Part shown: positions 1-64,000 of the stretch, piece after piece
Position numbering within the stretch: position 1 is the stretch's first letter
Layout of the letters: every line of letters starts with the position of its first letter
Source of the DNA: Flavobacteriales bacterium
Lineage (GTDB): Bacteria; Bacteroidota; Bacteroidia; Flavobacteriales_D; Crocinitomicaceae
Reading direction: 5' to 3'
Assembly: GCA_947470515.1 (NCBI GenBank)
Contig: CANITF010000012.1
Location: 1-64,000, forward strand
DNA length: 64,000 bases
Notes under the pieces: generated by a model
The model's database searches: none
Told to the model about the DNA's origin: nothing
What the model saw: only the letters and a program-made list of their open reading frames with translations
Translations under genes and position numbers: made by a program

Positions 1-9
1 GACAAATAG

Positions 10-50
10 AAGAAGGTCATCCGTCAGCTGACGGATGACCTTCTTTTTTA
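10..50 (+). terminator. Perfect palindrome with T-run, terminator of a gene upstream of the window
   Basis: Arms 10-27 and 28-45 are exact reverse complements (18 bp each, centred on CAG|CTG) and are followed by a T-run. This is the form of a rho-independent terminator for a plus-strand gene that ends before the window. With no unpaired bases at the centre, a few central pairs must open to form the loop. Confidence 0.75.
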
Positions 51-113
51 ACATTTAAAGTATGCAAGGGATTCATTTTTTTCGTTTCATTGTAACAACA
101 AACAATAAAAACT

Positions 114-311
114 ATGCTAGAACTAACAAAAAAGATTCTTACTAAAGTGAGTTTTGATGCGCATCTGTTTCAAAAGGAACTAAATAAGGCATTGAACTGG
201 ATTACTTCTGCGGAAGAAATCAAGAAATTTAAGGAATGGTGTATTGTTGAATTCGGGGCAAAGTACCCCATTATTATCAAAAAAGCTTTTGCGCTAGAAG
301 TAGCGAAATAA
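114..311 (+). CDS. Small hypothetical protein, 65 aa
   Basis: Short basic/acidic soluble protein with no signal peptide or membrane segment. It begins MLELTKKILTKVSFD and has a helical-looking centre (AEEIKKFKEWC). I do not recognise a named family. It has an ATG start and a strong terminator directly after its stop, and it stands alone between two terminators, which supports a real gene. No SD-like sequence is visible upstream, as for most genes here. Confidence 0.65.
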   Translation: MLELTKKILTKVSFDAHLFQKELNKALNWITSAEEIKKFKEWCIVEFGAKYPIIIKKAFALEVAK

Positions 312-347
312 AAAAAGGGGAGAATCATTTGATTCTCCCCTTTTTTG
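311..347. terminator. Bidirectional terminator between convergent genes
   Basis: Arms 311-327 and 330-346 are reverse complements (A-run, GGGGAGAATCA, then TGATTCTCCCC, T-run). The hairpin has an A-tract on the left and a T-tract on the right, so it can stop the 65-aa gene on the plus strand and the YbjQ gene on the minus strand. Confidence 0.85.
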
Positions 348-361
348 TAATGTTTTGTTTT

Positions 362-694
362 CTAATTCTCTTCAACAATCACAGCAGTCCCATAAGCCAA
401 TACCTCAGTCAACCCCTGCATCACTTCATTCGATTCATAACGCATATTAATTATTGCATTAGCACCTAATGACTCTGCATTTGAAATCATTAATTTCAAC
501 GCCTCTTCTCTTGAGTTTTCACAAAGCTCTGTATAAATGGCGCTTTTCCCCCCAAACATTGCCATAAAACCTCCTGCAATATTTCCTCCAAGACCTCTCG
601 AACGAACAGTAATGCCTCTAACCAATCCTAATTGGGATTTAACTTTAAACCCTTCAAGGCTTGAGCTAGTTGTGATGTAAATTTCCTTTTCCAT
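362..694 (-). CDS. YbjQ/UPF0145 family protein
   Basis: 110-aa protein of the YbjQ/UPF0145 (putative heavy-metal-binding) family. It has the family pattern of an N-terminal strand (EIYITTSSSLEG), a glycine-rich GLVRGITVRSRGLGGN segment and the LGANAIINMRYE motif. Function is not well established; the family forms oligomeric rings. I chose the ATG at 694 (MEKEIYIT) and not the in-frame TTG at 709, which would overlap the end of the biotin carrier gene; with the ATG there is a 7-bp gap. It is probably cotranscribed with the upstream biotin carrier gene and ends at the bidirectional terminator. Confidence 0.85.
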   Translation of the reverse strand: MEKEIYITTSSSLEGFKVKSQLGLVRGITVRSRGLGGNIAGGFMAMFGGKSAIYTELCENSREEALKLMISNAESLGANAIINMRYESNEVMQGLTEVLAYGTAVIVEEN

Positions 695-701
695 TTTCGA
701 T

Positions 702-1169
702 TTATTCAAACTCTATTAATACAAATCCTTTTTCTACAACTTGGTTTGCTTCAGCAAAAATTGCTTTTACTTTTCCAACACCTTCTGCTTTAAGAATGTT
801 TTCCATTTTCATCGCTTCCAACGATAAGATTTCGTCACCAATGTTCAATTCTTGTCCAACTGTTACTGAAACTTGAACGATGCGTCCAGGCATTGGAGCC
901 TGTAATTCCTTCAATTTTCGGACTTTCGGGATGTCTAATCCTAAAGCAGAAATTAAATCATCTAATTCTCCTTTTTTCTTCACTTCGAAAACACGCTGAT
1001 TGATTTTAATTTTCAAAGAATTGTCCTCAGAGTTATCTTCTAATAATTCACCAAAAAATTTCTGCCCTTTGTATGTTAATGTAAAGAATTGATGATCGTC
1101 CCACTTTAAAACAGAACCTTGTGACCCAATTACTTCCTTTCCATCAAAACTCCAAGTGTTGCTTACCAT
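702..1169 (-). CDS. Biotin carrier protein subunit (acyl-CoA carboxylase type)
   Basis: 155-aa biotin/lipoyl-attachment protein. The C-terminal domain (about residues 85-155) has the APMPGRI start and the biotinylation motif EAMKME, with target lysine K121. Such free carrier subunits serve acetyl- or propionyl-CoA carboxylases, shuttling carboxybiotin between the biotin carboxylase and carboxyltransferase subunits. The N-terminal ~80 residues resemble the extended N-terminus seen on Bacteroidota propionyl-CoA carboxylase carriers. No carboxylase partner is within the window, but a methylmalonyl-CoA epimerase gene lies 34 kb away, consistent with a propionyl-CoA route. The substrate assignment is inference. 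Confidence 0.85.
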   Translation of the reverse strand: MVSNTWSFDGKEVIGSQGSVLKWDDHQFFTLTYKGQKFFGELLEDNSEDNSLKIKINQRVFEVKKKGELDDLISALGLDIPKVRKLKELQAPMPGRIVQVSVTVGQELNIGDEILSLEAMKMENILKAEGVGKVKAIFAEANQVVEKGFVLIEFE

Positions 1170-1275
1170 TTAACATGTATTTAATGCAAAAATAACACAA
1201 AGAGATTCCCTTGCTGTATTTTCATGTAAATAATTAAAAATAATTGTTCAGTTTTGTGGAAAGAATCTATAAAAC

Positions 1276-3897
1276 ATGAGAAAAAGTATTTATTTTGGAT
1301 TGCTCCTTTTAGTTGCCGCATGTGGAACTAATAAACCAACTGATAACGTCGATTTAGGAAGTTCGGAAGACAATGGTTGGGAAGCAGACACGCTATTGAT
1401 TGATGAAGTTACTCAACAAAGACCAGTTTATCAAGCAACTGAAACAGTTCTTACTGATTTGATTCATACAAAATTGGAAGTGAATTTCGATTGGACAAAG
1501 TCTCGAATGAATGGAATTGCAACAATTACTGCAAAACCACATTTTTACGCATCTGATAGTTTAATCCTTGACGCAAAAGGCATGGACATTCTAAAAGTTC
1601 AGCTGGATGGCGCTAATTTGAGTTATATCTCTGATTCGATGTATTTGAAAATTAAATTGAATAAAACCTACACGCGAGCGGACAAATATACGGTTGTCAT
1701 TGCATACGTTGCAAAACCGGACGAACGGATGACAGGCGGAAGTGCTGCAATTACTTCAGATAAAGGGTTGTATTTTATCAATCCAAAGAATGAAGACAAA
1801 ACTAAAATGCCGCAAATTTGGACGCAAGGAGAAACCGAATCGAGCTCAGTTTGGTTCCCAACAATTGATTCCCCAAATAGCAAAACATCTCAAGAAACGT
1901 ATATTACTGTTGAAAATAAGTACGCTACCTTGTCCAATGGGAAATTGGTTTCTTCTAAAGCAAATACGGATGGTACGCGAACTGATTACTGGAAGCAAGA
2001 TTTACCGCATGCTCCATACTTATTTATGATGGGTGTTGGAGAATTTAAAGTTGTAAAGGATTTTTATACGCGCGCTGACGGAACAAAAATGGAAGTTAAT
2101 TACTTCGTTGAAAAGGAATGGGAAGGATATGCGAAATCAATTTTTGGTGAAACTCCAGCGATGATCAAACATTTTTCTGAATTATTGGGAGTGGAATATG
2201 CATGGGATAAATACCATCAAATTGTGGTGAGAGATTATGTTTCTGGTGCAATGGAAAATACAGGAGCAGTAGTTTTTGGAGATTATGTTTACAAGACAGA
2301 CAGAGAATTGCTGGACGAAAATGATCAATCGACCATTGCTCATGAATTGTTTCACCATTGGTTTGGAGATTTGGTAACATGTGAATCATGGTCGAATTTA
2401 ACGTTGAATGAATCTTTTGCAAATTACTCTCAATATTTGTGGGACGAACATAGGTTTGGGTTGGATGAAGCGGATTACCAAGCAGATGTCGAAGCGGATG
2501 GGTATTATCAATCTAGTCAAATGCAAGGTTATCATGATTTAGTATGGTTAGATTATGATGATAAGGAACAAATGTTTGACGGTCACTCTTATAATAAAGG
2601 AGGTCGAATTTTACACATGCTGCGCAATTATTTAGGTGATGAGGCTTTTTTCAAAGGAATCAGTAACTATTTGAATGTAAATAAATTCAAGGCGGCCGAA
2701 TTTCATCAATTGCGTTTGGCTTTTGAAGAAGTAAGTGGTGAGGATTTGAATTGGTTTTTTAATCAATGGTATTTGGGTTCAGGACATCCAATATTAGAGG
2801 TGAATCAACAAATTGATGTAGCTGCAAATACGGTAACAGTTTCAGTAAAACAAAACCAAAGCTTGGAATTGTCGCCTATTTTCAAATTACCACTTGAAAT
2901 AGCGGTGTTTGATTCAAATGGAAAACATATTCATAAAGTTGTCGTTGACAAATTGAACCAATCATTTGTGTTGCCATATAGTGGGACATTAAACAATGTT
3001 ATATTTGACAACCAGCAAATGTTGCTAGCAAAGATCAGTGAAACGAAACCAACAGATCAATACATTTTTCAGTTTTATAATGGACAACGATACAGGGCCC
3101 GAAAAGAAGGCTTGATGTTCGGTTCAAAAAATAAAGAACAAAAAGGACAACAATTAATTTTGGATGCGTTGAACGACCCATTTTGGAACATTCGTTTATT
3201 GGCAATTGAAAAAGCAGCGAAATTGAATGTTGACAATAAAGACAAAGGAATTGCTTTGATAAAGGATTTAGCATTAAAGGATCCTAAGTCTCAAGTTCGA
3301 TCTGCTGCATTGAATTTCTTGTCGAATAATTTGGGAGCTGATGTAATTACAGAAGTTTATATTGATCGCATCGAAAATGACCAATCTTACTTGGTTGTTT
3401 CAAATGCCCTTAAGAATCTTGGGAAGGCAAATCCAACACTTGCATTGACAAAAGCAAAAGGATTGGAAGCTGAAAAATCATCAAAAATGATAACTGGTGT
3501 TGCACAATTATATGGTTCTTATGGAGAAAAAGAGAATTATGAATTTTTCAATACCGTATTAAAAGGAACGATATTACAAGGATTTGATCAATTGAGTGTC
3601 ATGAATTCATTGACGTATTTTATTACGCGACAAGAACCAGAAATGATAGATCAGTCATTTGAATTATATGCACACTTGAATGCTGAAGGCGGCTATTATA
3701 CAAAGATGTTCATCCCACAAAATAGTAACTATTTGCTTTCTATGTTTGATTCTAAAATTGAAGAGATGGCTGCTGAAATTGCACTTCATGAAAAAAACAA
3801 AGATGCCGTTTATGCAGATCAAGCAAGAAAAAAGCAAAAGTTATTTAAAGACATGAAAGTTAAATTTGAAACTTTGGCTGTGAAAGACGAAGAATAA
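1276..3897 (+). CDS. M1 family aminopeptidase, lipoprotein
   Basis: 873-aa zinc metallopeptidase of family M1 (gluzincin). It has a lipoprotein signal peptide with lipobox LLVAAC (C16), so it is probably anchored to the outer or inner membrane facing the periplasm. The exopeptidase motif GAMEN is at 324-328; the zinc site is HELFH at 356-360, with the third ligand E379 at the canonical 18-residue spacing (NLTLNESFANY). N-terminal beta domain about 60-260, catalytic domain 270-520, and a C-terminal region (590-870) that looks like HEAT-type helical repeats. It likely trims N-terminal residues from peptides in the envelope. Monocistronic, with a terminator 20 bp after the stop. Confidence 0.93.
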   Translation: MRKSIYFGLLLLVAACGTNKPTDNVDLGSSEDNGWEADTLLIDEVTQQRPVYQATETVLTDLIHTKLEVNFDWTKSRMNGIATITAKPHFYASDSLILDAKGMDILKVQLDGANLSYISDSMYLKIKLNKTYTRADKYTVVIAYVAKPDERMTGGSAAITSDKGLYFINPKNEDKTKMPQIWTQGETESSSVWFPTIDSPNSKTSQETYITVENKYATLSNGKLVSSKANTDGTRTDYWKQDLPHAPYLFMMGVGEFKVVKDFYTRADGTKMEVNYFVEKEWEGYAKSIFGETPAMIKHFSELLGVEYAWDKYHQIVVRDYVSGAMENTGAVVFGDYVYKTDRELLDENDQSTIAHELFHHWFGDLVTCESWSNLTLNESFANYSQYLWDEHRFGLDEADYQADVEADGYYQSSQMQGYHDLVWLDYDDKEQMFDGHSYNKGGRILHMLRNYLGDEAFFKGISNYLNVNKFKAAEFHQLRLAFEEVSGEDLNWFFNQWYLGSGHPILEVNQQIDVAANTVTVSVKQNQSLELSPIFKLPLEIAVFDSNGKHIHKVVVDKLNQSFVLPYSGTLNNVIFDNQQMLLAKISETKPTDQYIFQFYNGQRYRARKEGLMFGSKNKEQKGQQLILDALNDPFWNIRLLAIEKAAKLNVDNKDKGIALIKDLALKDPKSQVRSAALNFLSNNLGADVITEVYIDRIENDQSYLVVSNALKNLGKANPTLALTKAKGLEAEKSSKMITGVAQLYGSYGEKENYEFFNTVLKGTILQGFDQLSVMNSLTYFITRQEPEMIDQSFELYAHLNAEGGYYTKMFIPQNSNYLLSMFDSKIEEMAAEIALHEKNKDAVYADQARKKQKLFKDMKVKFETLAVKDEE

Positions 3898-3915
3898 TTT
3901 GATTCAAACTCAATT

Positions 3916-3950
3916 AGAAAGCCTTTCAAACAACGAAAGGCTTTTTTGTT
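3916..3950 (+). terminator. Terminator after M1 aminopeptidase
   Basis: Arms AAAGCCTTTC (3918-3927) and GAAAGGCTTT (3935-3944), 7-nt loop, then a T-run. Placed 20 bp after the stop codon at 3897. Confidence 0.85.
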
Positions 3951-4067
3951 TCTCCTATTTTGACGAAATTTTAAACATTTTTTCATTTTATTTTTTGTTT
4001 ATATGAAAATTCGATTTATATTTGATTAATAAATCGTCAAAATAATGTTTAAATAGTCAGCAAAATA

Positions 4068-4532
4068 ATGAAGCATTTAAAAATAGGAGATCACGCACCA
4101 AATTTTAGTGGAATAGATCAAAATGATAAAATAACTACCTTATTGGATTTCAAAGGAAAGAAGTTAGCAATTTACTTTTATCCGAAAGACAATACTCCTG
4201 GGTGTACTGTTCAGGCATGTAACCTTCGAGATAATTATGAGGTTATAGAGAAAGCTGGAATTAAGATCCTTGGAATTAGTGCAGATTCGATTGTTTCACA
4301 TCAGAAATTTGCAGATAAATTTTCTTTACCTTTTCCATTAATTTCCGATGAAGATAGAACCATAATTGATCTATTTGGTGTTTGGGGACCAAAGAAATTC
4401 ATGGGTAAGGAATATGATGGGATTCACCGCACAACCTTTTTAATCAATGAAAATCAACAAATTGTTGGCATCATTGAAAAGCCAAAAACAAAGGATCACG
4501 CAACAGAAATTTTAGAAATTTTTAATAAGTAA
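4068..4532 (+). CDS. bcp: Thioredoxin-dependent peroxiredoxin, BCP/PrxQ type
   Basis: 154-aa thioredoxin-fold thiol peroxidase that reduces hydrogen peroxide and organic hydroperoxides using thioredoxin. The catalytic motif YPKDNTPGCTVQAC holds the peroxidatic C46 and the resolving C51 five residues on, the atypical 2-Cys arrangement of E. coli BCP. The C-terminal HRTTFLI strand and full length match the family. Cytoplasmic (no signal). It stands alone ahead of recA, with about 110 bp between them. Confidence 0.93.
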   Translation: MKHLKIGDHAPNFSGIDQNDKITTLLDFKGKKLAIYFYPKDNTPGCTVQACNLRDNYEVIEKAGIKILGISADSIVSHQKFADKFSLPFPLISDEDRTIIDLFGVWGPKKFMGKEYDGIHRTTFLINENQQIVGIIEKPKTKDHATEILEIFNK

Positions 4533-4565
4533 ATAGAACGTAAATACTTTACGATGTACTCAATG

Positions 4566-4573
4566 TATTTTTG
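4566..4573 (+). promoter_or_regulatory. Candidate recA promoter (-7 element TATTTTTG)
   Basis: TATTTTTG fits the Bacteroidota -7 consensus TAnnTTTG and lies 70 bp before the recA ATG at 4644. No clear TTG is found at the -33 position, so this is a partial match. No SOS-type operator was evident. Confidence 0.4.
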
Positions 4574-4643
4574 TAAAACAATAATCAATAACAATTCTGA
4601 CTTTTTAGTTTACGAGTAAAAAGAAAGAGCAATAAAAAACGAT

Positions 4644-5675
4644 ATGGCAGTTAAAGAAGTAAATGCAGAAAAATTAAAAGCGCTCCAATTAACAATGGAA
4701 AAGCTAGACAAAACTTATGGTAAAGGAACCGTAATGAAAATGGGCGATGCTCCAGTAGAAAAAATGGAAGTAATTCCTTCCGGGTCATTAACTTTAGATA
4801 TAGCTTTGGGAATCAATGGATATCCTAAAGGAAGAATAGTTGAAATTTATGGTCCTGAATCATCAGGTAAAACAACATTGGCGATTCATGCAATTGCTGA
4901 AGTACAAAAGCAAGGTGGAATTGCTGCATTTATTGATGCGGAACATGCTTTTGACCCAACTTATGCTAGAAATTTAGGTGTTGATATTGATAATTTATTA
5001 ATATCTCAACCAGACAATGGTGAACAAGCGTTGGAAATTGCTGATAATTTGATTCGTTCAGGTGCAATTGATTTAATCGTTGTGGATTCAGTTGCTGCAT
5101 TAACGCCAAAAGCTGAGATTGAAGGCGAAATGGGAGATTCTCAAATGGGTCTTCAAGCACGTCTGATGTCAAAAGCGTTGCGTAAATTGACAGGATCAAT
5201 CAATAAAGCTGGGTGCTGCTGTATTTTCATCAACCAATTGCGTGAAAAAATCGGTGTGATGTTCGGAAATCCTGAAACTACAACTGGAGGAAACGCATTG
5301 AAGTTTTATTCATCAATTCGAATTGATATCAGAAGATCAAGTCAGTTAAAAGACGGAGAAGAGATTATTGGAAATAGAGTAAAAGTGAAAGTGGTGAAAA
5401 ACAAAGTTGCACCTCCTTTCCGAAAAGCAGAATTCGATGTCATGTATGGAGAAGGAATTTCTAAAGTTGGTGAAATCATCGATTTAGGAGTGGATTTAAA
5501 TATCTTAAAGAAAAGTGGTTCTTGGTTCTCATATGGAGAAACTCGCTTGGGACAAGGGCGTGATGCTGTAAAAGCATTGATTAAAGATAATCCAGAATTG
5601 ATGGAAGAATTAGAAGAGAAAATTAAAAAGGCTCTTGTAAGTCCTGGTGTAGATGTTCCAGTACTGCAAGACTAA
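4644..5675 (+). CDS. recA: RecA recombinase
   Basis: 343-aa bacterial RecA, the ATP-dependent strand-exchange protein of homologous recombination and coprotease for LexA-type repressors. The Walker A motif GPESSGKT is at residues 70-77; other family landmarks are the EHAFDP segment, the VVDSVAAL Walker B region, the [19 protein letters not shown] loop and the [12 protein letters not shown] motif. Length is typical, and the C-terminus is shorter and less acidic than in E. coli, as is common in Bacteroidota. Monocistronic, followed by a strong terminator. Confidence 0.97.
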
Positions 5676-5690
5676 CTGCATATCGTAAAC

Positions 5691-5724
5691 GAAAACGGCA
5701 CCTCAAATGGGTGCCGTTTTTGGT
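5691..5724 (+). terminator. Terminator after recA
   Basis: Arms AAAACGGCACC (5692-5702) and GGTGCCGTTTT (5710-5720), 7-nt loop, then T-rich sequence. It covers the apparent GTG start at 5711 of the next reading frame, which argues for that gene's later ATG at 5753. Confidence 0.88.
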
Positions 5725-5752
5725 TTCAGGGTTTTTTAATACTTTTACTTCA

Positions 5753-6649
5753 ATGGTTCGAGTTGCTTTTATAATAAATGGGTCAAAAAAAATGACGGTT
5801 CACGTTCAAGAGATTTTGAAACTATGTGAAGAACATCCAGACATTGAAGCAACTCAATTCCAAACAAAAAAATCAAAAGAGGCGATTGAAATTGCAAAAT
5901 CATGCACGAATCAAAATTTTGATGTAATTGTTTCTGCTGGAGGTGACGGAACTATGAACGAAGTGCTGAATGGAATTTTGGATTCAAACAATGAGATTAA
6001 ACCTGTATTGGCCATTTTACAGAATGGAACAGGAAATGATTTTGTTAAAAGCGCTAAGTTGAAGTCGAATATTTCGGATTTTATCAATGCAATTCTTGAA
6101 AATAGAAGCATAAAAATTGATATAGGTAGAATTGAAAGCAATGGTCAAACACACTATTTTTTAAATATCTCAGATACCGGTTTTGGTGGAAATGTTATCG
6201 AAATTTTAGACAAGCAAAGAAAATATGTAGGCGGGAAAATCTCTTATTCGATTTCAATTTTAAGAGCATTTATTGGCTTTAGAAAACCAACGCTTTCTAT
6301 TAAAACAGATGATTTTCAATTTCAAGGAAAAGTATTAATGGTTGCGATTTGTAATGGAAGTGTTTTCGGAAATGGATTGATAATCAATCCATACGCTAAA
6401 ATAAATGACGGGATATTGAATATAACCTACCTAGGAAATGTTTCTATAATAGATTATATAATGAATTTCCGGAAATTGAAAAAAGGATTACCTATTCTAC
6501 ATCCAGAAGTACATTATTTAGAAACTAAATCTATTGAAATTAAGCGAATCAAGGGAAAAGTATCTTCGGAAATGGATGGCGAATACTTGGCTATTGAAGA
6601 TCAAGTAATTTCCATTGTTAAAGGAGGTATTAAAATACTTGACGTTTAA
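5753..6649 (+). CDS. Diacylglycerol/sphingosine kinase-family lipid kinase
   Basis: 298-aa member of the DAGK catalytic-domain family (YegS/DgkB/LCB5 type), which phosphorylates lipid hydroxyl groups with ATP. The nucleotide-binding signature SAGGDGTMNEVLNGI is near residues 60-75, followed by the LQNGTGNDFVKS motif; the C-terminal beta domain includes the SSEMDGEYL motif. The open frame extends upstream to a GTG at 5711, but that lies inside the recA terminator; the ATG at 5753 (MVRVAFIINGSKK) begins exactly where family members begin. The actual lipid substrate cannot be told from sequence. Confidence 0.9.
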   Translation: MVRVAFIINGSKKMTVHVQEILKLCEEHPDIEATQFQTKKSKEAIEIAKSCTNQNFDVIVSAGGDGTMNEVLNGILDSNNEIKPVLAILQNGTGNDFVKSAKLKSNISDFINAILENRSIKIDIGRIESNGQTHYFLNISDTGFGGNVIEILDKQRKYVGGKISYSISILRAFIGFRKPTLSIKTDDFQFQGKVLMVAICNGSVFGNGLIINPYAKINDGILNITYLGNVSIIDYIMNFRKLKKGLPILHPEVHYLETKSIEIKRIKGKVSSEMDGEYLAIEDQVISIVKGGIKILDV

Positions 6650-6693
6650 AAATTCAACCTTGAAAAGAGTTCTAAGATTGAATCAATTAATTA

Positions 6694-6765
6694 TTAATAT
6701 TCTTCTTCAGAGAATGACGCTCCTTTACTTTCAAATTGGACATACTTTTCTCTAATGATTTTCAT
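6694..6765 (-). CDS. Possible 23-aa ORF overlapping the end of the LD-carboxypeptidase gene
   Basis: An ATG at 6765, in a different frame from the LD-carboxypeptidase and 14 bp before the end of that gene, opens a frame of 23 codons (starts MKIIREKYVQFESKG, acidic end SEEEY) closed by TAA. It could be translated by termination-reinitiation, but a frame this short may occur by chance. No homologue is recognised. Confidence 0.15.
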   Translation of the reverse strand: MKIIREKYVQFESKGASFSEEEY

Positions 6766-7795
6766 GAATTACTGCTTCCTCTTTCAATTGGAGTGTAAAT
6801 CGGTCTGCATCCATTGTCACCTCTTCACCAATTGGAACAGAATATTTGTTTTTCACATGTCCCAAAGCAAAACCACTAAAAACCGGAATCTTAAGCGATT
6901 TAAAATGCTGTTGAAAAACTTCATTTAATGTAAACGACCATTCAGGTTCTTCCGGGACACATTTTCGAAATTGACAAAGAATAATTCCTGAAACTTTATC
7001 GAAAACACCGTTCAATTTCCATTGTGTCAACATGCGATCAATACTATATGGTTCTTCCAAAACATCTTCAAAAAAGAGAATTTTTCCAGCCCAATCAGGT
7101 AGATAAGTACTTCCTAATAATCCTGTCATCACGGTTAAGTTTCCGCCAAACAATTCTCCTGTTGCTTTCCCAGACACGAGTGTTTCAGGTTTCGCTTCAA
7201 CTAGATCCAAACTAGGGAAAGGATATTTTACAACTGTACTTTTAACAATTAAATCCTCAATAGATTTCCAACTGAATTCATTCCAACTTGCATTTCCGTT
7301 GGGACCATGAAATGTTGTAAGACCTGTTTTAACTGTAATAGCATTCAACAATGAACAAATGTCACTAAATCCCATTATTATTTTTGGATTGTTGCGAATT
7401 GCATCAAAATCGAGAAATTCTAAGATTCGTGCGCATCCCCAACCACCGCGAGTAAAGAAGATTGCTTTTACATTTGTATCTAAAATAAAAGCCATGAATT
7501 CTGTTGCTCTTTCCTGATCAGAAGCAGAAAAATAACCCAATTTTTTTCGAATATTTTTCCCTTCTTTCACCAAAAAACCATGACCTTGAAGCACTGAAAT
7601 AAAACCATCAACTTCTGCTAAATCATGAGAAGCACCTGCAGAAGCACAGAGTCCAACGGTGTCTCCAATGTTTAATGCTTTTGGTCGAATCCGTGTTTTA
7701 ACTTCCGTTAATTCACTAGATGCAGATATCAACATTGGTGTTACCATCAACGCACCGATAGCAGGAATAAAATTGCGTCTAGAGATTTTTTTCAC
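6752..7795 (-). CDS. LD-carboxypeptidase (peptidase S66), Tat-like signal
   Basis: 347-aa S66 family serine peptidase that removes the terminal D-Ala from muropeptide tetrapeptides during cell-wall recycling. The nucleophile motif MGFSD places the catalytic serine at S144; the acid lies in the FFEDVLEEPYSIDR segment (242-254) and the histidine is H313 (ALGHVKNKYSVPIG). The N-terminus MKKISRRNFIPAIGALMV has a twin-arginine-like SRRNF motif before a hydrophobic stretch, which suggests export in a folded state, although many S66 enzymes are cytoplasmic. The start codon is GTG at 7795. A TACCTTTC box ends 4 nt before it, so the mRNA may be leaderless. Confidence 0.9.
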   Translation of the reverse strand: MKKISRRNFIPAIGALMVTPMLISASSELTEVKTRIRPKALNIGDTVGLCASAGASHDLAEVDGFISVLQGHGFLVKEGKNIRKKLGYFSASDQERATEFMAFILDTNVKAIFFTRGGWGCARILEFLDFDAIRNNPKIIMGFSDICSLLNAITVKTGLTTFHGPNGNASWNEFSWKSIEDLIVKSTVVKYPFPSLDLVEAKPETLVSGKATGELFGGNLTVMTGLLGSTYLPDWAGKILFFEDVLEEPYSIDRMLTQWKLNGVFDKVSGIILCQFRKCVPEEPEWSFTLNEVFQQHFKSLKIPVFSGFALGHVKNKYSVPIGEEVTMDADRFTLQLKEEAVIHENH

Positions 7796-7915
7796 GATTG
7801 AAAGGTAAGGAATTTTGGCAAGATTAGAAAAAGAGGAAATTAGGAAATGAAATATTTTAGTTGTTTTTGAGTTATATAATAATTAGATTAGTTCAAACTA
7901 TAAAATCTCTCCATT

Positions 7916-8077
7916 ATGAAAAATTTATTTTTAGCAGCTGCCCTTGTTGGAATGAGTATGACTTCATTCAGTTCTCCATTCATGGATTCTTCAGTCAAAA
8001 CTGTAAAGTTTGATAAAAAGAAAAATAAAAAACACAAAAAATCAAATCACAAAAAGTGCGAAGCATTTCAAGGATAA
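7916..8077 (+). CDS. Small secreted Lys/His-rich protein, 53 aa
   Basis: An ATG at 7916 opens 53 codons: a hydrophobic signal-peptide-like N-terminus (MKNLFLAAALVGMSMTSF), then a short mature part that becomes very basic (FDKKKNKKHKKSNHKK) and has one cysteine near the end. No family is recognised. A signal peptide followed by an immediate downstream terminator argues for a real gene. The His/Lys tail could bind metal or nucleic acid, which is speculation. Confidence 0.6.
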   Translation: MKNLFLAAALVGMSMTSFSSPFMDSSVKTVKFDKKKNKKHKKSNHKKCEAFQG

Positions 8078-8079
8078 AA

Positions 8080-8107
8080 AGAACGCTCCAATTAGGGGCG
8101 TTTTTAG
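8080..8107 (+). terminator. Terminator after the 53-aa secreted protein
   Basis: AACGCTCC (8082-8089) pairs with GGGGCGTT (8095-8102) with one T-G wobble, followed by T-rich sequence just after the TAA at 8077. Confidence 0.7.
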
Positions 8108-8150
8108 TTAATACCAATAGCTTTTGATTTTCAAAATAATTCTCTGGAAT

Positions 8151-9053
8151 CTATAACGGGATTTTCAATAGCTGACCGATTTGAATCATATCAGATTTCA
8201 TGTGATTGATGCGTTTGATTGCAGAAATACTGGTGTGGTATTTTCGTGCTATCGCAGACAATGTATCTCCTGACTTTACTTTGTGTTTTTTATAACTCGA
8301 GGCAGTTACTTTTTTGGCAATTTGTTTTTTTTCAACGTCATCACTATTAAAAGTATCTTGGCCTGTATTATTGTAAGCCAATTTCACCATTACTGAATCG
8401 GTTTCTGTATTATAACAATTGGTTGCATACTTGTAAAATTTCTGACGAATATTGACATAGGTACAATACGATGATAAAGGTGTTCCATTTCCTTCATAAC
8501 ATTGTATCACATCTTCATTAAAGTCCAACAATAAAACAGGATCCATCCCCGAATAAAGGGAATGCATTCTAGGAATCTGCCCATTTACAGCTCCAAGACC
8601 ACCATTCGCCGAACCTCTGCTATCCATACAAGCATAACAATTCCCATCTTCGCTCGGACCAACCACAGCCATCCAATATACGGTGAGCGTAAGTGGATCA
8701 ATCTGGATGTACAACTTCTTAATATCCGAACGAAATCCATTACTTCTCACCCGTTCTAAAGCAGCATTAATTTTGACGTTTAAATAGCCACCAAAATAAT
8801 CCATTCTTCTGCGGTTGAACGAATGTAAAGCATCATAAACGTGCGGCTTTCCTAAAGCGGTATATGAATCACAGATTAATTCATCATTTTCTCCCAATTG
8901 TATGGTGTCTGAATCGATAAGGGTAAAATCAGGAACAGAGATTGTTTTCTTAATCGTTGTTGAATCGATAGGCACGATACTATCAACCTCCTCCTGCGCA
9001 AAGATTCCACAGAAATTAATCAAAAACACGAATAACAAAAATATGCCCTTCAT
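8151..9053 (-). CDS. Secreted LysM-domain protein
   Basis: 300-aa exported protein. I chose the ATG at 9053 because MKGIFLLFVFLINFCGIFAQ is a clear Sec signal peptide; a longer frame to 9134 would bury it. The C-terminal LysM domain (about 257-300; HKVKSGDTLSAIARKYH) should bind peptidoglycan or chitin-like glycans. The central 200 residues include a Cys-containing stretch (GNCYACMDSRGSANGG) and belong to no family I recognise. Stand-alone gene; likely envelope-associated. Confidence 0.8.
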   Translation of the reverse strand: MKGIFLLFVFLINFCGIFAQEEVDSIVPIDSTTIKKTISVPDFTLIDSDTIQLGENDELICDSYTALGKPHVYDALHSFNRRRMDYFGGYLNVKINAALERVRSNGFRSDIKKLYIQIDPLTLTVYWMAVVGPSEDGNCYACMDSRGSANGGLGAVNGQIPRMHSLYSGMDPVLLLDFNEDVIQCYEGNGTPLSSYCTYVNIRQKFYKYATNCYNTETDSVMVKLAYNNTGQDTFNSDDVEKKQIAKKVTASSYKKHKVKSGDTLSAIARKYHTSISAIKRINHMKSDMIQIGQLLKIPL

Positions 9054-9207
9054 TTTCACGGATGACTCATAGTATAACACCTCAAAGATAACAAGCAAAT
9101 AACGGAATATCAATAAAAGGTTAAAGGATAACAAAAGTTAGCAGTGAATGGCTAGGAACATTTGCAGGTTTAATTCCTTAATTTCAATAATTCTCTCACT
9201 CCTTCCG

Positions 9208-9846
9208 TCATAGTAGGCGAATAATAATTTTCTGTTTTCCCAAATGAAATTTATCCTTCGCCCAATTATATGGATTTTGAATAATGTAATTGGAGATTCT
9301 ATCGAAATCATTTTGTGACCGAATAATGTGGTCGTAAAAAAGAGGTTGCCAACCAAAATCAATTCCATTTTTTCGGGCAAATGTTGTTACAGAAGATTTA
9401 TATCCACGAATAATAGAGGATAGGTTTTTGGATTGTGGTGAGAATTGGTTTTTATATTCGGAATGGGTTTTATTGTCATTTTCATTATCAATGGTAGAGG
9501 CGCAATGCATTGCGCCTCTACCATTGATTGCCAATGAACCCGATAATCCCGCATTATAATCATTTTCACCGATAATCATTATTCCATGAATATGATTCGG
9601 CATAACAACAAATTCTCCCAATATTAAATTCATATCAGGACGAATATTAATAGCGTTAAACCATTCAGAATAGGCGATTTTTCCAATTTCGGTTGGTTTA
9701 AAAATTCCTTTGGAATCAATATTCCCGAAATAATTTTCTCTGTTTTTGGTGCAAATTGTCACAAAATACATTCCATCATTTGCATAATTCCAATTTTGCA
9801 ATCGTGCAGAGGCAATTCTATATTTGTTCTTGAATAATTCTGACAT
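9208..9846 (-). CDS. RAYT-like (IS200/Y1 superfamily) transposase
   Basis: 212-aa REP-associated tyrosine transposase-like protein. It has the HUH metal site MPNHIHGI (H85, H87) and the family C-terminal pattern ISNYIIQNPYNWAKD; Y149 in IIRGYKSS is a candidate nucleophile, but that position is not always tyrosine in relatives. The ATG at 9846 (MSELFKNKYR) fits the family start; the frame runs open to 9954 without another ATG. Such proteins nick single-stranded DNA at small palindromes. Residues 107-120 are encoded by a perfect 40-bp palindrome (separate entry). No terminal repeats of a complete IS were found. Probably a domesticated or self-mobile single-copy element. Confidence 0.85.
   Translation of the reverse strand: MSELFKNKYRIASARLQNWNYANDGMYFVTICTKNRENYFGNIDSKGIFKPTEIGKIAYSEWFNAINIRPDMNLILGEFVVMPNHIHGIMIIGENDYNAGLSGSLAINGRGAMHCASTIDNENDNKTHSEYKNQFSPQSKNLSSIIRGYKSSVTTFARKNGIDFGWQPLFYDHIIRSQNDFDRISNYIIQNPYNWAKDKFHLGKQKIIIRLL
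9488..9527. repeat. Perfect 40-bp REP-like palindrome inside the RAYT gene
   Basis: Left half 9488-9507 and right half 9508-9527 are exact reverse complements, with core GGCGCAATGCATTGCGCC. G+C-rich palindromes of this kind are the typical substrates of RAYT proteins. This copy is within the coding sequence, encoding residues 107-120, in a low-complexity linker between the HUH motif and the FSPQSKNLSSIIRG segment. Confidence 0.9.
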
Positions 9847-9937
9847 TTTTATTTCGGGTAGTAAACGTTTTAATCTAACCAAAAAACAAAATGAATTTCG
9901 GGTAATCACGTTTACTGAATATAAGGATAAAAATTGT

Positions 9938-9971
9938 AAAAAAAAAATCCTCAAACAATGTCTGAGGATTT
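9938..9971 (-). terminator. Terminator of tRNA-Leu
   Basis: On the minus strand AAATCCTCA (9971-9963) pairs with TGAGGATTT (9953-9945), followed by a run of T. It begins 12 nt beyond the tRNA 3' end. Confidence 0.85.
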
Positions 9972-9982
9972 TAAGTTTTCAG

Positions 9983-10064
9983 TACCTCGGGCCGGAATCG
10001 AACCGGCACACCCGAAAGTACAGGATTTTGAATCCAGCGCGTCTACCAGTTCCGCCACCGAGGC
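9983..10064 (-). tRNA. tRNA-Leu (anticodon CAA)
   Basis: 82-nt class II tRNA read on the minus strand. Acceptor GCCTCGG pairs with CCGAGGT (G-U at the first pair) plus discriminator A; the T arm is GCCGGTTCGATTCCGGC; there is a long variable arm; the anticodon loop TTCAAAA gives CAA, decoding UUG. The anticodon stem (CTGGA/TCCTG) contains one U-U mismatch. CCA is not encoded. The promoter and the first 13 nt of this gene are repeated at 10481-10561. Confidence 0.95.
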
Positions 10065-10132
10065 ATTTTTCGCTTTGGACACCCAACGAATCAGGTAAAG
10101 CGGAGGCGAAGTTACTACTTTTCTTGAAATCT
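10052..10132. repeat. 81-bp direct repeat, copy 1 (tRNA-Leu 5' end and its leader)
   Basis: Identical to 10481-10561 at 80 of 81 positions (C/T difference at 10107). It spans tRNA positions 1-13, the leader, the -7 element and most of the spacer. It flanks the GIY-YIG gene on the tRNA side. Confidence 0.95.
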
Positions 10133-10136
10133 ACAA
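10107..10136 (-). promoter_or_regulatory. tRNA-Leu promoter
   Basis: On the minus strand TTG (10136-10134), 19 nt, then TAACTTCG (10114-10107), a 7/8 match to TAnnTTTG. Transcription would start about 38 nt before the tRNA 5' end. Confidence 0.6.
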
Positions 10137-10157
10137 GAGAGAGCATAAAAGAAAATA

Positions 10158-10445
10158 TTAGATTGAATATTTTGTCATGAGACTTAATCCTAATTCAGGC
10201 GATTCTTTCAGTTCCAAGATATATTTCCTTGATTTCATTCGTTTAACGTGCCTTTCAATACGGATTGCCGTGGTTATATTATCTACTTCAAGAGAGTAGA
10301 ATATAACCCAATCATCTGCTTTTGCTGTATAACTGTTTGGATATGTTTTATCTAAATGATTTTTATATCTGAAGTTTAAATCTTGACAGCTTCCGATGTA
10401 AAATCGATTAATTGAAGAAGAAAAAAGGATGTAACAAAATGCCAT
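10158..10445 (-). CDS. GIY-YIG endonuclease-family protein
   Basis: 95-aa single-domain GIY-YIG nuclease (UPF0213-like size). The first strand FCYILFSS and the second FYIGSCQDL form the GIY-YIG pair (here CYI...FYIG), followed by RYKNHL and the ERHVKRMKSRK helix; E in IERHVKR is the likely metal-binding residue. I chose the ATG at 10445 (MAFCYILF). The upstream open frame to 10511 is only the translated duplicated tRNA fragment. The gene lies between two copies of the tRNA-Leu 5' region, so it looks like an inserted element. Action on DNA is inferred from the fold; its target is unknown. Confidence 0.85.
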   Translation of the reverse strand: MAFCYILFSSSINRFYIGSCQDLNFRYKNHLDKTYPNSYTAKADDWVIFYSLEVDNITTAIRIERHVKRMKSRKYILELKESPELGLSLMTKYSI

Positions 10446-10456
10446 TTTTTTAGTGT

Positions 10457-10493
10457 GTCTACCATCCCGATGCATCGGGACCGCCACCGAGGC
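10457..10493 (-). pseudogene. tRNA-Leu 5' fragment interrupted by a 16-bp palindrome
   Basis: On the minus strand 10493-10481 reproduces tRNA-Leu positions 1-13 (GCCTCGGTGGCGG); then the 16-bp palindrome TCCCGATGCATCGGGA (10480-10465) replaces AAC; then TGGTAGAC (10464-10457) matches tRNA positions 17-24, after which similarity stops in the D arm. A remnant left by an insertion event. Confidence 0.85.
10465..10480. repeat. 16-bp perfect palindrome TCCCGATGCATCGGGA
   Basis: Self-complementary over all 16 bases, with a central ATGCAT as in the RAYT palindrome at 9488-9527. It sits at the exact point where the tRNA fragment is interrupted. Confidence 0.9.
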
Positions 10494-10561
10494 ATTTTTC
10501 GCTTTGGACACCCAACGAATCAGGTAAAGCGGAGGTGAAGTTACTACTTTTCTTGAAATCT
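10481..10561. repeat. 81-bp direct repeat, copy 2
   Basis: Second copy of the tRNA-Leu 5'/leader segment, upstream of the GIY-YIG gene in its reading direction. It differs from copy 1 at a single base (10536) which changes the -7 box from TAACTTCG to TAACTTCA. Confidence 0.95.
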
Positions 10562-10564
10562 CAA
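10536..10564 (-). promoter_or_regulatory. Duplicated tRNA promoter in front of the GIY-YIG gene
   Basis: TTG (10564-10562), 18 nt, TAACTTCA (10543-10536) on the minus strand. If active it would transcribe the tRNA fragment and the nuclease gene. The -33 TTG is outside the repeat and was supplied by the flanking sequence. Confidence 0.4.
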
Positions 10565-10593
10565 ATAGTAAAGTGCATTTTATATGAGAATCT

Positions 10594-12660
10594 TTATTTA
10601 ACTAATTTCTGAACTGCTTTCTTAGAACCCATTTCAACTTCTACGAAATAAATACCTGCATTCAAATCATTCAGTCCTGTCAGTTCAATTGTTTCATGGT
10701 TGGAACTTCCTGTGAACTCTTGAACCCTAATTGTTCTTCCTGAAGCATCAGACAAAGTAATTGTTCCATTTTCATTCAACTTATTATTCAGATTAATGGA
10801 AATAATAGATTCAAATGGATTCGGATAAACATTGAATATTACTTCAGAAATTTCTTTGACACCCGTCATACTGCAACCATTTAACGTTCCTGGCATATTT
10901 ATATCTAACCAAGTTATTCGGCGCGTTAACCAATCCTTTAACCGTTGAACTTCTTCCGCATACGTTTGAGACGGTGCTTGAACTTCTGGTGTTCCAGTGG
11001 AAGCGCCCAAGTGTCCCCAAACTAGATAATGCCATTCTTGACTCTCATTAAGAAGCGAAGCAATCGAATCAACTTTTTGGTGCATATAGGATTCGCTCAA
11101 AATAGTTCTTCGCAAATCATCATAACGACAACGTAACTCATTGGCAAATAAAGTGTCTTCTAACAAACGAATGTACCAACCCGGAGCATTCACGTCCTGC
11201 CCATTCAAATTATTATACATCCATTGAGATCCATCTTCCGAACCTCCCCACATATCTTTTAAAGCCCAATCAAAATCCCAAACTGGTCCTTCATGTAGTT
11301 TTCTATACGAGCCATCTGCATGATCTTTGTCTTTGTATAAGAACCGACTTTTCTTGAATCCATCGCCATTTCTTGATACTTCATTCACAATGAAATAGTC
11401 AATGAAACTTTCGGTATGAATAAACTTTCGATAACCAACAGCAGTATCCGCAAAATTTGGTGAATATAACGCTGTTTCAAACTCATTCATGAAATTTTGA
11501 ATGTAGGTTTGTTGCTGCAAAACGATTGTTTCTGGCTTTGGATAATAATAGACAAAATGAACATCTAACCCAGGGAAACCAATTGGAGAGAAATTGGATT
11601 GCCAAGAGTTTGAATTGTCCCAATAATCAATTTTTATAATATATCCACCAGTCACATCTTGACCTACAATTTCCAACGGTTCTAATTTTGAGATATCTAC
11701 CCTATTTGAATCCCTTTTAATTTTTTCTGCCAACATATAGATTCCCTGATATTCACCATTCATAACTACATCAACAAAATGACTTCTTACAGAATAATGT
11801 CCCATGGAGTCGAATAAATTAAATGGAAGTGCATTGCGAGCAAATGATTTATCATTGTAATTTGCTAAGAGTAACCAATCACTTTCAGCAGGCATTCCAA
11901 GTATGGAAGAATCAATGGCAACTCCAGCATTGTCTTGTAGCTCGAAATTATATGGTTTTTGAGGAAGAGAAAGCGAATAATTTCCACGGTATTCAATTCC
12001 AATTTTTCCATTGTATTCGTTGTATGGGTCCACCAAATGGTTTCTATTTCCAACACCATTATAAATAATCCCCATATCAGCTATAATTTTTATATCAACA
12101 TCAATGGCTTGACTATTTGTGTTGATTACTACAATAGGTAAATCTGATTCTGAAAATTGAAAATAGGTCGCAGGTGTTGAACCAAAAGTAATCGTCCAAT
12201 CAATTACAACACCTTCATCGGCACCATAATTGTCGGCAATTCTAAGATACCAAATACCATTTGGATTCTGACCATTATTTACAGCGCCCATTTGACCCAT
12301 AGGCATAAATGTTCCTGTAAAAGGAGCCGTTCCAGTTTGAATACTTGTTGGAGCCGTAACATTAAAACAGGTGTTTGTCATGTTATCATCTCCACCACCA
12401 ATGCCCGAAGAAAGATTTCTTACTGTTCCATCTGGCGCAACAATTTGTATTGTAATATCCGCTAAATAGGTATGAGTCAAATTCAAACAAATTGTCTCCA
12501 CTCCAAAAGTGGTCGTGTTAATACTTGTTTGAGGAACGGAAACGGTTAACGGAATATCTATTGTCTGGTAATCTAAAATTGGACCAGTGCCACCAGTAAA
12601 GGTTTGAGCGTAATTAACACTAAATAACAGAAGTGAATATAAAAGAGCAGTAATTTTCAT
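10594..12660 (-). CDS. Secreted P-domain / CotH-kinase protein with T9SS sorting tail
   Basis: 688-aa exported protein in four parts: signal peptide (1-18, ends NYAQ); a proprotein-convertase P-domain-like beta sandwich (about 20-160; THTYLADITIQIVAPDG and NGIWYLRIADNYGADEG); a CotH-type protein-kinase-like domain (about 165-590; QKPYNFELQD, YQGIYMLAEKIKRD, GPVWDFDWAL); and a type A T9SS C-terminal sorting domain (611-688; VYPNPFESI to KLVK). CotH proteins phosphorylate secreted proteins at serine in spores; in Bacteroidota the substrate is unknown. The tail predicts secretion by the type IX system and cell-surface attachment. Transcribed alone. Confidence 0.9.
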   Translation of the reverse strand: MKITALLYSLLLFSVNYAQTFTGGTGPILDYQTIDIPLTVSVPQTSINTTTFGVETICLNLTHTYLADITIQIVAPDGTVRNLSSGIGGGDDNMTNTCFNVTAPTSIQTGTAPFTGTFMPMGQMGAVNNGQNPNGIWYLRIADNYGADEGVVIDWTITFGSTPATYFQFSESDLPIVVINTNSQAIDVDIKIIADMGIIYNGVGNRNHLVDPYNEYNGKIGIEYRGNYSLSLPQKPYNFELQDNAGVAIDSSILGMPAESDWLLLANYNDKSFARNALPFNLFDSMGHYSVRSHFVDVVMNGEYQGIYMLAEKIKRDSNRVDISKLEPLEIVGQDVTGGYIIKIDYWDNSNSWQSNFSPIGFPGLDVHFVYYYPKPETIVLQQQTYIQNFMNEFETALYSPNFADTAVGYRKFIHTESFIDYFIVNEVSRNGDGFKKSRFLYKDKDHADGSYRKLHEGPVWDFDWALKDMWGGSEDGSQWMYNNLNGQDVNAPGWYIRLLEDTLFANELRCRYDDLRRTILSESYMHQKVDSIASLLNESQEWHYLVWGHLGASTGTPEVQAPSQTYAEEVQRLKDWLTRRITWLDINMPGTLNGCSMTGVKEISEVIFNVYPNPFESIISINLNNKLNENGTITLSDASGRTIRVQEFTGSSNHETIELTGLNDLNAGIYFVEVEMGSKKAVQKLVK

Positions 12661-12671
12661 TAAAATGATGT

Positions 12672-12679
12672 TAGTTTTG
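12672..12679 (+). promoter_or_regulatory. Candidate hutI promoter (-7 element TAGTTTTG)
   Basis: TAGTTTTG matches TAnnTTTG and lies 33 bp before the hutI ATG, inside the short divergent gap. No TTG at the -33 distance. Confidence 0.4.
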
Positions 12680-12712
12680 TAGGGCTAAAATAGCTTATTT
12701 TCGAAAGAAATC

Positions 12713-13945
12713 ATGAAAAAACTGCTCATTAAAAATATCAAAGGTCTTGTCCAAGTTGGAGAAAATATTCCTAAAGTGATAAAAGGCCTTGAAATGAAGA
12801 ACGTGCCAATTCTTGAAAATGCATTTTTGGCATTGGAAGACGGGGAAGTTATAGCCTATGGTTTAATGGAGGATTGGGAAGGAATTGATGATTGGCGCGA
12901 TCTTGAAATTATTGATGCTTCTGGAAAATATGTTTTACCTGCATTTTGTGATTCACATACTCATGTCGTTTTTGCCAAAAGTAGAGAAGAGGAATTTGTT
13001 GACCGAATCAATGGCTTGAGTTATGAAGAAATTGCACTAAAGGGCGGAGGAATTTTAAATTCTGCTCGCAGGTTAAATGAAATGTCAGAAGACGATTTGT
13101 TTGACCAAGCAAAAGTGCGCATTGAAAAAATGAAATCATACGGAACTGGAGCGATTGAAATTAAATCTGGCTACGGATTATCTGTTGAAGGAGAATTAAA
13201 AATGTTGCGTGTAATCAAACGCTTGAAAGAAAAATGTGATATTACAATTAAAGCTACTTTTTTAGGAGCACATGCTTTTCCAATAGAATTTAAAGAAAAT
13301 CACCGTGGTTATATTGATTTGATCATCAACGAAATGTTGCCTCAAATCGCAGCAGAAAAATTAGCAGATTATATCGATGTTTTTTGTGAACGGAATTATT
13401 TTTCTGTTGAAGAAATGGAAGAAATTTTGCTAGCAGGGTCGAAATATGGTCTAATTCCAAAAGTGCATGTGAATCAATTTTCAATTTTGGGAGGTGTTAA
13501 AAAAGCGATTGAATTAGGTGCTTTATCAGTGGATCATTTAGAAGAAATTGACGAACAAGATATCGTTGCATTGAAAAATTCGGAATGCATGCCAACGATT
13601 TTACCAAGCTGTTCACATTTTATCAGTATTCCTTTTGGCAATGCACGATTAATGATGGAAAATGGATTGCCCGTTGCTCTTGCAAGTGATTTTAATCCAG
13701 GAACCACGCCAACAGGAAATTTAGGTGTTGTTTGGTCTTTGGCGTGTGCTAAAATGAAAATGACTCCGGAAGAAGCATTGAATGCATTAACTGTAAATGC
13801 TGCTTATGCTATGGGATTGAGTGAAACACATGGTAAAATTGCTTTAGGAAGAAAATCACCGATATTGATAACGAAAGAAATACCTTCTTTAGCTTATATT
13901 CCTTATGCTTTTGGAGATCAACACATCGAACAAATAATTGTATGA
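12713..13945 (+). CDS. hutI: Imidazolonepropionase
   Basis: 410-aa amidohydrolase of the histidine-degradation pathway, hydrolysing 4-imidazolone-5-propanoate to N-formimino-L-glutamate. Metal-binding FCDSHTHVVFAKSREEEF (H82, H84), the EIKSGYGLS substrate loop, KVHVNQFS, VDHLEE and the late ASDFNPGTTP aspartate are all in order. Length and the N-terminal beta domain match HutI. No hutH, hutU or formiminoglutamate hydrolase genes are adjacent, so the pathway, if present, is dispersed. It is followed 34 bp later by a TraB/GumN gene on the same strand. Confidence 0.95.
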   Translation: MKKLLIKNIKGLVQVGENIPKVIKGLEMKNVPILENAFLALEDGEVIAYGLMEDWEGIDDWRDLEIIDASGKYVLPAFCDSHTHVVFAKSREEEFVDRINGLSYEEIALKGGGILNSARRLNEMSEDDLFDQAKVRIEKMKSYGTGAIEIKSGYGLSVEGELKMLRVIKRLKEKCDITIKATFLGAHAFPIEFKENHRGYIDLIINEMLPQIAAEKLADYIDVFCERNYFSVEEMEEILLAGSKYGLIPKVHVNQFSILGGVKKAIELGALSVDHLEEIDEQDIVALKNSECMPTILPSCSHFISIPFGNARLMMENGLPVALASDFNPGTTPTGNLGVVWSLACAKMKMTPEEALNALTVNAAYAMGLSETHGKIALGRKSPILITKEIPSLAYIPYAFGDQHIEQIIV

Positions 13946-13979
13946 TTATTGTGTGAGAAGCGTTACTTTTAATATACGA

Positions 13980-15215
13980 ATGAAGAATATGTGTAAGAGA
14001 TTAATTGGTTTTGTTTTTTTAATGTTGCTAACGATGATTACATCTTTGGCCCAATCAAACCAAAGTGAAAATGAACTTTTATGGGAAATATCAGGAAATG
14101 GCTTGAAACAAAAAAGCTATTTATATGGAAATTATCATTCGAATGATAAACGTATTTTTCGTCTCTCAGATTCAACTTATTTCGCGTTAGATAAAAGTCA
14201 GGCTATTGTGCTTGAAACAGATGTTTTTGCCATGTTCGAAGATTGGGACACGCGCAAAGAAGAGGTGCTCATGCTATTTGATAATCAAGGAACACCATAC
14301 ACTTCCTCTGACAATGCTTCCAAAACAATCTATGGTGACGAAGATGGAATGCCTCAATTTTTGGATGCTTATTTTTTAGAATACTGCCATAATTCAAACA
14401 AGAAATTTTATCCTTTAGAAGATGTACAAGATCAATTAGACCTAGGTTCAGGCTGGGTAAATGCAGATAATACGGTTATAGGAAAAAACACACAGAATCT
14501 TACACAAGATAAAATGCTTGAAATCTATCTTACAGGAGATATTAGCACAATTGACAGAGTGATGAGAGCAAACATGTCGATGTATCCCGGTTTATATGAA
14601 GACATTATTGTCAATCGAAATCTAATAATGGCTAAAGGAATTGATACATTGATTAAAAAGAATTCTGTCTTTTGTGCAGTTGGGGCTGGTCACTTGGCTG
14701 GTGAAACTGGCATCATTAATTTGCTTCGAAAAAAAGGGTATCATTTGAGAATTATTCCTGCAACATTTGCGGATGACATGATTCCAGAAAAGAAAAATGT
14801 GCGTTCAAAAAGAAATTATTTCTACGTAAATGATACCATTGGAATTGAAGCAGTTTTTCCTGGTAAACCATTGGAATTAAAAATTTATGACAATCATCCA
14901 TATTTAGTTTACAGAGAAATGGGACAAGGAAATACGTACTCAATTGAAATGATTCCAATCGATGGATCTCTGACATTAGAAGAGCAAGCAGCAATTTATA
15001 TTGCGAGTCCAGATGCAACAACTTTTAAGCACACCTATTCAGATGATGGAACTGATTTTTATGAAGGTTTATCTGATACGTATCCAGAAGGAATGCAATG
15101 GGTTCGGTTGTTGCAAAGTGACGAATATTTGCTTATCGTCAAAGCGTATGGCGGTAATAAATTCATGAATTCTAACCGACCAAAATTATTCTTCAGCAAG
15201 GTTTGGTTCGAGTAA
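13980..15215 (+). CDS. TraB/GumN family secreted protein
   Basis: 411-aa protein. The open frame reaches a TTG at 13938 overlapping hutI, but the ATG at 13980 begins a clear signal peptide (MKNMCKRLIGFVFLMLLTMI, cleaved near SLAQ). The body has the TraB/GumN/PrgY fold markers: LLWEISGNGLKQKSYLYGNYH (GxxH type), IVLETDVFAM, and the late FCAVGAGHLAGETGIINLLRKKGY. Members of this superfamily (for example TIKI) are putative metalloproteases; catalytic histidines/glutamates near the first and last motif are present. Residues 290-411 form an extra C-terminal domain. Role unknown, probably periplasmic. Confidence 0.82.
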   Translation: MKNMCKRLIGFVFLMLLTMITSLAQSNQSENELLWEISGNGLKQKSYLYGNYHSNDKRIFRLSDSTYFALDKSQAIVLETDVFAMFEDWDTRKEEVLMLFDNQGTPYTSSDNASKTIYGDEDGMPQFLDAYFLEYCHNSNKKFYPLEDVQDQLDLGSGWVNADNTVIGKNTQNLTQDKMLEIYLTGDISTIDRVMRANMSMYPGLYEDIIVNRNLIMAKGIDTLIKKNSVFCAVGAGHLAGETGIINLLRKKGYHLRIIPATFADDMIPEKKNVRSKRNYFYVNDTIGIEAVFPGKPLELKIYDNHPYLVYREMGQGNTYSIEMIPIDGSLTLEEQAAIYIASPDATTFKHTYSDDGTDFYEGLSDTYPEGMQWVRLLQSDEYLLIVKAYGGNKFMNSNRPKLFFSKVWFE

Positions 15216-15307
15216 TACTCAGTGTGTTTTTACTTTAAAACGCAAAAATCAAGAAATAAAAGCGATTAAATGCAATTTTCTGCTAGATTTGTTTAAAATC
15301 TAATGGT

Positions 15308-16438
15308 ATGATTCCGCGCATTCAATTCCTCCAATTAAAAGAAAATATTGCAAACAATCGGATTATTTTATTGACTGGTCCACGTAAAGTTGGCAAGCGA
15401 ACGGCAGTTTTAAATTCCTTGGATGAACTCAATTATTCGGCTATTGAATTCAATGTTTCTGACAAGAAAATCAAGAAACAATTTGAGCAAATTTCTGTTG
15501 AATCGTTAAAAGAGATTTTTCAAAATAGTCGTTTTGTGGTGATTCATGAAGCGCAATATTTGGAAAAATTACAAGATATAATTGAGATTTTACTATCAGG
15601 AGAAATCAATACAACACTTATTTTATGTTGTTCTTACGAGCCATTGATTGATGAGGTTTTGAGAGAAGTGCTACAAATTCAAGGATTAGAAATTAATTTA
15701 TTGCCAACAACTTTTTATGAATTAGCGCAGAAAAACACCTTACCAGAAGAAGAGAAATTATTAGAACAACGCTTGATTTATGGAAATTATCCTGCAGTAA
15801 CAGAAGATTTAGAACATGCTGAATTGACGCTTCGTGAGATGGTAAATGAAGTCATTTTCACAAATCTTGGAGTCACAGACCGAATCAATAAAGGGGATAA
15901 ATTGTTGCGCATGCTGCAAATTATTTCCTTCAATATTGGTGAACCAATTTCGTATAATGAAATTGGAGAAAAATGTGATTTAGACAATGAAACGGTTGAA
16001 CGCTATATTGATTTATTGGAACGATCATTTATCCTGATTCGAATTCCAACTTACTACAATGAACACCGATACGAATTGAAAAAAAGTCACGTAATCTATT
16101 TTGTAGATAACGGAATCAGAAATGTTTTAATCAGCAATTTTAATCCACTCTTTTTAAGAAATGACATCGATCAACTCTGGCGGAATTGGTTGATTTCAGA
16201 ACGAATAAAATGGAACAAATTAAATGGCAAAATAGCTGATTACCGCTTTTGGCGAACACATACCAAACAAACAATGGATTTTATTGAAATTCATGAAAGT
16301 AAAATTGCTGCGTACAAATCCTCGTGGGAAAAAAAGAAGAAAATAAAATTCCCTGCATCCTTTTTGGAGGCATATCCAACAATTACTAATCACACCTTGA
16401 ATCGTTCGACATATTGGGGCTTTTTGACAAAAAAATAA
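15308..16438 (+). CDS. AAA/DUF4143-like ATPase with degenerate nucleotide site
   Basis: 376-aa protein resembling the ATP-binding AAA_14/DUF4143 family: N-terminal P-loop domain, a helical middle, a winged-helix-like part (ISYNEIGEKCDLDNETVERYIDLLERSFIL, about 215-245) and a C-terminal restriction-like fold (RYELKKSHVIYFVDNGIRN). The Walker A reads GPRKVGKRT (24-32) with arginine where S/T should follow GK, and the Walker B reads FVVIHEAQ (76-83) with H80 in place of the aspartate. ATP hydrolysis may therefore be lost. Its stop codon directly abuts the next gene's ATG, so the two are cotranscribed. Function unknown. Confidence 0.75.
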   Translation: MIPRIQFLQLKENIANNRIILLTGPRKVGKRTAVLNSLDELNYSAIEFNVSDKKIKKQFEQISVESLKEIFQNSRFVVIHEAQYLEKLQDIIEILLSGEINTTLILCCSYEPLIDEVLREVLQIQGLEINLLPTTFYELAQKNTLPEEEKLLEQRLIYGNYPAVTEDLEHAELTLREMVNEVIFTNLGVTDRINKGDKLLRMLQIISFNIGEPISYNEIGEKCDLDNETVERYIDLLERSFILIRIPTYYNEHRYELKKSHVIYFVDNGIRNVLISNFNPLFLRNDIDQLWRNWLISERIKWNKLNGKIADYRFWRTHTKQTMDFIEIHESKIAAYKSSWEKKKKIKFPASFLEAYPTITNHTLNRSTYWGFLTKK

Positions 16439-19261
16439 ATGAATATGACTTTCACAGATCAAATTGCCGAATATATTCATGAACAGAACTTGGATTTAAA
16501 ACACCTAACGATTGTTTTACCTTCCGAACGAGCTAAAAAATACATTGCTGCATCGTTATTTAAAACGTATCAAAAGCCGATTCTTGCTCCTGAAATGATA
16601 ACAATCGATCGATGGATTAGAAATCTTTCTGATAAAACGGTTATCGATAAAACACGTGTTCTAGTCAAATTATTCAAAGTTCAATTGGAAAATTTAACCA
16701 ATGAGAAAGACAAGTCCTTTGATGAATTCATGTCGTGGGGAACAATATTACTTTCCGATTACGATGAAATTGACAGGTATTTATTGTCATCTGAACAAGT
16801 ATTTAAGAACCTTGCAGATATTAAGGAAATTGAAAACTGGAGTTTTGGCGATGAAACGTTGAGTGAAGGACAAAAACGTTTCATGGAATTTTGGGATCGC
16901 TTACCAGATTACTATAAGCGATTAAACGAAGTTTTGGACAAGGAGAATTCCTGTTACATGGGAAAAGCATACCGTTTTCTTTCCGAAAATTTAGATGTTG
17001 TTTTTAAAGCTGATAAAGAACGCCATTTTTTGTTTGCGGGTTTCAATGCGCTTTCACCAGCCGAAATGTCAATCATGAAGCAATTGGAGCGCATGGGTCG
17101 CGCACATATTCTCATCAATGCAGATAATTATTATTTGGACAATCCAAGTCATGAAGCTGGAAGATTTTTGAGGGATTTTAAAAAGGAATTGGACATGAAA
17201 GAGTTGCCTTTTGTGGAAGATAATTTAAAGAATTCAACAAAGCATATTGAAATTATTGAGTGCGCTCAGCAAACTGGACAAGTAAAAGTTGCAGCAACAA
17301 TTCTCGAAGAGTTTTCAAAAGAAGAGATTGATGAAACACTTGTCCTTTTAGCGGATGAAAGTTTAATCGCACCACTTTTACGCAATCTTCCAAAGAAAAT
17401 TGGTCAGGCAAATATTACTCTTGGATTGCCGTTAAAAAACACTTCTTTACGCACGTGGGTTGATTTAATCTTCTCCATTCAAGAAAATAAAACACGGTTT
17501 AAATCAGAAGCAATTTATATTCATGATTTACAAAAAATGTGGAATCATCCGTTTCTTACAGCTGTTTTAAGAAAGGAAGAAAAAGGTGCGATTACACAAT
17601 TGGAAACGGAACTAATTCGAAAAAATAGCATTTTCCAAACGGTCACAAAAATCAAAATTGGCGCTGTACCAGATGCTATTTTAGCACAATTAACTCAAAA
17701 TTGGGCAGGGAATTGGGAAATTGCTATGCAGGCAATTCGGTCTTTGAATGAACTTTTATTCAGTAATCTGTCAGATGAAGATGCATTTGAAAAAGCAATT
17801 GTTCAAGGTTTTGATCAAGCATTATTGGATTTTGAAAACCTGGTAAAAGAAGGGTTACCAGTAATGTCGCTCAAAAGTTTTAGGCATTTATTTCAACAAC
17901 ATTGGAACACGAAATCAATTGCTTATCACGGAAATCCGTTGGAAGGTTTACAAATCATGGGACTCTTAGAAACCCGTTTGCTTGATTTCAAAAAAATCAT
18001 AGTTTTAGGATTAAACGAAGGTAAAATGCCTCCAACAAATCCAATTCAAACAATGATTCCAATGGATTTAAGAGGGTATTTTAATTTGCCAACGCCAAGA
18101 GACAAACAAGGACTTTTTGCACACCATTTTTACCGATTATTGCACCATTGCACCGATATGTGGGTTACCTACACCAGCGCACAAGAAAGTATTGGAAGCA
18201 ATGAGGCGAGCCGTTATTTATTGCAATTAGAGTTAGAATTGAGTCGAATCAACCCACAGATTACAATTGGAAAACAATTCTATACCATTCCAAACAAAAC
18301 GAGTGAAACAGAATCCGTTCAGGAAATTCATAAAACAGATGAAATTTTAAAGCGAATTGACGATATGTTCGACAAGTCCGTTTCGGCTTCAACACTGAAT
18401 AAATATTTGAGTTGTCCGCTTGATTTTTATTACCGCTATGTGATGGAATTTGGAGAAGAAAACGAAATCGAGGAAGAAGTGGAAAGCAACACATTTGGAA
18501 CATTTATTCATAATGTGTTGGAAGAAATGTACACACCTTTTGCACGACATGACAAGCAAGGAGTATTAAAAGCTGCGAAACCTAAGAACCTAACTTCAAT
18601 GGATATTGACAAGATGTTGAAGCAGTATGAAGGATTGATTACCAAAGAGTTTTTGAACTACTTCAACGAGGACAAAGATGCTTTTTCATCCGGAAAGAAC
18701 TTATTGAGTTACCAAATGGCACTCGAATTGACGAAAAGGATTTTAGAGCAAGAAAAGAAGTTCATTGCAGCACAAACAGAAATGGTATTCATTGAATATT
18801 TGGAGCTGGAGCTAAAAGCGGACATGGAAATTGAGGTTTTTGGTGAAAAGAAAACATTGCGTTTTAAAGGATTCATTGACAGAATAGATTCCATTGGAGG
18901 TAAAATTCGAATCATTGATTACAAATCGGGAAAAGTAAAAGAAGATGATGTTGTCGTTAAAAAAATCAATGAGGATTTAATCAAAACGTTTAGCGGAACC
19001 AAACATGCTTTGCAACTAGCATTGTACTGTTATCTCTACCGAGAAAATTATGGTGAACTTCCAGCCGAAGCCAGTATTTATTCCTTGATTAATATCAAAG
19101 ATGGAACTTTTCCCTTGTCTTCCAAAACTTCTTCAGTAGAAGAACTCATCAACCTCTTTCCAGATTTTGTAGCACAATTGTGTGAGCAAATTTATGATAA
19201 AGAACTTCCTTTTACCCACGATACTAAAGCACAATTCAATTATTGCTTGTATTGTGATTAA
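16439..19261 (+). CDS. AddB-like PD-(D/E)XK nuclease, C-terminus shortened
   Basis: 940-aa protein of the AddB/RexB type: an N-terminal inactivated helicase-like region (TIVLPSERAKKYIAASL, then LGLNEGKMPP near residue 525) and a C-terminal PD-(D/E)XK nuclease (LSCPLDFYYR, then GFIDRID with D814, then IIDYKSGK with D827 and K829). It would act in double-strand-break end processing with an AddA helicase, which is absent here. AddB holds a 4Fe-4S cluster with one early Cys and a late C-x2-C-x5-C; C659, C936 and C939 are present but the protein stops at residue 940, so the fourth ligand is missing. The ATG follows the upstream TAA with no gap. Confidence 0.85.
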   Translation: MNMTFTDQIAEYIHEQNLDLKHLTIVLPSERAKKYIAASLFKTYQKPILAPEMITIDRWIRNLSDKTVIDKTRVLVKLFKVQLENLTNEKDKSFDEFMSWGTILLSDYDEIDRYLLSSEQVFKNLADIKEIENWSFGDETLSEGQKRFMEFWDRLPDYYKRLNEVLDKENSCYMGKAYRFLSENLDVVFKADKERHFLFAGFNALSPAEMSIMKQLERMGRAHILINADNYYLDNPSHEAGRFLRDFKKELDMKELPFVEDNLKNSTKHIEIIECAQQTGQVKVAATILEEFSKEEIDETLVLLADESLIAPLLRNLPKKIGQANITLGLPLKNTSLRTWVDLIFSIQENKTRFKSEAIYIHDLQKMWNHPFLTAVLRKEEKGAITQLETELIRKNSIFQTVTKIKIGAVPDAILAQLTQNWAGNWEIAMQAIRSLNELLFSNLSDEDAFEKAIVQGFDQALLDFENLVKEGLPVMSLKSFRHLFQQHWNTKSIAYHGNPLEGLQIMGLLETRLLDFKKIIVLGLNEGKMPPTNPIQTMIPMDLRGYFNLPTPRDKQGLFAHHFYRLLHHCTDMWVTYTSAQESIGSNEASRYLLQLELELSRINPQITIGKQFYTIPNKTSETESVQEIHKTDEILKRIDDMFDKSVSASTLNKYLSCPLDFYYRYVMEFGEENEIEEEVESNTFGTFIHNVLEEMYTPFARHDKQGVLKAAKPKNLTSMDIDKMLKQYEGLITKEFLNYFNEDKDAFSSGKNLLSYQMALELTKRILEQEKKFIAAQTEMVFIEYLELELKADMEIEVFGEKKTLRFKGFIDRIDSIGGKIRIIDYKSGKVKEDDVVVKKINEDLIKTFSGTKHALQLALYCYLYRENYGELPAEASIYSLINIKDGTFPLSSKTSSVEELINLFPDFVAQLCEQIYDKELPFTHDTKAQFNYCLYCD

Positions 19262-19271
19262 TGCATAAAAA

Positions 19272-19339
19272 ACCTGAAAAGAACTTCTGGAAGACTAGAA
19301 CCCAATAAAGGATAGTAGAGAATGAAATTCTTTTCAGGT
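19272..19339. repeat. 12-bp inverted repeat after the AddB-like gene
   Basis: ACCTGAAAAGAA (19272-19283) and TTCTTTTCAGGT (19328-19339) are exact reverse complements, 44 bp apart. No T-run follows, so it is not a standard terminator; it could be a decayed element end or an mRNA 3' structure. Confidence 0.5.
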
Positions 19340-19464
19340 ACCTGCAAGGAAATAAAACCAGTGTTGAACAAGCGTTATTGCGTCAACAATTATATAGACG
19401 TAGTGGTTTAATAAAAGGTTGGGTGTTAATGAAAAATTTATCTGATTTTTTGCAACTCCAATAA
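19309..19464 (+). pseudogene. Possible gene remnant, 51 codons without a start
   Basis: An open frame beginning directly after a stop at 19306 reads as plausible protein (contains ENEILFRYLQGNKTS and QALLRQQLYRRSGLIKGW) and ends at TAA 19462-19464. It has no ATG near its beginning. It may be the tail of a lost gene. I do not recognise a family, and chance is a real alternative. Confidence 0.25.
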
Positions 19465-19489
19465 AACCAAACTGAGATAAATTGAAGTC

Positions 19490-19520
19490 AAAAAAAAACA
19501 CCTACTTAAAGCAGGTGTTT
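19490..19520 (-). terminator. Terminator of the 119-aa hypothetical gene
   Basis: On the minus strand AACACCT (19519-19513) pairs with AGGTGTT (19503-19497), followed by a run of nine or more T. Confidence 0.8.
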
Positions 19521-19541
19521 CAAATATTAGCAATTTTAGAA

Positions 19542-19901
19542 TTAATATAATTCTAATTTCAATGCTGTTCTATAATCTTTAATTTCTTCACGGTTAATTT
19601 TGTGATCTGCATTTTTTAACAAATTCAAAATATAAAGTAAATTTTCTTTCGCGTCAATTTCGATTGGATATTCATTTCCTTCTTCGTCCTCTTCGTATTG
19701 TGCTTGTACATCAAAACCGTCTTTTTCACCAATATATTCGTAAGTCAAACGAAGAACTTTTGTTACCAAAGGATCTTGCTCTTTCAAAGCATATTCTCTC
19801 AATTCTTTTAAATCATCAATCAATTTAGGGGCTTTCAAACCTTTTTTTTCAACTTTACCGATGATCTCGTCTAACTTAATATTTGCTGCAGCAATTTTCA
19901 T
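19542..19901 (-). CDS. Hypothetical protein, 119 aa, acidic
   Basis: Soluble, highly charged protein with no signal peptide: a basic N-terminal helical half (LDEIIGKVEKKGLKAPKLIDDLKELR) and an acidic insertion (YEEDEEGNEYPIEID) before a second helical half. No family recognised. ATG start, own terminator, alone on its strand. Composition suggests a cytoplasmic helical protein. Confidence 0.7.
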   Translation of the reverse strand: MKIAAANIKLDEIIGKVEKKGLKAPKLIDDLKELREYALKEQDPLVTKVLRLTYEYIGEKDGFDVQAQYEEDEEGNEYPIEIDAKENLLYILNLLKNADHKINREEIKDYRTALKLELY

Positions 19902-20093
19902 AATTCACCAATTTTCAAAAACAATAAACACGCTAAATAGTGCCGTTTTCGTAAACAAAGTTAAACATCTTTCGAAACTTTTTAGCCAATTTTCAAGAAA
20001 ACCTCAATAATTTTTCGAATATTTGAATAGAAAGTGGATTTTGTATCGGTTTTCCAACTTTGAAAAGCTATTTTTGTATAAAGACTAAAAGGT

Positions 20094-20744
20094 TTGATTG
20101 AATTAATACTTAAAGGAATTGTAACCGGATTTATACTGAGCATAATGATTGGCCCAGTCTTCTTTGTTTTGCTTGAAACGAGTATTCGAAAAGGTGTGCG
20201 TGCTGCTATGATGTTTGATTTGGGCGTTTTTATTAGCGATGTCGTTTACATCTTAATTGCATATGTTTTTTATTCTCAAGTATCGTCTTTGATTTCTGGA
20301 GAAAAACAAGGAATCCTAAAATTGATAGGTGGAATTTTGTTTTTAATCTATGGTGTTGTCACCTTTTTTAAAAAAGCGAAAGAGATGAAGGTGGACGAAG
20401 TTGGCAATGTAATTCAAAATTCAGGTGATTATGTAATGCTAGCTTTAAAAGGCTTCCTTTTGAACTTTGCTAATCCTCTTGTGATTTTTTACTGGTTCAG
20501 TGTTATGACATTAGGACAAAAAAATTCTAGCTACGCCGAAAGTCATGAAAACTCTATTCTATTCTTCTTAGGAGTTATTTTAATTACTTTTTTTTCCTTT
20601 GACTTGCTGAAAATATTTGGTGCTAAAAAATTGCGACCATTTGTTACAGATAAATTACTAGTGACATTGAATCATTTGATCGGAATTGTTTTTTTCTTTT
20701 TTGGTGTGGTATTAGTAGCGCAGGGCATCATTAGTATAATGTAA
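20094..20744 (+). CDS. LysE family translocator
   Basis: 216-aa integral membrane protein with about six hydrophobic segments, of the LysE/RhtB amino-acid exporter superfamily. The N-terminal ILKGIVTGFILSIMIGPVFF with the conserved glycine-proline, then LETSIRKGVRAAMMFDLGVFISD, are typical. It exports amino acids or related small metabolites; the substrate is not predictable. The start is TTG at 20094, placed exactly where relatives begin; no ATG is available before the conserved region. An AAAAGG lies 1 nt upstream, too close to be a useful ribosome site. Confidence 0.85.
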   Translation: MIELILKGIVTGFILSIMIGPVFFVLLETSIRKGVRAAMMFDLGVFISDVVYILIAYVFYSQVSSLISGEKQGILKLIGGILFLIYGVVTFFKKAKEMKVDEVGNVIQNSGDYVMLALKGFLLNFANPLVIFYWFSVMTLGQKNSSYAESHENSILFFLGVILITFFSFDLLKIFGAKKLRPFVTDKLLVTLNHLIGIVFFFFGVVLVAQGIISIM

Positions 20745-20785
20745 CAATTTCTCTTTCTCGAATTATATTTTTCTAATCTTTTAAC

Positions 20786-22483
20786 ATGAAAACAATTCTC
20801 ACCTTCCTATTTTTAATCTCGTTTTCTATCAGTTTTTGTCAAGAGGTAATTAAAATAAATTTAACAAAAAAAACGAGTCTTTTTTGGGATTTTAATAAAA
20901 CTCAACTGCAAGCTTCTGGTGCTTATTTTAAAGATGAAACAGGCGAAACGAATGAGAAACACGGCAAATGGTTGTATTATGATCGTTTGGGTGTTTTAGA
21001 AGAAGAACGCAACTATTATAAAGATATGTTACATGGTAAAACAGTTTTGTATTATTCTAATAAAAAGTCAAAACAAGAAGGATATTTTTATTTAAATCAA
21101 CAAGATAGCACCTACAAAGAATGGTTTGAAAATGGGAAATTATCAATTGTTGGTCAATATAAACTGAATGAACCAATCAACAAATGGACATACTATTACT
21201 TCGACGGAAGAGAAAAATCCATTGAAGAAGTTAAAGGTGGCGTAAACCATGTTATGGCATTTTGGTTATCGGACCCCGATCATACCCAAACAATAATCGA
21301 TGGAACAGGTGAATTGTCAACATATTATACTACTGGAACAGTTAAAGAATGGTACAATTATAAAGACGGCCTGAAGGATGGTCCGTTCGAAGAAATAAGT
21401 ATTTATGGGTATAACACGCTTATTGGATTCTTCAAAAAGGGGGAAAAAGATAGCACGTGGACGTATGCTTATTATACTGGCGACACAGAAAAAATCAGTA
21501 ATTACAAAAATGGCGTTTTAAATGGAGAATACAAATATTTCTATGATAACGGGAAATTAAATGTTCATGGTTTTTACAAAGACGGCAAGAAAGATGGTGT
21601 CTGGAAATGGTATACCAATACAGGAAATCGTGACATGGAAGGCTCATTTGAAAATGATCTTCAGCATGGTGATTGGACATATTGGTATCCGACAGGAGAA
21701 CTTTCTTATAACGCACATTACAAAGAAGGTTTAAAAACAGGACAATGGACGTATTTGTACCAAAACGGTCAAAAATTCAAAGATGGAAGTTTTAATAATG
21801 ACGTGAAAGATGGAACTTGGCAAACGTGGTATGAAGACGGAACGTTATTGATGAAAGGTGATTACAAGGAAGGGAAAGAAGAAGGCGAATGGTTGAATTA
21901 TTGGGAGAATGGAATCCTAAAGAATAAAGCGACTTTTAAAAATGGTCTGTTAAACGACGAATGGACTTCCTTTTATGACACAGGGAAACTTAAACTTTCC
22001 GGTAAATACGAAGACAATTTAAAGGTTGCTGAATGGACGGATTATTTTGATAATGGTAAGCCTAAAGAAGCGGTGAATTACAAGATTTTTAAGGAAAAAT
22101 CTAAAATTGAAGATGATATTATGAAAAATCGTGTTCGATTGGACAGTAAAAAAGACGGATTGTCATCTTCCTATTCTAGTAAGGACTTCAAAAAGACGGA
22201 AGAAGGATCCTATAAGGAAGGGCAAAAAGACGGTGAATGGATTGCATATTTTCCCGGAGGAAGAATTCCTGCAGTAATTTCTCAATACAAGAATGGCGAA
22301 TTGAATGGTACCATGAAAATTTACGATAGAAAAGGAGCCCTTCTTGAAGAAATGGACTTTAAAGACGGTCAAAAACACGGTCGTTTTATTGTCTACGATG
22401 AAAAAGGTAAAATCATCTCTGAGAAAAAATTCGCATTTGGAATGGAAGTGAGAGAAGGTAATGGGTCGTTTTCACCGAATTAA
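20786..22483 (+). CDS. Secreted MORN_2/YwqK-repeat protein
   Basis: 565-aa exported protein (signal MKTILTFLFLISFSISFCQ) built almost entirely of MORN_2-type repeats of about 23 residues with the pattern GxWxxYYxxGKLxxxGxYKDGKKDG; at least 14 are visible between residues 50 and 550. Such beta-hairpin arrays occur in YwqK-family proteins of Bacteroidota and act as extended scaffolds; no enzymatic motif is seen. No lipobox. It starts 41 bp after the LysE gene and may be cotranscribed with it. Confidence 0.85.
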   Translation: MKTILTFLFLISFSISFCQEVIKINLTKKTSLFWDFNKTQLQASGAYFKDETGETNEKHGKWLYYDRLGVLEEERNYYKDMLHGKTVLYYSNKKSKQEGYFYLNQQDSTYKEWFENGKLSIVGQYKLNEPINKWTYYYFDGREKSIEEVKGGVNHVMAFWLSDPDHTQTIIDGTGELSTYYTTGTVKEWYNYKDGLKDGPFEEISIYGYNTLIGFFKKGEKDSTWTYAYYTGDTEKISNYKNGVLNGEYKYFYDNGKLNVHGFYKDGKKDGVWKWYTNTGNRDMEGSFENDLQHGDWTYWYPTGELSYNAHYKEGLKTGQWTYLYQNGQKFKDGSFNNDVKDGTWQTWYEDGTLLMKGDYKEGKEEGEWLNYWENGILKNKATFKNGLLNDEWTSFYDTGKLKLSGKYEDNLKVAEWTDYFDNGKPKEAVNYKIFKEKSKIEDDIMKNRVRLDSKKDGLSSSYSSKDFKKTEEGSYKEGQKDGEWIAYFPGGRIPAVISQYKNGELNGTMKIYDRKGALLEEMDFKDGQKHGRFIVYDEKGKIISEKKFAFGMEVREGNGSFSPN

Positions 22484-22636
22484 TTAGGGTATTCATTTTT
22501 ATACTTTTGGAGTAGTTCGCGCTGACATGAACGCCAAAATCAGACACTAAAACTAAACATCTAAATAATGTGTAGTTCTCCCGTTTTGAGTGATATTCAC
22601 ACGATTTTTGCGACAAAATTTGTGTTAATTTAAACC

Positions 22637-23227
22637 TTATATCAATTCTTTCAAATTCGTAGCAAAAAGCTTCACAGCAATTGCCAAAAGTATAATTCCA
22701 AAGACTTTCTTAAGTATCGCGATTCCCCCCACTCCGAGTAAAAGTTCTATTTTCTTCGTTAGTTTTAGAACAATGTAAACAATGACCACATTGATGATTA
22801 TCGCAATGATAATGTTGATGTTTTCAAATTCTGCTTTCAAGGAAACGAGTGTGGTCATTGTTCCTGCTCCAGCAATTATTGGAAAAGCTAAAGGCACAAT
22901 ACTCGCTGTTTTACCTGAAACATCATCTCTAAACAAACGAACTCCCAAAATCATTTCCAAAGCCATAGCAAATAAAATCACGGCACCCGCAACAGCAAAT
23001 GCTTCAATAGAAACCCCAAACAGTTTTAAGATACTCTCTCCTAAAATTAAAAAGCCAAGCATAATGAAGAAGGAAACAGTGCTTGTGCGCGCTTCATGAA
23101 TCATTCCAGCAGATTCTTTTAATTTGATAATGATAGGAACGGATCCAACAATATCAATTACTGCAAAAAGTACGGTCGTAGCCTTGAAGATTTCTCCCCA
23201 ACTAAAACCATTAAAATAGTCAAACAT
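22637..23227 (-). CDS. MarC family integral membrane protein
   Basis: 196-aa UPF0056/MarC protein with six predicted membrane segments; ATTVLFAVIDIVGSVPIIIKL and GAVILFAMALEMILGV are characteristic. The family resembles LysE-type transporters, and its substrate is unknown; the old link to multiple antibiotic resistance has not held up. Its ATG overlaps the 3' end of purN by 8 bp, so translation is probably coupled. Confidence 0.88.
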   Translation of the reverse strand: MFDYFNGFSWGEIFKATTVLFAVIDIVGSVPIIIKLKESAGMIHEARTSTVSFFIMLGFLILGESILKLFGVSIEAFAVAGAVILFAMALEMILGVRLFRDDVSGKTASIVPLAFPIIAGAGTMTTLVSLKAEFENINIIIAIIINVVIVYIVLKLTKKIELLLGVGGIAILKKVFGIILLAIAVKLFATNLKELI

Positions 23228-23804
23228 AATTTTCAGATAAAATGGTTTTTTCTATCACTGCAGGAAAATAAGAATGCTCCAAATACTGAATTTTTTTCTT
23301 TAACGTAGCAAGTGAATCCTCATTCGACAAACGACAATGAAATTGTGCTAATAATCTTCCTTCGTCAAATTTTTCGTTTACAAGATGAATGCTGATTCCT
23401 GATGATTTTTCATTTGCTGCTAAAACAGCAGTGTGCACATTTTCGCCATACATTCCTTTTCCACCATATTTTGGCAAAAGAGAAGGGTGAACGTTAAGAA
23501 TGCGATTTGCGTAACACTGAATAAAATCGCCTGGAATAAGCTTCAAATAACCAGCAAGAATGATGTAATCTATGGAATGATTTTGACATAAATCAATTAA
23601 ATAGTTACCGTCTAAAACTTCATTATTTGAACAAACAAAAACGTCGATTGATCTTGCTTTACTTGCTGCAATAGCTGGCGAATTTTCATTGTTTGATAAC
23701 ACAAAACCAACTTCAATTTGCGAATGATTTTGAAAATAATCGATAATATTCAATGCATTACTGCCTGCTCCAGAAATAAAGAGTGCCAATCGCTTTTTAA
23801 TCAT
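23220..23804 (-). CDS. purN: Phosphoribosylglycinamide formyltransferase
   Basis: 194-aa PurN, transferring the formyl group of 10-formyl-THF to GAR in the third step of purine synthesis. N-terminal LALFISGAGSNALNIIDYF binds phosphate; catalytic residues N104 and H106 (ILNVHPSLLPKYGGKGMYG) and D147 (VNEKFDEG), plus H140, match the E. coli set. The first gene of a purN-marC pair. Confidence 0.95.
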   Translation of the reverse strand: MIKKRLALFISGAGSNALNIIDYFQNHSQIEVGFVLSNNENSPAIAASKARSIDVFVCSNNEVLDGNYLIDLCQNHSIDYIILAGYLKLIPGDFIQCYANRILNVHPSLLPKYGGKGMYGENVHTAVLAANEKSSGISIHLVNEKFDEGRLLAQFHCRLSNEDSLATLKKKIQYLEHSYFPAVIEKTILSENYV

Positions 23805-23808
23805 GGTG

Positions 23809-23840
23809 CAAAGTTAGAAAGTATCTATTACATTTAACAA
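23809..23840 (-). promoter_or_regulatory. purN promoter, apparently leaderless
   Basis: On the minus strand TTG (23840-23838), 21 nt, TAACTTTG (23816-23809), a full match to TAnnTTTG. The ATG at 23804 begins 4 nt after the box, about where transcription should start. Confidence 0.6.
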
Positions 23841-23861
23841 ATAAAGAATTAAAATTAGTAG

Positions 23862-24533
23862 ATGGAAACAGAATTGGATTTTGTTCCTTTTGAAGGAGAA
23901 CAGTTTTTAGAAGCAGAAATGCTGAAGAAATCTCAAGAATTTTATAATTGGGCCGATAAAAGAAGGTCTGTTAGAGACTTCTCATCAAAAGAAGTGCCTT
24001 TAGAAATCATGGAAAATTTGATCATGACAGCCTCTACAGCTCCTTCTGGAGCGCACAAACAACCATGGACTTTTTGCCTTATTTCAAATAAAGAATTAAA
24101 AGCAACTTTAAGAAAATTGGCAGAAGAAGAGGAATTCATTTCTTATAATGGAAGAATGTCCGATGAATGGAAAAATGATTTAGCGCCTTTAGGAACAAAT
24201 TGGGAAAAAGAATTTATTGATATTGCTCCTTGGATTGTCGTTGTCATGAAAAAAGTTTATAACATAGGTGAATCAGAGGAAAAACAAACCAATTATTATG
24301 TGGCTGAATCAGTTGGAATTGCTGTCGGAATGTTGCTGTTAGCTGTTCACAACGTTGGTTTAGTTGCACTTACACATACACCAAGCCCAATGAATTTTAT
24401 CTCCAAGGCATTAAATCGCCCAATAAATGAACGGCCTTTTTTATTGATTCCTATAGGTTATCCAGCCGAAAATGCACGTGTTCCCAACCTAAAAAGAAAA
24501 GGAAAAAAGCAAGTAATTGAATTATATGAGTAA
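23862..24533 (+). CDS. Nitroreductase-family flavoprotein, iodotyrosine-deiodinase type
   Basis: 223-aa FMN enzyme of the nitroreductase fold. Its closest recognisable relatives are iodotyrosine deiodinases (IYD), as known from animals and some Bacteroidota. FMN-binding RRSVRDF (35-41) and APSGAHKQPWTF (60-71) are conserved, and the substrate-lid residues Glu, Tyr and Lys of IYD are matched by E91, Y95 and K116 with the same spacings (4 and 21). The end VPNLKRKGKKQ also matches. It lacks the N-terminal membrane anchor of animal IYD. A role in reductive dehalogenation of halotyrosines is inferred; the physiological substrate in bacteria is unclear. Single gene. Confidence 0.85.
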   Translation: METELDFVPFEGEQFLEAEMLKKSQEFYNWADKRRSVRDFSSKEVPLEIMENLIMTASTAPSGAHKQPWTFCLISNKELKATLRKLAEEEEFISYNGRMSDEWKNDLAPLGTNWEKEFIDIAPWIVVVMKKVYNIGESEEKQTNYYVAESVGIAVGMLLLAVHNVGLVALTHTPSPMNFISKALNRPINERPFLLIPIGYPAENARVPNLKRKGKKQVIELYE

Positions 24534-24539
24534 ATAATT

Positions 24540-24569
24540 TTGTTTTCTAGTGCATTGTTTTTTTCTTTG
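24540..24569 (+). promoter_or_regulatory. Candidate acpP operon promoter
   Basis: TTG (24540-24542), 19 nt, TTTCTTTG (24562-24569; 7/8 match to TAnnTTTG), giving a leader of about 25 nt before the acpP ATG. Confidence 0.5.
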
Positions 24570-24599
24570 CACCCTGATTAACCCTTAAATTAATAAGTA

Positions 24600-24836
24600 A
24601 TGTCTGATATCAAAGCAAAAGTAATTTCTATTATCGTAGATAAATTAGGAGTTGAAGAGACCGAAGTAACAAACGAAGCGTCTTTTACAAATGATCTAGG
24701 AGCGGACTCTCTAGACACAGTAGAATTGATTATGGAATTCGAAAAGGAATTCAATATCGCAATTCCTGACGATCAAGCTGAAAACATTCAAACAGTAGGT
24801 GACGCGGTTTCTTATATTGAAGAGAACGCTAACTAA
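24600..24836 (+). CDS. acpP: Acyl carrier protein
   Basis: 78-aa acidic ACP of type II fatty acid synthesis. The 4'-phosphopantetheine attachment site is S37 in [17 protein letters not shown]. It carries growing acyl chains between the Fab enzymes in the cytoplasm. First gene of acpP-fabF-rnc, the usual order in Bacteroidota. Confidence 0.97.
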
Positions 24837-24871
24837 TTGAAATAGTTATTGGTTTTACAAAGAATTTCTCT

Positions 24872-26125
24872 ATGGAATTGAAAAGAGTTGTTGTAACAGG
24901 TATGGGTGCACTTACGCCTATTGGAAACACATTAGGTGAATACTGGAATGCGTTGCTAAAAGGAACAAGTGGTGCTGCACCAATCAAGCAATTCGATGCA
25001 ACTTTGTTTAAAACACAATTTGCTTGCGAAATAAAAAATTTCGATGTCGAAGAATTTATCGAGAGGAAAGAAGCAAGGAAATTAGACCAATTTTCGCAGT
25101 ACGCTATGGTTTCCGCTACGGAAGCTATGGCGGATTCTGCACTATTAGATTCAAACCCAAATTTAGACCGTATTGGTGTTATTTGGGGTTCTGGAATTGG
25201 AGGACTTAAAACCTTTCAAGATGAAGCTCAAAACTTTTTCTCGGGAGATGGAACGCCTCGTTTTAATCCATTCTTTATTCCGAAAATGATTGCAGATATC
25301 GCTTCTGGTCATATTTCAATTAAATATGGTTTACGTGGACCAAATTTCGTAACTGTTTCGGCTTGTGCTTCTGCAACAAATGCCATTATTGATGCATTCA
25401 ATTACATTCGTTTAGGAAAGGCTGATGCTTTTGTTACCGGAGGTTCGGAAGCAGCAGTAAATGAAATGGGAATGGGAGGATTCAATGCTTTAAGAGCACT
25501 TTCTACAAGAAATGACTCACCAGAAACTGCTTCTCGTCCTTTTGATTTAGACCGCGATGGTTTTGTTTTAGGTGAAGGTAGTGGAGCCTTAATTTTAGAA
25601 GAATACGAGCACGCGATGAAACGTGGTGCGAAGATTTATGCTGAAATGATCGGTGGCGGAATGTCGGGAGATGCTTATCACATGACTGCCCCACATCCTG
25701 AAGGTTTGGGTGCAAAAAACACCATGCTTGCTGCTTTAGAAGATGCCAATATTGACCCTTCAGTAATTGATTATGTGAACGTTCACGGAACATCTACTCC
25801 GCTTGGAGATATTGCTGAAGTAAAAGCGATTCAAGCAGTATTCGGTGAGCATGCTTACAAGTTGAACATTAGTTCTACGAAATCAATGACTGGCCACCTT
25901 CTTGGTGCTGCCGGTGCAATTGAAGCAATAGCTTGTATCATGGCTTGTAAACATGATATAGTTCCCCCTACAATTAATCATTTTACAGATGATCCTGAAT
26001 TTGACCCAAAGTTGAATTTCACTTTTAATGAAGCTCAAAAACGCACTGTGAATGTTGCAATCTCGAACACGTTTGGATTTGGGGGACATAATACAAGTGT
26101 AATTATGAAGAAATTTAACGGGTAA
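24872..26125 (+). CDS. fabF: 3-oxoacyl-ACP synthase II
   Basis: 417-aa thiolase-fold condensing enzyme elongating acyl-ACP with malonyl-ACP. Catalytic triad: C165 (VSACASATNA), H305 (VNVHGTSTPLGD) and H342 (KSMTGHLLGAAG). Length and the C-terminal SNTFGFGGHNTSV motif are standard. It sits 35 bp after acpP, and its stop directly abuts the rnc start. Confidence 0.97.
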   Translation: MELKRVVVTGMGALTPIGNTLGEYWNALLKGTSGAAPIKQFDATLFKTQFACEIKNFDVEEFIERKEARKLDQFSQYAMVSATEAMADSALLDSNPNLDRIGVIWGSGIGGLKTFQDEAQNFFSGDGTPRFNPFFIPKMIADIASGHISIKYGLRGPNFVTVSACASATNAIIDAFNYIRLGKADAFVTGGSEAAVNEMGMGGFNALRALSTRNDSPETASRPFDLDRDGFVLGEGSGALILEEYEHAMKRGAKIYAEMIGGGMSGDAYHMTAPHPEGLGAKNTMLAALEDANIDPSVIDYVNVHGTSTPLGDIAEVKAIQAVFGEHAYKLNISSTKSMTGHLLGAAGAIEAIACIMACKHDIVPPTINHFTDDPEFDPKLNFTFNEAQKRTVNVAISNTFGFGGHNTSVIMKKFNG

Positions 26126-26845
26126 TTGAATCTGAAATTCTCATTCTTTCAAAAGAAGCGCTCACAAAGTGAGTTGGAGTTAATTCGATTTATTTTGCAA
26201 CGGTTTGGTTATCACCCAAAAAATATATCCTTTTTTCAGCAAGCTGTAACACACAAGTCTTTGAGTAATGCGACTGAAGACACTTCCAATGAACGTCTTG
26301 AATTTCTCGGTGACGCAATACTTGACGCTGTAATTGCTGAATATTTGTATCAACGTTTTCCATCTGAAGATGAAGGCTATTTGACAAAAATTAAGTCAAA
26401 AGTGGTGAGTCGTAAAACACTCGGGGAAATTGCTGAAACAATGGAACTAAGAACAATCATCAACTATCATAAAGGCAGATCAATTAATCTTCCAACAATT
26501 GAAGGAAACGCTTTTGAAGCGTTAATGGGAGCAATTTATTTAGATGGAGGATACGAAGCTGTAAAAAACAGTATTCAGCATCATATTTTCAGAAAATATG
26601 TTGATCTAAATAGAATCTTAGAAGAAGAAATCGACTTTAAATCCAAGTTATTTATTTGGAGTCAGAAGAAACGATTGAAATTGGATTTTATCATCTTGTC
26701 TGAAGAGAATGTTGGTGGAAATTGGGAATATTCAGTGATTGCGAATATCAATAATACCAATTATGGAAGAGGCAAAGGGTCGTCAAAGAAAATGGCTGAA
26801 CAAGCTGCGTCAAAAGAGACTTTGGAATTAATGGGAGAAATTTAA
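26126..26845 (+). CDS. rnc: Ribonuclease III
   Basis: 239-aa dsRNA endonuclease that processes rRNA precursors and structured mRNAs. Signature NERLEFLGDAILD (55-67) carries the metal ligands, with the second acidic site in EGNAFEALMGAIYLDGG; the C-terminal dsRNA-binding domain spans about 165-236 (YGRGKGSSKKMAEQAAS). The start is TTG at 26126, immediately after the fabF stop, with no ATG before the conserved region, so translation is probably coupled to fabF. Confidence 0.95.
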   Translation: MNLKFSFFQKKRSQSELELIRFILQRFGYHPKNISFFQQAVTHKSLSNATEDTSNERLEFLGDAILDAVIAEYLYQRFPSEDEGYLTKIKSKVVSRKTLGEIAETMELRTIINYHKGRSINLPTIEGNAFEALMGAIYLDGGYEAVKNSIQHHIFRKYVDLNRILEEEIDFKSKLFIWSQKKRLKLDFIILSEENVGGNWEYSVIANINNTNYGRGKGSSKKMAEQAASKETLELMGEI

Positions 26846-26850
26846 GGACG

Positions 26851-27459
26851 TTAAGGCGCTGTTAAAAAGTCAATAAATTGATTCAACATAAAATTATTGT
26901 TTCCACTTTTTTCAATGTTGCAATAAAATCTTGAATAGCCTCCATCAATGATAATTTTACCTTTATAATACTCCCCAGACAATATCAAAGGCTCGTCATT
27001 TACCCAAGCTTCAACTTTTAATCTATAATCCATCGGAAACGCTACTGTTGTCGTTCCAGAAGGTATTGTTTTCATCTCTTCAAAAATTCCTTTTTCAGAT
27101 AGTTGTGCATTTGGTTCACTAAAATCTCCCCATGAATTTTTAGAAAATAGAAGATTTGTCATAACATTACTTTCAGCTTGAAGCGGCCAGTTTTCCGAAC
27201 CTAAATAGAGCCCATTTCCACCATTTAGAAATTGCAAAAGTTGTTCTACTTTTTTTTCATTCAATATAGATTGTGCTGATGAAAATAAAAAAATGGCAGA
27301 ATAGGATGATAAAGTGTCGGGTAAATCTGAAGATAATTCTATCGTTGAATTAGAGTCTTCATAGCAGATTTGCGATATATTTCCTATAAACAGAATTTTG
27401 TTTTGACTGAACAATGTTGTTGAAAACAATAAACTGAAAAAGAGTAAAAAGTTATTCAT
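26851..27459 (-). CDS. Secreted hypothetical protein, 202 aa
   Basis: Exported protein (signal MNNFLLFFSLLFSTTLFSQ). The mature part looks like an alpha/beta Rossmann-like or glutamine-amidotransferase-like fold without the catalytic cysteine: KILFIGNIS, SAIFLFSSA, LLQFLNGGNGLYLGSENW, KGKIIIDGGYSRF. The GGNGLYLGSEN turn resembles the region of ThuA/DUF4350-type proteins, but I cannot assign it. Converges with rnc, with only 5 bp between stops. Confidence 0.7.
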   Translation of the reverse strand: MNNFLLFFSLLFSTTLFSQNKILFIGNISQICYEDSNSTIELSSDLPDTLSSYSAIFLFSSAQSILNEKKVEQLLQFLNGGNGLYLGSENWPLQAESNVMTNLLFSKNSWGDFSEPNAQLSEKGIFEEMKTIPSGTTTVAFPMDYRLKVEAWVNDEPLILSGEYYKGKIIIDGGYSRFYCNIEKSGNNNFMLNQFIDFLTAP

Positions 27460-27528
27460 GCGCCAAAGTACAGGCGTAAAAGAGATACGTTCAGTTTTTA
27501 ATCTCAGAAAATTTTCTTAACTTCAAAT

Positions 27529-27577
27529 AAATCACAAATCACAAATCACAAATCACAAATCACAAATCACAAATCAT
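27529..27577. repeat. AAATCAC heptamer tandem array abutting the yraN start codon
   Basis: Six exact head-to-tail copies of AAATCAC (27529-27570), then AAATCAT (27571-27577) whose last AT is the first two bases of the ATG at 27576. Length changes by slippage would alter the 5' leader in 7-bp steps. A TAACTTCA box at 27518-27525 could start transcription at about the first repeat, so the mRNA leader may be almost all repeat. Confidence 0.95.
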
Positions 27578-27935
27578 GAATCACGTTGAATTAGGAATTT
27601 TTGGAGAAACACTCGCCGAACATTTTTTAAGCAAAAAAGGATATCAAATTCTTGACAGAAATTACCGCTTTAAAAAATTAGAAGTCGATATCATTGCAAT
27701 GGATGGAGATAAAATTGTTGTTGTTGAAGTTAAAACAAGACAAACTGCTGAAATAGGGGAGCCTTGGCGAGCGGTTACGCGTTCCAAACAACGACAAATT
27801 ATTCAAGTTGCAAATCAATATATTTGTACAAATGAGATTGATAGGGAAACACGATTTGACATTGTTTCAATCGTTCATAATTCTTATCGAACTCAAATTG
27901 AGCACATTGAAGATGCTTTTTATCCCATAGTTTAA
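27576..27935 (+). CDS. yraN: YraN/UPF0102 family nuclease-like protein
   Basis: 119-aa protein of the UPF0102 family with a restriction-endonuclease-like core: LEVDIIAMDGDKIVVVEVKTR gives D38, E51 and K53 as a PD-(D/E)XK site. Members are suspected of acting on branched or damaged DNA, without firm proof. Full length. The start codon overlaps the last unit of the AAATCAC array (MNHVELGIFGE), which is also the usual family start. Confidence 0.9.
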   Translation: MNHVELGIFGETLAEHFLSKKGYQILDRNYRFKKLEVDIIAMDGDKIVVVEVKTRQTAEIGEPWRAVTRSKQRQIIQVANQYICTNEIDRETRFDIVSIVHNSYRTQIEHIEDAFYPIV

Positions 27936-27952
27936 CCAACAGTATTTTAAAC

Positions 27953-27960
27953 TACCTTTG
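27953..27960 (+). promoter_or_regulatory. Candidate rluB promoter (-7 element TACCTTTG)
   Basis: Full match to TAnnTTTG, 19 bp before the ATG at 27980. No TTG at -33. Confidence 0.45.
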
Positions 27961-27979
27961 TGGAATAATTCTGCTCGTG

Positions 27980-28999
27980 ATGAACACAAAAAATACCGGA
28001 AGAGATAATTCTCGCACTTCGAGATCAAATTCCACAAAAACTACAAAGGATTCTTTCAAACCTAAAAAGAAAGAAGCATCTCCATTTAGCAAAGGCGCTA
28101 AAAAAGAAGCTCCAAAAAATGCTAAAAAAGATTTCCCAAAAGGGTTTAAAAAAGAAGATCCTAACGAATTAGCTGGTGAATCTGCAAAACCTAAAAAGGA
28201 AGTTTCTGCTAGAGATAAGCGAAAATACATTGAGTTTAAAGACAAAGCGAAGAAGGGTGATCCTCTTCCATCTTTTAATGAGCTGGAAATTCGCTTGAAC
28301 AAATATTTGGCAAATGCTGGTATTTGTTCTCGCCGTGAAGCCGATGTTTTAATTGAAACAGGAGTTGTTTCAATTAATGGAAAAATCGTCTTAGAATTGG
28401 GTTATAAAATCAAACCTGGTGATGTTGTGCAATACGATGGCGAAACAATTAATGCCGAAAAGAAAAGATATGTGTTACTAAACAAGCCAAAAGGATTTAT
28501 AACAACAATGGATGATCCTTTAGGAAGAAAAACGGTTATGTCTCTTGTAAATAAAGCATGTAGAGAAAGAATTTATCCTGTTGGAAGATTGGATAGAGAA
28601 ACTACGGGACTTTTATTATTTACAAACGACGGAGATTTAGCAAAAAAATTAACCCATCCAAGACATAAAGCAGCTAAAATTTATCACGTTGAATTAAATA
28701 AACCAGTGAAAGCTGAAGATTTAGATAAATTTGTAGCAGGAGTTGATTTGGAAGATGGTAAAACAAATTTCGACGTTGCAAAATTTGTGAAAGAAGGAAG
28801 AGAAGGAAATTCAAGAGAAATAGGAGTAGAACTGCATTCTGGAAAAAATAGAGTTGTTCGAAGAATGTGTGAGGCTTTAGGATACGAAGTTGTTAAATTG
28901 GATCGTGTTCAGTTTTCAGGATTAACAAAAAAAGATTTGCCTCGCGGAATGTTCCGCCATTTATCTGAAAAAGAAGTTGCATTTTTAAAAATGTCATGA
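27980..28999 (+). CDS. 23S rRNA pseudouridine synthase, RluB/RsuA family
   Basis: 339-aa pseudouridine synthase. A lysine-rich, low-complexity N-terminal extension (1-90) precedes an S4 RNA-binding domain (about 104-150; RLNKYLANAGICSRREAD) and the catalytic domain with GRLDRETTGLLLFTND, where D205 is the nucleophile. The most likely product is pseudouridine in 23S rRNA (RluB-like), though RsuA/RluE/RluF share the fold. The basic extension is common in Bacteroidota. I use the ATG at 27980; a GTG codon precedes it directly. The stop overlaps the next gene's ATG (ATGA). Confidence 0.9.
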   Translation: MNTKNTGRDNSRTSRSNSTKTTKDSFKPKKKEASPFSKGAKKEAPKNAKKDFPKGFKKEDPNELAGESAKPKKEVSARDKRKYIEFKDKAKKGDPLPSFNELEIRLNKYLANAGICSRREADVLIETGVVSINGKIVLELGYKIKPGDVVQYDGETINAEKKRYVLLNKPKGFITTMDDPLGRKTVMSLVNKACRERIYPVGRLDRETTGLLLFTNDGDLAKKLTHPRHKAAKIYHVELNKPVKAEDLDKFVAGVDLEDGKTNFDVAKFVKEGREGNSREIGVELHSGKNRVVRRMCEALGYEVVKLDRVQFSGLTKKDLPRGMFRHLSEKEVAFLKMS

Positions 29000-29871
29000 T
29001 GAGGTATTTGATTGTCTTATTGTTTTTACCTATGGGGTTGTTTGCCCAAAAAAGTAAAGGGAAATCCAAAATTTCCAATGGTCAAGGAACGCTTTTTGCC
29101 TACTGGGGGAATAATAGAAGTTCTTATACAAAAAGTACGATTCATTTTATTGGAACAGGATATGATTTTACTTTAAAAGGGTGTAAAGCAACCGATTCTA
29201 AAACACCATTTAACCCTGCAATTTATTTAAATCCTGCTAAATTAACGTTGCCACAATATAATGTTCGAGTAGGGTATTATATAAGTAAAGGCTATGCTAT
29301 TGCGATTGGGTTTGACCATATGAAATATGCTTTTTCAGATAAGAATGAGGTATTGTTGTCTGGAACAATAAACCCTGGAATCGACACTGTAAATAATTGG
29401 AGTGGTTCTTATTCAAGCTACCCAATCGTTACTGATAGAAACACCTTTAATTATGATCAAGTAAAAGGATTGAATTACTTAAAACTCGAATTTATTAAAA
29501 CGGACAGATGGTATGAGGCTGGAAAAAATAATTGGTTCGTGGCAAGTACAAATCTTGGTTTAGGGTTAGGTGGAATTTTATCAACTTCAAATTTCACATT
29601 TGCAGGCAAAACAAATACGACAAGTTCTTCATATATGACGGGAATTGCTTTTTCTGCTCAAGTAGGAATAAGATTAGAGTTTTTTAATCATCTTTTTATT
29701 CAATCTACTTTCAGTGGCGGTTACATGCAGCAAATTCACGTACCAACTAGAAACAATGAACCCAATGCTATAGCAAAACAAAAGTTTGGATATACTTCGT
29801 TCGATAATGCATTGGGTTTCTTGTTATATATTCGACCAACCAATGATTGTAACAGTTGCCCGCATTGGTAA
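28996..29871 (+). CDS. Outer-membrane beta-barrel-like hypothetical protein
   Basis: 291-aa exported protein (signal MMRYLIVLLFLPMGLFAQ). Alternating hydrophobic/aromatic strands (LFAYWGNNRSSY, VRVGYYISKGYAIAIGFDHMKY, WFVASTNLGLGLGG, FSAQVGIRLEFFNHLFIQSTF) suggest an 8- to 12-strand outer-membrane barrel. No family is firmly recognised. Two tandem ATGs are available (28996 and 28999); the first overlaps the rluB stop, so translation is probably coupled. Confidence 0.75.
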   Translation: MMRYLIVLLFLPMGLFAQKSKGKSKISNGQGTLFAYWGNNRSSYTKSTIHFIGTGYDFTLKGCKATDSKTPFNPAIYLNPAKLTLPQYNVRVGYYISKGYAIAIGFDHMKYAFSDKNEVLLSGTINPGIDTVNNWSGSYSSYPIVTDRNTFNYDQVKGLNYLKLEFIKTDRWYEAGKNNWFVASTNLGLGLGGILSTSNFTFAGKTNTTSSSYMTGIAFSAQVGIRLEFFNHLFIQSTFSGGYMQQIHVPTRNNEPNAIAKQKFGYTSFDNALGFLLYIRPTNDCNSCPHW

Positions 29872-29874
29872 AAT

Positions 29875-32313
29875 CTATTTCTTCTTGTTGATACTAAAGT
29901 CAATTTTATAATAAAATAGCGGAAGGAATCCTAATTGAGTCTTTTGAGTTGTCGGCTCATAACCTGGAGAGCTTGTAACCGTTGGATCCAAACTCGGAGC
30001 GTAAGCCAAACCAAGTAAGTTTTTCTGTCCGGTTAAATTCACTAAATCTATTCCAATTTCATGCGTTACTTTAGCAGCATTGTATTTCCAGTTTATCTTT
30101 AAGTCAAATCTAAAATAATCATTGAATTGTCTTTCGTTGAAAGCAGAATCACGGAAAATGACATCATTTAACAAGGTAGATTTTGCAGCATCAACGTATC
30201 CATATCTTTTTCCTCCAGCAACGGTTATTTTCATTCCTAGAGAAATAGATTGTTTAGCATTTAACTTGAATTCTTTGCCACCAAGTAAATTTGCAACATA
30301 GGTACCATTGTAGGAAGTATTGCGCTCAACACCATCACTTCCTTTGTATTTTGAATCATACAATGACCCTGAGAATAAAAGAAAGAACGACTTGTCAAAA
30401 TATTTTTGAACAGTTAATTCAATTCCATAGTTGGTTCCAGTTCCAGTATTTTGCAATGAATCAGGGAAGAATCGTGAAAAACCACTTCCCATATTAATCA
30501 ACGAAAATGCAGATGGAGCTACTGTAACAGGGATATTATATAGTTGTTGATAATATACTTCTGTACGAATATTAAATCCTTTTTTAATAGATTTTTCATA
30601 TCCTAATGCATAATGAATACTTTTCGAAAAACCCATATTGATGTTGTGATAAATTTTGGTTCCACTTGCATCAAATTTATTGTAAGTGTATGTATATAAA
30701 GGTTGGGTAGAACTGTGCATTCCTGCACCTGCGAAAACAGATTGATTTCCTTTCATTCTGTATTTCCATCCAAGTCTTGGTTCAACAGGACTCAAACTTT
30801 TACTTAGGGAAAAGTACTGGCTGTGTAATCCTGCGGTAAAATCCATGTCTTGTGAAATTTTATATTTCCATTGAAGAAATGGTTGGATTAATGCAGCTGT
30901 TCCTTTATAATCCCAACGTTTAACAAATATGCTATCCGTAACCAAAGTTTTTGCGGTATCGATTTGATTCATTTGGAAAACATCGATATTAATCCCTGCT
31001 TTAATAAAATGTTTGCTATTTATTTTATGATTAACAGCAACATAGCCAGAGGTCTTGATAGTTTGGAACTTGAAGCCCATTATGCTTCCTAAGTGGTCAT
31101 AAACAATTGAATCTTTTGTTGCATTCAATGCTCTGCCATAGATGTACTCATGATGAGAATTTTGTTGCTCATATGAAAATGAAACTGTGGAAGTTATAAA
31201 TGTTTTTTCAGAAAGTGTTTTCTTATAATTGAAACCACTAACACCCATTTGAGTCCCAAAATGTTGATCCCTATCTCCTTCACCATAAAGATCTTCAGTA
31301 ACTGTAGTTTTGTCTGAAACCATTATATCAATGTTACTTGCTCCCCCCATACCGTAAAAAGACAGAGAACCTCCTTTTTTCAATAACCAATTGAATTTAA
31401 ATGCAGCATCACCATAAACAGGAACAGCATCTGTACCAATGTTTATTCCCAATTTGTTAAATAAGCTAAGAGTTGAATAACGTCCCATTATTAGATAACT
31501 CGAACGATTATTTTTACTCATAGGCCCTTCTGCCATGAATTCAGTTCCAAGAAAGCCAAACTGACCTGATAACTCGTGCTTATTCATATTTCCACTTCTT
31601 AATTTAAGGTCAAAAACGCCAGATGTACTATTGCCGTATTCAGCCGGAAAAGCACTCATGAAAAAGTCAGAATTACCTAGAATTTTATTGTTTAAAATAG
31701 ACACGGGTCCCCCAGTACTCCCTGAAACTGCAAAGTGTGATGGGTTAGGAATATCCACACCTTCTATTTTATACACTACACCCAAAGGTGAATTTCCACG
31801 AATTATAATATCATTACGCGAATCGTCAGCACCCTGAACACCTGCAAAATTTGATGCCATACGCGCGGGATCACCTCTTGACCCGGCATATCTATTAGTT
31901 TCAGAAACACTGAATTGCAGAGCTGAAACTGTGGCTAGTTCATTGATTACCTCCCCTTTTTTCCTGGCAGTAACTTTCACTTCCTCAGTTGTAATAACGC
32001 GTTCGCTCAATGGTATATTGACAATTGTTTCTTTTCCAGAGTTTACTTCAATAGTTACCGTTTTTGTATCATAAGAAGCGTATTGAACTTCCATTTGATA
32101 TTTTCCAACAGGGACATTTTCTATTGCAAATTTCCCGTCAATGTCTGAAATAGCGCGATACCTATTAATCGTGTCTACAAAAATTTCAATTTTTGCACCG
32201 GAAAATTGAAAATTTGTTTCAGAATCAAATACATTTCCTCGAACTGTTTGAGTCCCTTGAGAAAACAGATTCAATGACAGTGTTAAGATGATAAAAAGAA
32301 TAAGTGTTTTCAT
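29875..32313 (-). CDS. TonB-dependent receptor with carboxypeptidase-like N-terminal domain
   Basis: 812-aa outer-membrane receptor. Signal peptide (ends NLFSQ), a carboxypeptidase-regulatory-like beta domain (about 22-100; VRGNVFDSETNFQFSGAKI), a plug (about 130-235; NDIIIRGNSPLGVVYKIEGVDIPNP) and a 22-strand-type barrel to the end. It would import a large or scarce substrate with TonB energy. No SusD-like partner is adjacent; the upstream gene on the same strand is a peptide-binding lipoprotein 124 bp away, so substrate linkage is only suggestive. The unusual DDSRNDI plug sequence resembles receptors of unknown substrate in Flavobacteriales. Confidence 0.9.
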   Translation of the reverse strand: MKTLILFIILTLSLNLFSQGTQTVRGNVFDSETNFQFSGAKIEIFVDTINRYRAISDIDGKFAIENVPVGKYQMEVQYASYDTKTVTIEVNSGKETIVNIPLSERVITTEEVKVTARKKGEVINELATVSALQFSVSETNRYAGSRGDPARMASNFAGVQGADDSRNDIIIRGNSPLGVVYKIEGVDIPNPSHFAVSGSTGGPVSILNNKILGNSDFFMSAFPAEYGNSTSGVFDLKLRSGNMNKHELSGQFGFLGTEFMAEGPMSKNNRSSYLIMGRYSTLSLFNKLGINIGTDAVPVYGDAAFKFNWLLKKGGSLSFYGMGGASNIDIMVSDKTTVTEDLYGEGDRDQHFGTQMGVSGFNYKKTLSEKTFITSTVSFSYEQQNSHHEYIYGRALNATKDSIVYDHLGSIMGFKFQTIKTSGYVAVNHKINSKHFIKAGINIDVFQMNQIDTAKTLVTDSIFVKRWDYKGTAALIQPFLQWKYKISQDMDFTAGLHSQYFSLSKSLSPVEPRLGWKYRMKGNQSVFAGAGMHSSTQPLYTYTYNKFDASGTKIYHNINMGFSKSIHYALGYEKSIKKGFNIRTEVYYQQLYNIPVTVAPSAFSLINMGSGFSRFFPDSLQNTGTGTNYGIELTVQKYFDKSFFLLFSGSLYDSKYKGSDGVERNTSYNGTYVANLLGGKEFKLNAKQSISLGMKITVAGGKRYGYVDAAKSTLLNDVIFRDSAFNERQFNDYFRFDLKINWKYNAAKVTHEIGIDLVNLTGQKNLLGLAYAPSLDPTVTSSPGYEPTTQKTQLGFLPLFYYKIDFSINKKK

Positions 32314-32394
32314 AACAGTAGTTTTTTATTTCAGTGTGAAGTTCTTATTTTATTTCTAAAAAAGAGTATTGAATTTCGCCACAATCAAAATTTG

Positions 32395-32413
32395 TGTTGC
32401 GAATATCGCAACA
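32395..32413. promoter_or_regulatory. Inverted repeat TGTTGCGA-ATA-TCGCAACA
   Basis: Perfect 8-bp arms around a 3-nt loop, between the peptide-binding lipoprotein gene and the TonB receptor gene. With no T-run on either strand, an operator or mRNA structure is more likely than a terminator. Confidence 0.45.
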
Positions 32414-32437
32414 AGCGAATTATATAGTTGAAGCTAT

Positions 32438-34177
32438 TTAATGATTAACTTTTTGATACTCCTCTTCAGTCCATTCTTTCTTGTATACTTCTTTAAACAT
32501 AAACATATTCAATGCGTTGAAATGTAAATTTCTCACGTTAGAGTATACAATTTGAATATCGCCATTATACCATAAGGGTATTATTGGAGGATTTTGCATT
32601 AGTGCTTTCTCAGCTTGAGAATATAATGCTAGAGCATCAGTTTTTTTAACACTATTTTTTGCTTGTTCAAAGAGGTTGTCAAAAATAGAATTCACATATC
32701 TTGATTGATTAATTCGTGATAATTGTGTTTTATCAACAGGGACACTTTTACCATAAAAGTTACTTAAAAACGTTTCGGGATTTGCATAATCACCTGTCCA
32801 TGCACTCCTGAATATATCACCATTTGCTTGCGATGCATCTTGATCTTTTTGTTCAAAAGTAGAACCATCAATATTTACGTTAATGTTTAAGACTTGGAAA
32901 ATTTGTTGTGCAAATTCATCGGCAACTGCAGAGTGAATATCATCAATGTTAAAACGTAAATTCACAGAGCCAAATCCTTTTCCATTTGGATAGCCCGCTT
33001 CAGCAAGTAATTTCCGAGCTTTTTCTGGGTCAAAAGAATATGAAACATCCTTTATACTCTTAAAATTATAACCTTTGAAATTTTTAGAAATTGGTGGTAC
33101 AATCCCATAATAACCTAGCTCATAGTACTGATTTCTTAAAACATCTCGGCCTAGTTTTTCTTTGTCGATTGCATAATTAAATGCTTGTCGTACTTTAATA
33201 TTACTGAAACGTTGATCAGTCATATTGAAAAAATAGTAATTCGTTAATAGCAGTGGATTGTTATACATTACCAATAATGGCGGTTTTGAATTTACAGAAT
33301 TGAAATCATTAATTCTACCTTCGAGCATTTTTGTAATTCTACTTGTTGGTAATCCTATAATTAAATCTGTTTGTTGATTCTCAAACATTTCTAATTGGTC
33401 TAATTTTCTGTTTTGAAAAATAAAAATTACACTATCTAAATAGGGCAATGAATTTCCATCATCATCATTTAAATAGTAGTCTTCATTTTTAAGTAAGACC
33501 ATCGAAGGAGGATTGCCTTTTTTACTTTCAGAAAAAAGAAATGGTCCCGTACCAATAAGGTCATTTTCAGCATCTCCTTTATAAATGACTTCTGAAGTAA
33601 TAGCTGCACAAATGTTGCTTAACTTATTTAGAAAATTGTCGTCTTTTTGGATCAATTTCAATGTGATTTTAGAGGCTGAAATTTTAACGCCTTTAATAGA
33701 TTTACTGCGACCTTCATTAAAATCATTTGCGCCAACTAAATTATCTTTATAAAGAAATGTGTATGCATGAGGGGATTCGCCTTTGCTATTATTACTGCAA
33801 GCTAATTCAATTGAAAGCTCTACATCTCTTGGTTTTAATTCTCTTGATGATTCTGAAGTAAAAAGCTTGTGTTGGTGAAATAGAATTCCCTTTCTTATTT
33901 CAAATTCATAGGTTAATCCATCATCACTAATTTTCCACGATGAAGCTATTTGAGGTTTAATTTTCAAATCTTTTGGATCTAATGAAACCAGCCCTTCCAT
34001 TATCTGATTTATAACTGAAGCTGAGTAATAATCATTAATTTCTCTTGATATAAAGGTTGTTGGTTGATTATCTATTGCCATGGTAATTGAACCCCCAGCA
34101 AATTCAAATTTTTTTGAATTTGAAGAACAAGAAATCAAAAGCGTCAATAAAAAGAGGGTTAAGCAAATTTTTTTCAT
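32438..34177 (-). CDS. ABC transporter substrate-binding lipoprotein (family 5, peptide type)
   Basis: 579-aa solute-binding protein of the DppA/OppA family (SBP_bac_5). Lipobox LLISC at C17 anchors it. YEFEIRKGILFHQHKLF, RQAFNYAIDKEKLGRDVL and ARKLLAEAGYPNGKGF are typical of the family. I chose the ATG at 34177 (MKKICLTLFLLT) over a TTG at 34189. It likely delivers oligopeptides to an inner-membrane ABC permease, but no permease or ATPase genes are adjacent. Transcription may continue into the TonB receptor gene. Confidence 0.9.
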   Translation of the reverse strand: MKKICLTLFLLTLLISCSSNSKKFEFAGGSITMAIDNQPTTFISREINDYYSASVINQIMEGLVSLDPKDLKIKPQIASSWKISDDGLTYEFEIRKGILFHQHKLFTSESSRELKPRDVELSIELACSNNSKGESPHAYTFLYKDNLVGANDFNEGRSKSIKGVKISASKITLKLIQKDDNFLNKLSNICAAITSEVIYKGDAENDLIGTGPFLFSESKKGNPPSMVLLKNEDYYLNDDDGNSLPYLDSVIFIFQNRKLDQLEMFENQQTDLIIGLPTSRITKMLEGRINDFNSVNSKPPLLVMYNNPLLLTNYYFFNMTDQRFSNIKVRQAFNYAIDKEKLGRDVLRNQYYELGYYGIVPPISKNFKGYNFKSIKDVSYSFDPEKARKLLAEAGYPNGKGFGSVNLRFNIDDIHSAVADEFAQQIFQVLNINVNIDGSTFEQKDQDASQANGDIFRSAWTGDYANPETFLSNFYGKSVPVDKTQLSRINQSRYVNSIFDNLFEQAKNSVKKTDALALYSQAEKALMQNPPIIPLWYNGDIQIVYSNVRNLHFNALNMFMFKEVYKKEWTEEEYQKVNH

Positions 34178-34439
34178 AATGGATAGCAATACTCTATTCT
34201 ACAAGGATAATAAAAATTCTCTAAACTTTTGTTGAATTTCAAAGGTTTACTCTTTTTTTCACCATTAGGCACTAGAACTGACAGTTAAAAGCGTAAAATA
34301 ATTGGAACTTATTCAAGGTTATTTTCTTTTATAATTTCATTTTATCTTTTGAAAAGGATGATTTTGTTTGTTTTATTGAAAAAATGACCTTAATATTGCG
34401 TAGTCAATTTAAAAGAAACCACTTTTTATACTGCAGTTC

Positions 34440-35240
34440 ATGAGAATATATTTAAGTGTATTAGTTTTCAGCTTATTAGGTTCGTTTGTGTTTGGAGCAA
34501 CATTATCCATAGAAGGGACATACCAAGGGAAAAATCTTTATGTTCAAAATCCAATGGATGATGAAGGATTTGGATATTGTGCGACTAAAGTTACAGTTAA
34601 TGGTGATATCATGCCAGGTGGTACTAATATGGGAGCATTTGAAATTGACTTTGCAAATTTTAATATTGCAATTGGAGAACCTATTTTCATTGTAATAGAG
34701 CATAATGAAGGTTGTAAACCAAAAATTTTGAATCCTGAAGTATTATTGCCAAGAAGTACATTTGTAGTTAAATCAATCACTGTTTCTCCAACTGGAAAAT
34801 TAAATTGGATGACGACTGGAGAACAAGGGAAATTGCCTTACATAATAGAGCAATATCGTTGGAATACATGGATTACTGTTGGTGAAGTGCAAGGTAAAGG
34901 AGTTGCAGGAGATAATGCTTACGAATTTGCTGTAAATCCACATTCAGGAGAAAATACTGTGAGAGTAACACAAGTTGATCATTCTGGAATGAAAAGAACT
35001 TCTAAAGAAGTAAAGTTCACGTCCAATGTACCTGCGGTGATGAAAAGCCCAGTTAAAGTGAAAGATATTATCAATTTTACAGCAAATGGAGTAGCTGTTG
35101 AAACGCGTTATGAAATACATGATGCCTACGGAAACATTGTTAAGAAAGGAGTTGGCACCTCAGTTAACTGTTCCAATTTGTTAAGTGGAGCTTACTACAT
35201 TAACTTTGATAATGTAAACGAAAAGTTTATTAAAAATTAA
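34440..35240 (+). CDS. Secreted hypothetical protein with T9SS-like tail
   Basis: 266-aa exported protein (signal MRIYLSVLVFSLLGSFVFG). The N-terminal 100 residues form a beta-rich domain (LSIEGTYQGKNLYVQNPMD) of unknown family; residues 115-200 look like an immunoglobulin-type domain (NTWITVGEVQGKG, NTVRVTQVDHSG); the last ~60 residues (TRYEIHDAYGNIVKKGVG, then LLSGAYYINFDN...KFIKN) resemble a type IX sorting domain. It is followed by a terminator. Export through T9SS is inferred. Confidence 0.7.
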   Translation: MRIYLSVLVFSLLGSFVFGATLSIEGTYQGKNLYVQNPMDDEGFGYCATKVTVNGDIMPGGTNMGAFEIDFANFNIAIGEPIFIVIEHNEGCKPKILNPEVLLPRSTFVVKSITVSPTGKLNWMTTGEQGKLPYIIEQYRWNTWITVGEVQGKGVAGDNAYEFAVNPHSGENTVRVTQVDHSGMKRTSKEVKFTSNVPAVMKSPVKVKDIINFTANGVAVETRYEIHDAYGNIVKKGVGTSVNCSNLLSGAYYINFDNVNEKFIKN

Positions 35241-35265
35241 TGTCATTATTAACGTATAAATTATT

Positions 35266-35295
35266 AACCTGAAGTGCGCTTCAGGTTTTTTTTTG
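35266..35295 (+). terminator. Terminator between the secreted protein gene and mce
   Basis: AACCTGAAG (35266-35274), loop TGCG, CTTCAGGTT (35279-35287), then a T-run. The mce ATG begins 3 nt after the T-run, so the hairpin lies in the presumed mce leader. Confidence 0.85.
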
Positions 35296-35297
35296 CC

Positions 35298-35702
35298 ATG
35301 ATAAAGAAAATAGAACATTTAGGAATTGCTGTTGTGAACATTGAGGAATCGTTAAGAGTTTTTGAAACACTTTTAGGTACAAAATGTTATAAGATTGAAG
35401 AAGTAGAGTCAGAAGGAGTTAAAACAGCTTTTCTTCAAGTTGGAGAATCAAAGATTGAATTGTTAGAAGCTACTAATCCTGACTCACCTATCGCAAAGTA
35501 TTTGGAGAAGCGAGGACAAGGGATTCATCATATTGCTTTTGAAGTGGATAATATTCAGACTGAAATTGAAAGGTTATTAAATGAAGGGTTTGTTTTAATA
35601 CACGAATCTCCGAAAAATGGAGCTGATAATAAGTTAATAGCATTCCTTCACCCGAAATCAACTGAAGGTATCTTGATTGAATTGTGTCAAGAAAAAAACT
35701 GA
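35298..35702 (+). CDS. mce: Methylmalonyl-CoA epimerase
   Basis: 134-aa vicinal-oxygen-chelate-fold enzyme interconverting (S)- and (R)-methylmalonyl-CoA on the propionyl-CoA to succinyl-CoA route. IEHLGIAVVNIEESLRVF contributes the first metal histidine, GQGIHHIAFEVDNI the second and the C-terminal LIELC the glutamate. The open frame extends back to 35274, but that is within the terminator hairpin; the ATG at 35298 (MIKKIEHLGIAV) matches family starts. It converges with the HAD gene and overlaps it by 16 bp. Confidence 0.9.
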   Translation: MIKKIEHLGIAVVNIEESLRVFETLLGTKCYKIEEVESEGVKTAFLQVGESKIELLEATNPDSPIAKYLEKRGQGIHHIAFEVDNIQTEIERLLNEGFVLIHESPKNGADNKLIAFLHPKSTEGILIELCQEKN

Positions 35703-36295
35703 ATTAAATCTGTAGATTTTTTTAAATGATAAGTTTGTAATCCGATTGAAGCTGCTCCTTCAATATGTTGAATAGAGTCATCAATAAACAATGTTGTTTT
35801 AGGATTCAAGTTTTCTCGTTCACAAACTGTTTCAAAAATATCAGCATTTGGTTTTCTTAAATGCAATTCATGAGAGAAATATATTTTATTGAAATATGAT
35901 TCCATTGGTTTATCGGTAACTTTTGCCCACTCTTTTCTAACTTCAGGAACATGCAAATCATTTGTGTTACTCAATAGATAGATAGCGTATTTGCTTTTTA
36001 ATTTCTCCAATAATTCTATCTTTTCTTTGGGAACTGATAAAATCATGGCATTCCAAGCCTCAACTACTTTGTTTGGGCTTGTCCCTGGTTTTAAAAATGG
36101 AATGAGTTGATTGATAAAGTATTGTGTTGAAATTTGCCCCGTTTCATAATCACTGAATAATTTTTGCTGTGATGCTTGGCTATATATAGAATTAAAATCA
36201 ACCATCCCTAATTGAACAAAAGCATCGATTGTTTTTTGATAATCTATATCAATTAGCACTCCACCTAGATCAAATATTATTGCCTTATATTTCAT
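35687..36295 (-). CDS. HAD-IA family hydrolase
   Basis: 202-aa haloacid-dehalogenase-superfamily phosphatase. Motif I IIFDLGGVLIDID (the second nucleophile-region aspartate replaced by G, as in the FDLGGVL subgroup), motif II LLSNTND, motif III lysine near LRKPNAD and motif IV FIDDS are all present. Substrate unknown; relatives include YihX-type sugar phosphatases. I chose the ATG at 36295 (MKYKAIIFD); a longer frame starts at 36346. Overlaps the mce 3' end tail to tail by 16 bp. Confidence 0.88.
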   Translation of the reverse strand: MKYKAIIFDLGGVLIDIDYQKTIDAFVQLGMVDFNSIYSQASQQKLFSDYETGQISTQYFINQLIPFLKPGTSPNKVVEAWNAMILSVPKEKIELLEKLKSKYAIYLLSNTNDLHVPEVRKEWAKVTDKPMESYFNKIYFSHELHLRKPNADIFETVCERENLNPKTTLFIDDSIQHIEGAASIGLQTYHLKKSTDLIQFFS

Positions 36296-36307
36296 AGTGC
36301 AAATAAA

Positions 36308-36338
36308 TAAAAAAAGGATGAGATAAACTCCCATCCTC
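36308..36338 (-). terminator. Terminator of the yceI-like gene
   Basis: On the minus strand GGATGGGAG pairs with CTCATCC (one bulged base), followed by a T-run; located between the yceI stop and the HAD start. Confidence 0.65.
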
Positions 36339-36369
36339 AAAATCAAATATAATCAAAGATGATTTAAAA

Positions 36370-36969
36370 TTATTTTCCTTTTAATACAAGGTTCAAATCA
36401 AATGAAAAAACTGGTGAGATGAACTCTTTTTCGCCATCAATTGGCTGCGTACCTGGGATTTTTGCAGCTGAAAAATCAACATCAAATTTCCCTTTTAAAG
36501 TAATTATTCCTTTTGATGAAACTATTTCAACTGGAATGTCTTTCTTCACCTCAACTCCCAATAGGGTAATAGTCGTGGCTAACTTCCCATCTTTATATGC
36601 GCCGATTGAAACTGTTGAAGTAGCAAATTTTGCAATGTTAAAGAAATCTTCTGTTTTTAAATGTTTCGCTAATCCCTCTTGCTTTTCTGCTGGCAAGTTA
36701 GCGTCAACAACAGCGATAGAACCAAGATCCACTGTGAAGTTTCCTGAAGAAATTACACCTTTTTCTAACAATACGGAACCTTCACTGAACTTCACCGTTC
36801 CAGTGTGATAATAAGCGTCAGACTTACCACCTTTCCATCCTAAAATAGAAGCTGATTTGTCAAGTTTGTAAGCGTTTTTTGGTTTGATTGTTTGATCTGT
36901 TTTTACCAATTGAAATGACGCTAATGCTGCTGTCGCTGCTGTAATTGCAATAAAATTTATTATTTTCAT
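36370..36969 (-). CDS. YceI family lipocalin-like protein, secreted
   Basis: 199-aa periplasmic protein (signal MKIINFIAITAATAALASFQ) with the YceI beta-barrel that binds long isoprenoid or lipid molecules. Landmarks: YKLDKSASILGWKGGKS, TGTVKFSEGSVLLEKG, LAKHLKTEDFFNIAKFATSTVS and the final FDLNLVLKG strand. Role often linked to isoprenoid quinone handling or stress; not specific here. Monocistronic. Confidence 0.9.
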   Translation of the reverse strand: MKIINFIAITAATAALASFQLVKTDQTIKPKNAYKLDKSASILGWKGGKSDAYYHTGTVKFSEGSVLLEKGVISSGNFTVDLGSIAVVDANLPAEKQEGLAKHLKTEDFFNIAKFATSTVSIGAYKDGKLATTITLLGVEVKKDIPVEIVSSKGIITLKGKFDVDFSAAKIPGTQPIDGEKEFISPVFSFDLNLVLKGK

Positions 36970-36992
36970 TTGTTTATTTTTTAAAGTTGGTA

Positions 36993-37011
36993 CAAATATA
37001 AGACAAATATA
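36993..37011 (-). promoter_or_regulatory. Two tandem TATATTTG -7 boxes upstream of the yceI-like gene
   Basis: On the minus strand TATATTTG occurs at 37011-37004 and at 37000-36993, both exact TAnnTTTG matches. They are 24-42 bp before the ATG at 36969. No clear -33 TTG. Confidence 0.4.
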
Positions 37012-37016
37012 CTAAC

Positions 37017-37035
37017 CATGGTAAATAATACCATG
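37017..37035. promoter_or_regulatory. Operator-like inverted repeat CATGGTA-AATAA-TACCATG
   Basis: Perfect 7-bp arms around 5 nt, in the divergent gap between the yceI-like and cyclase-family genes and just upstream of the yceI -7 boxes. A binding site for a dimeric regulator is possible. Confidence 0.4.
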
Positions 37036-37082
37036 AAAAATAGAATAATTTTGTAAATGCCTCTCTTTTGATATTTTCACTT

Positions 37083-37090
37083 TAAATTTG
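37083..37090 (+). promoter_or_regulatory. Leaderless-type -7 box TAAATTTG before the cyclase-family gene
   Basis: Full TAnnTTTG match ending 4 nt before the ATG at 37095, so the start codon is about at the expected transcription start. No TTG at the right -33 distance. Confidence 0.4.
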
Positions 37091-37094
37091 ATAC

Positions 37095-37853
37095 ATGAAG
37101 TTTTATTTAAATAGCAACCAATTCATTGATACAAATCTTCCATTAGATATTTCAATTGCTTTGTCAAACACTCTAGAAAACCCGAGAGCATGGTATGTTG
37201 ATTTGCCAGTTTTTGAACCAGTTATGGAAAATGGATTCAATGGTTCAGTCGCCAACGGAGGGAGTGTAAATTTTAGAAATATATATTTCAATCCGCATGG
37301 ACATGGAACACATACAGAATGTCTTGGGCACATTACACCTGAAGTGTTTTCAGTAAATAATTCAATGAAAACCTATTTTTTTATTGCTGAAGTTATTACC
37401 ATTGAACCGACAATTCAAATTAACCTTAATGATCAAAAGGAAGATCTAATTATCTTAAAAGAAGATTTAATCAACGCACTAAAAGGTAAAACATGTGAAG
37501 CATTAGTTTTGAGAACTTCTCCTAATAATATTCAAAAAAAACATATTAATTATTCGCAATCGAATCCCGTTTATTTGCATGTTGATTGCGTCGATGTCCT
37601 AAATCAAGCTGGGGTAAAACATTTTTTATTGGACCTCCCATCGGTCGATAGAGAAGAAGATGGAGGGGCCTTATTGTTTCATCATGCTTTTTGGCAAGTT
37701 CCTGGAAATCTACAATTTGATAAAACAATAACAGAAATGATTTTTGTTGATAACGCAATTTTGGATGGAAATTATATCTTGGAAATCCAAATTGCCCCTT
37801 TTGAAAATGATGCTTCCCCTTCGAGGCCGGTTCTTTACAAAATATTTGAGTAA
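37095..37853 (+). CDS. Cyclase-family (kynurenine-formamidase-like) hydrolase
   Basis: 252-aa protein of the PF04199 cyclase family, metal-dependent amide hydrolases. The metal motif reads PHGHGTHTECLGH (67-79); compared with the usual HxGTHxDxPxH the first histidine is shifted by one and D and P are replaced by E75 and L77. H68, H70, H73 and H79 could still form a metal site. The later LLFHHAFW supplies the second histidine pair. Kynurenine formamidase is one option among several; specificity is unknown. A terminator follows directly. Confidence 0.8.
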   Translation: MKFYLNSNQFIDTNLPLDISIALSNTLENPRAWYVDLPVFEPVMENGFNGSVANGGSVNFRNIYFNPHGHGTHTECLGHITPEVFSVNNSMKTYFFIAEVITIEPTIQINLNDQKEDLIILKEDLINALKGKTCEALVLRTSPNNIQKKHINYSQSNPVYLHVDCVDVLNQAGVKHFLLDLPSVDREEDGGALLFHHAFWQVPGNLQFDKTITEMIFVDNAILDGNYILEIQIAPFENDASPSRPVLYKIFE

Positions 37854-37885
37854 AAAAAAAGGTTGATGGAAGTCAACCTTTTAAC
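37854..37885. terminator. Terminator after the cyclase-family gene
   Basis: AAAGGTTGA (37858-37866) and TCAACCTTT (37873-37881) with a 6-nt loop, flanked by an A-run and a T-run; it could work in both directions. Confidence 0.8.
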
Positions 37886-38229
37886 TTTAGTAGTAAGTTA
37901 ATTTTTTAGTAGTAAAACAACTTTTCAAAGTAGTAAAATGAAAAGAATTTAAAATATTAAATCAAATTCCGGGTACTTCTTAGAAGTAATAAATTACAAA
38001 ACGCAAAATAAAGAAAGATTAAGAACTGTTATACTCTTTTATCAAACTAGAAAATGAAAACTGCCTCTCCAAGCAGCGTATCTTTCTTTATTTCAAATTT
38101 TCTAAGAAGAACCCTGAATTCTCTCCTTATTTCTGAACTAAACTTACTTGGTTTTTTTTGGATTTAATTCGATAAATGAATATTTATTACATATTAATGA
38201 ACAAATGCTAGCTATGAATTAATTTTCTG
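37886..38229. other. Intergenic region with a long imperfect inverted repeat
   Basis: 344 bp without a convincing gene. It holds TAGTAGTAA-like motifs near the left end and a long inverted repeat (separate entry). A plus-strand ATG at 38054 opens 37 codons, but nearly all of that frame is the right arm of the inverted repeat and it looks non-coding. Confidence 0.6.
37964..38120. repeat. Long imperfect inverted repeat, ~160 bp
   Basis: Inner arms AAATAAAGAAAGAT (38006-38019) and ATCTTTCTTTATTT (38080-38093) are exact complements. Outer arms 37965-37984 and 38101-38120 match at 18 of 20 positions (AATTC-GGGT-CTTCTTAGAA). Between inner and outer arms the left side has about 21 nt and the right side 7. 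The centre contains CTGC...GCAG. It resembles a MITE or the gene for a large hairpin RNA. Confidence 0.75.
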
Positions 38230-38973
38230 TTATAGATTTTCTATAATTTTGAAAAACACTTCTCGTTTTGCAGGAGATAAAGGTACTTCCGATCCATCTT
38301 TCATAACAACTGAACCACCATTTCCTTTGTCATACCTGTCGACATAATCTAAGTTCACTAAATGGGATTGTTGAACCCTTAAAAAATTATGAGTCGATAA
38401 TAAGGTTTCGTACTCTTTAAGTGTTTTTGAAACAAGTATTTTCTTGCCACTGCTTAGAAAAAAAGAAGTGTAATTGCGGTCTGCTTCACAACGAATTATT
38501 TCGTGTAATTCAACTACATAAACACTTTCCTGTGTTTTTAATACGAGTCTTTTTTTCTGGTTTGGTTGAATATTGTTTTGTAAAGCCTCAAATTGACTTT
38601 CCTCTTTTTTATCATCTACAGCTTTGATTGCTTTTTCAACCGCTGCTTTTAATTCTTCTGGATCAATTGGTTTTAAAAGGTAATCAAGCGCACTAAATTT
38701 TATTGCTTTTATTGCAAATTCTTCATGTGCCGTAATGAAAATCACTTCGAAGTTTTTGTTTTTGACAGATTTTAGGACGTCAAAACCTGTTCCGTCCGGC
38801 ATTTGAATATCTAGAAATACTATGTCTGGTTTTAATTCCTCAATTGCTTGAATTCCAGACTGTACGTTTTCTCCTGCTGGAATTGCAAGAATATCAAGTC
38901 CAAAAGAATTGATCATTTTCGCAATTAAATCACGTGTTCTGTTTTCATCATCTATGATTACGGCTTTTTTCAT
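38230..38973 (-). CDS. LytTR-family response regulator
   Basis: 247-aa regulator: CheY-like receiver (1-120) with phospho-acceptor D55 in KPDIVFLDIQMPDGTGF, and a C-terminal LytTR DNA-binding domain (about 145-245; VVELHEIIRCEADRNYTSF and FLRVQQSHLVNLDYVDRYDKG). It controls transcription in response to the TPR kinase encoded directly upstream, whose stop overlaps this ATG by 4 bp (ATGA). Target genes are not evident nearby. Confidence 0.93.
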   Translation of the reverse strand: MKKAVIIDDENRTRDLIAKMINSFGLDILAIPAGENVQSGIQAIEELKPDIVFLDIQMPDGTGFDVLKSVKNKNFEVIFITAHEEFAIKAIKFSALDYLLKPIDPEELKAAVEKAIKAVDDKKEESQFEALQNNIQPNQKKRLVLKTQESVYVVELHEIIRCEADRNYTSFFLSSGKKILVSKTLKEYETLLSTHNFLRVQQSHLVNLDYVDRYDKGNGGSVVMKDGSEVPLSPAKREVFFKIIENL

Positions 38974-41201
38974 GAGTCAATTGGTTTGGTTTTTTCTTCT
39001 TTGTATGGTAACGAAATTAACACTTTTGTTCCAGTATGCAATTCTTTGTTGAAATCTTCAATTAAAAGGAAACCAGCAGTTTTATATTTTTTATTTAAAT
39101 TATCTATCCGCTCCTTCGTAATATTCATTGCCATACTTTTATGATCCTTACTTTTTTTATTGGCCTTAGCGCCTGTTCGACCAACACCATTATCCTCAAT
39201 TAATATTTGAAGTAAATTATTCACCTTTTGAAATGAGATATAAATAAATCCTCCTTCAATCGTGTGAAGTTGCCCATGTTCAATAGCGTTCTCAATAAAA
39301 GGTTGAGTAATCATTGGCGGTATAACTGTATGTTCCATTATAATTTCAGACGATACTTCAATTTTGAATTCAAAACGATCCTCAAAGCGCAATTTTTGTG
39401 TTTCTAAATACTTTTGTAAAATCTCAACTTCAGTTTCAATTGGAATATATTCCTTTGGCGAATTTTCTAAAATCAAACGCATTAAACGGGAGAAATTAAC
39501 AAGAAACTTGGTCGAATTTATCGTGTCATTTTCATAAATATAACTTTGGATCACAGACATCGCATTAAATACAAAATGGGGATTCATTTGAGCCCTCAAT
39601 AGCGTTTGAGACATTTCTGCTTCCTTTTGCTGTTGTTTAATTTTAGTCTGATTCCAGCGGTAAAATCCAATGATTCCAGCAAGTATTATTATGATTAAAA
39701 ATCCAAAAATGATGTACGTCTGAAAATTATTCCGGAGTTGACTATTCTCGAATTTTGTTGACGTAATAGTTCGTTCTTGCTTTTGTCTTTCAAGTGAATC
39801 CGCTTGTAATACAATTAGTCTCTCTCGCTGCTCAGAACGATACAACTCACTCAATTCAGCTATTTTAGTCGCTGCCTGAAGTGTGGTATTGCTGTCTAGA
39901 TAATCCAAATACAATTGTAAATACGTTAAAGATTCTTTGGTTTTACCAATGTCTTTATATACGCCCGACATAACGCGATAGGTATTGTAAATTTGATTTT
40001 TTGAACCAAATTGTTGCCGAATCTCAATGGAGCGCTCCAAATAATTTAAAGCATTTTTATATTTTTTCTGTTTCTGGAAAACTGTTCCTACATTGTGATA
40101 AACACCTGCAATTTTTTCCTTGTTACTAGTCGATTCATAGAAAACCAAAGCTTGATTAAAATTACTCGCTGCCTGGGTATAATCTTTTTGCTCTCGGTAA
40201 ATCATGCCTAAATTATCATGTGCTTCGCCCAATCCATTAAAATCATTTAAAGCTGTTAATATGACAATTGCTTTTCTTGTGTTATCGATGGCTTTTTTAA
40301 ATTCTTTGCGCTTATAATAAATCGTCCCAAGATTGGAAAGTGCAAGGCCCATTTGTCGACGGTCAACAATCTGTTGCGAATATTCATATGATTTCTTGAA
40401 GTAATATTCAGCATCCTCCAAATTCAGAATTGATCGTTGAGAAATACCTAACTCACGGTTATATTTGGCTAGTAGGAAAATGTCATTTGCTTCAGTTGCT
40501 AAATTCAAGGCAACAATATTCTTTGCAACACTTAATTCAAGTTGCCCGAAATAATCATAAATTCTGGCTTGATTATTAAAACACTCTGATAGAATTGATT
40601 TGTCGGAGGAGCGGCGGGCATATTGAATCGCTTCATCTGCATAATACAAAGCAGAATCCTTCTTGTTTTGAAACATGAAATTCAATGCCAAATAATTGTC
40701 TGCTTCTGCAACTTTTGAGTTGTTTCGTTTTTTTATTGAAGTTTTTTTAATGTATTTTAAATAAAAATCAGCAGCATCAAATTCTAAAGAATAACTATGG
40801 TAATAACCAAGATGTCTGTATATTTTAAATTTTGCTTCGTCAGAATTCAACTTATTTAAAAAAGATTGACACCCTAAAACATCTTTAAAATATTCCTCTT
40901 GATTTCCTTCAATTTCATTGATTTCAGCACTATACATCAAAGCAGTGAACCGCAAAGAGTCATTAAAAACACGACTTTTTTGCAATAAAACATGCGACAT
41001 CGAGTCGGCACGATAAATATTATTGTGTTTGTAAAATTCTCCTAACGAAAGCATCCGTAGAAATTTCTTCGTGTCGTTTTTCTCCCTTTTAATTGATTCA
41101 ATGAGTTGCTTTTCACGGGAAGTTTGGGCATTCAATAAACTTGGACAAAGAAAGATCAATGTCAGAAGAAGAACTTGAAAAGATTTAATTGCTTGACTCA
41201 T
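38970..41201 (-). CDS. TPR-containing sensor histidine kinase (LytS/His_kinase type)
   Basis: 743-aa sensor. Signal peptide (ends LLNAQT), a periplasmic region of about eight tetratricopeptide repeats (50-440; e.g. AEYYFKKSYEYS, KAIDNTRKAIVIL, ALNYLERSIEIRQQ), a coiled coil (440-495), one membrane helix (about 497-517; YIIFGFLIIIILAGIIGFY), then the His_kinase domain with phospho-acceptor H542 in AQMNPHFVFNAM and an HATPase (FIENAIEHG, IEDNGVGR). The TPR part may sense a periplasmic protein partner. Translationally coupled to the LytTR regulator. Confidence 0.93.
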   Translation of the reverse strand: MSQAIKSFQVLLLTLIFLCPSLLNAQTSREKQLIESIKREKNDTKKFLRMLSLGEFYKHNNIYRADSMSHVLLQKSRVFNDSLRFTALMYSAEINEIEGNQEEYFKDVLGCQSFLNKLNSDEAKFKIYRHLGYYHSYSLEFDAADFYLKYIKKTSIKKRNNSKVAEADNYLALNFMFQNKKDSALYYADEAIQYARRSSDKSILSECFNNQARIYDYFGQLELSVAKNIVALNLATEANDIFLLAKYNRELGISQRSILNLEDAEYYFKKSYEYSQQIVDRRQMGLALSNLGTIYYKRKEFKKAIDNTRKAIVILTALNDFNGLGEAHDNLGMIYREQKDYTQAASNFNQALVFYESTSNKEKIAGVYHNVGTVFQKQKKYKNALNYLERSIEIRQQFGSKNQIYNTYRVMSGVYKDIGKTKESLTYLQLYLDYLDSNTTLQAATKIAELSELYRSEQRERLIVLQADSLERQKQERTITSTKFENSQLRNNFQTYIIFGFLIIIILAGIIGFYRWNQTKIKQQQKEAEMSQTLLRAQMNPHFVFNAMSVIQSYIYENDTINSTKFLVNFSRLMRLILENSPKEYIPIETEVEILQKYLETQKLRFEDRFEFKIEVSSEIIMEHTVIPPMITQPFIENAIEHGQLHTIEGGFIYISFQKVNNLLQILIEDNGVGRTGAKANKKSKDHKSMAMNITKERIDNLNKKYKTAGFLLIEDFNKELHTGTKVLISLPYKEEKTKPIDS

Positions 41202-41274
41202 TTATGGTCTAAAAATACGATTTTGAACGCAAAACAAATCAATAGAATAAACTTTTATTCTCTCTTCAAATCTG

Positions 41275-41282
41275 TATCTTTG
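41275..41282 (+). promoter_or_regulatory. Candidate leuS promoter (-7 element TATCTTTG)
   Basis: Full match to TAnnTTTG, 25 bp before the leuS ATG; the upstream sequence is T-rich but lacks a clear TTG. Confidence 0.45.
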
Positions 41283-41307
41283 GCTTTCGTAAAAAAGCAA
41301 ATCAATA

Positions 41308-44118
41308 ATGGAATACAATTTTCGGGAAATAGAACCAAAATGGAGAAAAATTTGGGCGGATGAAAAAACGTTCAAAGCAGAAGAAAATAGTGCTAAACCG
41401 AAGTACTATGTTTTAGACATGTTTCCTTATCCTTCCGGTGCTGGATTGCACGTTGGACACCCACTTGGTTATATCGCTTCTGATATTTATGCGCGCTACA
41501 AACGCTTACAAGGATTCAATGTTTTGCACCCAATGGGATACGATTCATTTGGTTTGCCAGCTGAACAATATGCAATTCAAACGGGTCAACATCCGGCAAT
41601 AACAACTGCTGAAAACGTTGAGCGCTATCGAGATCAATTGGATAAAATTGGTTTTTCATTCGATTGGGATAGAGAAGTTAGAACATCATCGCCAGAATAT
41701 TACAAATGGACACAATGGATTTTCAAGCAATTATTCGATTGCTATTATGATAATACGACCAACAAAGCTGAACGCATTTCGAAATTAATTGCTGAATTCG
41801 AAGAAAACGGAAACGCTAAAGTAAACGCGTGTTCTGATTGCGAAACACTTTTTACAGCTGCAGAATGGAATGCATTCAATGAGAAGGAACAAGATACAAT
41901 TCTACAAGCATATCGATTGACGTTTTTAGCTGATTCTTGGGTGAATTGGTGTCCAGCACTTGGAACTGTTTTGGCAAATGACGAAATTGTAAACGGTGTT
42001 TCTGAACGTGGTGGACACCCAGTCGAACAAAAATTAATGCGCCAATGGTCGATGCGAATCAAAGCATACGCTGAAAGATTATTGACTGGTTTGGACGGTT
42101 TAGATTGGACAGAATCCATAAAAGATATTCAACGCAACTGGATTGGAAAATCTGTTGGTTCATCGATTCAATTCAAAGTAGATGGTCAGTTCGAGTTGAC
42201 GACCCAAGGAGGAAATATCGAGAATGACATCTACATTGAAGTGTTCACCACCCGTCCCGATACCATCTTCGGTGTTTCATTCATGGTGCTCGCACCAGAA
42301 CACGACTTGGTAGATCAAATTACAACTCCTGAATTTACAACTCAAATAGCTGATTACAAGAAAAGTGCTTCATTGAAATCAGCTCGTGACCGTGAGGCAG
42401 ATGTGAAAAATATTTCGGGTCAAAATACCGGAGCTTTTGCAATTCATCCATTTACAGGTGAAAAAATCCAAATTTGGATTGGTGATTATGTTTTGGTTTC
42501 TTATGGAACTGGAGCCGTAATGTCAGTCCCTTGTGGAGATCAACGTGATTACGATTTCGCAAAACATTTTGGAATTGAAATCAAAAATATCTTTGAAAAC
42601 GTTGATGTTTCCGAAGCTGCGCATACTGAAAAAGCTGGAACGATAGCCAATTCAGGTTTCTTGAATGGTTTAGAAGTGAAAGCTGCAATGAAAAAAGCGA
42701 TTGAAGCAATTGAAGCAAAAGGAATTGGAACTGGAAAAACAAATTACCGTTTGCGTGATGCTGTTTTCTCTAGACAACGCTATTGGGGTGAACCATTTCC
42801 AGTTTTCTACAAAGACGGACTCCCGCATTTGGTGGAGGATAAATTCTTGCCAATTACACTTCCTGAAGTAGATAAATATTTACCGACTGAAGATGGTGCG
42901 CCACCATTGGCTCGAGCTGAAAAGTCAGCTTGGAATCATTTTGAAGGAGACCACATGGAATTCAATACGATGCCTGGCTGGGCAGGAAGTTCTTGGTATT
43001 TCTTGCGTTACATGGATCCAAAAAATGAAAGCGAATTTGTGAACCGCAAAAAAGCAGATTATTGGAAGCAAGTAGATTTATATATTGGTGGTTCAGAGCA
43101 CGCTACAGGACATTTATTGTACGCTCGTTTCTGGACGAAATTCTTATACGACCAAGGCTTTATCGGTTTTGACGAACCGTTCCAAAAAATGATTAACCAA
43201 GGAATGATTTTGGGGAGAAGTAGTTTTGTGTTTCGTGTGAATAACGAAAACAAATTTGTTTCTAATTCTTTGAAAAGTCAATATAATGTAACTCCTTTGC
43301 ATACGGACATCTCACTTGTTGACAACGATAAATTAGACATTGAAGCATTCAAAAACTCAAGAGAAGAATTTAAAAATGCCGAGTTTATTTGTGAAGAAAA
43401 CGGTGATTACATCTGTGGTTCTGAAATCGAAAAAATGTCGAAATCCAAATACAATGTTCAAACGCCAGACGAACTCGTAGAAAAATTTGGAGCAGATACT
43501 TTGAGAATGTATGAAATGTTTTTAGGTCCGTTGGAGCAATTCAAACCATGGGATACTAAAGGAATCAATGGCGTGCATAATTTCTTACGAAAATTGTGGC
43601 GTTTGTTCCACGATGCTGACGGAAATGTTTCGCTTTCAACCGATGAACCTTCTAAAGATGCATTGAAAACGTTACACAGAACCATCAAGAAATTAACAGA
43701 TGATTTGGACCGTTTTTCATTCAATACTGGCGTTTCAAATTTCATGATTTGTGTCAACGAATTGACAGAGCAAAAATGCAACAACAAAGCAATTTTAACT
43801 GATTTAGTGGTCTTACTTTCGCCGTATGCCCCGCACATTTCGGAAGAGTTGTGGGAGAAATTGGGTCATAAAAAAGGAACAATTAGCTATGCTCATTTCC
43901 CACAATTTGATGAAAGTTTATTGGTAGAAGCAAATCACGCTTACCCAATATCGTTTAATGGAAAAATGCGTTTGAAAATAGAATTGCCAATGTCTTTGAG
44001 CTCTAAAGAAGTGGAAGAAGCAGTTCTTGCAAATGCAGACGCGCAAAAATGGTTGGAAGGCAACGCTCCTAAGAAAGTGATTGTTGTTCCAGGAAAGATT
44101 GTGAACATTGTAATGTAA
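41308..44118 (+). CDS. leuS: Leucyl-tRNA synthetase
   Basis: 936-aa class I synthetase charging tRNA-Leu. HIGH-type motif HVGH at 48-51 (SGAGLHVGHPLGY), a zinc-domain-like insert with CSDC and NWCP around 170-215, a CP1 editing domain (FTTRPDTIFGVSFMVLAPEH, later GTGAVMSVPCGDQRDYDF) and KMSKS at 709-713 (EKMSKSKYN). Somewhat longer than E. coli LeuS, with inserts typical of Bacteroidota. Followed by a terminator. The cognate tRNA-Leu(CAA) gene is also in this window. Confidence 0.97.
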   Translation: MEYNFREIEPKWRKIWADEKTFKAEENSAKPKYYVLDMFPYPSGAGLHVGHPLGYIASDIYARYKRLQGFNVLHPMGYDSFGLPAEQYAIQTGQHPAITTAENVERYRDQLDKIGFSFDWDREVRTSSPEYYKWTQWIFKQLFDCYYDNTTNKAERISKLIAEFEENGNAKVNACSDCETLFTAAEWNAFNEKEQDTILQAYRLTFLADSWVNWCPALGTVLANDEIVNGVSERGGHPVEQKLMRQWSMRIKAYAERLLTGLDGLDWTESIKDIQRNWIGKSVGSSIQFKVDGQFELTTQGGNIENDIYIEVFTTRPDTIFGVSFMVLAPEHDLVDQITTPEFTTQIADYKKSASLKSARDREADVKNISGQNTGAFAIHPFTGEKIQIWIGDYVLVSYGTGAVMSVPCGDQRDYDFAKHFGIEIKNIFENVDVSEAAHTEKAGTIANSGFLNGLEVKAAMKKAIEAIEAKGIGTGKTNYRLRDAVFSRQRYWGEPFPVFYKDGLPHLVEDKFLPITLPEVDKYLPTEDGAPPLARAEKSAWNHFEGDHMEFNTMPGWAGSSWYFLRYMDPKNESEFVNRKKADYWKQVDLYIGGSEHATGHLLYARFWTKFLYDQGFIGFDEPFQKMINQGMILGRSSFVFRVNNENKFVSNSLKSQYNVTPLHTDISLVDNDKLDIEAFKNSREEFKNAEFICEENGDYICGSEIEKMSKSKYNVQTPDELVEKFGADTLRMYEMFLGPLEQFKPWDTKGINGVHNFLRKLWRLFHDADGNVSLSTDEPSKDALKTLHRTIKKLTDDLDRFSFNTGVSNFMICVNELTEQKCNNKAILTDLVVLLSPYAPHISEELWEKLGHKKGTISYAHFPQFDESLLVEANHAYPISFNGKMRLKIELPMSLSSKEVEEAVLANADAQKWLEGNAPKKVIVVPGKIVNIVM

Positions 44119-44139
44119 TCTGCATCTTTATAACATGTT

Positions 44140-44170
44140 AAATCCGTTTCATTTGAGGCGGATTTTTTTG
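44140..44170 (+). terminator. Terminator after leuS
   Basis: AAATCCG (44140-44146) pairs with CGGATTT (44159-44165), followed by a T-run 22 bp after the stop. Confidence 0.8.
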
Positions 44171-44296
44171 TGCATTATAATTTCACAAAATATATTAATA
44201 AAAACACAAACTATAAACTGATGTATTACGTTACTATCTATGTCCTATTTTTTGGCACATCCTTTGCCAAGAGGCTCTTAACTTAAATTAAATGTT

Positions 44297-45082
44297 ATGA
44301 AAAAGTTAGTGTATTTTGTTGGTTTGGTTGGTGTATTTTTCACTATGACAAGTACTACGGAAGTTACTTATCCTACTGTAACAAATAAAGCATTCCAAGT
44401 AGGAGAAAAACTGAGATACCGTGTGACGTATGGTTTTATTGATGCTGGAGAAGCCGTAATGGAAGTTAAGGCTACAACCAAAAAAGGATCAAACAGAGAA
44501 TTATTGAATGCTGTTGGAACAGGGAAAACGCTTGGAGGGTTCAATGCTTTTTTCAAAGTGAATGATAAATATGAAACGTACATGGATAAAAAAGGGCTTT
44601 TCCCATGGTTTTTTGTTCGTCGTGTGGATGAAGGTGGTTATAAAGTCAACCAAGATTACACCTTCAAACAAGATAAGTACCAAGTAAACAATGGTAAGAA
44701 AGATTTTAAAGCGCCACTCGGAATTCAAGATATGGTTTCATCTTTCTATTATGCTCGAACGTTGAATTTTAAAGACATGAAAAAAGGAAAAACATTTGAA
44801 TTCAAATGCTTCATGGACGATGAAATTTACAATTTGAAAATTAAGTATGTGGGAGATGAAGTCATCACGATTCGAAAAGGGAAGTTTAATTGCCACAAGT
44901 TTGTGCCAGTCGTGCAAACAGGACGCTATTTCAAAAGTGAAGAGGACGTGAATTTTTGGGTAACCAACGATGACAACAAAATCCCAATCATGGTAAAAGC
45001 AAAAATTCCAGTTGGAGTAGTTAAAATGCACTTAGTTGAATGGAGTGGCTTGAAAAACGATTTAAAAAGTAAGGTGAAATAA
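44297..45082 (+). CDS. DUF3108 domain secreted protein
   Basis: 261-aa exported protein (signal MKKLVYFVGLVGVFFTMTSTT). DUF3108 landmarks: FQVGEKLRYRVTYGFIDAGEAVMEV at the start of the mature part, then FKVNDKYETYMDKKGLFPWFF and the late ITIRKGKFNCHKFVPVVQTG with EDVNFWVTNDDNKIPI. Likely a periplasmic or outer-membrane beta protein; function unknown. Terminator follows. Confidence 0.88.
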   Translation: MKKLVYFVGLVGVFFTMTSTTEVTYPTVTNKAFQVGEKLRYRVTYGFIDAGEAVMEVKATTKKGSNRELLNAVGTGKTLGGFNAFFKVNDKYETYMDKKGLFPWFFVRRVDEGGYKVNQDYTFKQDKYQVNNGKKDFKAPLGIQDMVSSFYYARTLNFKDMKKGKTFEFKCFMDDEIYNLKIKYVGDEVITIRKGKFNCHKFVPVVQTGRYFKSEEDVNFWVTNDDNKIPIMVKAKIPVGVVKMHLVEWSGLKNDLKSKVK

Positions 45083-45099
45083 AACAAAAACAACAATAT

Positions 45100-45128
45100 G
45101 AAGGGCATCTAATTAGATGCCTTTTTTG
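45100..45128 (+). terminator. Terminator after the DUF3108 gene
   Basis: Perfect palindrome GGCATCTAATTAGATGCC (45104-45121) followed by a T-run. Confidence 0.85.
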
Positions 45129-45284
45129 CTTTAAATGAATTCATTAATTGTAATTTGTCTATCTTAAATTGAGAAATAGATTAGTTATGAATAATCGACT
45201 TTTGATAAAAAAAAGAATCATATTTTTGTAAAAATTAGTTTAGTTTGTGTTTTCATTTAATTTTGCTCAAAAATTGATTGATTG

Positions 45285-45569
45285 ATGGAAAGTGAGTTTG
45301 TCCTTGTTGACAAGGAAGATATTGCTGGTTGTAATTTTCCATTAGAGGAAGTGTTAAAATCAGAAAAAGAAAAAAAAGCATTGAAAACGGAACTAGATCG
45401 TGCAATTTCTTTAGGTAATTTAGAACACCATAAAGTAAAAATTTACTTTGAAGATTCAAAAAAGAAGAAGGTGGTGAACACGACAATTTGGGCTGTAACG
45501 GATAATTCAATCGTTTTGAAACAAAATGTTGTAATACCGAAAAGAAGAATATATAAATTAGAAATTTAA
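45285..45569 (+). CDS. Hypothetical protein, 94 aa
   Basis: Soluble, charged protein. The ATG at 45285 (MESEFVLVDKEDIAG) is preferred over the TTG directly before it. N-terminal helical half (LEEVLKSEKEKKALKTELDRA), then a beta half (HKVKIYFEDSKKKKVV, TTIWAVTDNSIVLKQNVVIP) that could be a small SH3- or PilZ-like barrel. No family recognised. It pairs with the next gene, which also has a beta segment containing an IWxxxDxxIxL pattern (TTIWAVTDNSIVL here; ALIWETDEVIYLV there), suggesting related folds. A TAATTTTG box at 45258-45265 may be its promoter. Confidence 0.7.
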   Translation: MESEFVLVDKEDIAGCNFPLEEVLKSEKEKKALKTELDRAISLGNLEHHKVKIYFEDSKKKKVVNTTIWAVTDNSIVLKQNVVIPKRRIYKLEI

Positions 45570-45579
45570 CAAATTAATC

Positions 45580-45945
45580 ATGTCTACTAAGAGAAGAGCC
45601 ATAATTAGTTATTCAAAATTAACTATAGAACAAAAGAAGCAAATCCTAAGGGATTTTCCAGACGGTTACATCAACCATTTAACGACTATTAAAATCCCAA
45701 CGGGCGAAGTATTAGATGCTCTGATTTGGGAAACAGATGAGGTTATTTATTTGGTTAAAATCAATAAAATTAGTCCGAAAGTTGTTGCCGCCTCAGACGA
45801 TGAAGAAGAAGACGACTTCGAAGACGATTTGGACAAAGTTGATGACCTCAAAGATGATGACTTGGATGCTGACGCTGACACAGATGAAGAAGAAGATTAC
45901 GATAAGCCAGATGCTGATGATGGCGAAGACGATGATAGTGAATAA
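45580..45945 (+). CDS. Hypothetical protein with acidic tail, 121 aa
   Basis: The N-terminal ~65 residues form a compact domain (KRRAIISYSKLTIEQKKQILRDFPDGYINHL, a pattern I associate with uncharacterised Bacteroidota proteins); residues 73-121 are almost entirely D/E (about 35 of 49), with no hydrophobic core. Such tails can act as disordered spacers or nucleic-acid mimics. It starts 10 bp after the 94-aa gene, probably in the same operon, and ends at a strong terminator. Confidence 0.75.
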   Translation: MSTKRRAIISYSKLTIEQKKQILRDFPDGYINHLTTIKIPTGEVLDALIWETDEVIYLVKINKISPKVVAASDDEEEDDFEDDLDKVDDLKDDDLDADADTDEEEDYDKPDADDGEDDDSE

Positions 45946-45983
45946 AAAAATCCCCGATTAAATTTTAATCGGGGATTTTTTTT
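45944..45983. terminator. Bidirectional terminator between the acidic-tail gene and lepA
   Basis: A-run, ATCCCCGATTAAA, then TTTAATCGGGGAT, T-run; arms 45944-45962 and 45964-45982. Serves both convergent transcripts. Confidence 0.9.
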
Positions 45984-45998
45984 GGGATATTATTTCGT

Positions 45999-47795
45999 TT
46001 AATCATTCAATTTCAATACTGCCATGAATGCTTCTTGAGGAATTTCTACTCTTCCGATTTGACGCATTCTCTTTTTACCTTCTTTTTGCTTTTCAAGTAA
46101 TTTACGTTTACGGGAAATATCACCACCATAACATTTTGCGGTAACATCTTTTCTCAAAGCTTTGATTGTTTCACGCGCAATAACTTTCGCTCCAATTGCC
46201 GCTTGAATTGGAATTTCGAATTGTTGTCTTGGAATTAATTCCTTTAATTTTAAACAAATTCTTTTTCCTAAATCATATGCATTGCTTCTGTGCACTAATG
46301 CAGATAATGCATCAACACATTCACTGTTCAACAACAAATCCATTCGAATTAAATCGGATTGCTTATAGCCAATTGGATGATAATCAAACGAAGCATAACC
46401 TCTAGAAACAGATTTCAAACGATCGTAAAAATCAAATACAATTTCTGCTAATGGCATTTCAAAAGTTATTTCAACACGATCTTGCGTTAAATAAACTTGA
46501 TTTTGAAGTTCCCCTCTTTTTTCAATACACAAGGTCATTATCTGACCAACATATTCGGATTTCGTAATAACTTGTGCTTTAATATAAGGTTCTTCAATTC
46601 TTTCCATTCCTGAAGGATCAGGCAAATCAGAAGGATTATTAACAATAATTGCAACCGTTGGGTCTTTTCGCATGTACGCATTGTAAGAAACGTTCGGAAC
46701 AGTAGTAATTACTGTCATGTTGAATTCTCTTTCCAATCGCTCTTGAATAATTTCCATGTGCAACATTCCTAAGAATCCACATCTAAATCCAAAGCCTAAA
46801 GCTGCAGAAGATTCAGGTTCGAAAACCAAAGAAGAATCATTTAATTGCAATTTCTCCATTGAATAACGCAATTCTTCATAATCTTCAGTGTCGACAGGAT
46901 AGATTCCTGCAAAGACCATTGGTTTCACATTTTCAAATCCTTTAATTGCTGTTTCGCAAGGGTTGGCAAAAGTGGTAATCGTATCTCCAACCTTAACTTC
47001 ATTGGCTTGTTTAATTCCAGAAATTATATATCCAACATCTCCTGCTCTAACTTCGTTTTTAGGACTTAAAGTCATTTTTAAAATCCCAATTTCATCTGCA
47101 TTATAAGAACGACCTGTATTGAAGAATTTAATTTTCTCACCCTTTTTAATGACACCATTTCTAATTCTGAAATAAGCAATAATTCCTCTGAAAGGATTGA
47201 AAACAGAATCAAAAATCATCGCTTGTAAAGGCGCATTTTCATCACCTGTTGGAGCTGGAACACGATTAATTACTGCACTCAAGATTGCATCAACACCAAG
47301 TCCAGTTTTTCCTGAAGCCTGAATAATATCCTCTAAATCACAACCAATAAGTTCCATTATTTGATCTGAGACTTCCTCTGGCATAGCCCCTGGAAGGTCC
47401 ATTTTATTCAATATTGGAATAATTTCTAAATTGTGTTCTAAGGCTAAATATAAGTTTGAAATTGTTTGCGCTTCGATTCCCTGAGATGCATCTACAATTA
47501 ATAAAGCGCCTTCACATGCCGCAATTGAACGTGAAACTTCGTATGAAAAATCAACGTGTCCAGGAGTGTCAATTAAATTTAAAACATAATCTTGTCCTTC
47601 GAATTTATAATTCATCTGGATAGCATGACTTTTAATTGTGATTCCTCGTTCACGCTCCAAATCCATATCATCTAGTGCCTGACTTTGCATATCACGGTCA
47701 GAAATAGTTCCAGTTGCCTGTAATAATCTATCAGCTAAGGTGCTTTTTCCATGGTCAATATGAGCGATGATGCAAAAATTGCGTATGTTCTTCAT
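45999..47795 (-). CDS. lepA: Elongation factor 4 (LepA)
   Basis: 598-aa translational GTPase involved in ribosome assembly and back-translocation under stress. G1 [10 protein letters not shown] (11-20), G2 [10 protein letters not shown]3 DTPGHVDF, G4 NKMDLPGA, then EF-G-like domains and the LepA-specific C-terminal domain ([21 protein letters not shown]). Full length. Single gene, reading toward the bidirectional terminator. Confidence 0.97.
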
Positions 47796-47842
47796 AAATG
47801 TATTTGACTTTGATATAATCCAATTTTTGTGATTATGGAGAG

Positions 47843-47850
47843 CAAAAGTA
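47843..47850 (-). promoter_or_regulatory. Candidate lepA promoter (-7 element TACTTTTG)
   Basis: Full match to TAnnTTTG on the minus strand, 47 nt before the lepA ATG. Confidence 0.4.
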
Positions 47851-47879
47851 CATCAAAAAATCCATAAAACAGTGGAATA

Positions 47880-48253
47880 TAACTAAGATAATGTACTAAT
47901 TGAGATTCGGTTGGGCTATAAAACATGAAAGGAGGAAATTGGCATTTCCCCCTCTCAAAACCTAAACTACTACTACTTATGAAAACTAACTTTTACTTCG
48001 ATTTAAGCAATTTCAAATTGTGTGCCAACTTTTCGATTTTTAAATCTTAGCAATTGCTATATCTCTTTAACGGTAAACGTTTCAAAAAATTACAGTTTAT
48101 TTTTATTTTAACTTTTTTTGGTAAAAAATACAAATTGTCAGATCAATCTTGACAGTTTTTAAATACTGCTTTTTCAGTTATTAACAATTGTCTTTTTCTA
48201 AATTCTAGACTACTCTTTTTCTTTCATTAGAATTATTTCTAACTTCGTAACCG
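47880..48253 (+). other. Intergenic leader-like region upstream of ftsX
   Basis: Together with 47796-47879 this makes a 458-bp gap without a full-size gene. It holds a G+C-richer hairpin (GGAGGAAAT, loop, ATTTCCCCC; about 47931-47953), a CCTAAACTACTACTACTT motif (47960-47977), and directly after it an ATG at 47979 opening 23 codons to TAG at 48050 (MKTNFYFDLSNFK...). A TAACTTCG box lies at 48240-48247, just before ftsX. The hairpin, motif and mini-ORF could be a small transcript or leader peptide. Confidence 0.4.
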
Positions 48254-49144
48254 ATGAGTTTAAATTCAGATAAATACAGTAAACGTGGCGTTCGTGCTAG
48301 TTATGTTTCTACAGTTGTAGGGATTTCCTTGGTTTTGTTTATGATTGGCCTCGTTTTAGGAGGAGTTTTCGGCTTAGACAATGTACAAAAACAAGCAAAA
48401 GAAAGTTTACAAGGAGATTTATTTTTTAAACCAGAACTAAATGATGCTGACATTAAACAAATTGAACAAGAACTAAAAACATGGAGTCAATTTAGTGAAG
48501 TTTATTTTGTTTCACCTGAAAGAGCAATTGAAGAATTTAGTGGAACGGATCAAAATGCGGATCAAATTCTATCCATTTTTGAAGGAGAAAACCCATTACC
48601 GTCAACAATTGGATTCAAACCAAAAGCTGAATTTGCAACGAAATCTGGCATGGAAAAAATTAAACAAGATCTATTAAAAGCTTATCCAGATCAAATAGAT
48701 GAGGTAAATTATGATAAAGCAAGTGTTGAATCCGTAAATTTAGGGTTCAAACAATTTGTTTTTCTGTTTTTATCTGTTGCTTTATTATTGATAGTAATTG
48801 CTGTGGCAATGATCAATAACACGATTAGAATGGCATTATATTCCAAGCGCTTTACAATCAAAACAATGCAACTCGTTGGAGCTACGTCCTCTCATATTCG
48901 GAAACCATTTTTAGTTCAATCGATTTTTCAAGGAACAGTTTCAGCCGTTATTGGTCTAGCATTGCTAATGACCTTATTTTATGCGATGAATAATATTTTA
49001 GATTCTATCGAAATAAGTTATTCATTAATCACCTTTAGTTTATTGGCAGGTTCACTAATAGTAATAGGAATTGTTATCACATTTGTTTCAACTTGGTTTG
49101 CTCTTAACAAATATTTGCGCACCAAATTGGATGATTTATATTAA
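48254..49144 (+). CDS. ftsX: Cell division protein FtsX
   Basis: 296-aa permease-like protein of the FtsEX complex, which regulates peptidoglycan hydrolases at the septum. N-terminal membrane helix (about 22-42), extracellular domain (43-165), then three membrane helices (about 168-190, 215-245, 260-285) with the FtsX motif FTIKTMQLVGATSSHIRKPFL. The FtsE ATPase gene is not adjacent, as in many Bacteroidota. First gene of the ftsX-DUF3098-uppP-truB cluster. Confidence 0.93.
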   Translation: MSLNSDKYSKRGVRASYVSTVVGISLVLFMIGLVLGGVFGLDNVQKQAKESLQGDLFFKPELNDADIKQIEQELKTWSQFSEVYFVSPERAIEEFSGTDQNADQILSIFEGENPLPSTIGFKPKAEFATKSGMEKIKQDLLKAYPDQIDEVNYDKASVESVNLGFKQFVFLFLSVALLLIVIAVAMINNTIRMALYSKRFTIKTMQLVGATSSHIRKPFLVQSIFQGTVSAVIGLALLMTLFYAMNNILDSIEISYSLITFSLLAGSLIVIGIVITFVSTWFALNKYLRTKLDDLY

Positions 49145-49153
49145 ATTTGGCTC

Positions 49154-49399
49154 ATGGAGGACAAAAAGTCACAATTCGGGTTTCAACCGGAAAATTATAA
49201 GTTATTATTAATTGGTTTAGCGATCAATATTCTAGGTTTTTTATTAATGATTGGTGGAGCAGCTACTGAAGCTAATGAATTCAATGAGTCTGAATTGTTT
49301 AGTATGAGACGCATTACGATTGCGCCAATGTTAATTGTTGCAGGATACATCGTTATCCTATATGCAATCATGAAAAAAAATAAAGTCAAAAAAGACTAA
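49154..49399 (+). CDS. DUF3098 small membrane protein
   Basis: 81-aa protein with two hydrophobic segments (LLLIGLAINILGFLLMIGG and APMLIVAGYIVILYAIM) and a conserved N-terminal FGFQPENYKLLL motif. The family is nearly confined to Bacteroidota and is typically between ftsX and uppP, as here. Function unknown; context suggests a cell-envelope or division role. It lies 9 bp after ftsX and 12 bp before uppP. Confidence 0.9.
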   Translation: MEDKKSQFGFQPENYKLLLIGLAINILGFLLMIGGAATEANEFNESELFSMRRITIAPMLIVAGYIVILYAIMKKNKVKKD

Positions 49400-49411
49400 T
49401 TACTTTTTCTT

Positions 49412-50299
49412 ATGGACTTAATTCAAGCCCTCATTCTTTCGATTATTGAAGGCCTTACAGAGTTTTTGCCAATTTCTTCAACGGCTCACATGATTTTCGC
49501 AAGTTCAATTTATGGAACCCAAGATGATGAGTTTGTCAAAATGTTTCAAGTATCCATTCAATTTGGTGCAATTTTATCTGTGGTTGCATTGTACTGGAAA
49601 AAATTCTTCAATTTTAAATCGTTTAATTTTTATATCAAATTAGCGCTAGCTGTTATTCCAGCATTGATTCTAGGGAAATTATTTGATGATAAGATTGAAG
49701 CCATTTTAGAAAGTCCAATTCCAATTGCAATAGTTTTAATCGTAGGTGGTGTTATTTTATTATTTGTTGACAGCCTTTTCAAAAATCCTACAATCAAAAA
49801 AGAAGAAAATATCAGTATTGGTAAAGCAATAACCATTGGTTTTTGGCAATGTTTGGCAATGATGCCAGGAACAAGTAGATCAGCCGCATCGATCATTGGT
49901 GGAATGCAACAAGGATTAAGTCGCAAACTAGCAGCTGAGTTCAGTTTTTTCTTAGCCGTTCCAACAATGCTGGCTGTTACAATGTATTCCGTTTTTCTGA
50001 AGGATTGGAATTTGGAACCAACAATTGCACAGCAAAAATCTATGACACCTTTAAAAGTTGATTTCCTAGGAAAAACCTATGAAGTTTATCAGTCAATTTC
50101 CCAAAAAGGATATGAAATGATTCTTTCCTCAAGCCAAAACATAAGTAATTTCATTATTGGAAACATCATAGCATTTATTGTTGCTGCATTAGCTATTAAA
50201 CTCTTTATTGGAATTCTTGAAAAATACGGCTTCAAAATTTGGGGTTGGTACAGAATTGTGGTTGGAATTATTTTAATCACTTATTTTTCTCTTCAATAA
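49412..50299 (+). CDS. uppP: Undecaprenyl-diphosphatase
   Basis: 295-aa polytopic membrane enzyme (BacA/UppP) that dephosphorylates undecaprenyl diphosphate to regenerate the lipid carrier for peptidoglycan synthesis; loss raises bacitracin sensitivity in model species. Active-site motifs [15 protein letters not shown] (15-29) and [11 protein letters not shown] are present. A loop of about 60 residues ([20 protein letters not shown]...) between the last helices is longer than in E. coli and common in Bacteroidota. The truB ATG follows the stop directly. Confidence 0.95.
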
Positions 50300-50998
50300 A
50301 TGAATTTTATCGAAGGAGAAACAATTCTAGTTGATAAACCACTTGGTTGGACATCTTTTGATGTGGTCAATAAAATCCGTTGGAATCTGAAACAAGCGTT
50401 GAATGTAAAAAACATTAAGGTTGGGCATGCAGGGACATTAGATCCGTTGGCTACTGGTTTGTTAATCCTTTGTACAGGAAAACACACGAAGAAAATAGAC
50501 CAAATAATGGGTGGGATGAAAACCTATACAGGTACTATTCTTTTGGGAAAAACAACTGTTTCGTATGATTTGGAAAATGAATTCAATGAGGAATTTCCAA
50601 CGTATCATATTACACCAGAATTACTTGAAACTACTCGAAAATCTTTTATTGGCGTTATTCAACAAGTACCACCAATTTTCTCGGCAAAACAAGTTGATGG
50701 GAAAAGAGCGTATGATTTAGCGAGAGCAGGGAAAGAATTTGAATTAAAATCAAACACAATTGAAATTGTTGATTTTAAAATTTCATCAGAGCGTTTTCCA
50801 GAAATAGATTTTGAAATCTCCTGTTCTAAAGGAACTTATATTCGTTCAATAGCGCATGATTTCGGGAAAATAGTTGAATCTGGCGGAACGCTAATTGCTT
50901 TACGCAGAACCCAATCTGGTGACTCTTCAATCGAAAATGCGCGAACTGTTGATGATTGGATTTTAAAAATCCGAGGACCTCAAACAGAAACCACTTGA
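50300..50998 (+). CDS. truB: tRNA pseudouridine-55 synthase
   Basis: 232-aa TruB, making the T-loop pseudouridine 55. Catalytic D48 in [14 protein letters not shown], plus [13 protein letters not shown] and the [17 protein letters not shown] motif. It is shorter than E. coli TruB and lacks the C-terminal PUA domain, as usual in Bacteroidota. Start abuts the uppP stop. Confidence 0.95.
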
Positions 50999-51025
50999 CA
51001 TCGGCTTTAAAATGTTGTATCTTTG
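50995..51025 (+). promoter_or_regulatory. queA promoter
   Basis: TTG (50995-50997), 20 nt, TATCTTTG (51018-51025): both Bacteroidota elements are exact. The -33 TTG overlaps the truB stop codon, so the promoter is embedded at the gene end. The leader to the ATG at 51062 is about 30 nt. Confidence 0.75.
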
Positions 51026-51061
51026 CGCTCCTTTTCATTAAAGGAAATTAAAAATTGCCCT

Positions 51062-52120
51062 ATGAGTAAAATGAAACTTTCAGATTTCAGTTTTGATCTT
51101 CCAGACGAATTAATTGCTGAATATCCAAGTGAACACCGTGATGAAGCCAAAATGATGGTTATCAACCGTGAAAAAGGAACTATCGAACACAAGTTTTTCA
51201 AAGATATTATCAATTATTTCTCTGAAGGAGATGTGATGATTATGAATAACACCAAAGTTTTTCCGGCACGAATGTATGGTAATAAAGAAAAAACAGGAGC
51301 GAAAATCGAAGTTTTCTTGCTGAGAGAATTGAACCGTGAAAGTTTATTGTGGGATGTTTTAGTTGATCCAGCTAGAAAGATTCGTATCGGAAATAAATTA
51401 TATTTCGGAGATGACGATTCTTTAGTTGCTGAGGTTATTGATAATACAACTTCAAGAGGTAGAACATTACGTTTCCTTTTCGATGGCCCGTATGAAGAAT
51501 TTAAGGCGAAAATCACTGAACTAGGAGAAACACCGCTTCCAAAATATATTAAAAGAGCAGTTGAAGCATCGGATGAAGACCGTTACCAAACAATCTATGC
51601 TAAAGAGGAAGGCGCTGTCGCTGCTCCAACTGCTGGATTACATTTCTCTCGACAGTTATTGAAACGTTTGGAATTAAAAGGAATAAATTTCGCCGAAGTT
51701 ACACTTCACGTTGGTCTAGGAACATTCAGATCTGTAGAAGTTGAGGATCTTACAAAACATAAAATGGACTCAGAACAAGTGATTGTGAATGAGAAATGTG
51801 TGAAAATTGTAAACGAAGGGAAATTGAAGAAAAAACGTATTTGTGCGATTGGTACAACTGCAATGCGTTCAATTGAATCTTCTGTTTCGACAGATGGTTT
51901 ATTGAAACCATACGACGGATGGACGAATAAATTTATTTTCCCTCCTTATGATTTTAGTATTGCGAATTGCATGGTTACAAATTTCCATACACCGCTTTCT
52001 ACTTTATTAATGATGATTTCTGCTTTTTGTGGACACGATTTAATGATTGAAGCATACAAACAAGCTGTTGAGAATAAATACAAATTTTATTCTTACGGTG
52101 ATGCAATGCTTATTATCTAA
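51062..52120 (+). CDS. queA: S-adenosylmethionine:tRNA ribosyltransferase-isomerase
   Basis: 352-aa QueA, forming epoxyqueuosine on tRNA by transferring the ribosyl part of [60 protein letters not shown] and [21 protein letters not shown] are the standard motifs. The frame extends to 51023, but the ATG at 51062 fits the family and lies after the promoter. Terminator follows. Confidence 0.96.
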
Positions 52121-52141
52121 AATAGTGCAATATGAATTATT

Positions 52142-52169
52142 AAAAAGGAACTTCGGTTCCTTTTTTTTA
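52142..52169 (+). terminator. Terminator after queA with TTCG tetraloop
   Basis: AAAAAGGAAC, loop TTCG, GTTCCTTTTT (52142-52165), then more T: a UUCG-capped hairpin. Confidence 0.92.
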
Positions 52170-52274
52170 TGATTAAATTATTGAGAAATAAGACAATCCT
52201 TCCAAAGAGATCTTTTGAAACATTAATCTTTTAAGGAATATCGAATTAATCTTATTCAACCGTATATAAATCAT

Positions 52275-52282
52275 TACATTTG
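52275..52282 (+). promoter_or_regulatory. Candidate oxidase-operon promoter (-7 element TACATTTG)
   Basis: Full match to TAnnTTTG, 16 bp before the heme O synthase ATG at 52299; no clear -33 TTG. Confidence 0.45.
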
Positions 52283-52298
52283 TGCCGCAATTCAGTCT

Positions 52299-53192
52299 AT
52301 GGAGGTACAAGTAAACAATATGTCAATCGGTAAGAAAATACAAATTTATATTGTATTTACTAAGTTTAGATTGGCTTCATTAGTTGTATTATCTGCATTA
52401 TCAGGATATCTTTTTGCCGATGGAACAAATGGTCTTCACATTTGTTATCTCTTGATAGGAGGTACGCTAGTTACAGCGGCCTCAAATGGTTCCAATCAAA
52501 TTTGGGAAAGAGACTTAGATAAACTAATGAAGAGAACTGAAGGGCGCCCAATTCCAACTGGATTAATGTCTTTGACAGAGGCTAATTCCATTGTTCTATT
52601 TTGTTTAATTATTGGGACGTATTTGCTTTATTTAATCAACTTGAATTCAGCACTTTTGGGTCTTTTTGCTTTTGTTTCATATGTTTTTATTTACACGCCT
52701 TTAAAAAGGGTTACACCATGGGCAGTATTGGTTGGGGCTGTGCCTGGAGCTATTCCGCCAATGTTGGGAGCAATTGCTGCTACAAATGAGTTTGGATTGC
52801 TTCCTGGAGTTTTGTTTTTTGTGCAATTCATTTGGCAGTTCCCACATTTCTGGGCCATCGCTTGGGTACTATACGATGATTACAAGGCTGGAGGGTTTTC
52901 CCTTCTTCCTTCTAAAACTGGAAGATCAAAAGAATCTGCATCTCAAATAATGTTGTATTCCCTTGCTTTAATTCCGTTTAGTTTACTTCCATGGTTATTG
53001 GGTTGGACAGGGATAACCACTTTAATCATCGGCACAATTGCCAGCGGAATATTCTTTTTGTATTCCTATAAACTTTTCATCACATGTGATACTAAAGACG
53101 CAAGAAAATTAATGTTTGCTTCTTTTATCTTTTTACCAGTTATTCAATTTTTATATGTCTTTGACAAAGCCGAAGGAATAATTCCAAAATAA
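52299..53192 (+). CDS. ctaB: Protoheme IX farnesyltransferase (heme O synthase)
   Basis: 297-aa UbiA-superfamily membrane prenyltransferase converting heme B to heme O for the terminal oxidase. Aspartate-rich motif NQIWERDLDKLMKRTEGRPIPTG, the second motif YDDYKAGGFSLLPSKTG, and eight or nine membrane helices. An internal ATG (52320) is possible, but the first ATG is closer to the -7 box. First gene of a seven-gene oxidase cluster. Confidence 0.94.
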   Translation: MEVQVNNMSIGKKIQIYIVFTKFRLASLVVLSALSGYLFADGTNGLHICYLLIGGTLVTAASNGSNQIWERDLDKLMKRTEGRPIPTGLMSLTEANSIVLFCLIIGTYLLYLINLNSALLGLFAFVSYVFIYTPLKRVTPWAVLVGAVPGAIPPMLGAIAATNEFGLLPGVLFFVQFIWQFPHFWAIAWVLYDDYKAGGFSLLPSKTGRSKESASQIMLYSLALIPFSLLPWLLGWTGITTLIIGTIASGIFFLYSYKLFITCDTKDARKLMFASFIFLPVIQFLYVFDKAEGIIPK

Positions 53193-53199
53193 ATTAATT

Positions 53200-54258
53200 A
53201 TGAAAAGAGATTTTAGCCAAGAGTTGAGTCCAGAAATTCGTGAAAAAACAAAAAAGAACCTTGTTTACGTCGGAATGTTTAGTGTCGTTATGATGTTTGG
53301 CGGGTTTACTTCTGCCTATATTGTTTCAATGGGAGATACGTTTTGGATGAAGTACCCATTACCAAAAGCATTTTTTATTAGCACAGCTGTGATTATTTTA
53401 AGTAGTGTTTTTTTACAATTGGCAATTCGCTTTGTCAAAAAAGGAAATCAAAAAATGTTGAAGCTATTTGTTACCCTGACATTATTAGGGGGTATCGGAT
53501 TCGTCTATTTTCAATTTCAAGGGTATAAACAACTTGCTAATAATGGAATTCATGCTGTGAATAATCACATTATTGTTACTGATGGCAAATATGGTGATTA
53601 TTATGAAGTGAAGTATAAAGGTGATTTTATTGAAGTTGATGGAAATCGTTTTATTGTTAATGGCAAAGATTTAACTGAACCAGAAATGAAGTCTTACCAA
53701 GATTTCATGAGTCAATTTTTGAACGTAACGAGAAATAAATCAATGCAAGTTTCTAACTATGGTTCAAACTTTATTTTGTATTATGAAAGCCAACCGCTTG
53801 CTTTAATAAATGGTAAATTATGTAAATCTGATGGTCAAGAAATACAGTATGTTGATCAATTAAGATTACAATCCCTTGCAATTAATGTTCGAGATGGCAG
53901 AGGTGATTTCTTCGCTAAAGGTGAGATTGGAAAAGATTTTCATATCTATTTCAAAGGAAAAGAATTACAATACAAGAAAAGAGATTTGTTATATAATGGA
54001 AAAAAACTTTCAAAATATCTTCAAATTAAAGCGATGGAAACCGCAGATACAGGTACAACATATTTATACCTAATTACCTTTCTGCATTTGCTACATATTT
54101 TAGTTACTTTAATTTATATGTCAAAAATGACAATTGCTTCATTTTCAGGGCGTTTTAGCTCGGAAGACCATCTACGCCTAAAGGTTGGTGCTATTTTCTG
54201 GCATTTTTTAGGATTATTATGGATTTATTTGTTGCTTTTTTTACTTTTTATTCATTAA
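53200..54258 (+). CDS. Cytochrome oxidase subunit III-like protein with large soluble insertion
   Basis: 352 aa. Membrane helices at about 20-45, 57-78 and 88-107, then a ~170-residue soluble insertion (113-284; beta-rich, e.g. IIVTDGKYGDYYEVKYKGDFIEVDG, FHIYFKGKELQYKKRDLLYNG), then two C-terminal helices with FLHLLHILVTLIY and the FWHFLGLLWIYLLLF motif of subunit III. The insertion lies where ordinary subunit III has a short loop and would project from the membrane. It is unlike anything I can name. Directly downstream of ctaB (7 bp). Confidence 0.85.
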   Translation: MKRDFSQELSPEIREKTKKNLVYVGMFSVVMMFGGFTSAYIVSMGDTFWMKYPLPKAFFISTAVIILSSVFLQLAIRFVKKGNQKMLKLFVTLTLLGGIGFVYFQFQGYKQLANNGIHAVNNHIIVTDGKYGDYYEVKYKGDFIEVDGNRFIVNGKDLTEPEMKSYQDFMSQFLNVTRNKSMQVSNYGSNFILYYESQPLALINGKLCKSDGQEIQYVDQLRLQSLAINVRDGRGDFFAKGEIGKDFHIYFKGKELQYKKRDLLYNGKKLSKYLQIKAMETADTGTTYLYLITFLHLLHILVTLIYMSKMTIASFSGRFSSEDHLRLKVGAIFWHFLGLLWIYLLLFLLFIH

Positions 54259-54280
54259 ACTTGCAGAAAAAATTGTTGTA

Positions 54281-55306
54281 ATGGCTGGACACGCTTCTAA
54301 AGAAATTGACTCAAGTGCACTTTGGGGAGGAAAGATTTCTCCGTTTAGTACGAGTTATGGTAAGATGATGATGTGGTTTTTCTTAGTGTCAGATGCCCTG
54401 ACATTTAGCGGACTACTTGTTGCATACGGATTTACAAGACATGCATGTCTTGATGCATGGCCTATCGGTGAAGAAACTTTTAATTCGATGCCATTTCTTG
54501 GTCACGGATATCCTTTGTTATACGTAGCATTGATGACATTTATCCTTATTGTATCCTCTGTAACGATGGTTTTAGCCGTAGAAGCTGGACATAGAATGGA
54601 CAGAAAAGGTGTTACAAAATGGTTAATTGCAACCATTATTGGTGGATTTTTCTTTGTTGGTTCTCAAGCATGGGAATGGAGTCACTTTATACACGGTTCT
54701 GAATTTGGTAAAGTTGAATTAACAGATGGCTCTCAAGCAATTGTTAAAGGTCATTTTGGGGAGATTGAAAATTTTAAAGTTTTAGAAGCAGGAAAACACC
54801 ACAAAAAAGGTGATGTTATAACTGAAGATCTTTTACATGAATTTCATCATGCTGTTGTAGCTGGAAATGTAGAAAATGGAATTATTACTTTACATGACGG
54901 TTCTAAGGCAAAAGTGAATAAAAAAGCTGACCATGGAATGACATTAGTTGTTAAAAAAGACGGTGGTACGCACAAGGTTGGTGATGTAATACCTGAATCT
55001 AAAGCATGCGATATGTATTACGAGGCTATAAATAGTGGCACTCCTAATCGTGTTGTTTATGGAGCTGACTTGCAGCAAAATGAATATGGCCCTCAACAAT
55101 ACGGACAATTCTTTTTCTTTATTACAGGTTTCCACGGTTTCCACGTATTCTCAGGAGTAATTATAAATATCATTATTCTTATGGGTGTTATTTCAGGAAC
55201 TTATCATAAGAGAGGTCATTATGAAATGATTGAGAAAACTGGACTTTATTGGCACTTTGTCGATTTAGTATGGGTTTTTGTATTCACATTCTTCTATTTA
55301 GTTTAA
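54281..55306 (+). CDS. Cytochrome oxidase subunit III with insertion containing an internal repeat
   Basis: 341 aa. Helices at 30-50, 78-100, 113-132 and 276-306, then the final helix with GLYWHFVDLVWVFVFTF, the classic subunit III signature. Residues 138-270 are an inserted soluble domain holding two related ~40-residue repeats (143-182 and 200-239): VELTDGSQAIV...GKHHKKGDVITE and ITLHDGSKAKV...GTHKVGDVIPE. They resemble short beta hairpins of a biotinyl-lipoyl or KOW-like type. Function of the insert unknown. Confidence 0.88.
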   Translation: MAGHASKEIDSSALWGGKISPFSTSYGKMMMWFFLVSDALTFSGLLVAYGFTRHACLDAWPIGEETFNSMPFLGHGYPLLYVALMTFILIVSSVTMVLAVEAGHRMDRKGVTKWLIATIIGGFFFVGSQAWEWSHFIHGSEFGKVELTDGSQAIVKGHFGEIENFKVLEAGKHHKKGDVITEDLLHEFHHAVVAGNVENGIITLHDGSKAKVNKKADHGMTLVVKKDGGTHKVGDVIPESKACDMYYEAINSGTPNRVVYGADLQQNEYGPQQYGQFFFFITGFHGFHVFSGVIINIIILMGVISGTYHKRGHYEMIEKTGLYWHFVDLVWVFVFTFFYLV

Positions 55307-55328
55307 TTAATTTAAAACATTCTCGATC

Positions 55329-55697
55329 ATGGAAAGAGACGATATTATAGAATATTCCTTAGATATTCACCATAGTGAGGAGCACGGAAAGGCTATTAGA
55401 ACAAAAATTTGGAAAGTAACGGCTTTACTTACGGCTATAACTGCGTTAGAAGTAGTCTTAGGCTCTCAAATAAAACAATCTTCTGATTATTGGCAAGCAA
55501 TTAAATGGTTTTTTATTGGACTTACTTTAATTAAAGCCGCTTATATTGTTTTGATTTTTATGCACTTAGGAGATGAAAAGAAATCCTTGAAATATATGAT
55601 TTTAGTTCCTTATTTCATTTTTATCTTATATCTGATTTATATCCTGATTGTTGAGGCGCTTGCTGTAAATTCAGCATGGACGCTAAATGTTGTCTAA
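55329..55697 (+). CDS. Cytochrome oxidase subunit IV family protein
   Basis: 122-aa small membrane protein with three helices (about 28-48, 56-78, 87-110) and the COX4_pro-type KAAYIVLIFMHLGDEKKSLKY motif. Accessory subunit that stabilises the oxidase. 22 bp after the subunit III gene. Confidence 0.88.
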   Translation: MERDDIIEYSLDIHHSEEHGKAIRTKIWKVTALLTAITALEVVLGSQIKQSSDYWQAIKWFFIGLTLIKAAYIVLIFMHLGDEKKSLKYMILVPYFIFILYLIYILIVEALAVNSAWTLNVV

Positions 55698-55709
55698 AAA
55701 ATAGCAAAT

Positions 55710-56396
55710 ATGGCTAGTAAAAATTTGGCCGGTCGACGAAAAGTAATATTTGCATTTTTACTTTTATTCGGACCGGCTTCTTTATTGATATTTATTTCAT
55801 CTAAAGGTTGTGAGCATAAGTTCAAAACATTAGATGATTTTGGCCCTGCAATAAACTATAAGTTTACTGATTCAAGAGGCAAAAATTTTTCTTCAAAAGA
55901 TTTTGAAGGGGATATTGTTTTAATTTCTACGATTCAAGAAAGATGTCCAGATAGCTGTGCTGTTGCATTTTGGCAATTAGATCAAGCAATTTATCAATAC
56001 ATCAGAAAAAATAATAAGAAAATCATGAAGCGTGTTCGGATTATTTCTTTTGCTACGGATGGACAAGGAAAACCATTAAAGGATCTGTCAATTCTTTCTC
56101 AATTCATGAAAGATAATGTGGAAGGCTATAACCCTGATATTTGGATGATTGCCAAAGGAAATGCTAGGGATATTTATGATTTCAAAAGCAATAATAAATC
56201 TCTTTTACAAAAAGGAGATGAATATTATGGTGGCGAAGCATTTCAAGAATTGATATTATTACTGGATAAACAAAATCATTTAAGAATGGTGCTGTCTGGT
56301 AAAACGGAAGGTATGATTCGAAGAATGAAAGAACATATTGCTTTGTTGCAAAAACAATACGACAAAGCAGCAGCCAAGAAAACAATTCAGCAATAA
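55710..56396 (+). CDS. Membrane-anchored SCO-like thioredoxin-fold protein
   Basis: 228 aa. N-terminal membrane anchor (about 12-31), then a thioredoxin-fold domain with a CPDSC motif (C79, C83), equivalent to the CxxxC copper site of SCO1/SenC. The conserved copper-ligand histidine of SCO proteins is not visible: the corresponding segment reads GGEAFQELILLLD. It may thus be a thiol reductase and not a copper chaperone. It precedes a canonical SCO gene. Confidence 0.82.
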   Translation: MASKNLAGRRKVIFAFLLLFGPASLLIFISSKGCEHKFKTLDDFGPAINYKFTDSRGKNFSSKDFEGDIVLISTIQERCPDSCAVAFWQLDQAIYQYIRKNNKKIMKRVRIISFATDGQGKPLKDLSILSQFMKDNVEGYNPDIWMIAKGNARDIYDFKSNNKSLLQKGDEYYGGEAFQELILLLDKQNHLRMVLSGKTEGMIRRMKEHIALLQKQYDKAAAKKTIQQ

Positions 56397-56412
56397 TTTT
56401 GTTTTAATCGAA

Positions 56413-57075
56413 ATGAAGCGAATTGTATTTTTCATCGGTTTTGTATGCTTGATATCTTGTAACTCAGAAGAAAAAAAACAACGTGTTTTGCCAATTGTTG
56501 GTAATTTTGATTTGGAATATAAGTTGGTAGACGGTAAAGAGGTTGTAGATACAATCTACCCAAAAATTCCTTTTTTCTATTTTAGAAATGAAGATTCTCT
56601 TGTCGTGAAGTCAACAGATATGAAGGGTAAAATATGGATCGCAGATTTCTTTTTTACAACTTGTCCTTCAATTTGTCCTAAAATGACGGGAAATATGAAG
56701 AAATTGAATGCTTCAACTGAAGATCTTAAAGAGCATCTTCAATTCATGTCAATTTCAATAAATCCGAACCATGATACACCTTCACAACTAAAAAGGTATA
56801 AAAATCACCATAAAATCACAGCTTCGAATTGGCAGTTTTTTGCGGGAAAAGAAGAGGAAACACATCAATTAGGTATCGAGAATTTTATGATTTTCGCTGG
56901 TCGTGATGATGAGGCTGACGGAGGTTATGCGCATTCTGGTGCATTTACATTGGTGGACAAAGAAGGTTATGTGAGAGGTGTATATTTAGGAACAGACTTT
57001 AAACAAGTTGAAAAATTAGAAGTAGATTTACGTAAATTATTAAAATATGAATACAACATTATTGGATCCAAATAA
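56413..57075 (+). CDS. SCO1/SenC family copper-delivery lipoprotein
   Basis: 220-aa lipoprotein (lipobox CLISC, C16) with a SCO thioredoxin-fold: FTTCPSICPKM gives copper ligands C84 and C88, and H174 (GGYAHSGAFTLVD) is the third. It assembles the CuA site of cytochrome oxidase subunit II. A longer frame starts at 56338 inside the previous gene; the ATG at 56413 (MKRIVFFIGFVCLISC) gives the signal peptide. Overlaps the next gene by 29 bp. Confidence 0.92.
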   Translation: MKRIVFFIGFVCLISCNSEEKKQRVLPIVGNFDLEYKLVDGKEVVDTIYPKIPFFYFRNEDSLVVKSTDMKGKIWIADFFFTTCPSICPKMTGNMKKLNASTEDLKEHLQFMSISINPNHDTPSQLKRYKNHHKITASNWQFFAGKEEETHQLGIENFMIFAGRDDEADGGYAHSGAFTLVDKEGYVRGVYLGTDFKQVEKLEVDLRKLLKYEYNIIGSK

Positions 57076-57625
57076 AGCAAAACAAGCTAAAAAATTAATT
57101 ATTGCACTGTCGATTGTAATCCCAGTTGTAGTAGCTATATTATTTAAAGTGAAAATTGAGGGATTTGATTTTTCAATTTTACCATCAGTTTATGCCACGA
57201 TTAATGGAGTTACAGCAGTTGTTTTAATTGGAGCACTGATGGCAATTAAAAAAGATAAACGTGAATTACACCGAGGATTAATTCGTTTTGCGTTATTACT
57301 TTCTTTGCTGTTTCTAGTTCTTTATGTTGCTTACCATATGACATCGGATTCAACAATATATGGAGATTCAAATCATAATGATAAGTTAGATATTCTTGAA
57401 AAAGAGAAGATTGGTGCAATGGCTTATTTTTATTATGTATTATTAATTTCTCATATTCTTTTGAGTATTGCAGTAATTCCTTTAGTGCTTTTTACCTATT
57501 TATTTGCATGGCAAGGGAATTTTGTAAAACACAAGAAATTTACGAGAATCGCTTTTCCTATTTGGATGTTTGTTGCGGTTTCTGGTGTTGTCGTTTATCT
57601 GATGATCTCGCCTTATTATGGTTAA
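57047..57625 (+). CDS. DUF420 membrane protein
   Basis: 192-aa protein with five membrane segments, of the DUF420 family related to CtaM-like oxidase assembly factors. LPSVYATINGVTAVVLIGALMAIK, the LHRGLIRFALLLSLLFLVLYVAYH segment with conserved histidines, and FVKHKKFTRIAFPIWMFVAVSGVVVYLM are typical. Its ATG is 29 bp inside the SCO gene, so translation is coupled. Last gene of the oxidase cluster; its stop overlaps the glycosyltransferase stop by 4 bp. Confidence 0.88.
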   Translation: MNTTLLDPNKAKQAKKLIIALSIVIPVVVAILFKVKIEGFDFSILPSVYATINGVTAVVLIGALMAIKKDKRELHRGLIRFALLLSLLFLVLYVAYHMTSDSTIYGDSNHNDKLDILEKEKIGAMAYFYYVLLISHILLSIAVIPLVLFTYLFAWQGNFVKHKKFTRIAFPIWMFVAVSGVVVYLMISPYYG

Positions 57626-58749
57626 TTATTTGAAGAAATAGTTGAAATTTCTTCCCAAACGATTTCTGCTGACTTATCCCAACTAAATAATTCACTTCTT
57701 TCAAGACCATTTTGTTTTAGATTTTCTCGTAAACTTTCTGAAGTTGAAATTTCTTGCATTTTCAGGGCGATATCATTTACATCAAATGGGTCGCAATACA
57801 ACGCTGCATTCCCTGCAACTTCAGGAAGAGATGTTTTATCACCGGATAAAATAGGAATACCACATTTCATTGCTTCAACTAACGGAATTCCGAATCCTTC
57901 AAAATAAGGAACATACGTAAAAGCAAATGCTGAACCCATAACTTTTGCTAATTCCTCAATTGGTAAATGTCCTGTGAAATGTATGTGTGATGATATGTCA
58001 TCCGAAATGGAAATATTCAATGATTTGTTTTTCCAAAGTGATTCTCCAACAATCACCAATTGAATATCTGATTGTGAGGATTTTTTGAAGTGTATAAATG
58101 CTTCAATTAATCGTTTAACGTTTTTACGTGGGTGAATTGCGCCAACAAAAAGGAAATAAGGTTTCCCATCACTATAGTAATTTAAAATTGCTCGTTTTGT
58201 TTCATCATCAACTGGCTTAAAATGCTCCGATGCACCGTTCCAAGCTACCCGAATTTTATCAGCATCAATTTTATAAGTTGTTGCAATATCAATTTTACTG
58301 GCTTCTGAAACAGTGATAATTTTCGTTGCTTTTTTCGCGAACTTAGGAAAATAGTGTCGTAAATAAATGCGCGGTGTGAAAGGAATATCTTCTGGATAAT
58401 GCTCGAAATTGATATCGTGTATTATAGCGATTTGCTGTACTTTTGACCCAAGTGACAAATAGCCATCTGGAGAAAAGAAAACATCTATTTTTTGCTTTTT
58501 CAATCCTTTTTTCAGTGCGAATTCGAACCAATAAATAAAAAGTAAAGGATGTCTTGCCGGCGGCGATAGAACAATAGGAGTTACGTTTTTCGCAAAGATA
58601 AATTTCTCATCATACGCTCTATCGAAGAAGAATACAAATTCATGTTCAGGATGATTTAGTACCAACCGTTTAGTTATTTCAAACGTGTACCAGCCAAAAC
58701 CCTCCATTTTTGAAGAAAGCAAAAAACGCGTGTTGATACCTATTCGCAT
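57622..58749 (-). CDS. Glycosyltransferase, GT4 family
   Basis: 375-aa GT-B retaining glycosyltransferase. C-terminal domain motifs YFLFVGAIHPRKNVKRLIEAF and FTYVPYFEGFGIPLVEAMKCGIPILSGDKTSLPEVAGNAALYCDP are diagnostic, with the E-x7-E-type pair in FEGFGIPLVEAM. Likely acts in polysaccharide or lipid glycosylation; no capsule or LPS cluster is adjacent, so substrate is unknown. Probably cotranscribed with the MBL hydrolase gene upstream (7-bp gap). Confidence 0.92.
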   Translation of the reverse strand: MRIGINTRFLLSSKMEGFGWYTFEITKRLVLNHPEHEFVFFFDRAYDEKFIFAKNVTPIVLSPPARHPLLFIYWFEFALKKGLKKQKIDVFFSPDGYLSLGSKVQQIAIIHDINFEHYPEDIPFTPRIYLRHYFPKFAKKATKIITVSEASKIDIATTYKIDADKIRVAWNGASEHFKPVDDETKRAILNYYSDGKPYFLFVGAIHPRKNVKRLIEAFIHFKKSSQSDIQLVIVGESLWKNKSLNISISDDISSHIHFTGHLPIEELAKVMGSAFAFTYVPYFEGFGIPLVEAMKCGIPILSGDKTSLPEVAGNAALYCDPFDVNDIALKMQEISTSESLRENLKQNGLERSELFSWDKSAEIVWEEISTISSNN

Positions 58750-58756
58750 GAAACAA

Positions 58757-59404
58757 TTAGAAATTTAAAATGTAATTAGAACGCTTTTCTTTTCCGATTG
58801 TTGTTGAAGGACCATGACCACAATACACAACCGTTTCTTCCGGTAATTGAAACATGATTTCGTGAATCGATTTTTTTAATATTTCTATATCACCTCCCGG
58901 TAAATCAACACGTCCAAAGCTTCCGTTGAACAATACATCACCATTGATTACAAATTTATTTTCAGCATTATAAAAAACAGCATGACCCGGAGCATGACCT
59001 GGTGTAAAAAAGACATTTAATTGTATATCTCCGAATTGTAAAGTTTCTCCTCCTTGAATTATATGACTCGGTTCAGGCGATATTTCATAACCTTGAAAAC
59101 CATAAACATGCGCATAACTTTCAACGGCACGCAATGTTGTTAAATCTTCAATGTGTAAATAATGGTCAATATCAAAGTTTCGCAATACAAAAGAATTTCC
59201 TAAAATATGGTCAATGTGTGCATGCGTATTCAACAAAGCTAATGGCGCCAGTTTATTATCTGCAATAAATTGAAGCAATTGCTGTTGCTCATTTCGCTCA
59301 TAACAACCTGGATCAATGATGACACAGTTATTCGCTTCGTCACTTAGAATATAGGTGTTTTCTTGGAATTGATTAAATGTAAATACGGCTACTTTGATTT
59401 TCAT
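58757..59404 (-). CDS. MBL-fold metallo-hydrolase (glyoxalase II-like)
   Basis: 215-aa zinc hydrolase. Metal motif NTHAHIDHILGN (H61, H63, D65, H66), then TPGHAPGHAVFY, NGDVLFNGSFGRVDLPGGD and CGHGPSTTIGKEKR as in the YcbL/glyoxalase II-like group. Likely hydrolyses a thioester such as S-lactoylglutathione or related thiol adducts, which is inference. Confidence 0.92.
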   Translation of the reverse strand: MKIKVAVFTFNQFQENTYILSDEANNCVIIDPGCYERNEQQQLLQFIADNKLAPLALLNTHAHIDHILGNSFVLRNFDIDHYLHIEDLTTLRAVESYAHVYGFQGYEISPEPSHIIQGGETLQFGDIQLNVFFTPGHAPGHAVFYNAENKFVINGDVLFNGSFGRVDLPGGDIEILKKSIHEIMFQLPEETVVYCGHGPSTTIGKEKRSNYILNF

Positions 59405-59485
59405 GCTTTTAAATAAAAAAGTAAAGTTAAAGGTATTATTTTGAAGAAACAGTTATTCCCTGTAATTTTGAATTTTCATTAGGCA

Positions 59486-59514
59486 TTGTTTTTGTTCGGC
59501 TTTAACTATATTTG
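59486..59514 (+). promoter_or_regulatory. Promoter of the 177-aa lipoprotein gene
   Basis: TTG (59486-59488), 18 nt, TATATTTG (59507-59514), both elements exact, giving a leader of about 12 nt to the ATG at 59531. Confidence 0.7.
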
Positions 59515-59530
59515 TCAAAAATTAGAAAAC

Positions 59531-60064
59531 ATGAAATACGCACTTTTATTTATCGTTGGAATTATACTTGTTAGTTGTGGGGTTAAGGTACCTTACACAA
59601 ATGAAATTAAAGATGAATTTAGTCTAGATAATGAGAAGAAGTTGAGACAAGTACAATTCTTTACTTCTGCAACAATTATTTTTGAAAACAGTACGTCTTC
59701 TGGTAATCAAGGAACTGGAGACGATGGATCTTTAGTTGTAAATTCAAATAAAGAATCAGATCGAATCATTATTCCTGTCAATACAAAATGTGTTTTCGAT
59801 GGCTTTGGACCAAATGGTGAGTTAATGTTGCGTTTTGAAGTAGGAGTTGGTAAAAATATTTCTTTTGCTGTTAGACCAAATCAATCTTCTGGAAAATATT
59901 ATTTAGTAGCTGATTGGACACAAGAAAAAGGGGGTAAATTGACGTATGGAAACGAAACATATTACGCAAATTCATCAAGTGGTAATGCATACCTAATGGT
60001 TGTTTTGAAAAAGCTTCAGAAAACAAAACGGAAAGACCGTGTTGTAAAAGGAATGAAAATATAA
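59531..60064 (+). CDS. Hypothetical lipoprotein, 177 aa
   Basis: Lipobox IILVSC (C14) after MKYALLFIVG. The mature part is beta-rich (SLDNEKKLRQVQFFTSATIIFEN; RIIIPVNTKCVFDGFGPNGELMLRFEVG; YYLVADWTQEKGGKLTYGNETYY). No family recognised. The frame could start at 59486, but that lies within the promoter; the ATG at 59531 gives the signal peptide. Followed by a strong terminator. Confidence 0.8.
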   Translation: MKYALLFIVGIILVSCGVKVPYTNEIKDEFSLDNEKKLRQVQFFTSATIIFENSTSSGNQGTGDDGSLVVNSNKESDRIIIPVNTKCVFDGFGPNGELMLRFEVGVGKNISFAVRPNQSSGKYYLVADWTQEKGGKLTYGNETYYANSSSGNAYLMVVLKKLQKTKRKDRVVKGMKI

Positions 60065-60083
60065 GAATTTCAACTGTTCTTAA

Positions 60084-60116
60084 CTGGGCCGCTCGATTGA
60101 TGCGGCCCTTTTTTAT
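60084..60116 (+). terminator. Terminator after the 177-aa lipoprotein gene
   Basis: GGGCCGC (60086-60092) and GCGGCCC (60102-60108), then a T-run. Confidence 0.9.
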
Positions 60117-60174
60117 TCATAAATATTTAACATTGAGTTCATATGTTATCTTTTAAAATAATGAACTTTGTTAA

Positions 60175-62223
60175 ATGGAATTGATTAATCGTGAACTGAG
60201 TTGGCTAGCATTTAATGAAAGAGTGCTGCAAGAAGCCATGGATGATAAAGTCCCATTAATTGAAAGAATGCATTTTTTAGGTATTTATTCAAACAATTTG
60301 GATGAATTCTTTCGTGTTCGTGTGGCAAATATTCGAAGAATGATAGGTGTCAATAAGAAACGAATTGATGGCTTTGAAGGAACTCCAAATGAATTGTATA
60401 ATGAAATCCGTAAAACTGTTTTAAAGCAACAGATCAAATTCGAAAAAACGTATTTAGAGATAAAGAATGAATTGGCAGAGCAACATATTTTTCACATTGA
60501 TGATGCGACTACAGACCAAAACAAACTAATTGAACTATCCACTTATTTCAACCAAGAATTAAAACACTCGATTATTCCAATCATATTAGACAAAAAAACG
60601 CCTTTCCCAAGACTAAAAGATTCTAGTATTTATTTGGCAATTAGAATGATTTCTGAAGATTTTCAAAAGGTGAAATTTGCACTGATCCAAATTCCATCTG
60701 AATTCCCGAGATTTTATAGAATGAAAGAGGGGACGAATGAATTCGTAATTCTGTTGGATGATATTATTCGCTTAAATTTAAAAGATATCTTTCAGATTTT
60801 CCCATCTGATACAATTGAAGCGTACACGTTTAAATTTACGCGAGATGCAGAATTAGATTTAGACGATGATATTTCAGTTTCATTTTTTGATAAAATTGAA
60901 AAAAGCTTAAAACAACGAAAAAAAGGCAAGCCTGTTCGGTTCGTTTATGACGAGAGAATGCCAAAAGATTTGTTAGACCACTTACTAAATTCGTTGAATC
61001 TGAAATTTGGCGTCAATACAATTCCCGGAGGGAAATACCATAATTTCAAAGACTTCAGTTCATTTCCATCATTTGAAAAACCAGAATTTTTATATGATAA
61101 ACAAAGACCTTTGGCTCATCCTCAGCTAGAGAATAAACGAAGCTTGATTAAAACAATTTTACTGCAAGATGTATTGCTTCATTTTCCCTATCAAAAGTTT
61201 GATTATGTGGTAGATCTTTTACGAGAAGCTGCAATTGATCCAAAAGTTGTTTCGATAAAAATGAATGTTTATCGGGTAGCAAGAAATTCACAAGTAATGA
61301 ATGCCTTGATGGCTGCTATTTACAATGGTAAAAATGTCACCGTAGTTTTAGAATTACAAGCTCGATTTGATGAAGAAAACAACATGTATTGGTCGAACAG
61401 ATTAAAAGAAAGCGGCGCACGGGTTATCTATGGTTTACAAGATTTAAAAGTTCATTCAAAGCTTCTACAAATTGCTCGAATCAGTAACCGACAAGAGCAA
61501 TTAATCACGTATGTTGGTACTGGAAATTTCAACGAAAAAACAGCGCGAGTTTATGGTGATTTATCATTGTTGACTGCCAATTTAGCCATTTCAAGAGAAG
61601 TAAAAAAAGTCTTTAGGTTACTTGAAAACAACATGGAGAGAGGATTGTTTAAACAATTACTTGTTTCTCCATTCAATTCAAGAAGAAAAATTACGGCATG
61701 TATTGATACTGAGATTAAGAACGCAAAGAATGGATTGCCTTCTTTCATACGGTTGAAATTGAATAATTTGACAGATCGAAAAATGATCGAAAAATTATAT
61801 GAAGCAAGTCAAGCTGGTGTGAAAATTGAAATGATTATCCGAGGAATCTGTTGCCTTATTCCTGGAGTGAAAGGTCAAAGTGAAAATATTACAGCTATTA
61901 GTATTGTTGACAGGTATTTGGAGCATGCCCGTTTCATGATTTTTTGCAATAACCAAAAACCAACGTATTACATCAGCAGTGCAGATTGGATGGAACGTAA
62001 TTTGGACAAACGAATTGAAGTTGCTTGCCCAATTCTAAATAGCGAATTGCAAGCTGAAATTGATACAATTTTTAATTATCAATGGCGTGGAAGTGTAAAA
62101 TCTCGCCTAGTGCGGAAGGATTTAAAAAATGTCTATCGAAAGGCAGTCGGGAAGCCATTTCATGCTCAGTTGGAACTTTATAATTATTATAAAAATTTAA
62201 GTGAATCTATTTCACAAAAATAG
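60175..62223 (+). CDS. ppk1: Polyphosphate kinase 1
   Basis: 682-aa PPK1, making polyphosphate from ATP. N-terminal ELSWLAFNERVLQEA, head domain FPRLKDSSIYLAI, phospho-accepting H427 in DLKVHSKLLQIAR, then YVGTGNFNEKTARVYGDLSLLTA, the CCLIPGVKG motif and ISSADWMERNLDKRIEVACPI. Full length. It overlaps the convergent DUF2141 gene by 17 bp. No exopolyphosphatase gene adjacent. Confidence 0.96.
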   Translation: MELINRELSWLAFNERVLQEAMDDKVPLIERMHFLGIYSNNLDEFFRVRVANIRRMIGVNKKRIDGFEGTPNELYNEIRKTVLKQQIKFEKTYLEIKNELAEQHIFHIDDATTDQNKLIELSTYFNQELKHSIIPIILDKKTPFPRLKDSSIYLAIRMISEDFQKVKFALIQIPSEFPRFYRMKEGTNEFVILLDDIIRLNLKDIFQIFPSDTIEAYTFKFTRDAELDLDDDISVSFFDKIEKSLKQRKKGKPVRFVYDERMPKDLLDHLLNSLNLKFGVNTIPGGKYHNFKDFSSFPSFEKPEFLYDKQRPLAHPQLENKRSLIKTILLQDVLLHFPYQKFDYVVDLLREAAIDPKVVSIKMNVYRVARNSQVMNALMAAIYNGKNVTVVLELQARFDEENNMYWSNRLKESGARVIYGLQDLKVHSKLLQIARISNRQEQLITYVGTGNFNEKTARVYGDLSLLTANLAISREVKKVFRLLENNMERGLFKQLLVSPFNSRRKITACIDTEIKNAKNGLPSFIRLKLNNLTDRKMIEKLYEASQAGVKIEMIIRGICCLIPGVKGQSENITAISIVDRYLEHARFMIFCNNQKPTYYISSADWMERNLDKRIEVACPILNSELQAEIDTIFNYQWRGSVKSRLVRKDLKNVYRKAVGKPFHAQLELYNYYKNLSESISQK

Positions 62224-62629
62224 CTATTGACTTATTTTTGTCTAGATTAACCGCTGCACTTTCAAATGACGGTGCACTGAATGTTTCACGTGCATTATTA
62301 GAAAAACCATATTTCTCTGTTGGAACACCAAACATATTTTTATCCAAAATTCCATTTTTATTTTTGTCATGATAGACTGCAGCAGCATATTTTGCTTTAG
62401 GTAGATTTTCAAAAATTACAATCGCTTTTTTATTCTCGATTGCAACAATCTTTCCTTTATACTGTGATTTTGCACCAGGAAAATCATCCGAAACTCTATA
62501 AATTGCAACGGAAGCTTTTCCTTCATTAGACGAAAAACCATTTATCGTAATAGACAAAGAGAAGTTTGTAGGAACAGTCATTGATACATTAATACCAAGT
62601 AACAATATGCTAAGGATTATAATTTTCAT
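62207..62629 (-). CDS. DUF2141 secreted protein
   Basis: 140-aa exported beta protein (signal MKIIILSILLLGINVSMT). DUF2141 markers: GKASVAIYRVSDDFPG, IFENLPKAKYAAAVYHDKNKNGILDKNMFGVPTEKYGFSNN and the late FESAAVNLDKN. The DKNKNGILD segment could bind calcium. Function unknown. Tail overlaps ppk1 by 17 bp. Confidence 0.88.
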   Translation of the reverse strand: MKIIILSILLLGINVSMTVPTNFSLSITINGFSSNEGKASVAIYRVSDDFPGAKSQYKGKIVAIENKKAIVIFENLPKAKYAAAVYHDKNKNGILDKNMFGVPTEKYGFSNNARETFSAPSFESAAVNLDKNKSIAIFVK

Positions 62630-62720
62630 ACTTTGTAAACGTATAACTTACAATTTGGTTCATTTTATAATAAATCCTAAATTCAAAAAGTACTAGGATT
62701 AATAATTATTCAATTTATGT

Positions 62721-62728
62721 TACCTTTG
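62721..62728 (+). promoter_or_regulatory. Leaderless-type galE promoter (-7 element TACCTTTG)
   Basis: Full TAnnTTTG match ending 6 nt before the galE ATG at 62735; no clear -33 TTG. Transcription would start at or near the start codon. Confidence 0.5.
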
Positions 62729-62734
62729 GATTGA

Positions 62735-63766
62735 ATGAAAAATGACAATACGATATTAATAACTGGAGGCGCAGGCTACATTGGTTCACATACGGTTGTG
62801 GAGTTAGTCAAAGCTGGATATCATCCTATAATTGTGGATGATTTCAGAAATTCAAAAAAATCGGTAATCAACGGTTTAACTGAATTGATTGGAGAAAGCC
62901 CAATTTATTATGAAATAGATGTGTGTGATAAATCGGCCTTAGAAGAACTTTTTGAACGGTATAATTTTAAAGGAATCATTCATTTCGCTGCATATAAGGC
63001 AGTTGGAGAATCTGTTGCTGAACCGCTTAAATACTACCGCAATAATATTTTGGGACTTGTTACAATATGCGAATTGGCGCTGAAATACAACGTTCATAAT
63101 TTTGTATTTTCTTCTTCTTGTACTGTTTATGGCGAACCAAAAGGATTAAAAGAAGTTTCTGAAAGTACGCCAAAAAGTGAACCAAATTCTCCTTATGGAA
63201 ACACAAAGTTCATTGGAGAACAAATTTTATCTGATGTTCAAAAAAGTAACAAAGATTTTAAAATAATCAATTTGCGCTATTTCAATCCAGTTGGAGCGCA
63301 TCCTTCTAGTTTGATTGGTGAATTTCCAATTGGGAAACCGAATAATTTATTGCCATTTGTAACGCAAACTGCAATCGGTAAACAAGACTCTCTTTTGGTT
63401 TTTGGAAATGATTATCCTACTAAAGACGGTACATGTATTCGCGATTATATTCATGTGTGTGATTTAGCAGAAGCACATGTAAAAGCAATACATTTTCTGG
63501 AAAATAAGAATGGTGAATGTTTAGAGGCTGTAAATATTGGAACTGGACAAGGAACGAGTATTTTGGAAGTTATACATCTTTTTGAAAAAATTGCTGGATT
63601 GAAGTTGAATTGGCAATTTGCAGACCGAAGAAATGGCGATGTAATTGAAATTTATGCCAATGCCGAAAAGGCAAATCAACTTTTAAATTGGAAATCACAA
63701 TTTACTGTTGCCGATGCAATTAATGACGCCTGGAATTGGGAAAAAAAATTAGTTGAACATGCTTAA
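62735..63766 (+). CDS. galE: UDP-glucose 4-epimerase
   Basis: 343-aa SDR-family enzyme interconverting UDP-glucose and UDP-galactose. NAD-binding TGGAGYIGSHT (GGxGxxG at 11-17), catalytic S128 (FSSSCTVYG), Y154 and K158 (SPYGNTKF), then PVGAHPSSLIGEFP and DGTCIRDYIHVCDLAEAH. Supplies galactose for surface polysaccharides. Its stop overlaps the next ATG by 8 bp. Confidence 0.96.
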   Translation: MKNDNTILITGGAGYIGSHTVVELVKAGYHPIIVDDFRNSKKSVINGLTELIGESPIYYEIDVCDKSALEELFERYNFKGIIHFAAYKAVGESVAEPLKYYRNNILGLVTICELALKYNVHNFVFSSSCTVYGEPKGLKEVSESTPKSEPNSPYGNTKFIGEQILSDVQKSNKDFKIINLRYFNPVGAHPSSLIGEFPIGKPNNLLPFVTQTAIGKQDSLLVFGNDYPTKDGTCIRDYIHVCDLAEAHVKAIHFLENKNGECLEAVNIGTGQGTSILEVIHLFEKIAGLKLNWQFADRRNGDVIEIYANAEKANQLLNWKSQFTVADAINDAWNWEKKLVEHA

Positions 63767-64000
63767 AGTACTATTTTTTTCATTTATTCTATTGATTGCA
63801 AATAAATCAATTTCACAATATTCGAGTGAAGGTGATTTGATTTCGCGTTTCAGACCTGGAGTCATGTGGTTCAATACGGGCCTTCGACCTGCAATTCCTG
63901 AAAAAGTGCGCAAATATGACCGTTTGATTTTTGATTTAACCTATAACACATGGAACGGTGATCAAAAAGTTTTCAAGAATGATTGGAATTCAATCGGTTT
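63759..64000 (+). CDS. Secreted hypothetical protein, cut by the window end
   Basis: ATG at 63759 inside the galE end. Signal peptide MLKVLFFSFILLIANKSISQ, then YSSEGDLISRFRPGVMWFNTGLRPAIPEKVRKYDRL, 80 codons visible with no stop. A surface or outer-membrane protein is likely; family not recognised from this part. Probably cotranscribed with galE. Confidence 0.75.
   Translation, partial: MLKVLFFSFILLIANKSISQYSSEGDLISRFRPGVMWFNTGLRPAIPEKVRKYDRLIFDLTYNTWNGDQKVFKNDWNSIG

Follow-up and report, generated by a model that had tools for sequence, protein, structure and literature searches.

The question raised by this locus is how a small nuclease gene came to lie between two copies of the promoter and 5′ end of a single tRNA-Leu gene, and how an intact tRNA came to be retained beside it. 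The locus is part of a stretch of 64,000 nucleotides from a Flavobacteriales bacterium (Crocinitomicaceae), which was analysed as a whole and is referred to below as the window; G and L numbers designate genomes and loci. The answer favoured here, which is considered probable, is that the nuclease belongs to an intron-less homing-type element of Bacteroidota tRNA (occasionally tmRNA) genes, about 0.3-0.4 kb in size, which attacks these genes and supplies the severed part. Such an element would consist of a single-domain GIY-YIG gene and a replacement tRNA part together with the promoter or terminator belonging to it, and would usually bear a short palindrome where it meets the displaced part of the host gene.

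The tRNA-Leu locus and its nuclease-free counterparts

Read on the minus strand, the window presents in order a CotH gene, a promoter, the broken 5′ end of a tRNA-Leu, a GIY-YIG gene, the promoter again and an intact tRNA-Leu(CAA). The CotH-domain gene (10594-12660, minus strand; PF08757) is the same neighbour in nuclease-free genomes and was used as the anchor for finding nuclease-free sites. The two copies of the promoter region, each with tRNA positions 1-13 and both on the minus strand, lie at 10481-10561, where the copy belongs to the broken tRNA and adjoins the CotH gene as in nuclease-free sites, and at 10052-10132; they form direct repeats of 81 bp with a single mismatch at 10107, extendable to 88 bp at 95% identity. 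A preliminary description of this DNA had placed a GIY-YIG gene between duplicated promoter and tRNA 5′ segments, and this was confirmed, the nuclease ORF (10158-10445, minus strand; 95 aa from its ATG) matching PF01541 with an E value of 2.4e-8. The fragment had been taken to represent tRNA positions 1-24; it is indeed the 5′ end of tRNA-Leu, but is made up of positions 1-13, then a perfect 16-bp palindrome, TCCCGATGCATCGGGA (10465-10480, strand not applicable), inside the D arm, and then the D-arm continuation TGGTAGACACACT (10452-10464, minus strand), which can be aligned with the intact tRNA to about position 29. The open frame 5′ of the nuclease ATG reads broken tRNA sequence, as had been stated, and gives 117 aa from a GTG as against 95 aa from the ATG.

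The intact tRNA-Leu(CAA) (9982-10064, minus strand) was called by ARAGORN and by Rfam (RF00005, 53.4 bits), and a terminator-like hairpin was identified by eye on its 3′ side (9940-9972, minus strand). It is the sole Rfam match above the gathering score between 9800 and 10700; three further matches in this interval, with E values of 0.33-0.43, fall well under their gathering scores, and no intron family, group I introns included, is found among the matches to the interval at E values up to 1. The intact copy stands next to the insert rather than forming an intron-interrupted gene, and the earlier proposal that an insertion linked to the nuclease entered the D arm, with a functional-looking tRNA kept, is supported. 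The 429-bp insert contains one ORF of at least 60 aa, a second ORF on the opposite strand merely overlapping it, in agreement with the earlier statement that no integrase is present; a scan of six proteins of the window, among them the nuclease, gave no match to an integrase family.

The query consisting of the tRNA plus its promoter was matched in 22 of the 26 genomes of the genus. The element is present in four of them (G000, G005, G007 and G023), and the occurrence of the same arrangement in the last three means that it is not an artefact of a single contig, assembly error having been put forward as a possible refutation. A decayed relic of the element remains in G003. The empty site that the preliminary description had anticipated in sister genomes was found as a nuclease-free tRNA beside the CotH gene in ten genomes (G002, G006, G008, G009, G010, G011, G016, G018, G022 and G024), where the end of the CotH match lies 148-189 bp from the tRNA 3′ end, as against 616 bp in the window; genomes without a nuclease hit in which the CotH match or the called tRNA was missing (G012, G013, G015, G017, G020, G021 and G025) were not counted as nuclease-free. 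One unit is carried by G000 and by G007, two tandem units 429 bp apart by G023, and two units, one of them degraded, by G005. Vertical inheritance may account for the element in these four closely related genomes, and nuclease-free sites could also arise if the element were lost cleanly between the direct repeats; to judge by their sequences, the promoter copies of the window are too similar for donor to be told from host.

Residues Y15, G17, R25, H29 and E63 are invariant across 21 relatives of the nuclease, and dN/dS values of 0.06-0.32 among five nuclease copies of the window's genus clade point to purifying selection, the gene therefore having been kept functional. A neighbouring gene of the window (9208-9843, minus strand), for which there was no Pfam match, is presumably RAYT/IS200-like, to judge by its motifs, and a perfect 42-nt palindrome at 9487-9528 is read in its frame. 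This gene has a match in G005 and a gapped match in G007, whereas the corresponding locus of G023 gave none.

tRNA genes, palindromes and isotypes across Bacteroidota

When a profile of 21 nuclease relatives was searched in 395 sampled genomes of the phylum Bacteroidota, matches to the family were obtained in 254. Among the matches listed, 109 loci were examined, of which 29 were delivered by the profile search (the window's own excluded) and 80 were fetched by place; these loci are not independent, many of the host species being related. A tRNA was called by ARAGORN at 91 of the 109, on the strand of the nuclease in every case (91/91), and lay within 300 bp of the nuclease at 90 and within 100 bp at 70; the rough chance of a tRNA within 100 bp on one side and one strand is 0.06%, assuming 45 tRNAs in 4 Mb. 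The tRNA is upstream of the nuclease in 86 of the 90 loci within 300 bp, which is the opposite polarity to that of the window, and the commonest layout is the mirror image of the window, with an intact tRNA, the nuclease and then a broken tRNA copy bearing a palindrome in one arm. Promoter capture was dropped as a general explanation, since most nucleases lie downstream of the tRNA. The isotypes at the 90 loci are Asn (25), Asp (13), Val, Met and Gly (10 each), Ala (7), Arg (4), Pro and Phe (3 each), Ser (2) and Thr, Ile and Lys (1 each). No tRNA was called at the other 18 phylum loci, but blast detected tRNA fragments at 15 of these, all on the strand of the nuclease and some at E values near 0.01; remnants were added by eye at L081 and L121, and neither blast nor eye revealed a tRNA fragment at L083, which lies at a contig end.

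Nearer relatives provided 29 loci, counting that of the window (L023, a relic, fell under the score cut); a tRNA was called at 25, one of them broken (L035), and the strand was the same in 25 of 25. A set of 80 named loci was obtained with a Leu-type query, being the best 80 of 147 passing stretches from a tighter alignment of the Leu-type clade and biased to tRNA-Leu; here a tRNA was called at 67, all on the strand of the nuclease (67/67). Seven of these loci (L147-L150, L158, L167 and L186) repeat others and are included in the tRNA-strand and flank counts, and the palindrome and tree counts changed little when redone without them. At three named loci (L181, L203 and L212) the gene concerned is a tmRNA; a broken tmRNA 5′ end with palindromes and the nuclease behind it were recognised by eye, and an intact tmRNA comes next. 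Palindrome-bearing broken tRNAs at L053 (1119-1213) and L055 (1155-1235, both in nuclease-strand coordinates) were called as tRNA-Lys(TTT) by ARAGORN; these calls are likely to be false, the palindrome apparently mimicking an anticodon arm.

A palindrome was scored where a stem of at least 6 stood on a foot reading YCC[CG]. Among nuclease genes for which a tRNA was called within 620 bp, and with repeated loci removed, 152 of 197 are adjoined by such a palindrome, as against 10 of 535 control windows situated 700-1455 bp downstream (160 of 205 and 10 of 562, respectively, before removal). The commonest is TCCCGAT...ATCGGGA, and the sequence differs between lineages. A strict palindrome pattern is dispersed, occurring in 10 of 14 genomes, the two richest of which have 22 and 28 copies, and its backwards control was absent from 13 genomes and found once in one. 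With repeats removed, and by an automatic arm assignment that at times chose terminator hairpins and is thus approximate, the palindrome lies in the D arm at 16 of 27 loci with the tRNA downstream (the type of the window), and at loci with the tRNA upstream it lies in the later arms at 142 of 174 and in the D arm at 7. At L024 (1120-1370), L278 (just before the intact tRNA) and L016 (1139-1310), palindrome-tagged tRNA copies stand 5′ of an intact tRNA with no nuclease between them, and palindrome plus duplication can therefore exist without a nuclease in the copy. Small ORFs arranged in series and parted by a repeat containing TCCCGATAGCTATCGGGA were seen at L263, L264 and L265 (G029), a layout that we take to resemble an integron cassette array.

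The association with palindromes bears on an alternative to the homing-type element, namely that the nuclease acts on ssDNA and recognises the palindrome hairpin in a REP/RAYT- or Ssn-like manner, units moving as ssDNA between palindromes and landing in the arms of structured genes. The Ssn nuclease family cleaves ssDNA site-specifically. This alternative, although judged doubtful, would agree with the frequency of palindromes beside the nucleases relative to control windows, with the existence of palindrome-bearing tRNA copies without a directly attached nuclease and with the retention of the whole tRNA sequence by intact tRNAs beside the nuclease. When 20 palindrome regions were hand-picked from the genome scan, however, a family nuclease was present in none (three had a called tRNA, and the others lay between small ORFs or genes), and the variation of the palindrome by lineage also speaks against it, as does the clustering of isotypes, which suggests that the target is set by tRNA sequence and not by the palindrome. 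On a tree of 167 nucleases (repeats removed), isotype required 33 changes, as against 109.0 when shuffled, and none of 200 shuffles was as low, the nuclease trees resting on 79-81 columns with single branches weak. In an 88-row phylum subset, 25 changes were required for isotype (59.3 shuffled) and 38 for host family (58.3 shuffled). Nuclease lineage tracks tRNA isotype more closely than host family; the Pro and Ser isotypes showed no clustering on the 167-row tree.

At least two nuclease copies were present in 28 of the 109 phylum loci, arrays including one of five copies at a 315-bp period and others with units of 381 bp, and tandem spacings place the unit size mostly at about 0.3-0.43 kb. 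In six loci (L047, L051, L055, L087, L111 and L175), the tRNA adjacent to the nuclease is identical to another, non-adjacent copy, the other copy of L047 having a weak nuclease remnant downstream. A target wholly inside the tRNA would therefore still be cut in the occupied allele, and self-cutting would have to be kept in check by other means; a target that extends from the tRNA into the flank may be compatible with the identical copies. No relative of the nuclease was found when viral contigs, plasmids and phages were searched with the Leu-type query.

Native and foreign flanks of the tRNA genes

In the Flavobacterium genome G200, one terminator follows the intact tRNA-Ala and a different one follows the broken copy. 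The empty tRNA-Ala site of G276, which has similar sequence to G200 on both sides, has a tRNA flank that scores 0.92 against the flank after the broken copy and 0.50 against the flank beside the nuclease. The intact tRNA-Ala of G200 has a T-stem pair unlike that of G276 and a CCA end, and the broken copy has the G276 stem; in G459, a filled site with the same foreign flank and CCA as G200, the intact copy has a G276-type stem, and the swapped T stem is therefore no general mark. G276 was the sole usable empty site among 30 loci read in a tRNA-Ala search of 150 genomes. At L280 (G558; near 1519 on the reverse strand), the 3′ part of a tRNA-Ala was observed on its own before a native-type terminator flank, in a stretch where no intact tRNA was called.

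For tRNA-Arg, in another genus, seven of 20 returned loci were read, and five of them were empty. Compared with the filled G389, the empty flank of G676 scored 0.90 to the broken-copy flank and 0.61 to the nuclease-side flank, and that of G655 scored 0.74 and 0.53, respectively. G664 leaned weakly towards the broken-copy flank (0.71 against 0.62), and G675 (0.66 against 0.70) and G670 (0.72 against 0.74) did not discriminate between the two. A search for empty tRNA-Pro sites gave no convincing orthologous flank in its results table. For tRNA-Ala (G200 and G276) and tRNA-Arg (G389 compared with G676 and G655), these flank scores indicate that the nuclease-side part is foreign and that the native 3′ part of the host was left broken. 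The preliminary description, which was supported as regards its insertion, retained tRNA and empty sites, had overlooked the palindrome, the phylum-wide family, the opposite polarity of most members and the fact that the broken part, where testable, appears to be the host's own.

Across 92 single-nuclease loci with the tRNA upstream, the two flanks differ in 44 (<0.65), agree in 38 (at least 0.8) and are intermediate in 10, although a repeated locus or two may sit in the agreeing and intermediate groups; unrelated flanks gave a mean score of 0.47 and a 95th percentile of 0.59. A long target-site duplication was dropped as a general rule, as the flanks differ in 44 of the 92 loci. Local duplication alone would also give agreeing flanks, and a further alternative supposes a local tandem duplication of the tRNA by ordinary recombination, with the nuclease caught between the copies by chance and kept for a role in the host. 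The 38 agreeing loci, the exact periods of the tandem arrays and the purifying selection on the nuclease are in keeping with such a duplication, which is nevertheless improbable in view of the 44 loci with differing flanks, the native-type flank of the broken copy for tRNA-Ala (G276) and tRNA-Arg (G676 and G655), the isotype-clustered nuclease lineages that span host families and the shared strand of nuclease and tRNA wherever a tRNA was called. Integrase-type integration into the tRNA gene, by an enzyme since lost or encoded at another place, recalls integrative elements in its tRNA target and restored gene part but is very unlikely indeed, given units of mostly about 0.3-0.43 kb, a window insert with one ORF of at least 60 aa, the existence of both 5′- and 3′-restoring forms and sites spread over the D, anticodon and T arms (as approximately assigned).

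Proposed mechanism and known systems

For the homing-type element favoured here, the nuclease would cut an empty tRNA gene in one of its arms, and the break would be mended by recombination with a copy already occupied, through tRNA homology on both sides, so that the element is copied in. This repair would rebuild one tRNA and leave the other part behind the palindrome, and arrays would result from repeated rounds or from unequal crossing-over. In the window, the cut would have fallen in the D arm, promoter and tRNA 5′ end would have come with the element, and the upstream remnant would represent the native 5′ end. Essential tRNA genes seem, from the arrangements compared, to be hit directly and repaired with the carried part; as a rule, homing nucleases are concealed within an intron or intein, which spares the gene that is hit. 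More tentatively, the single-domain GIY-YIG nuclease and the palindrome might together constitute a minimal mobile element of a class not described before, spreading through hairpin-forming RNA genes (tRNA and tmRNA) all over the phylum, in which the palindrome would mark or drive insertion, possibly by an ssDNA route, and the carried gene part would pay the host's cost.

The nearest known system is SegB of the T-even phages, described in the relevant passages of its source as a free-standing GIY-YIG homing endonuclease that lies next to tRNA genes, cuts within them and co-localises with tRNAs in phages, with tandem amplification of tRNA-plus-nuclease units via homologous recombination and with the limit on self-cutting noted as an open question (PMC13096335). 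The likeness thus lies in a GIY-YIG enzyme beside tRNA genes and in tandem units of tRNA and nuclease, whereas SegB is a phage gene with no isotype preference reported in those passages and the present nucleases are found in bacterial genomes, have a single domain of about 75-95 aa and cluster by isotype; unlike SegB, the Bacteroidota elements also bring along a tRNA part as replacement, usually accompanied by a palindrome (PMC13096335). In the mobile ORFs of the fungal mitochondrial genes atp6, atp9, cox2 and nad3, as presented in the corresponding passages, an endonuclease ORF brings a foreign gene end that restores the target, the displaced native end still matches close relatives, and the atp9 example is a GIY-YIG enzyme (PMC3630166). 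A foreign part that restores the gene and a native part that is displaced recur here for tRNA-Ala (G200/G276) and tRNA-Arg (G389 against G676 and G655); the fungal ORFs, however, concern C-terminal ends of mitochondrial protein genes, in contrast to either end of bacterial tRNA and tmRNA genes, where most junctions are marked by a palindrome (PMC3630166). The cutting and amplification known from SegB, combined with the end replacement of the fungal mobile ORFs, would account for the anatomy of the element. There is likewise a resemblance to free-standing homing endonuclease genes in the catalytic domain (PF01541) and in the empty alleles (ten tRNA-Leu, one tRNA-Ala and five tRNA-Arg genomes), cutting being presumed.

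Rickettsia palindromic elements are short palindromes dispersed in genomes, and neither they nor REP/RAYT systems are known to us to include a tRNA duplication that is linked to a palindrome and has a GIY-YIG gene. The REP/RAYT palindromes are, according to the part of the source that treats them, also short and dispersed in genomes (PMC3733652). No description of the present arrangement in bacterial chromosomes was found among the papers listed, as covered by titles and the opening parts of abstracts, with few subscription papers among them, SegB being the nearest; the matching passages of PMC1564403 likewise hold nothing on it. If true, the proposed mechanism would account for many of the small GIY-YIG genes and for tRNAs that are broken or wrongly called, as well as for hybrid tRNA genes and for tandem arrays; the Bacteroidota family would provide a set of natural nucleases, apparently specialised by isotype, for testing.

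An AlphaFold model of the window nuclease has a mean pLDDT of 95.5. The nearest solved structures by sequence are those of the small GIY-YIG proteins of UPF0213 (1zg2 and 1ywl, from Bacillus halodurans and Enterococcus faecalis), which we take to be COG2827, followed by SLX1, with I-TevI a weak match; a fold search with the model returned nothing at an E value of 0.001 or better, its first two rows being the UPF0213 structures. Six GIY-YIG domain matches were found in the window's own genome, and a tRNA was called in the stretch read for the window's match alone; the link to tRNA genes therefore belongs to this subfamily. At L002 (1320-2110 in nuclease-strand coordinates; G000), a different GIY-YIG gene has tandem repeats, each of about 51 bp, on its flanks in place of a tRNA.
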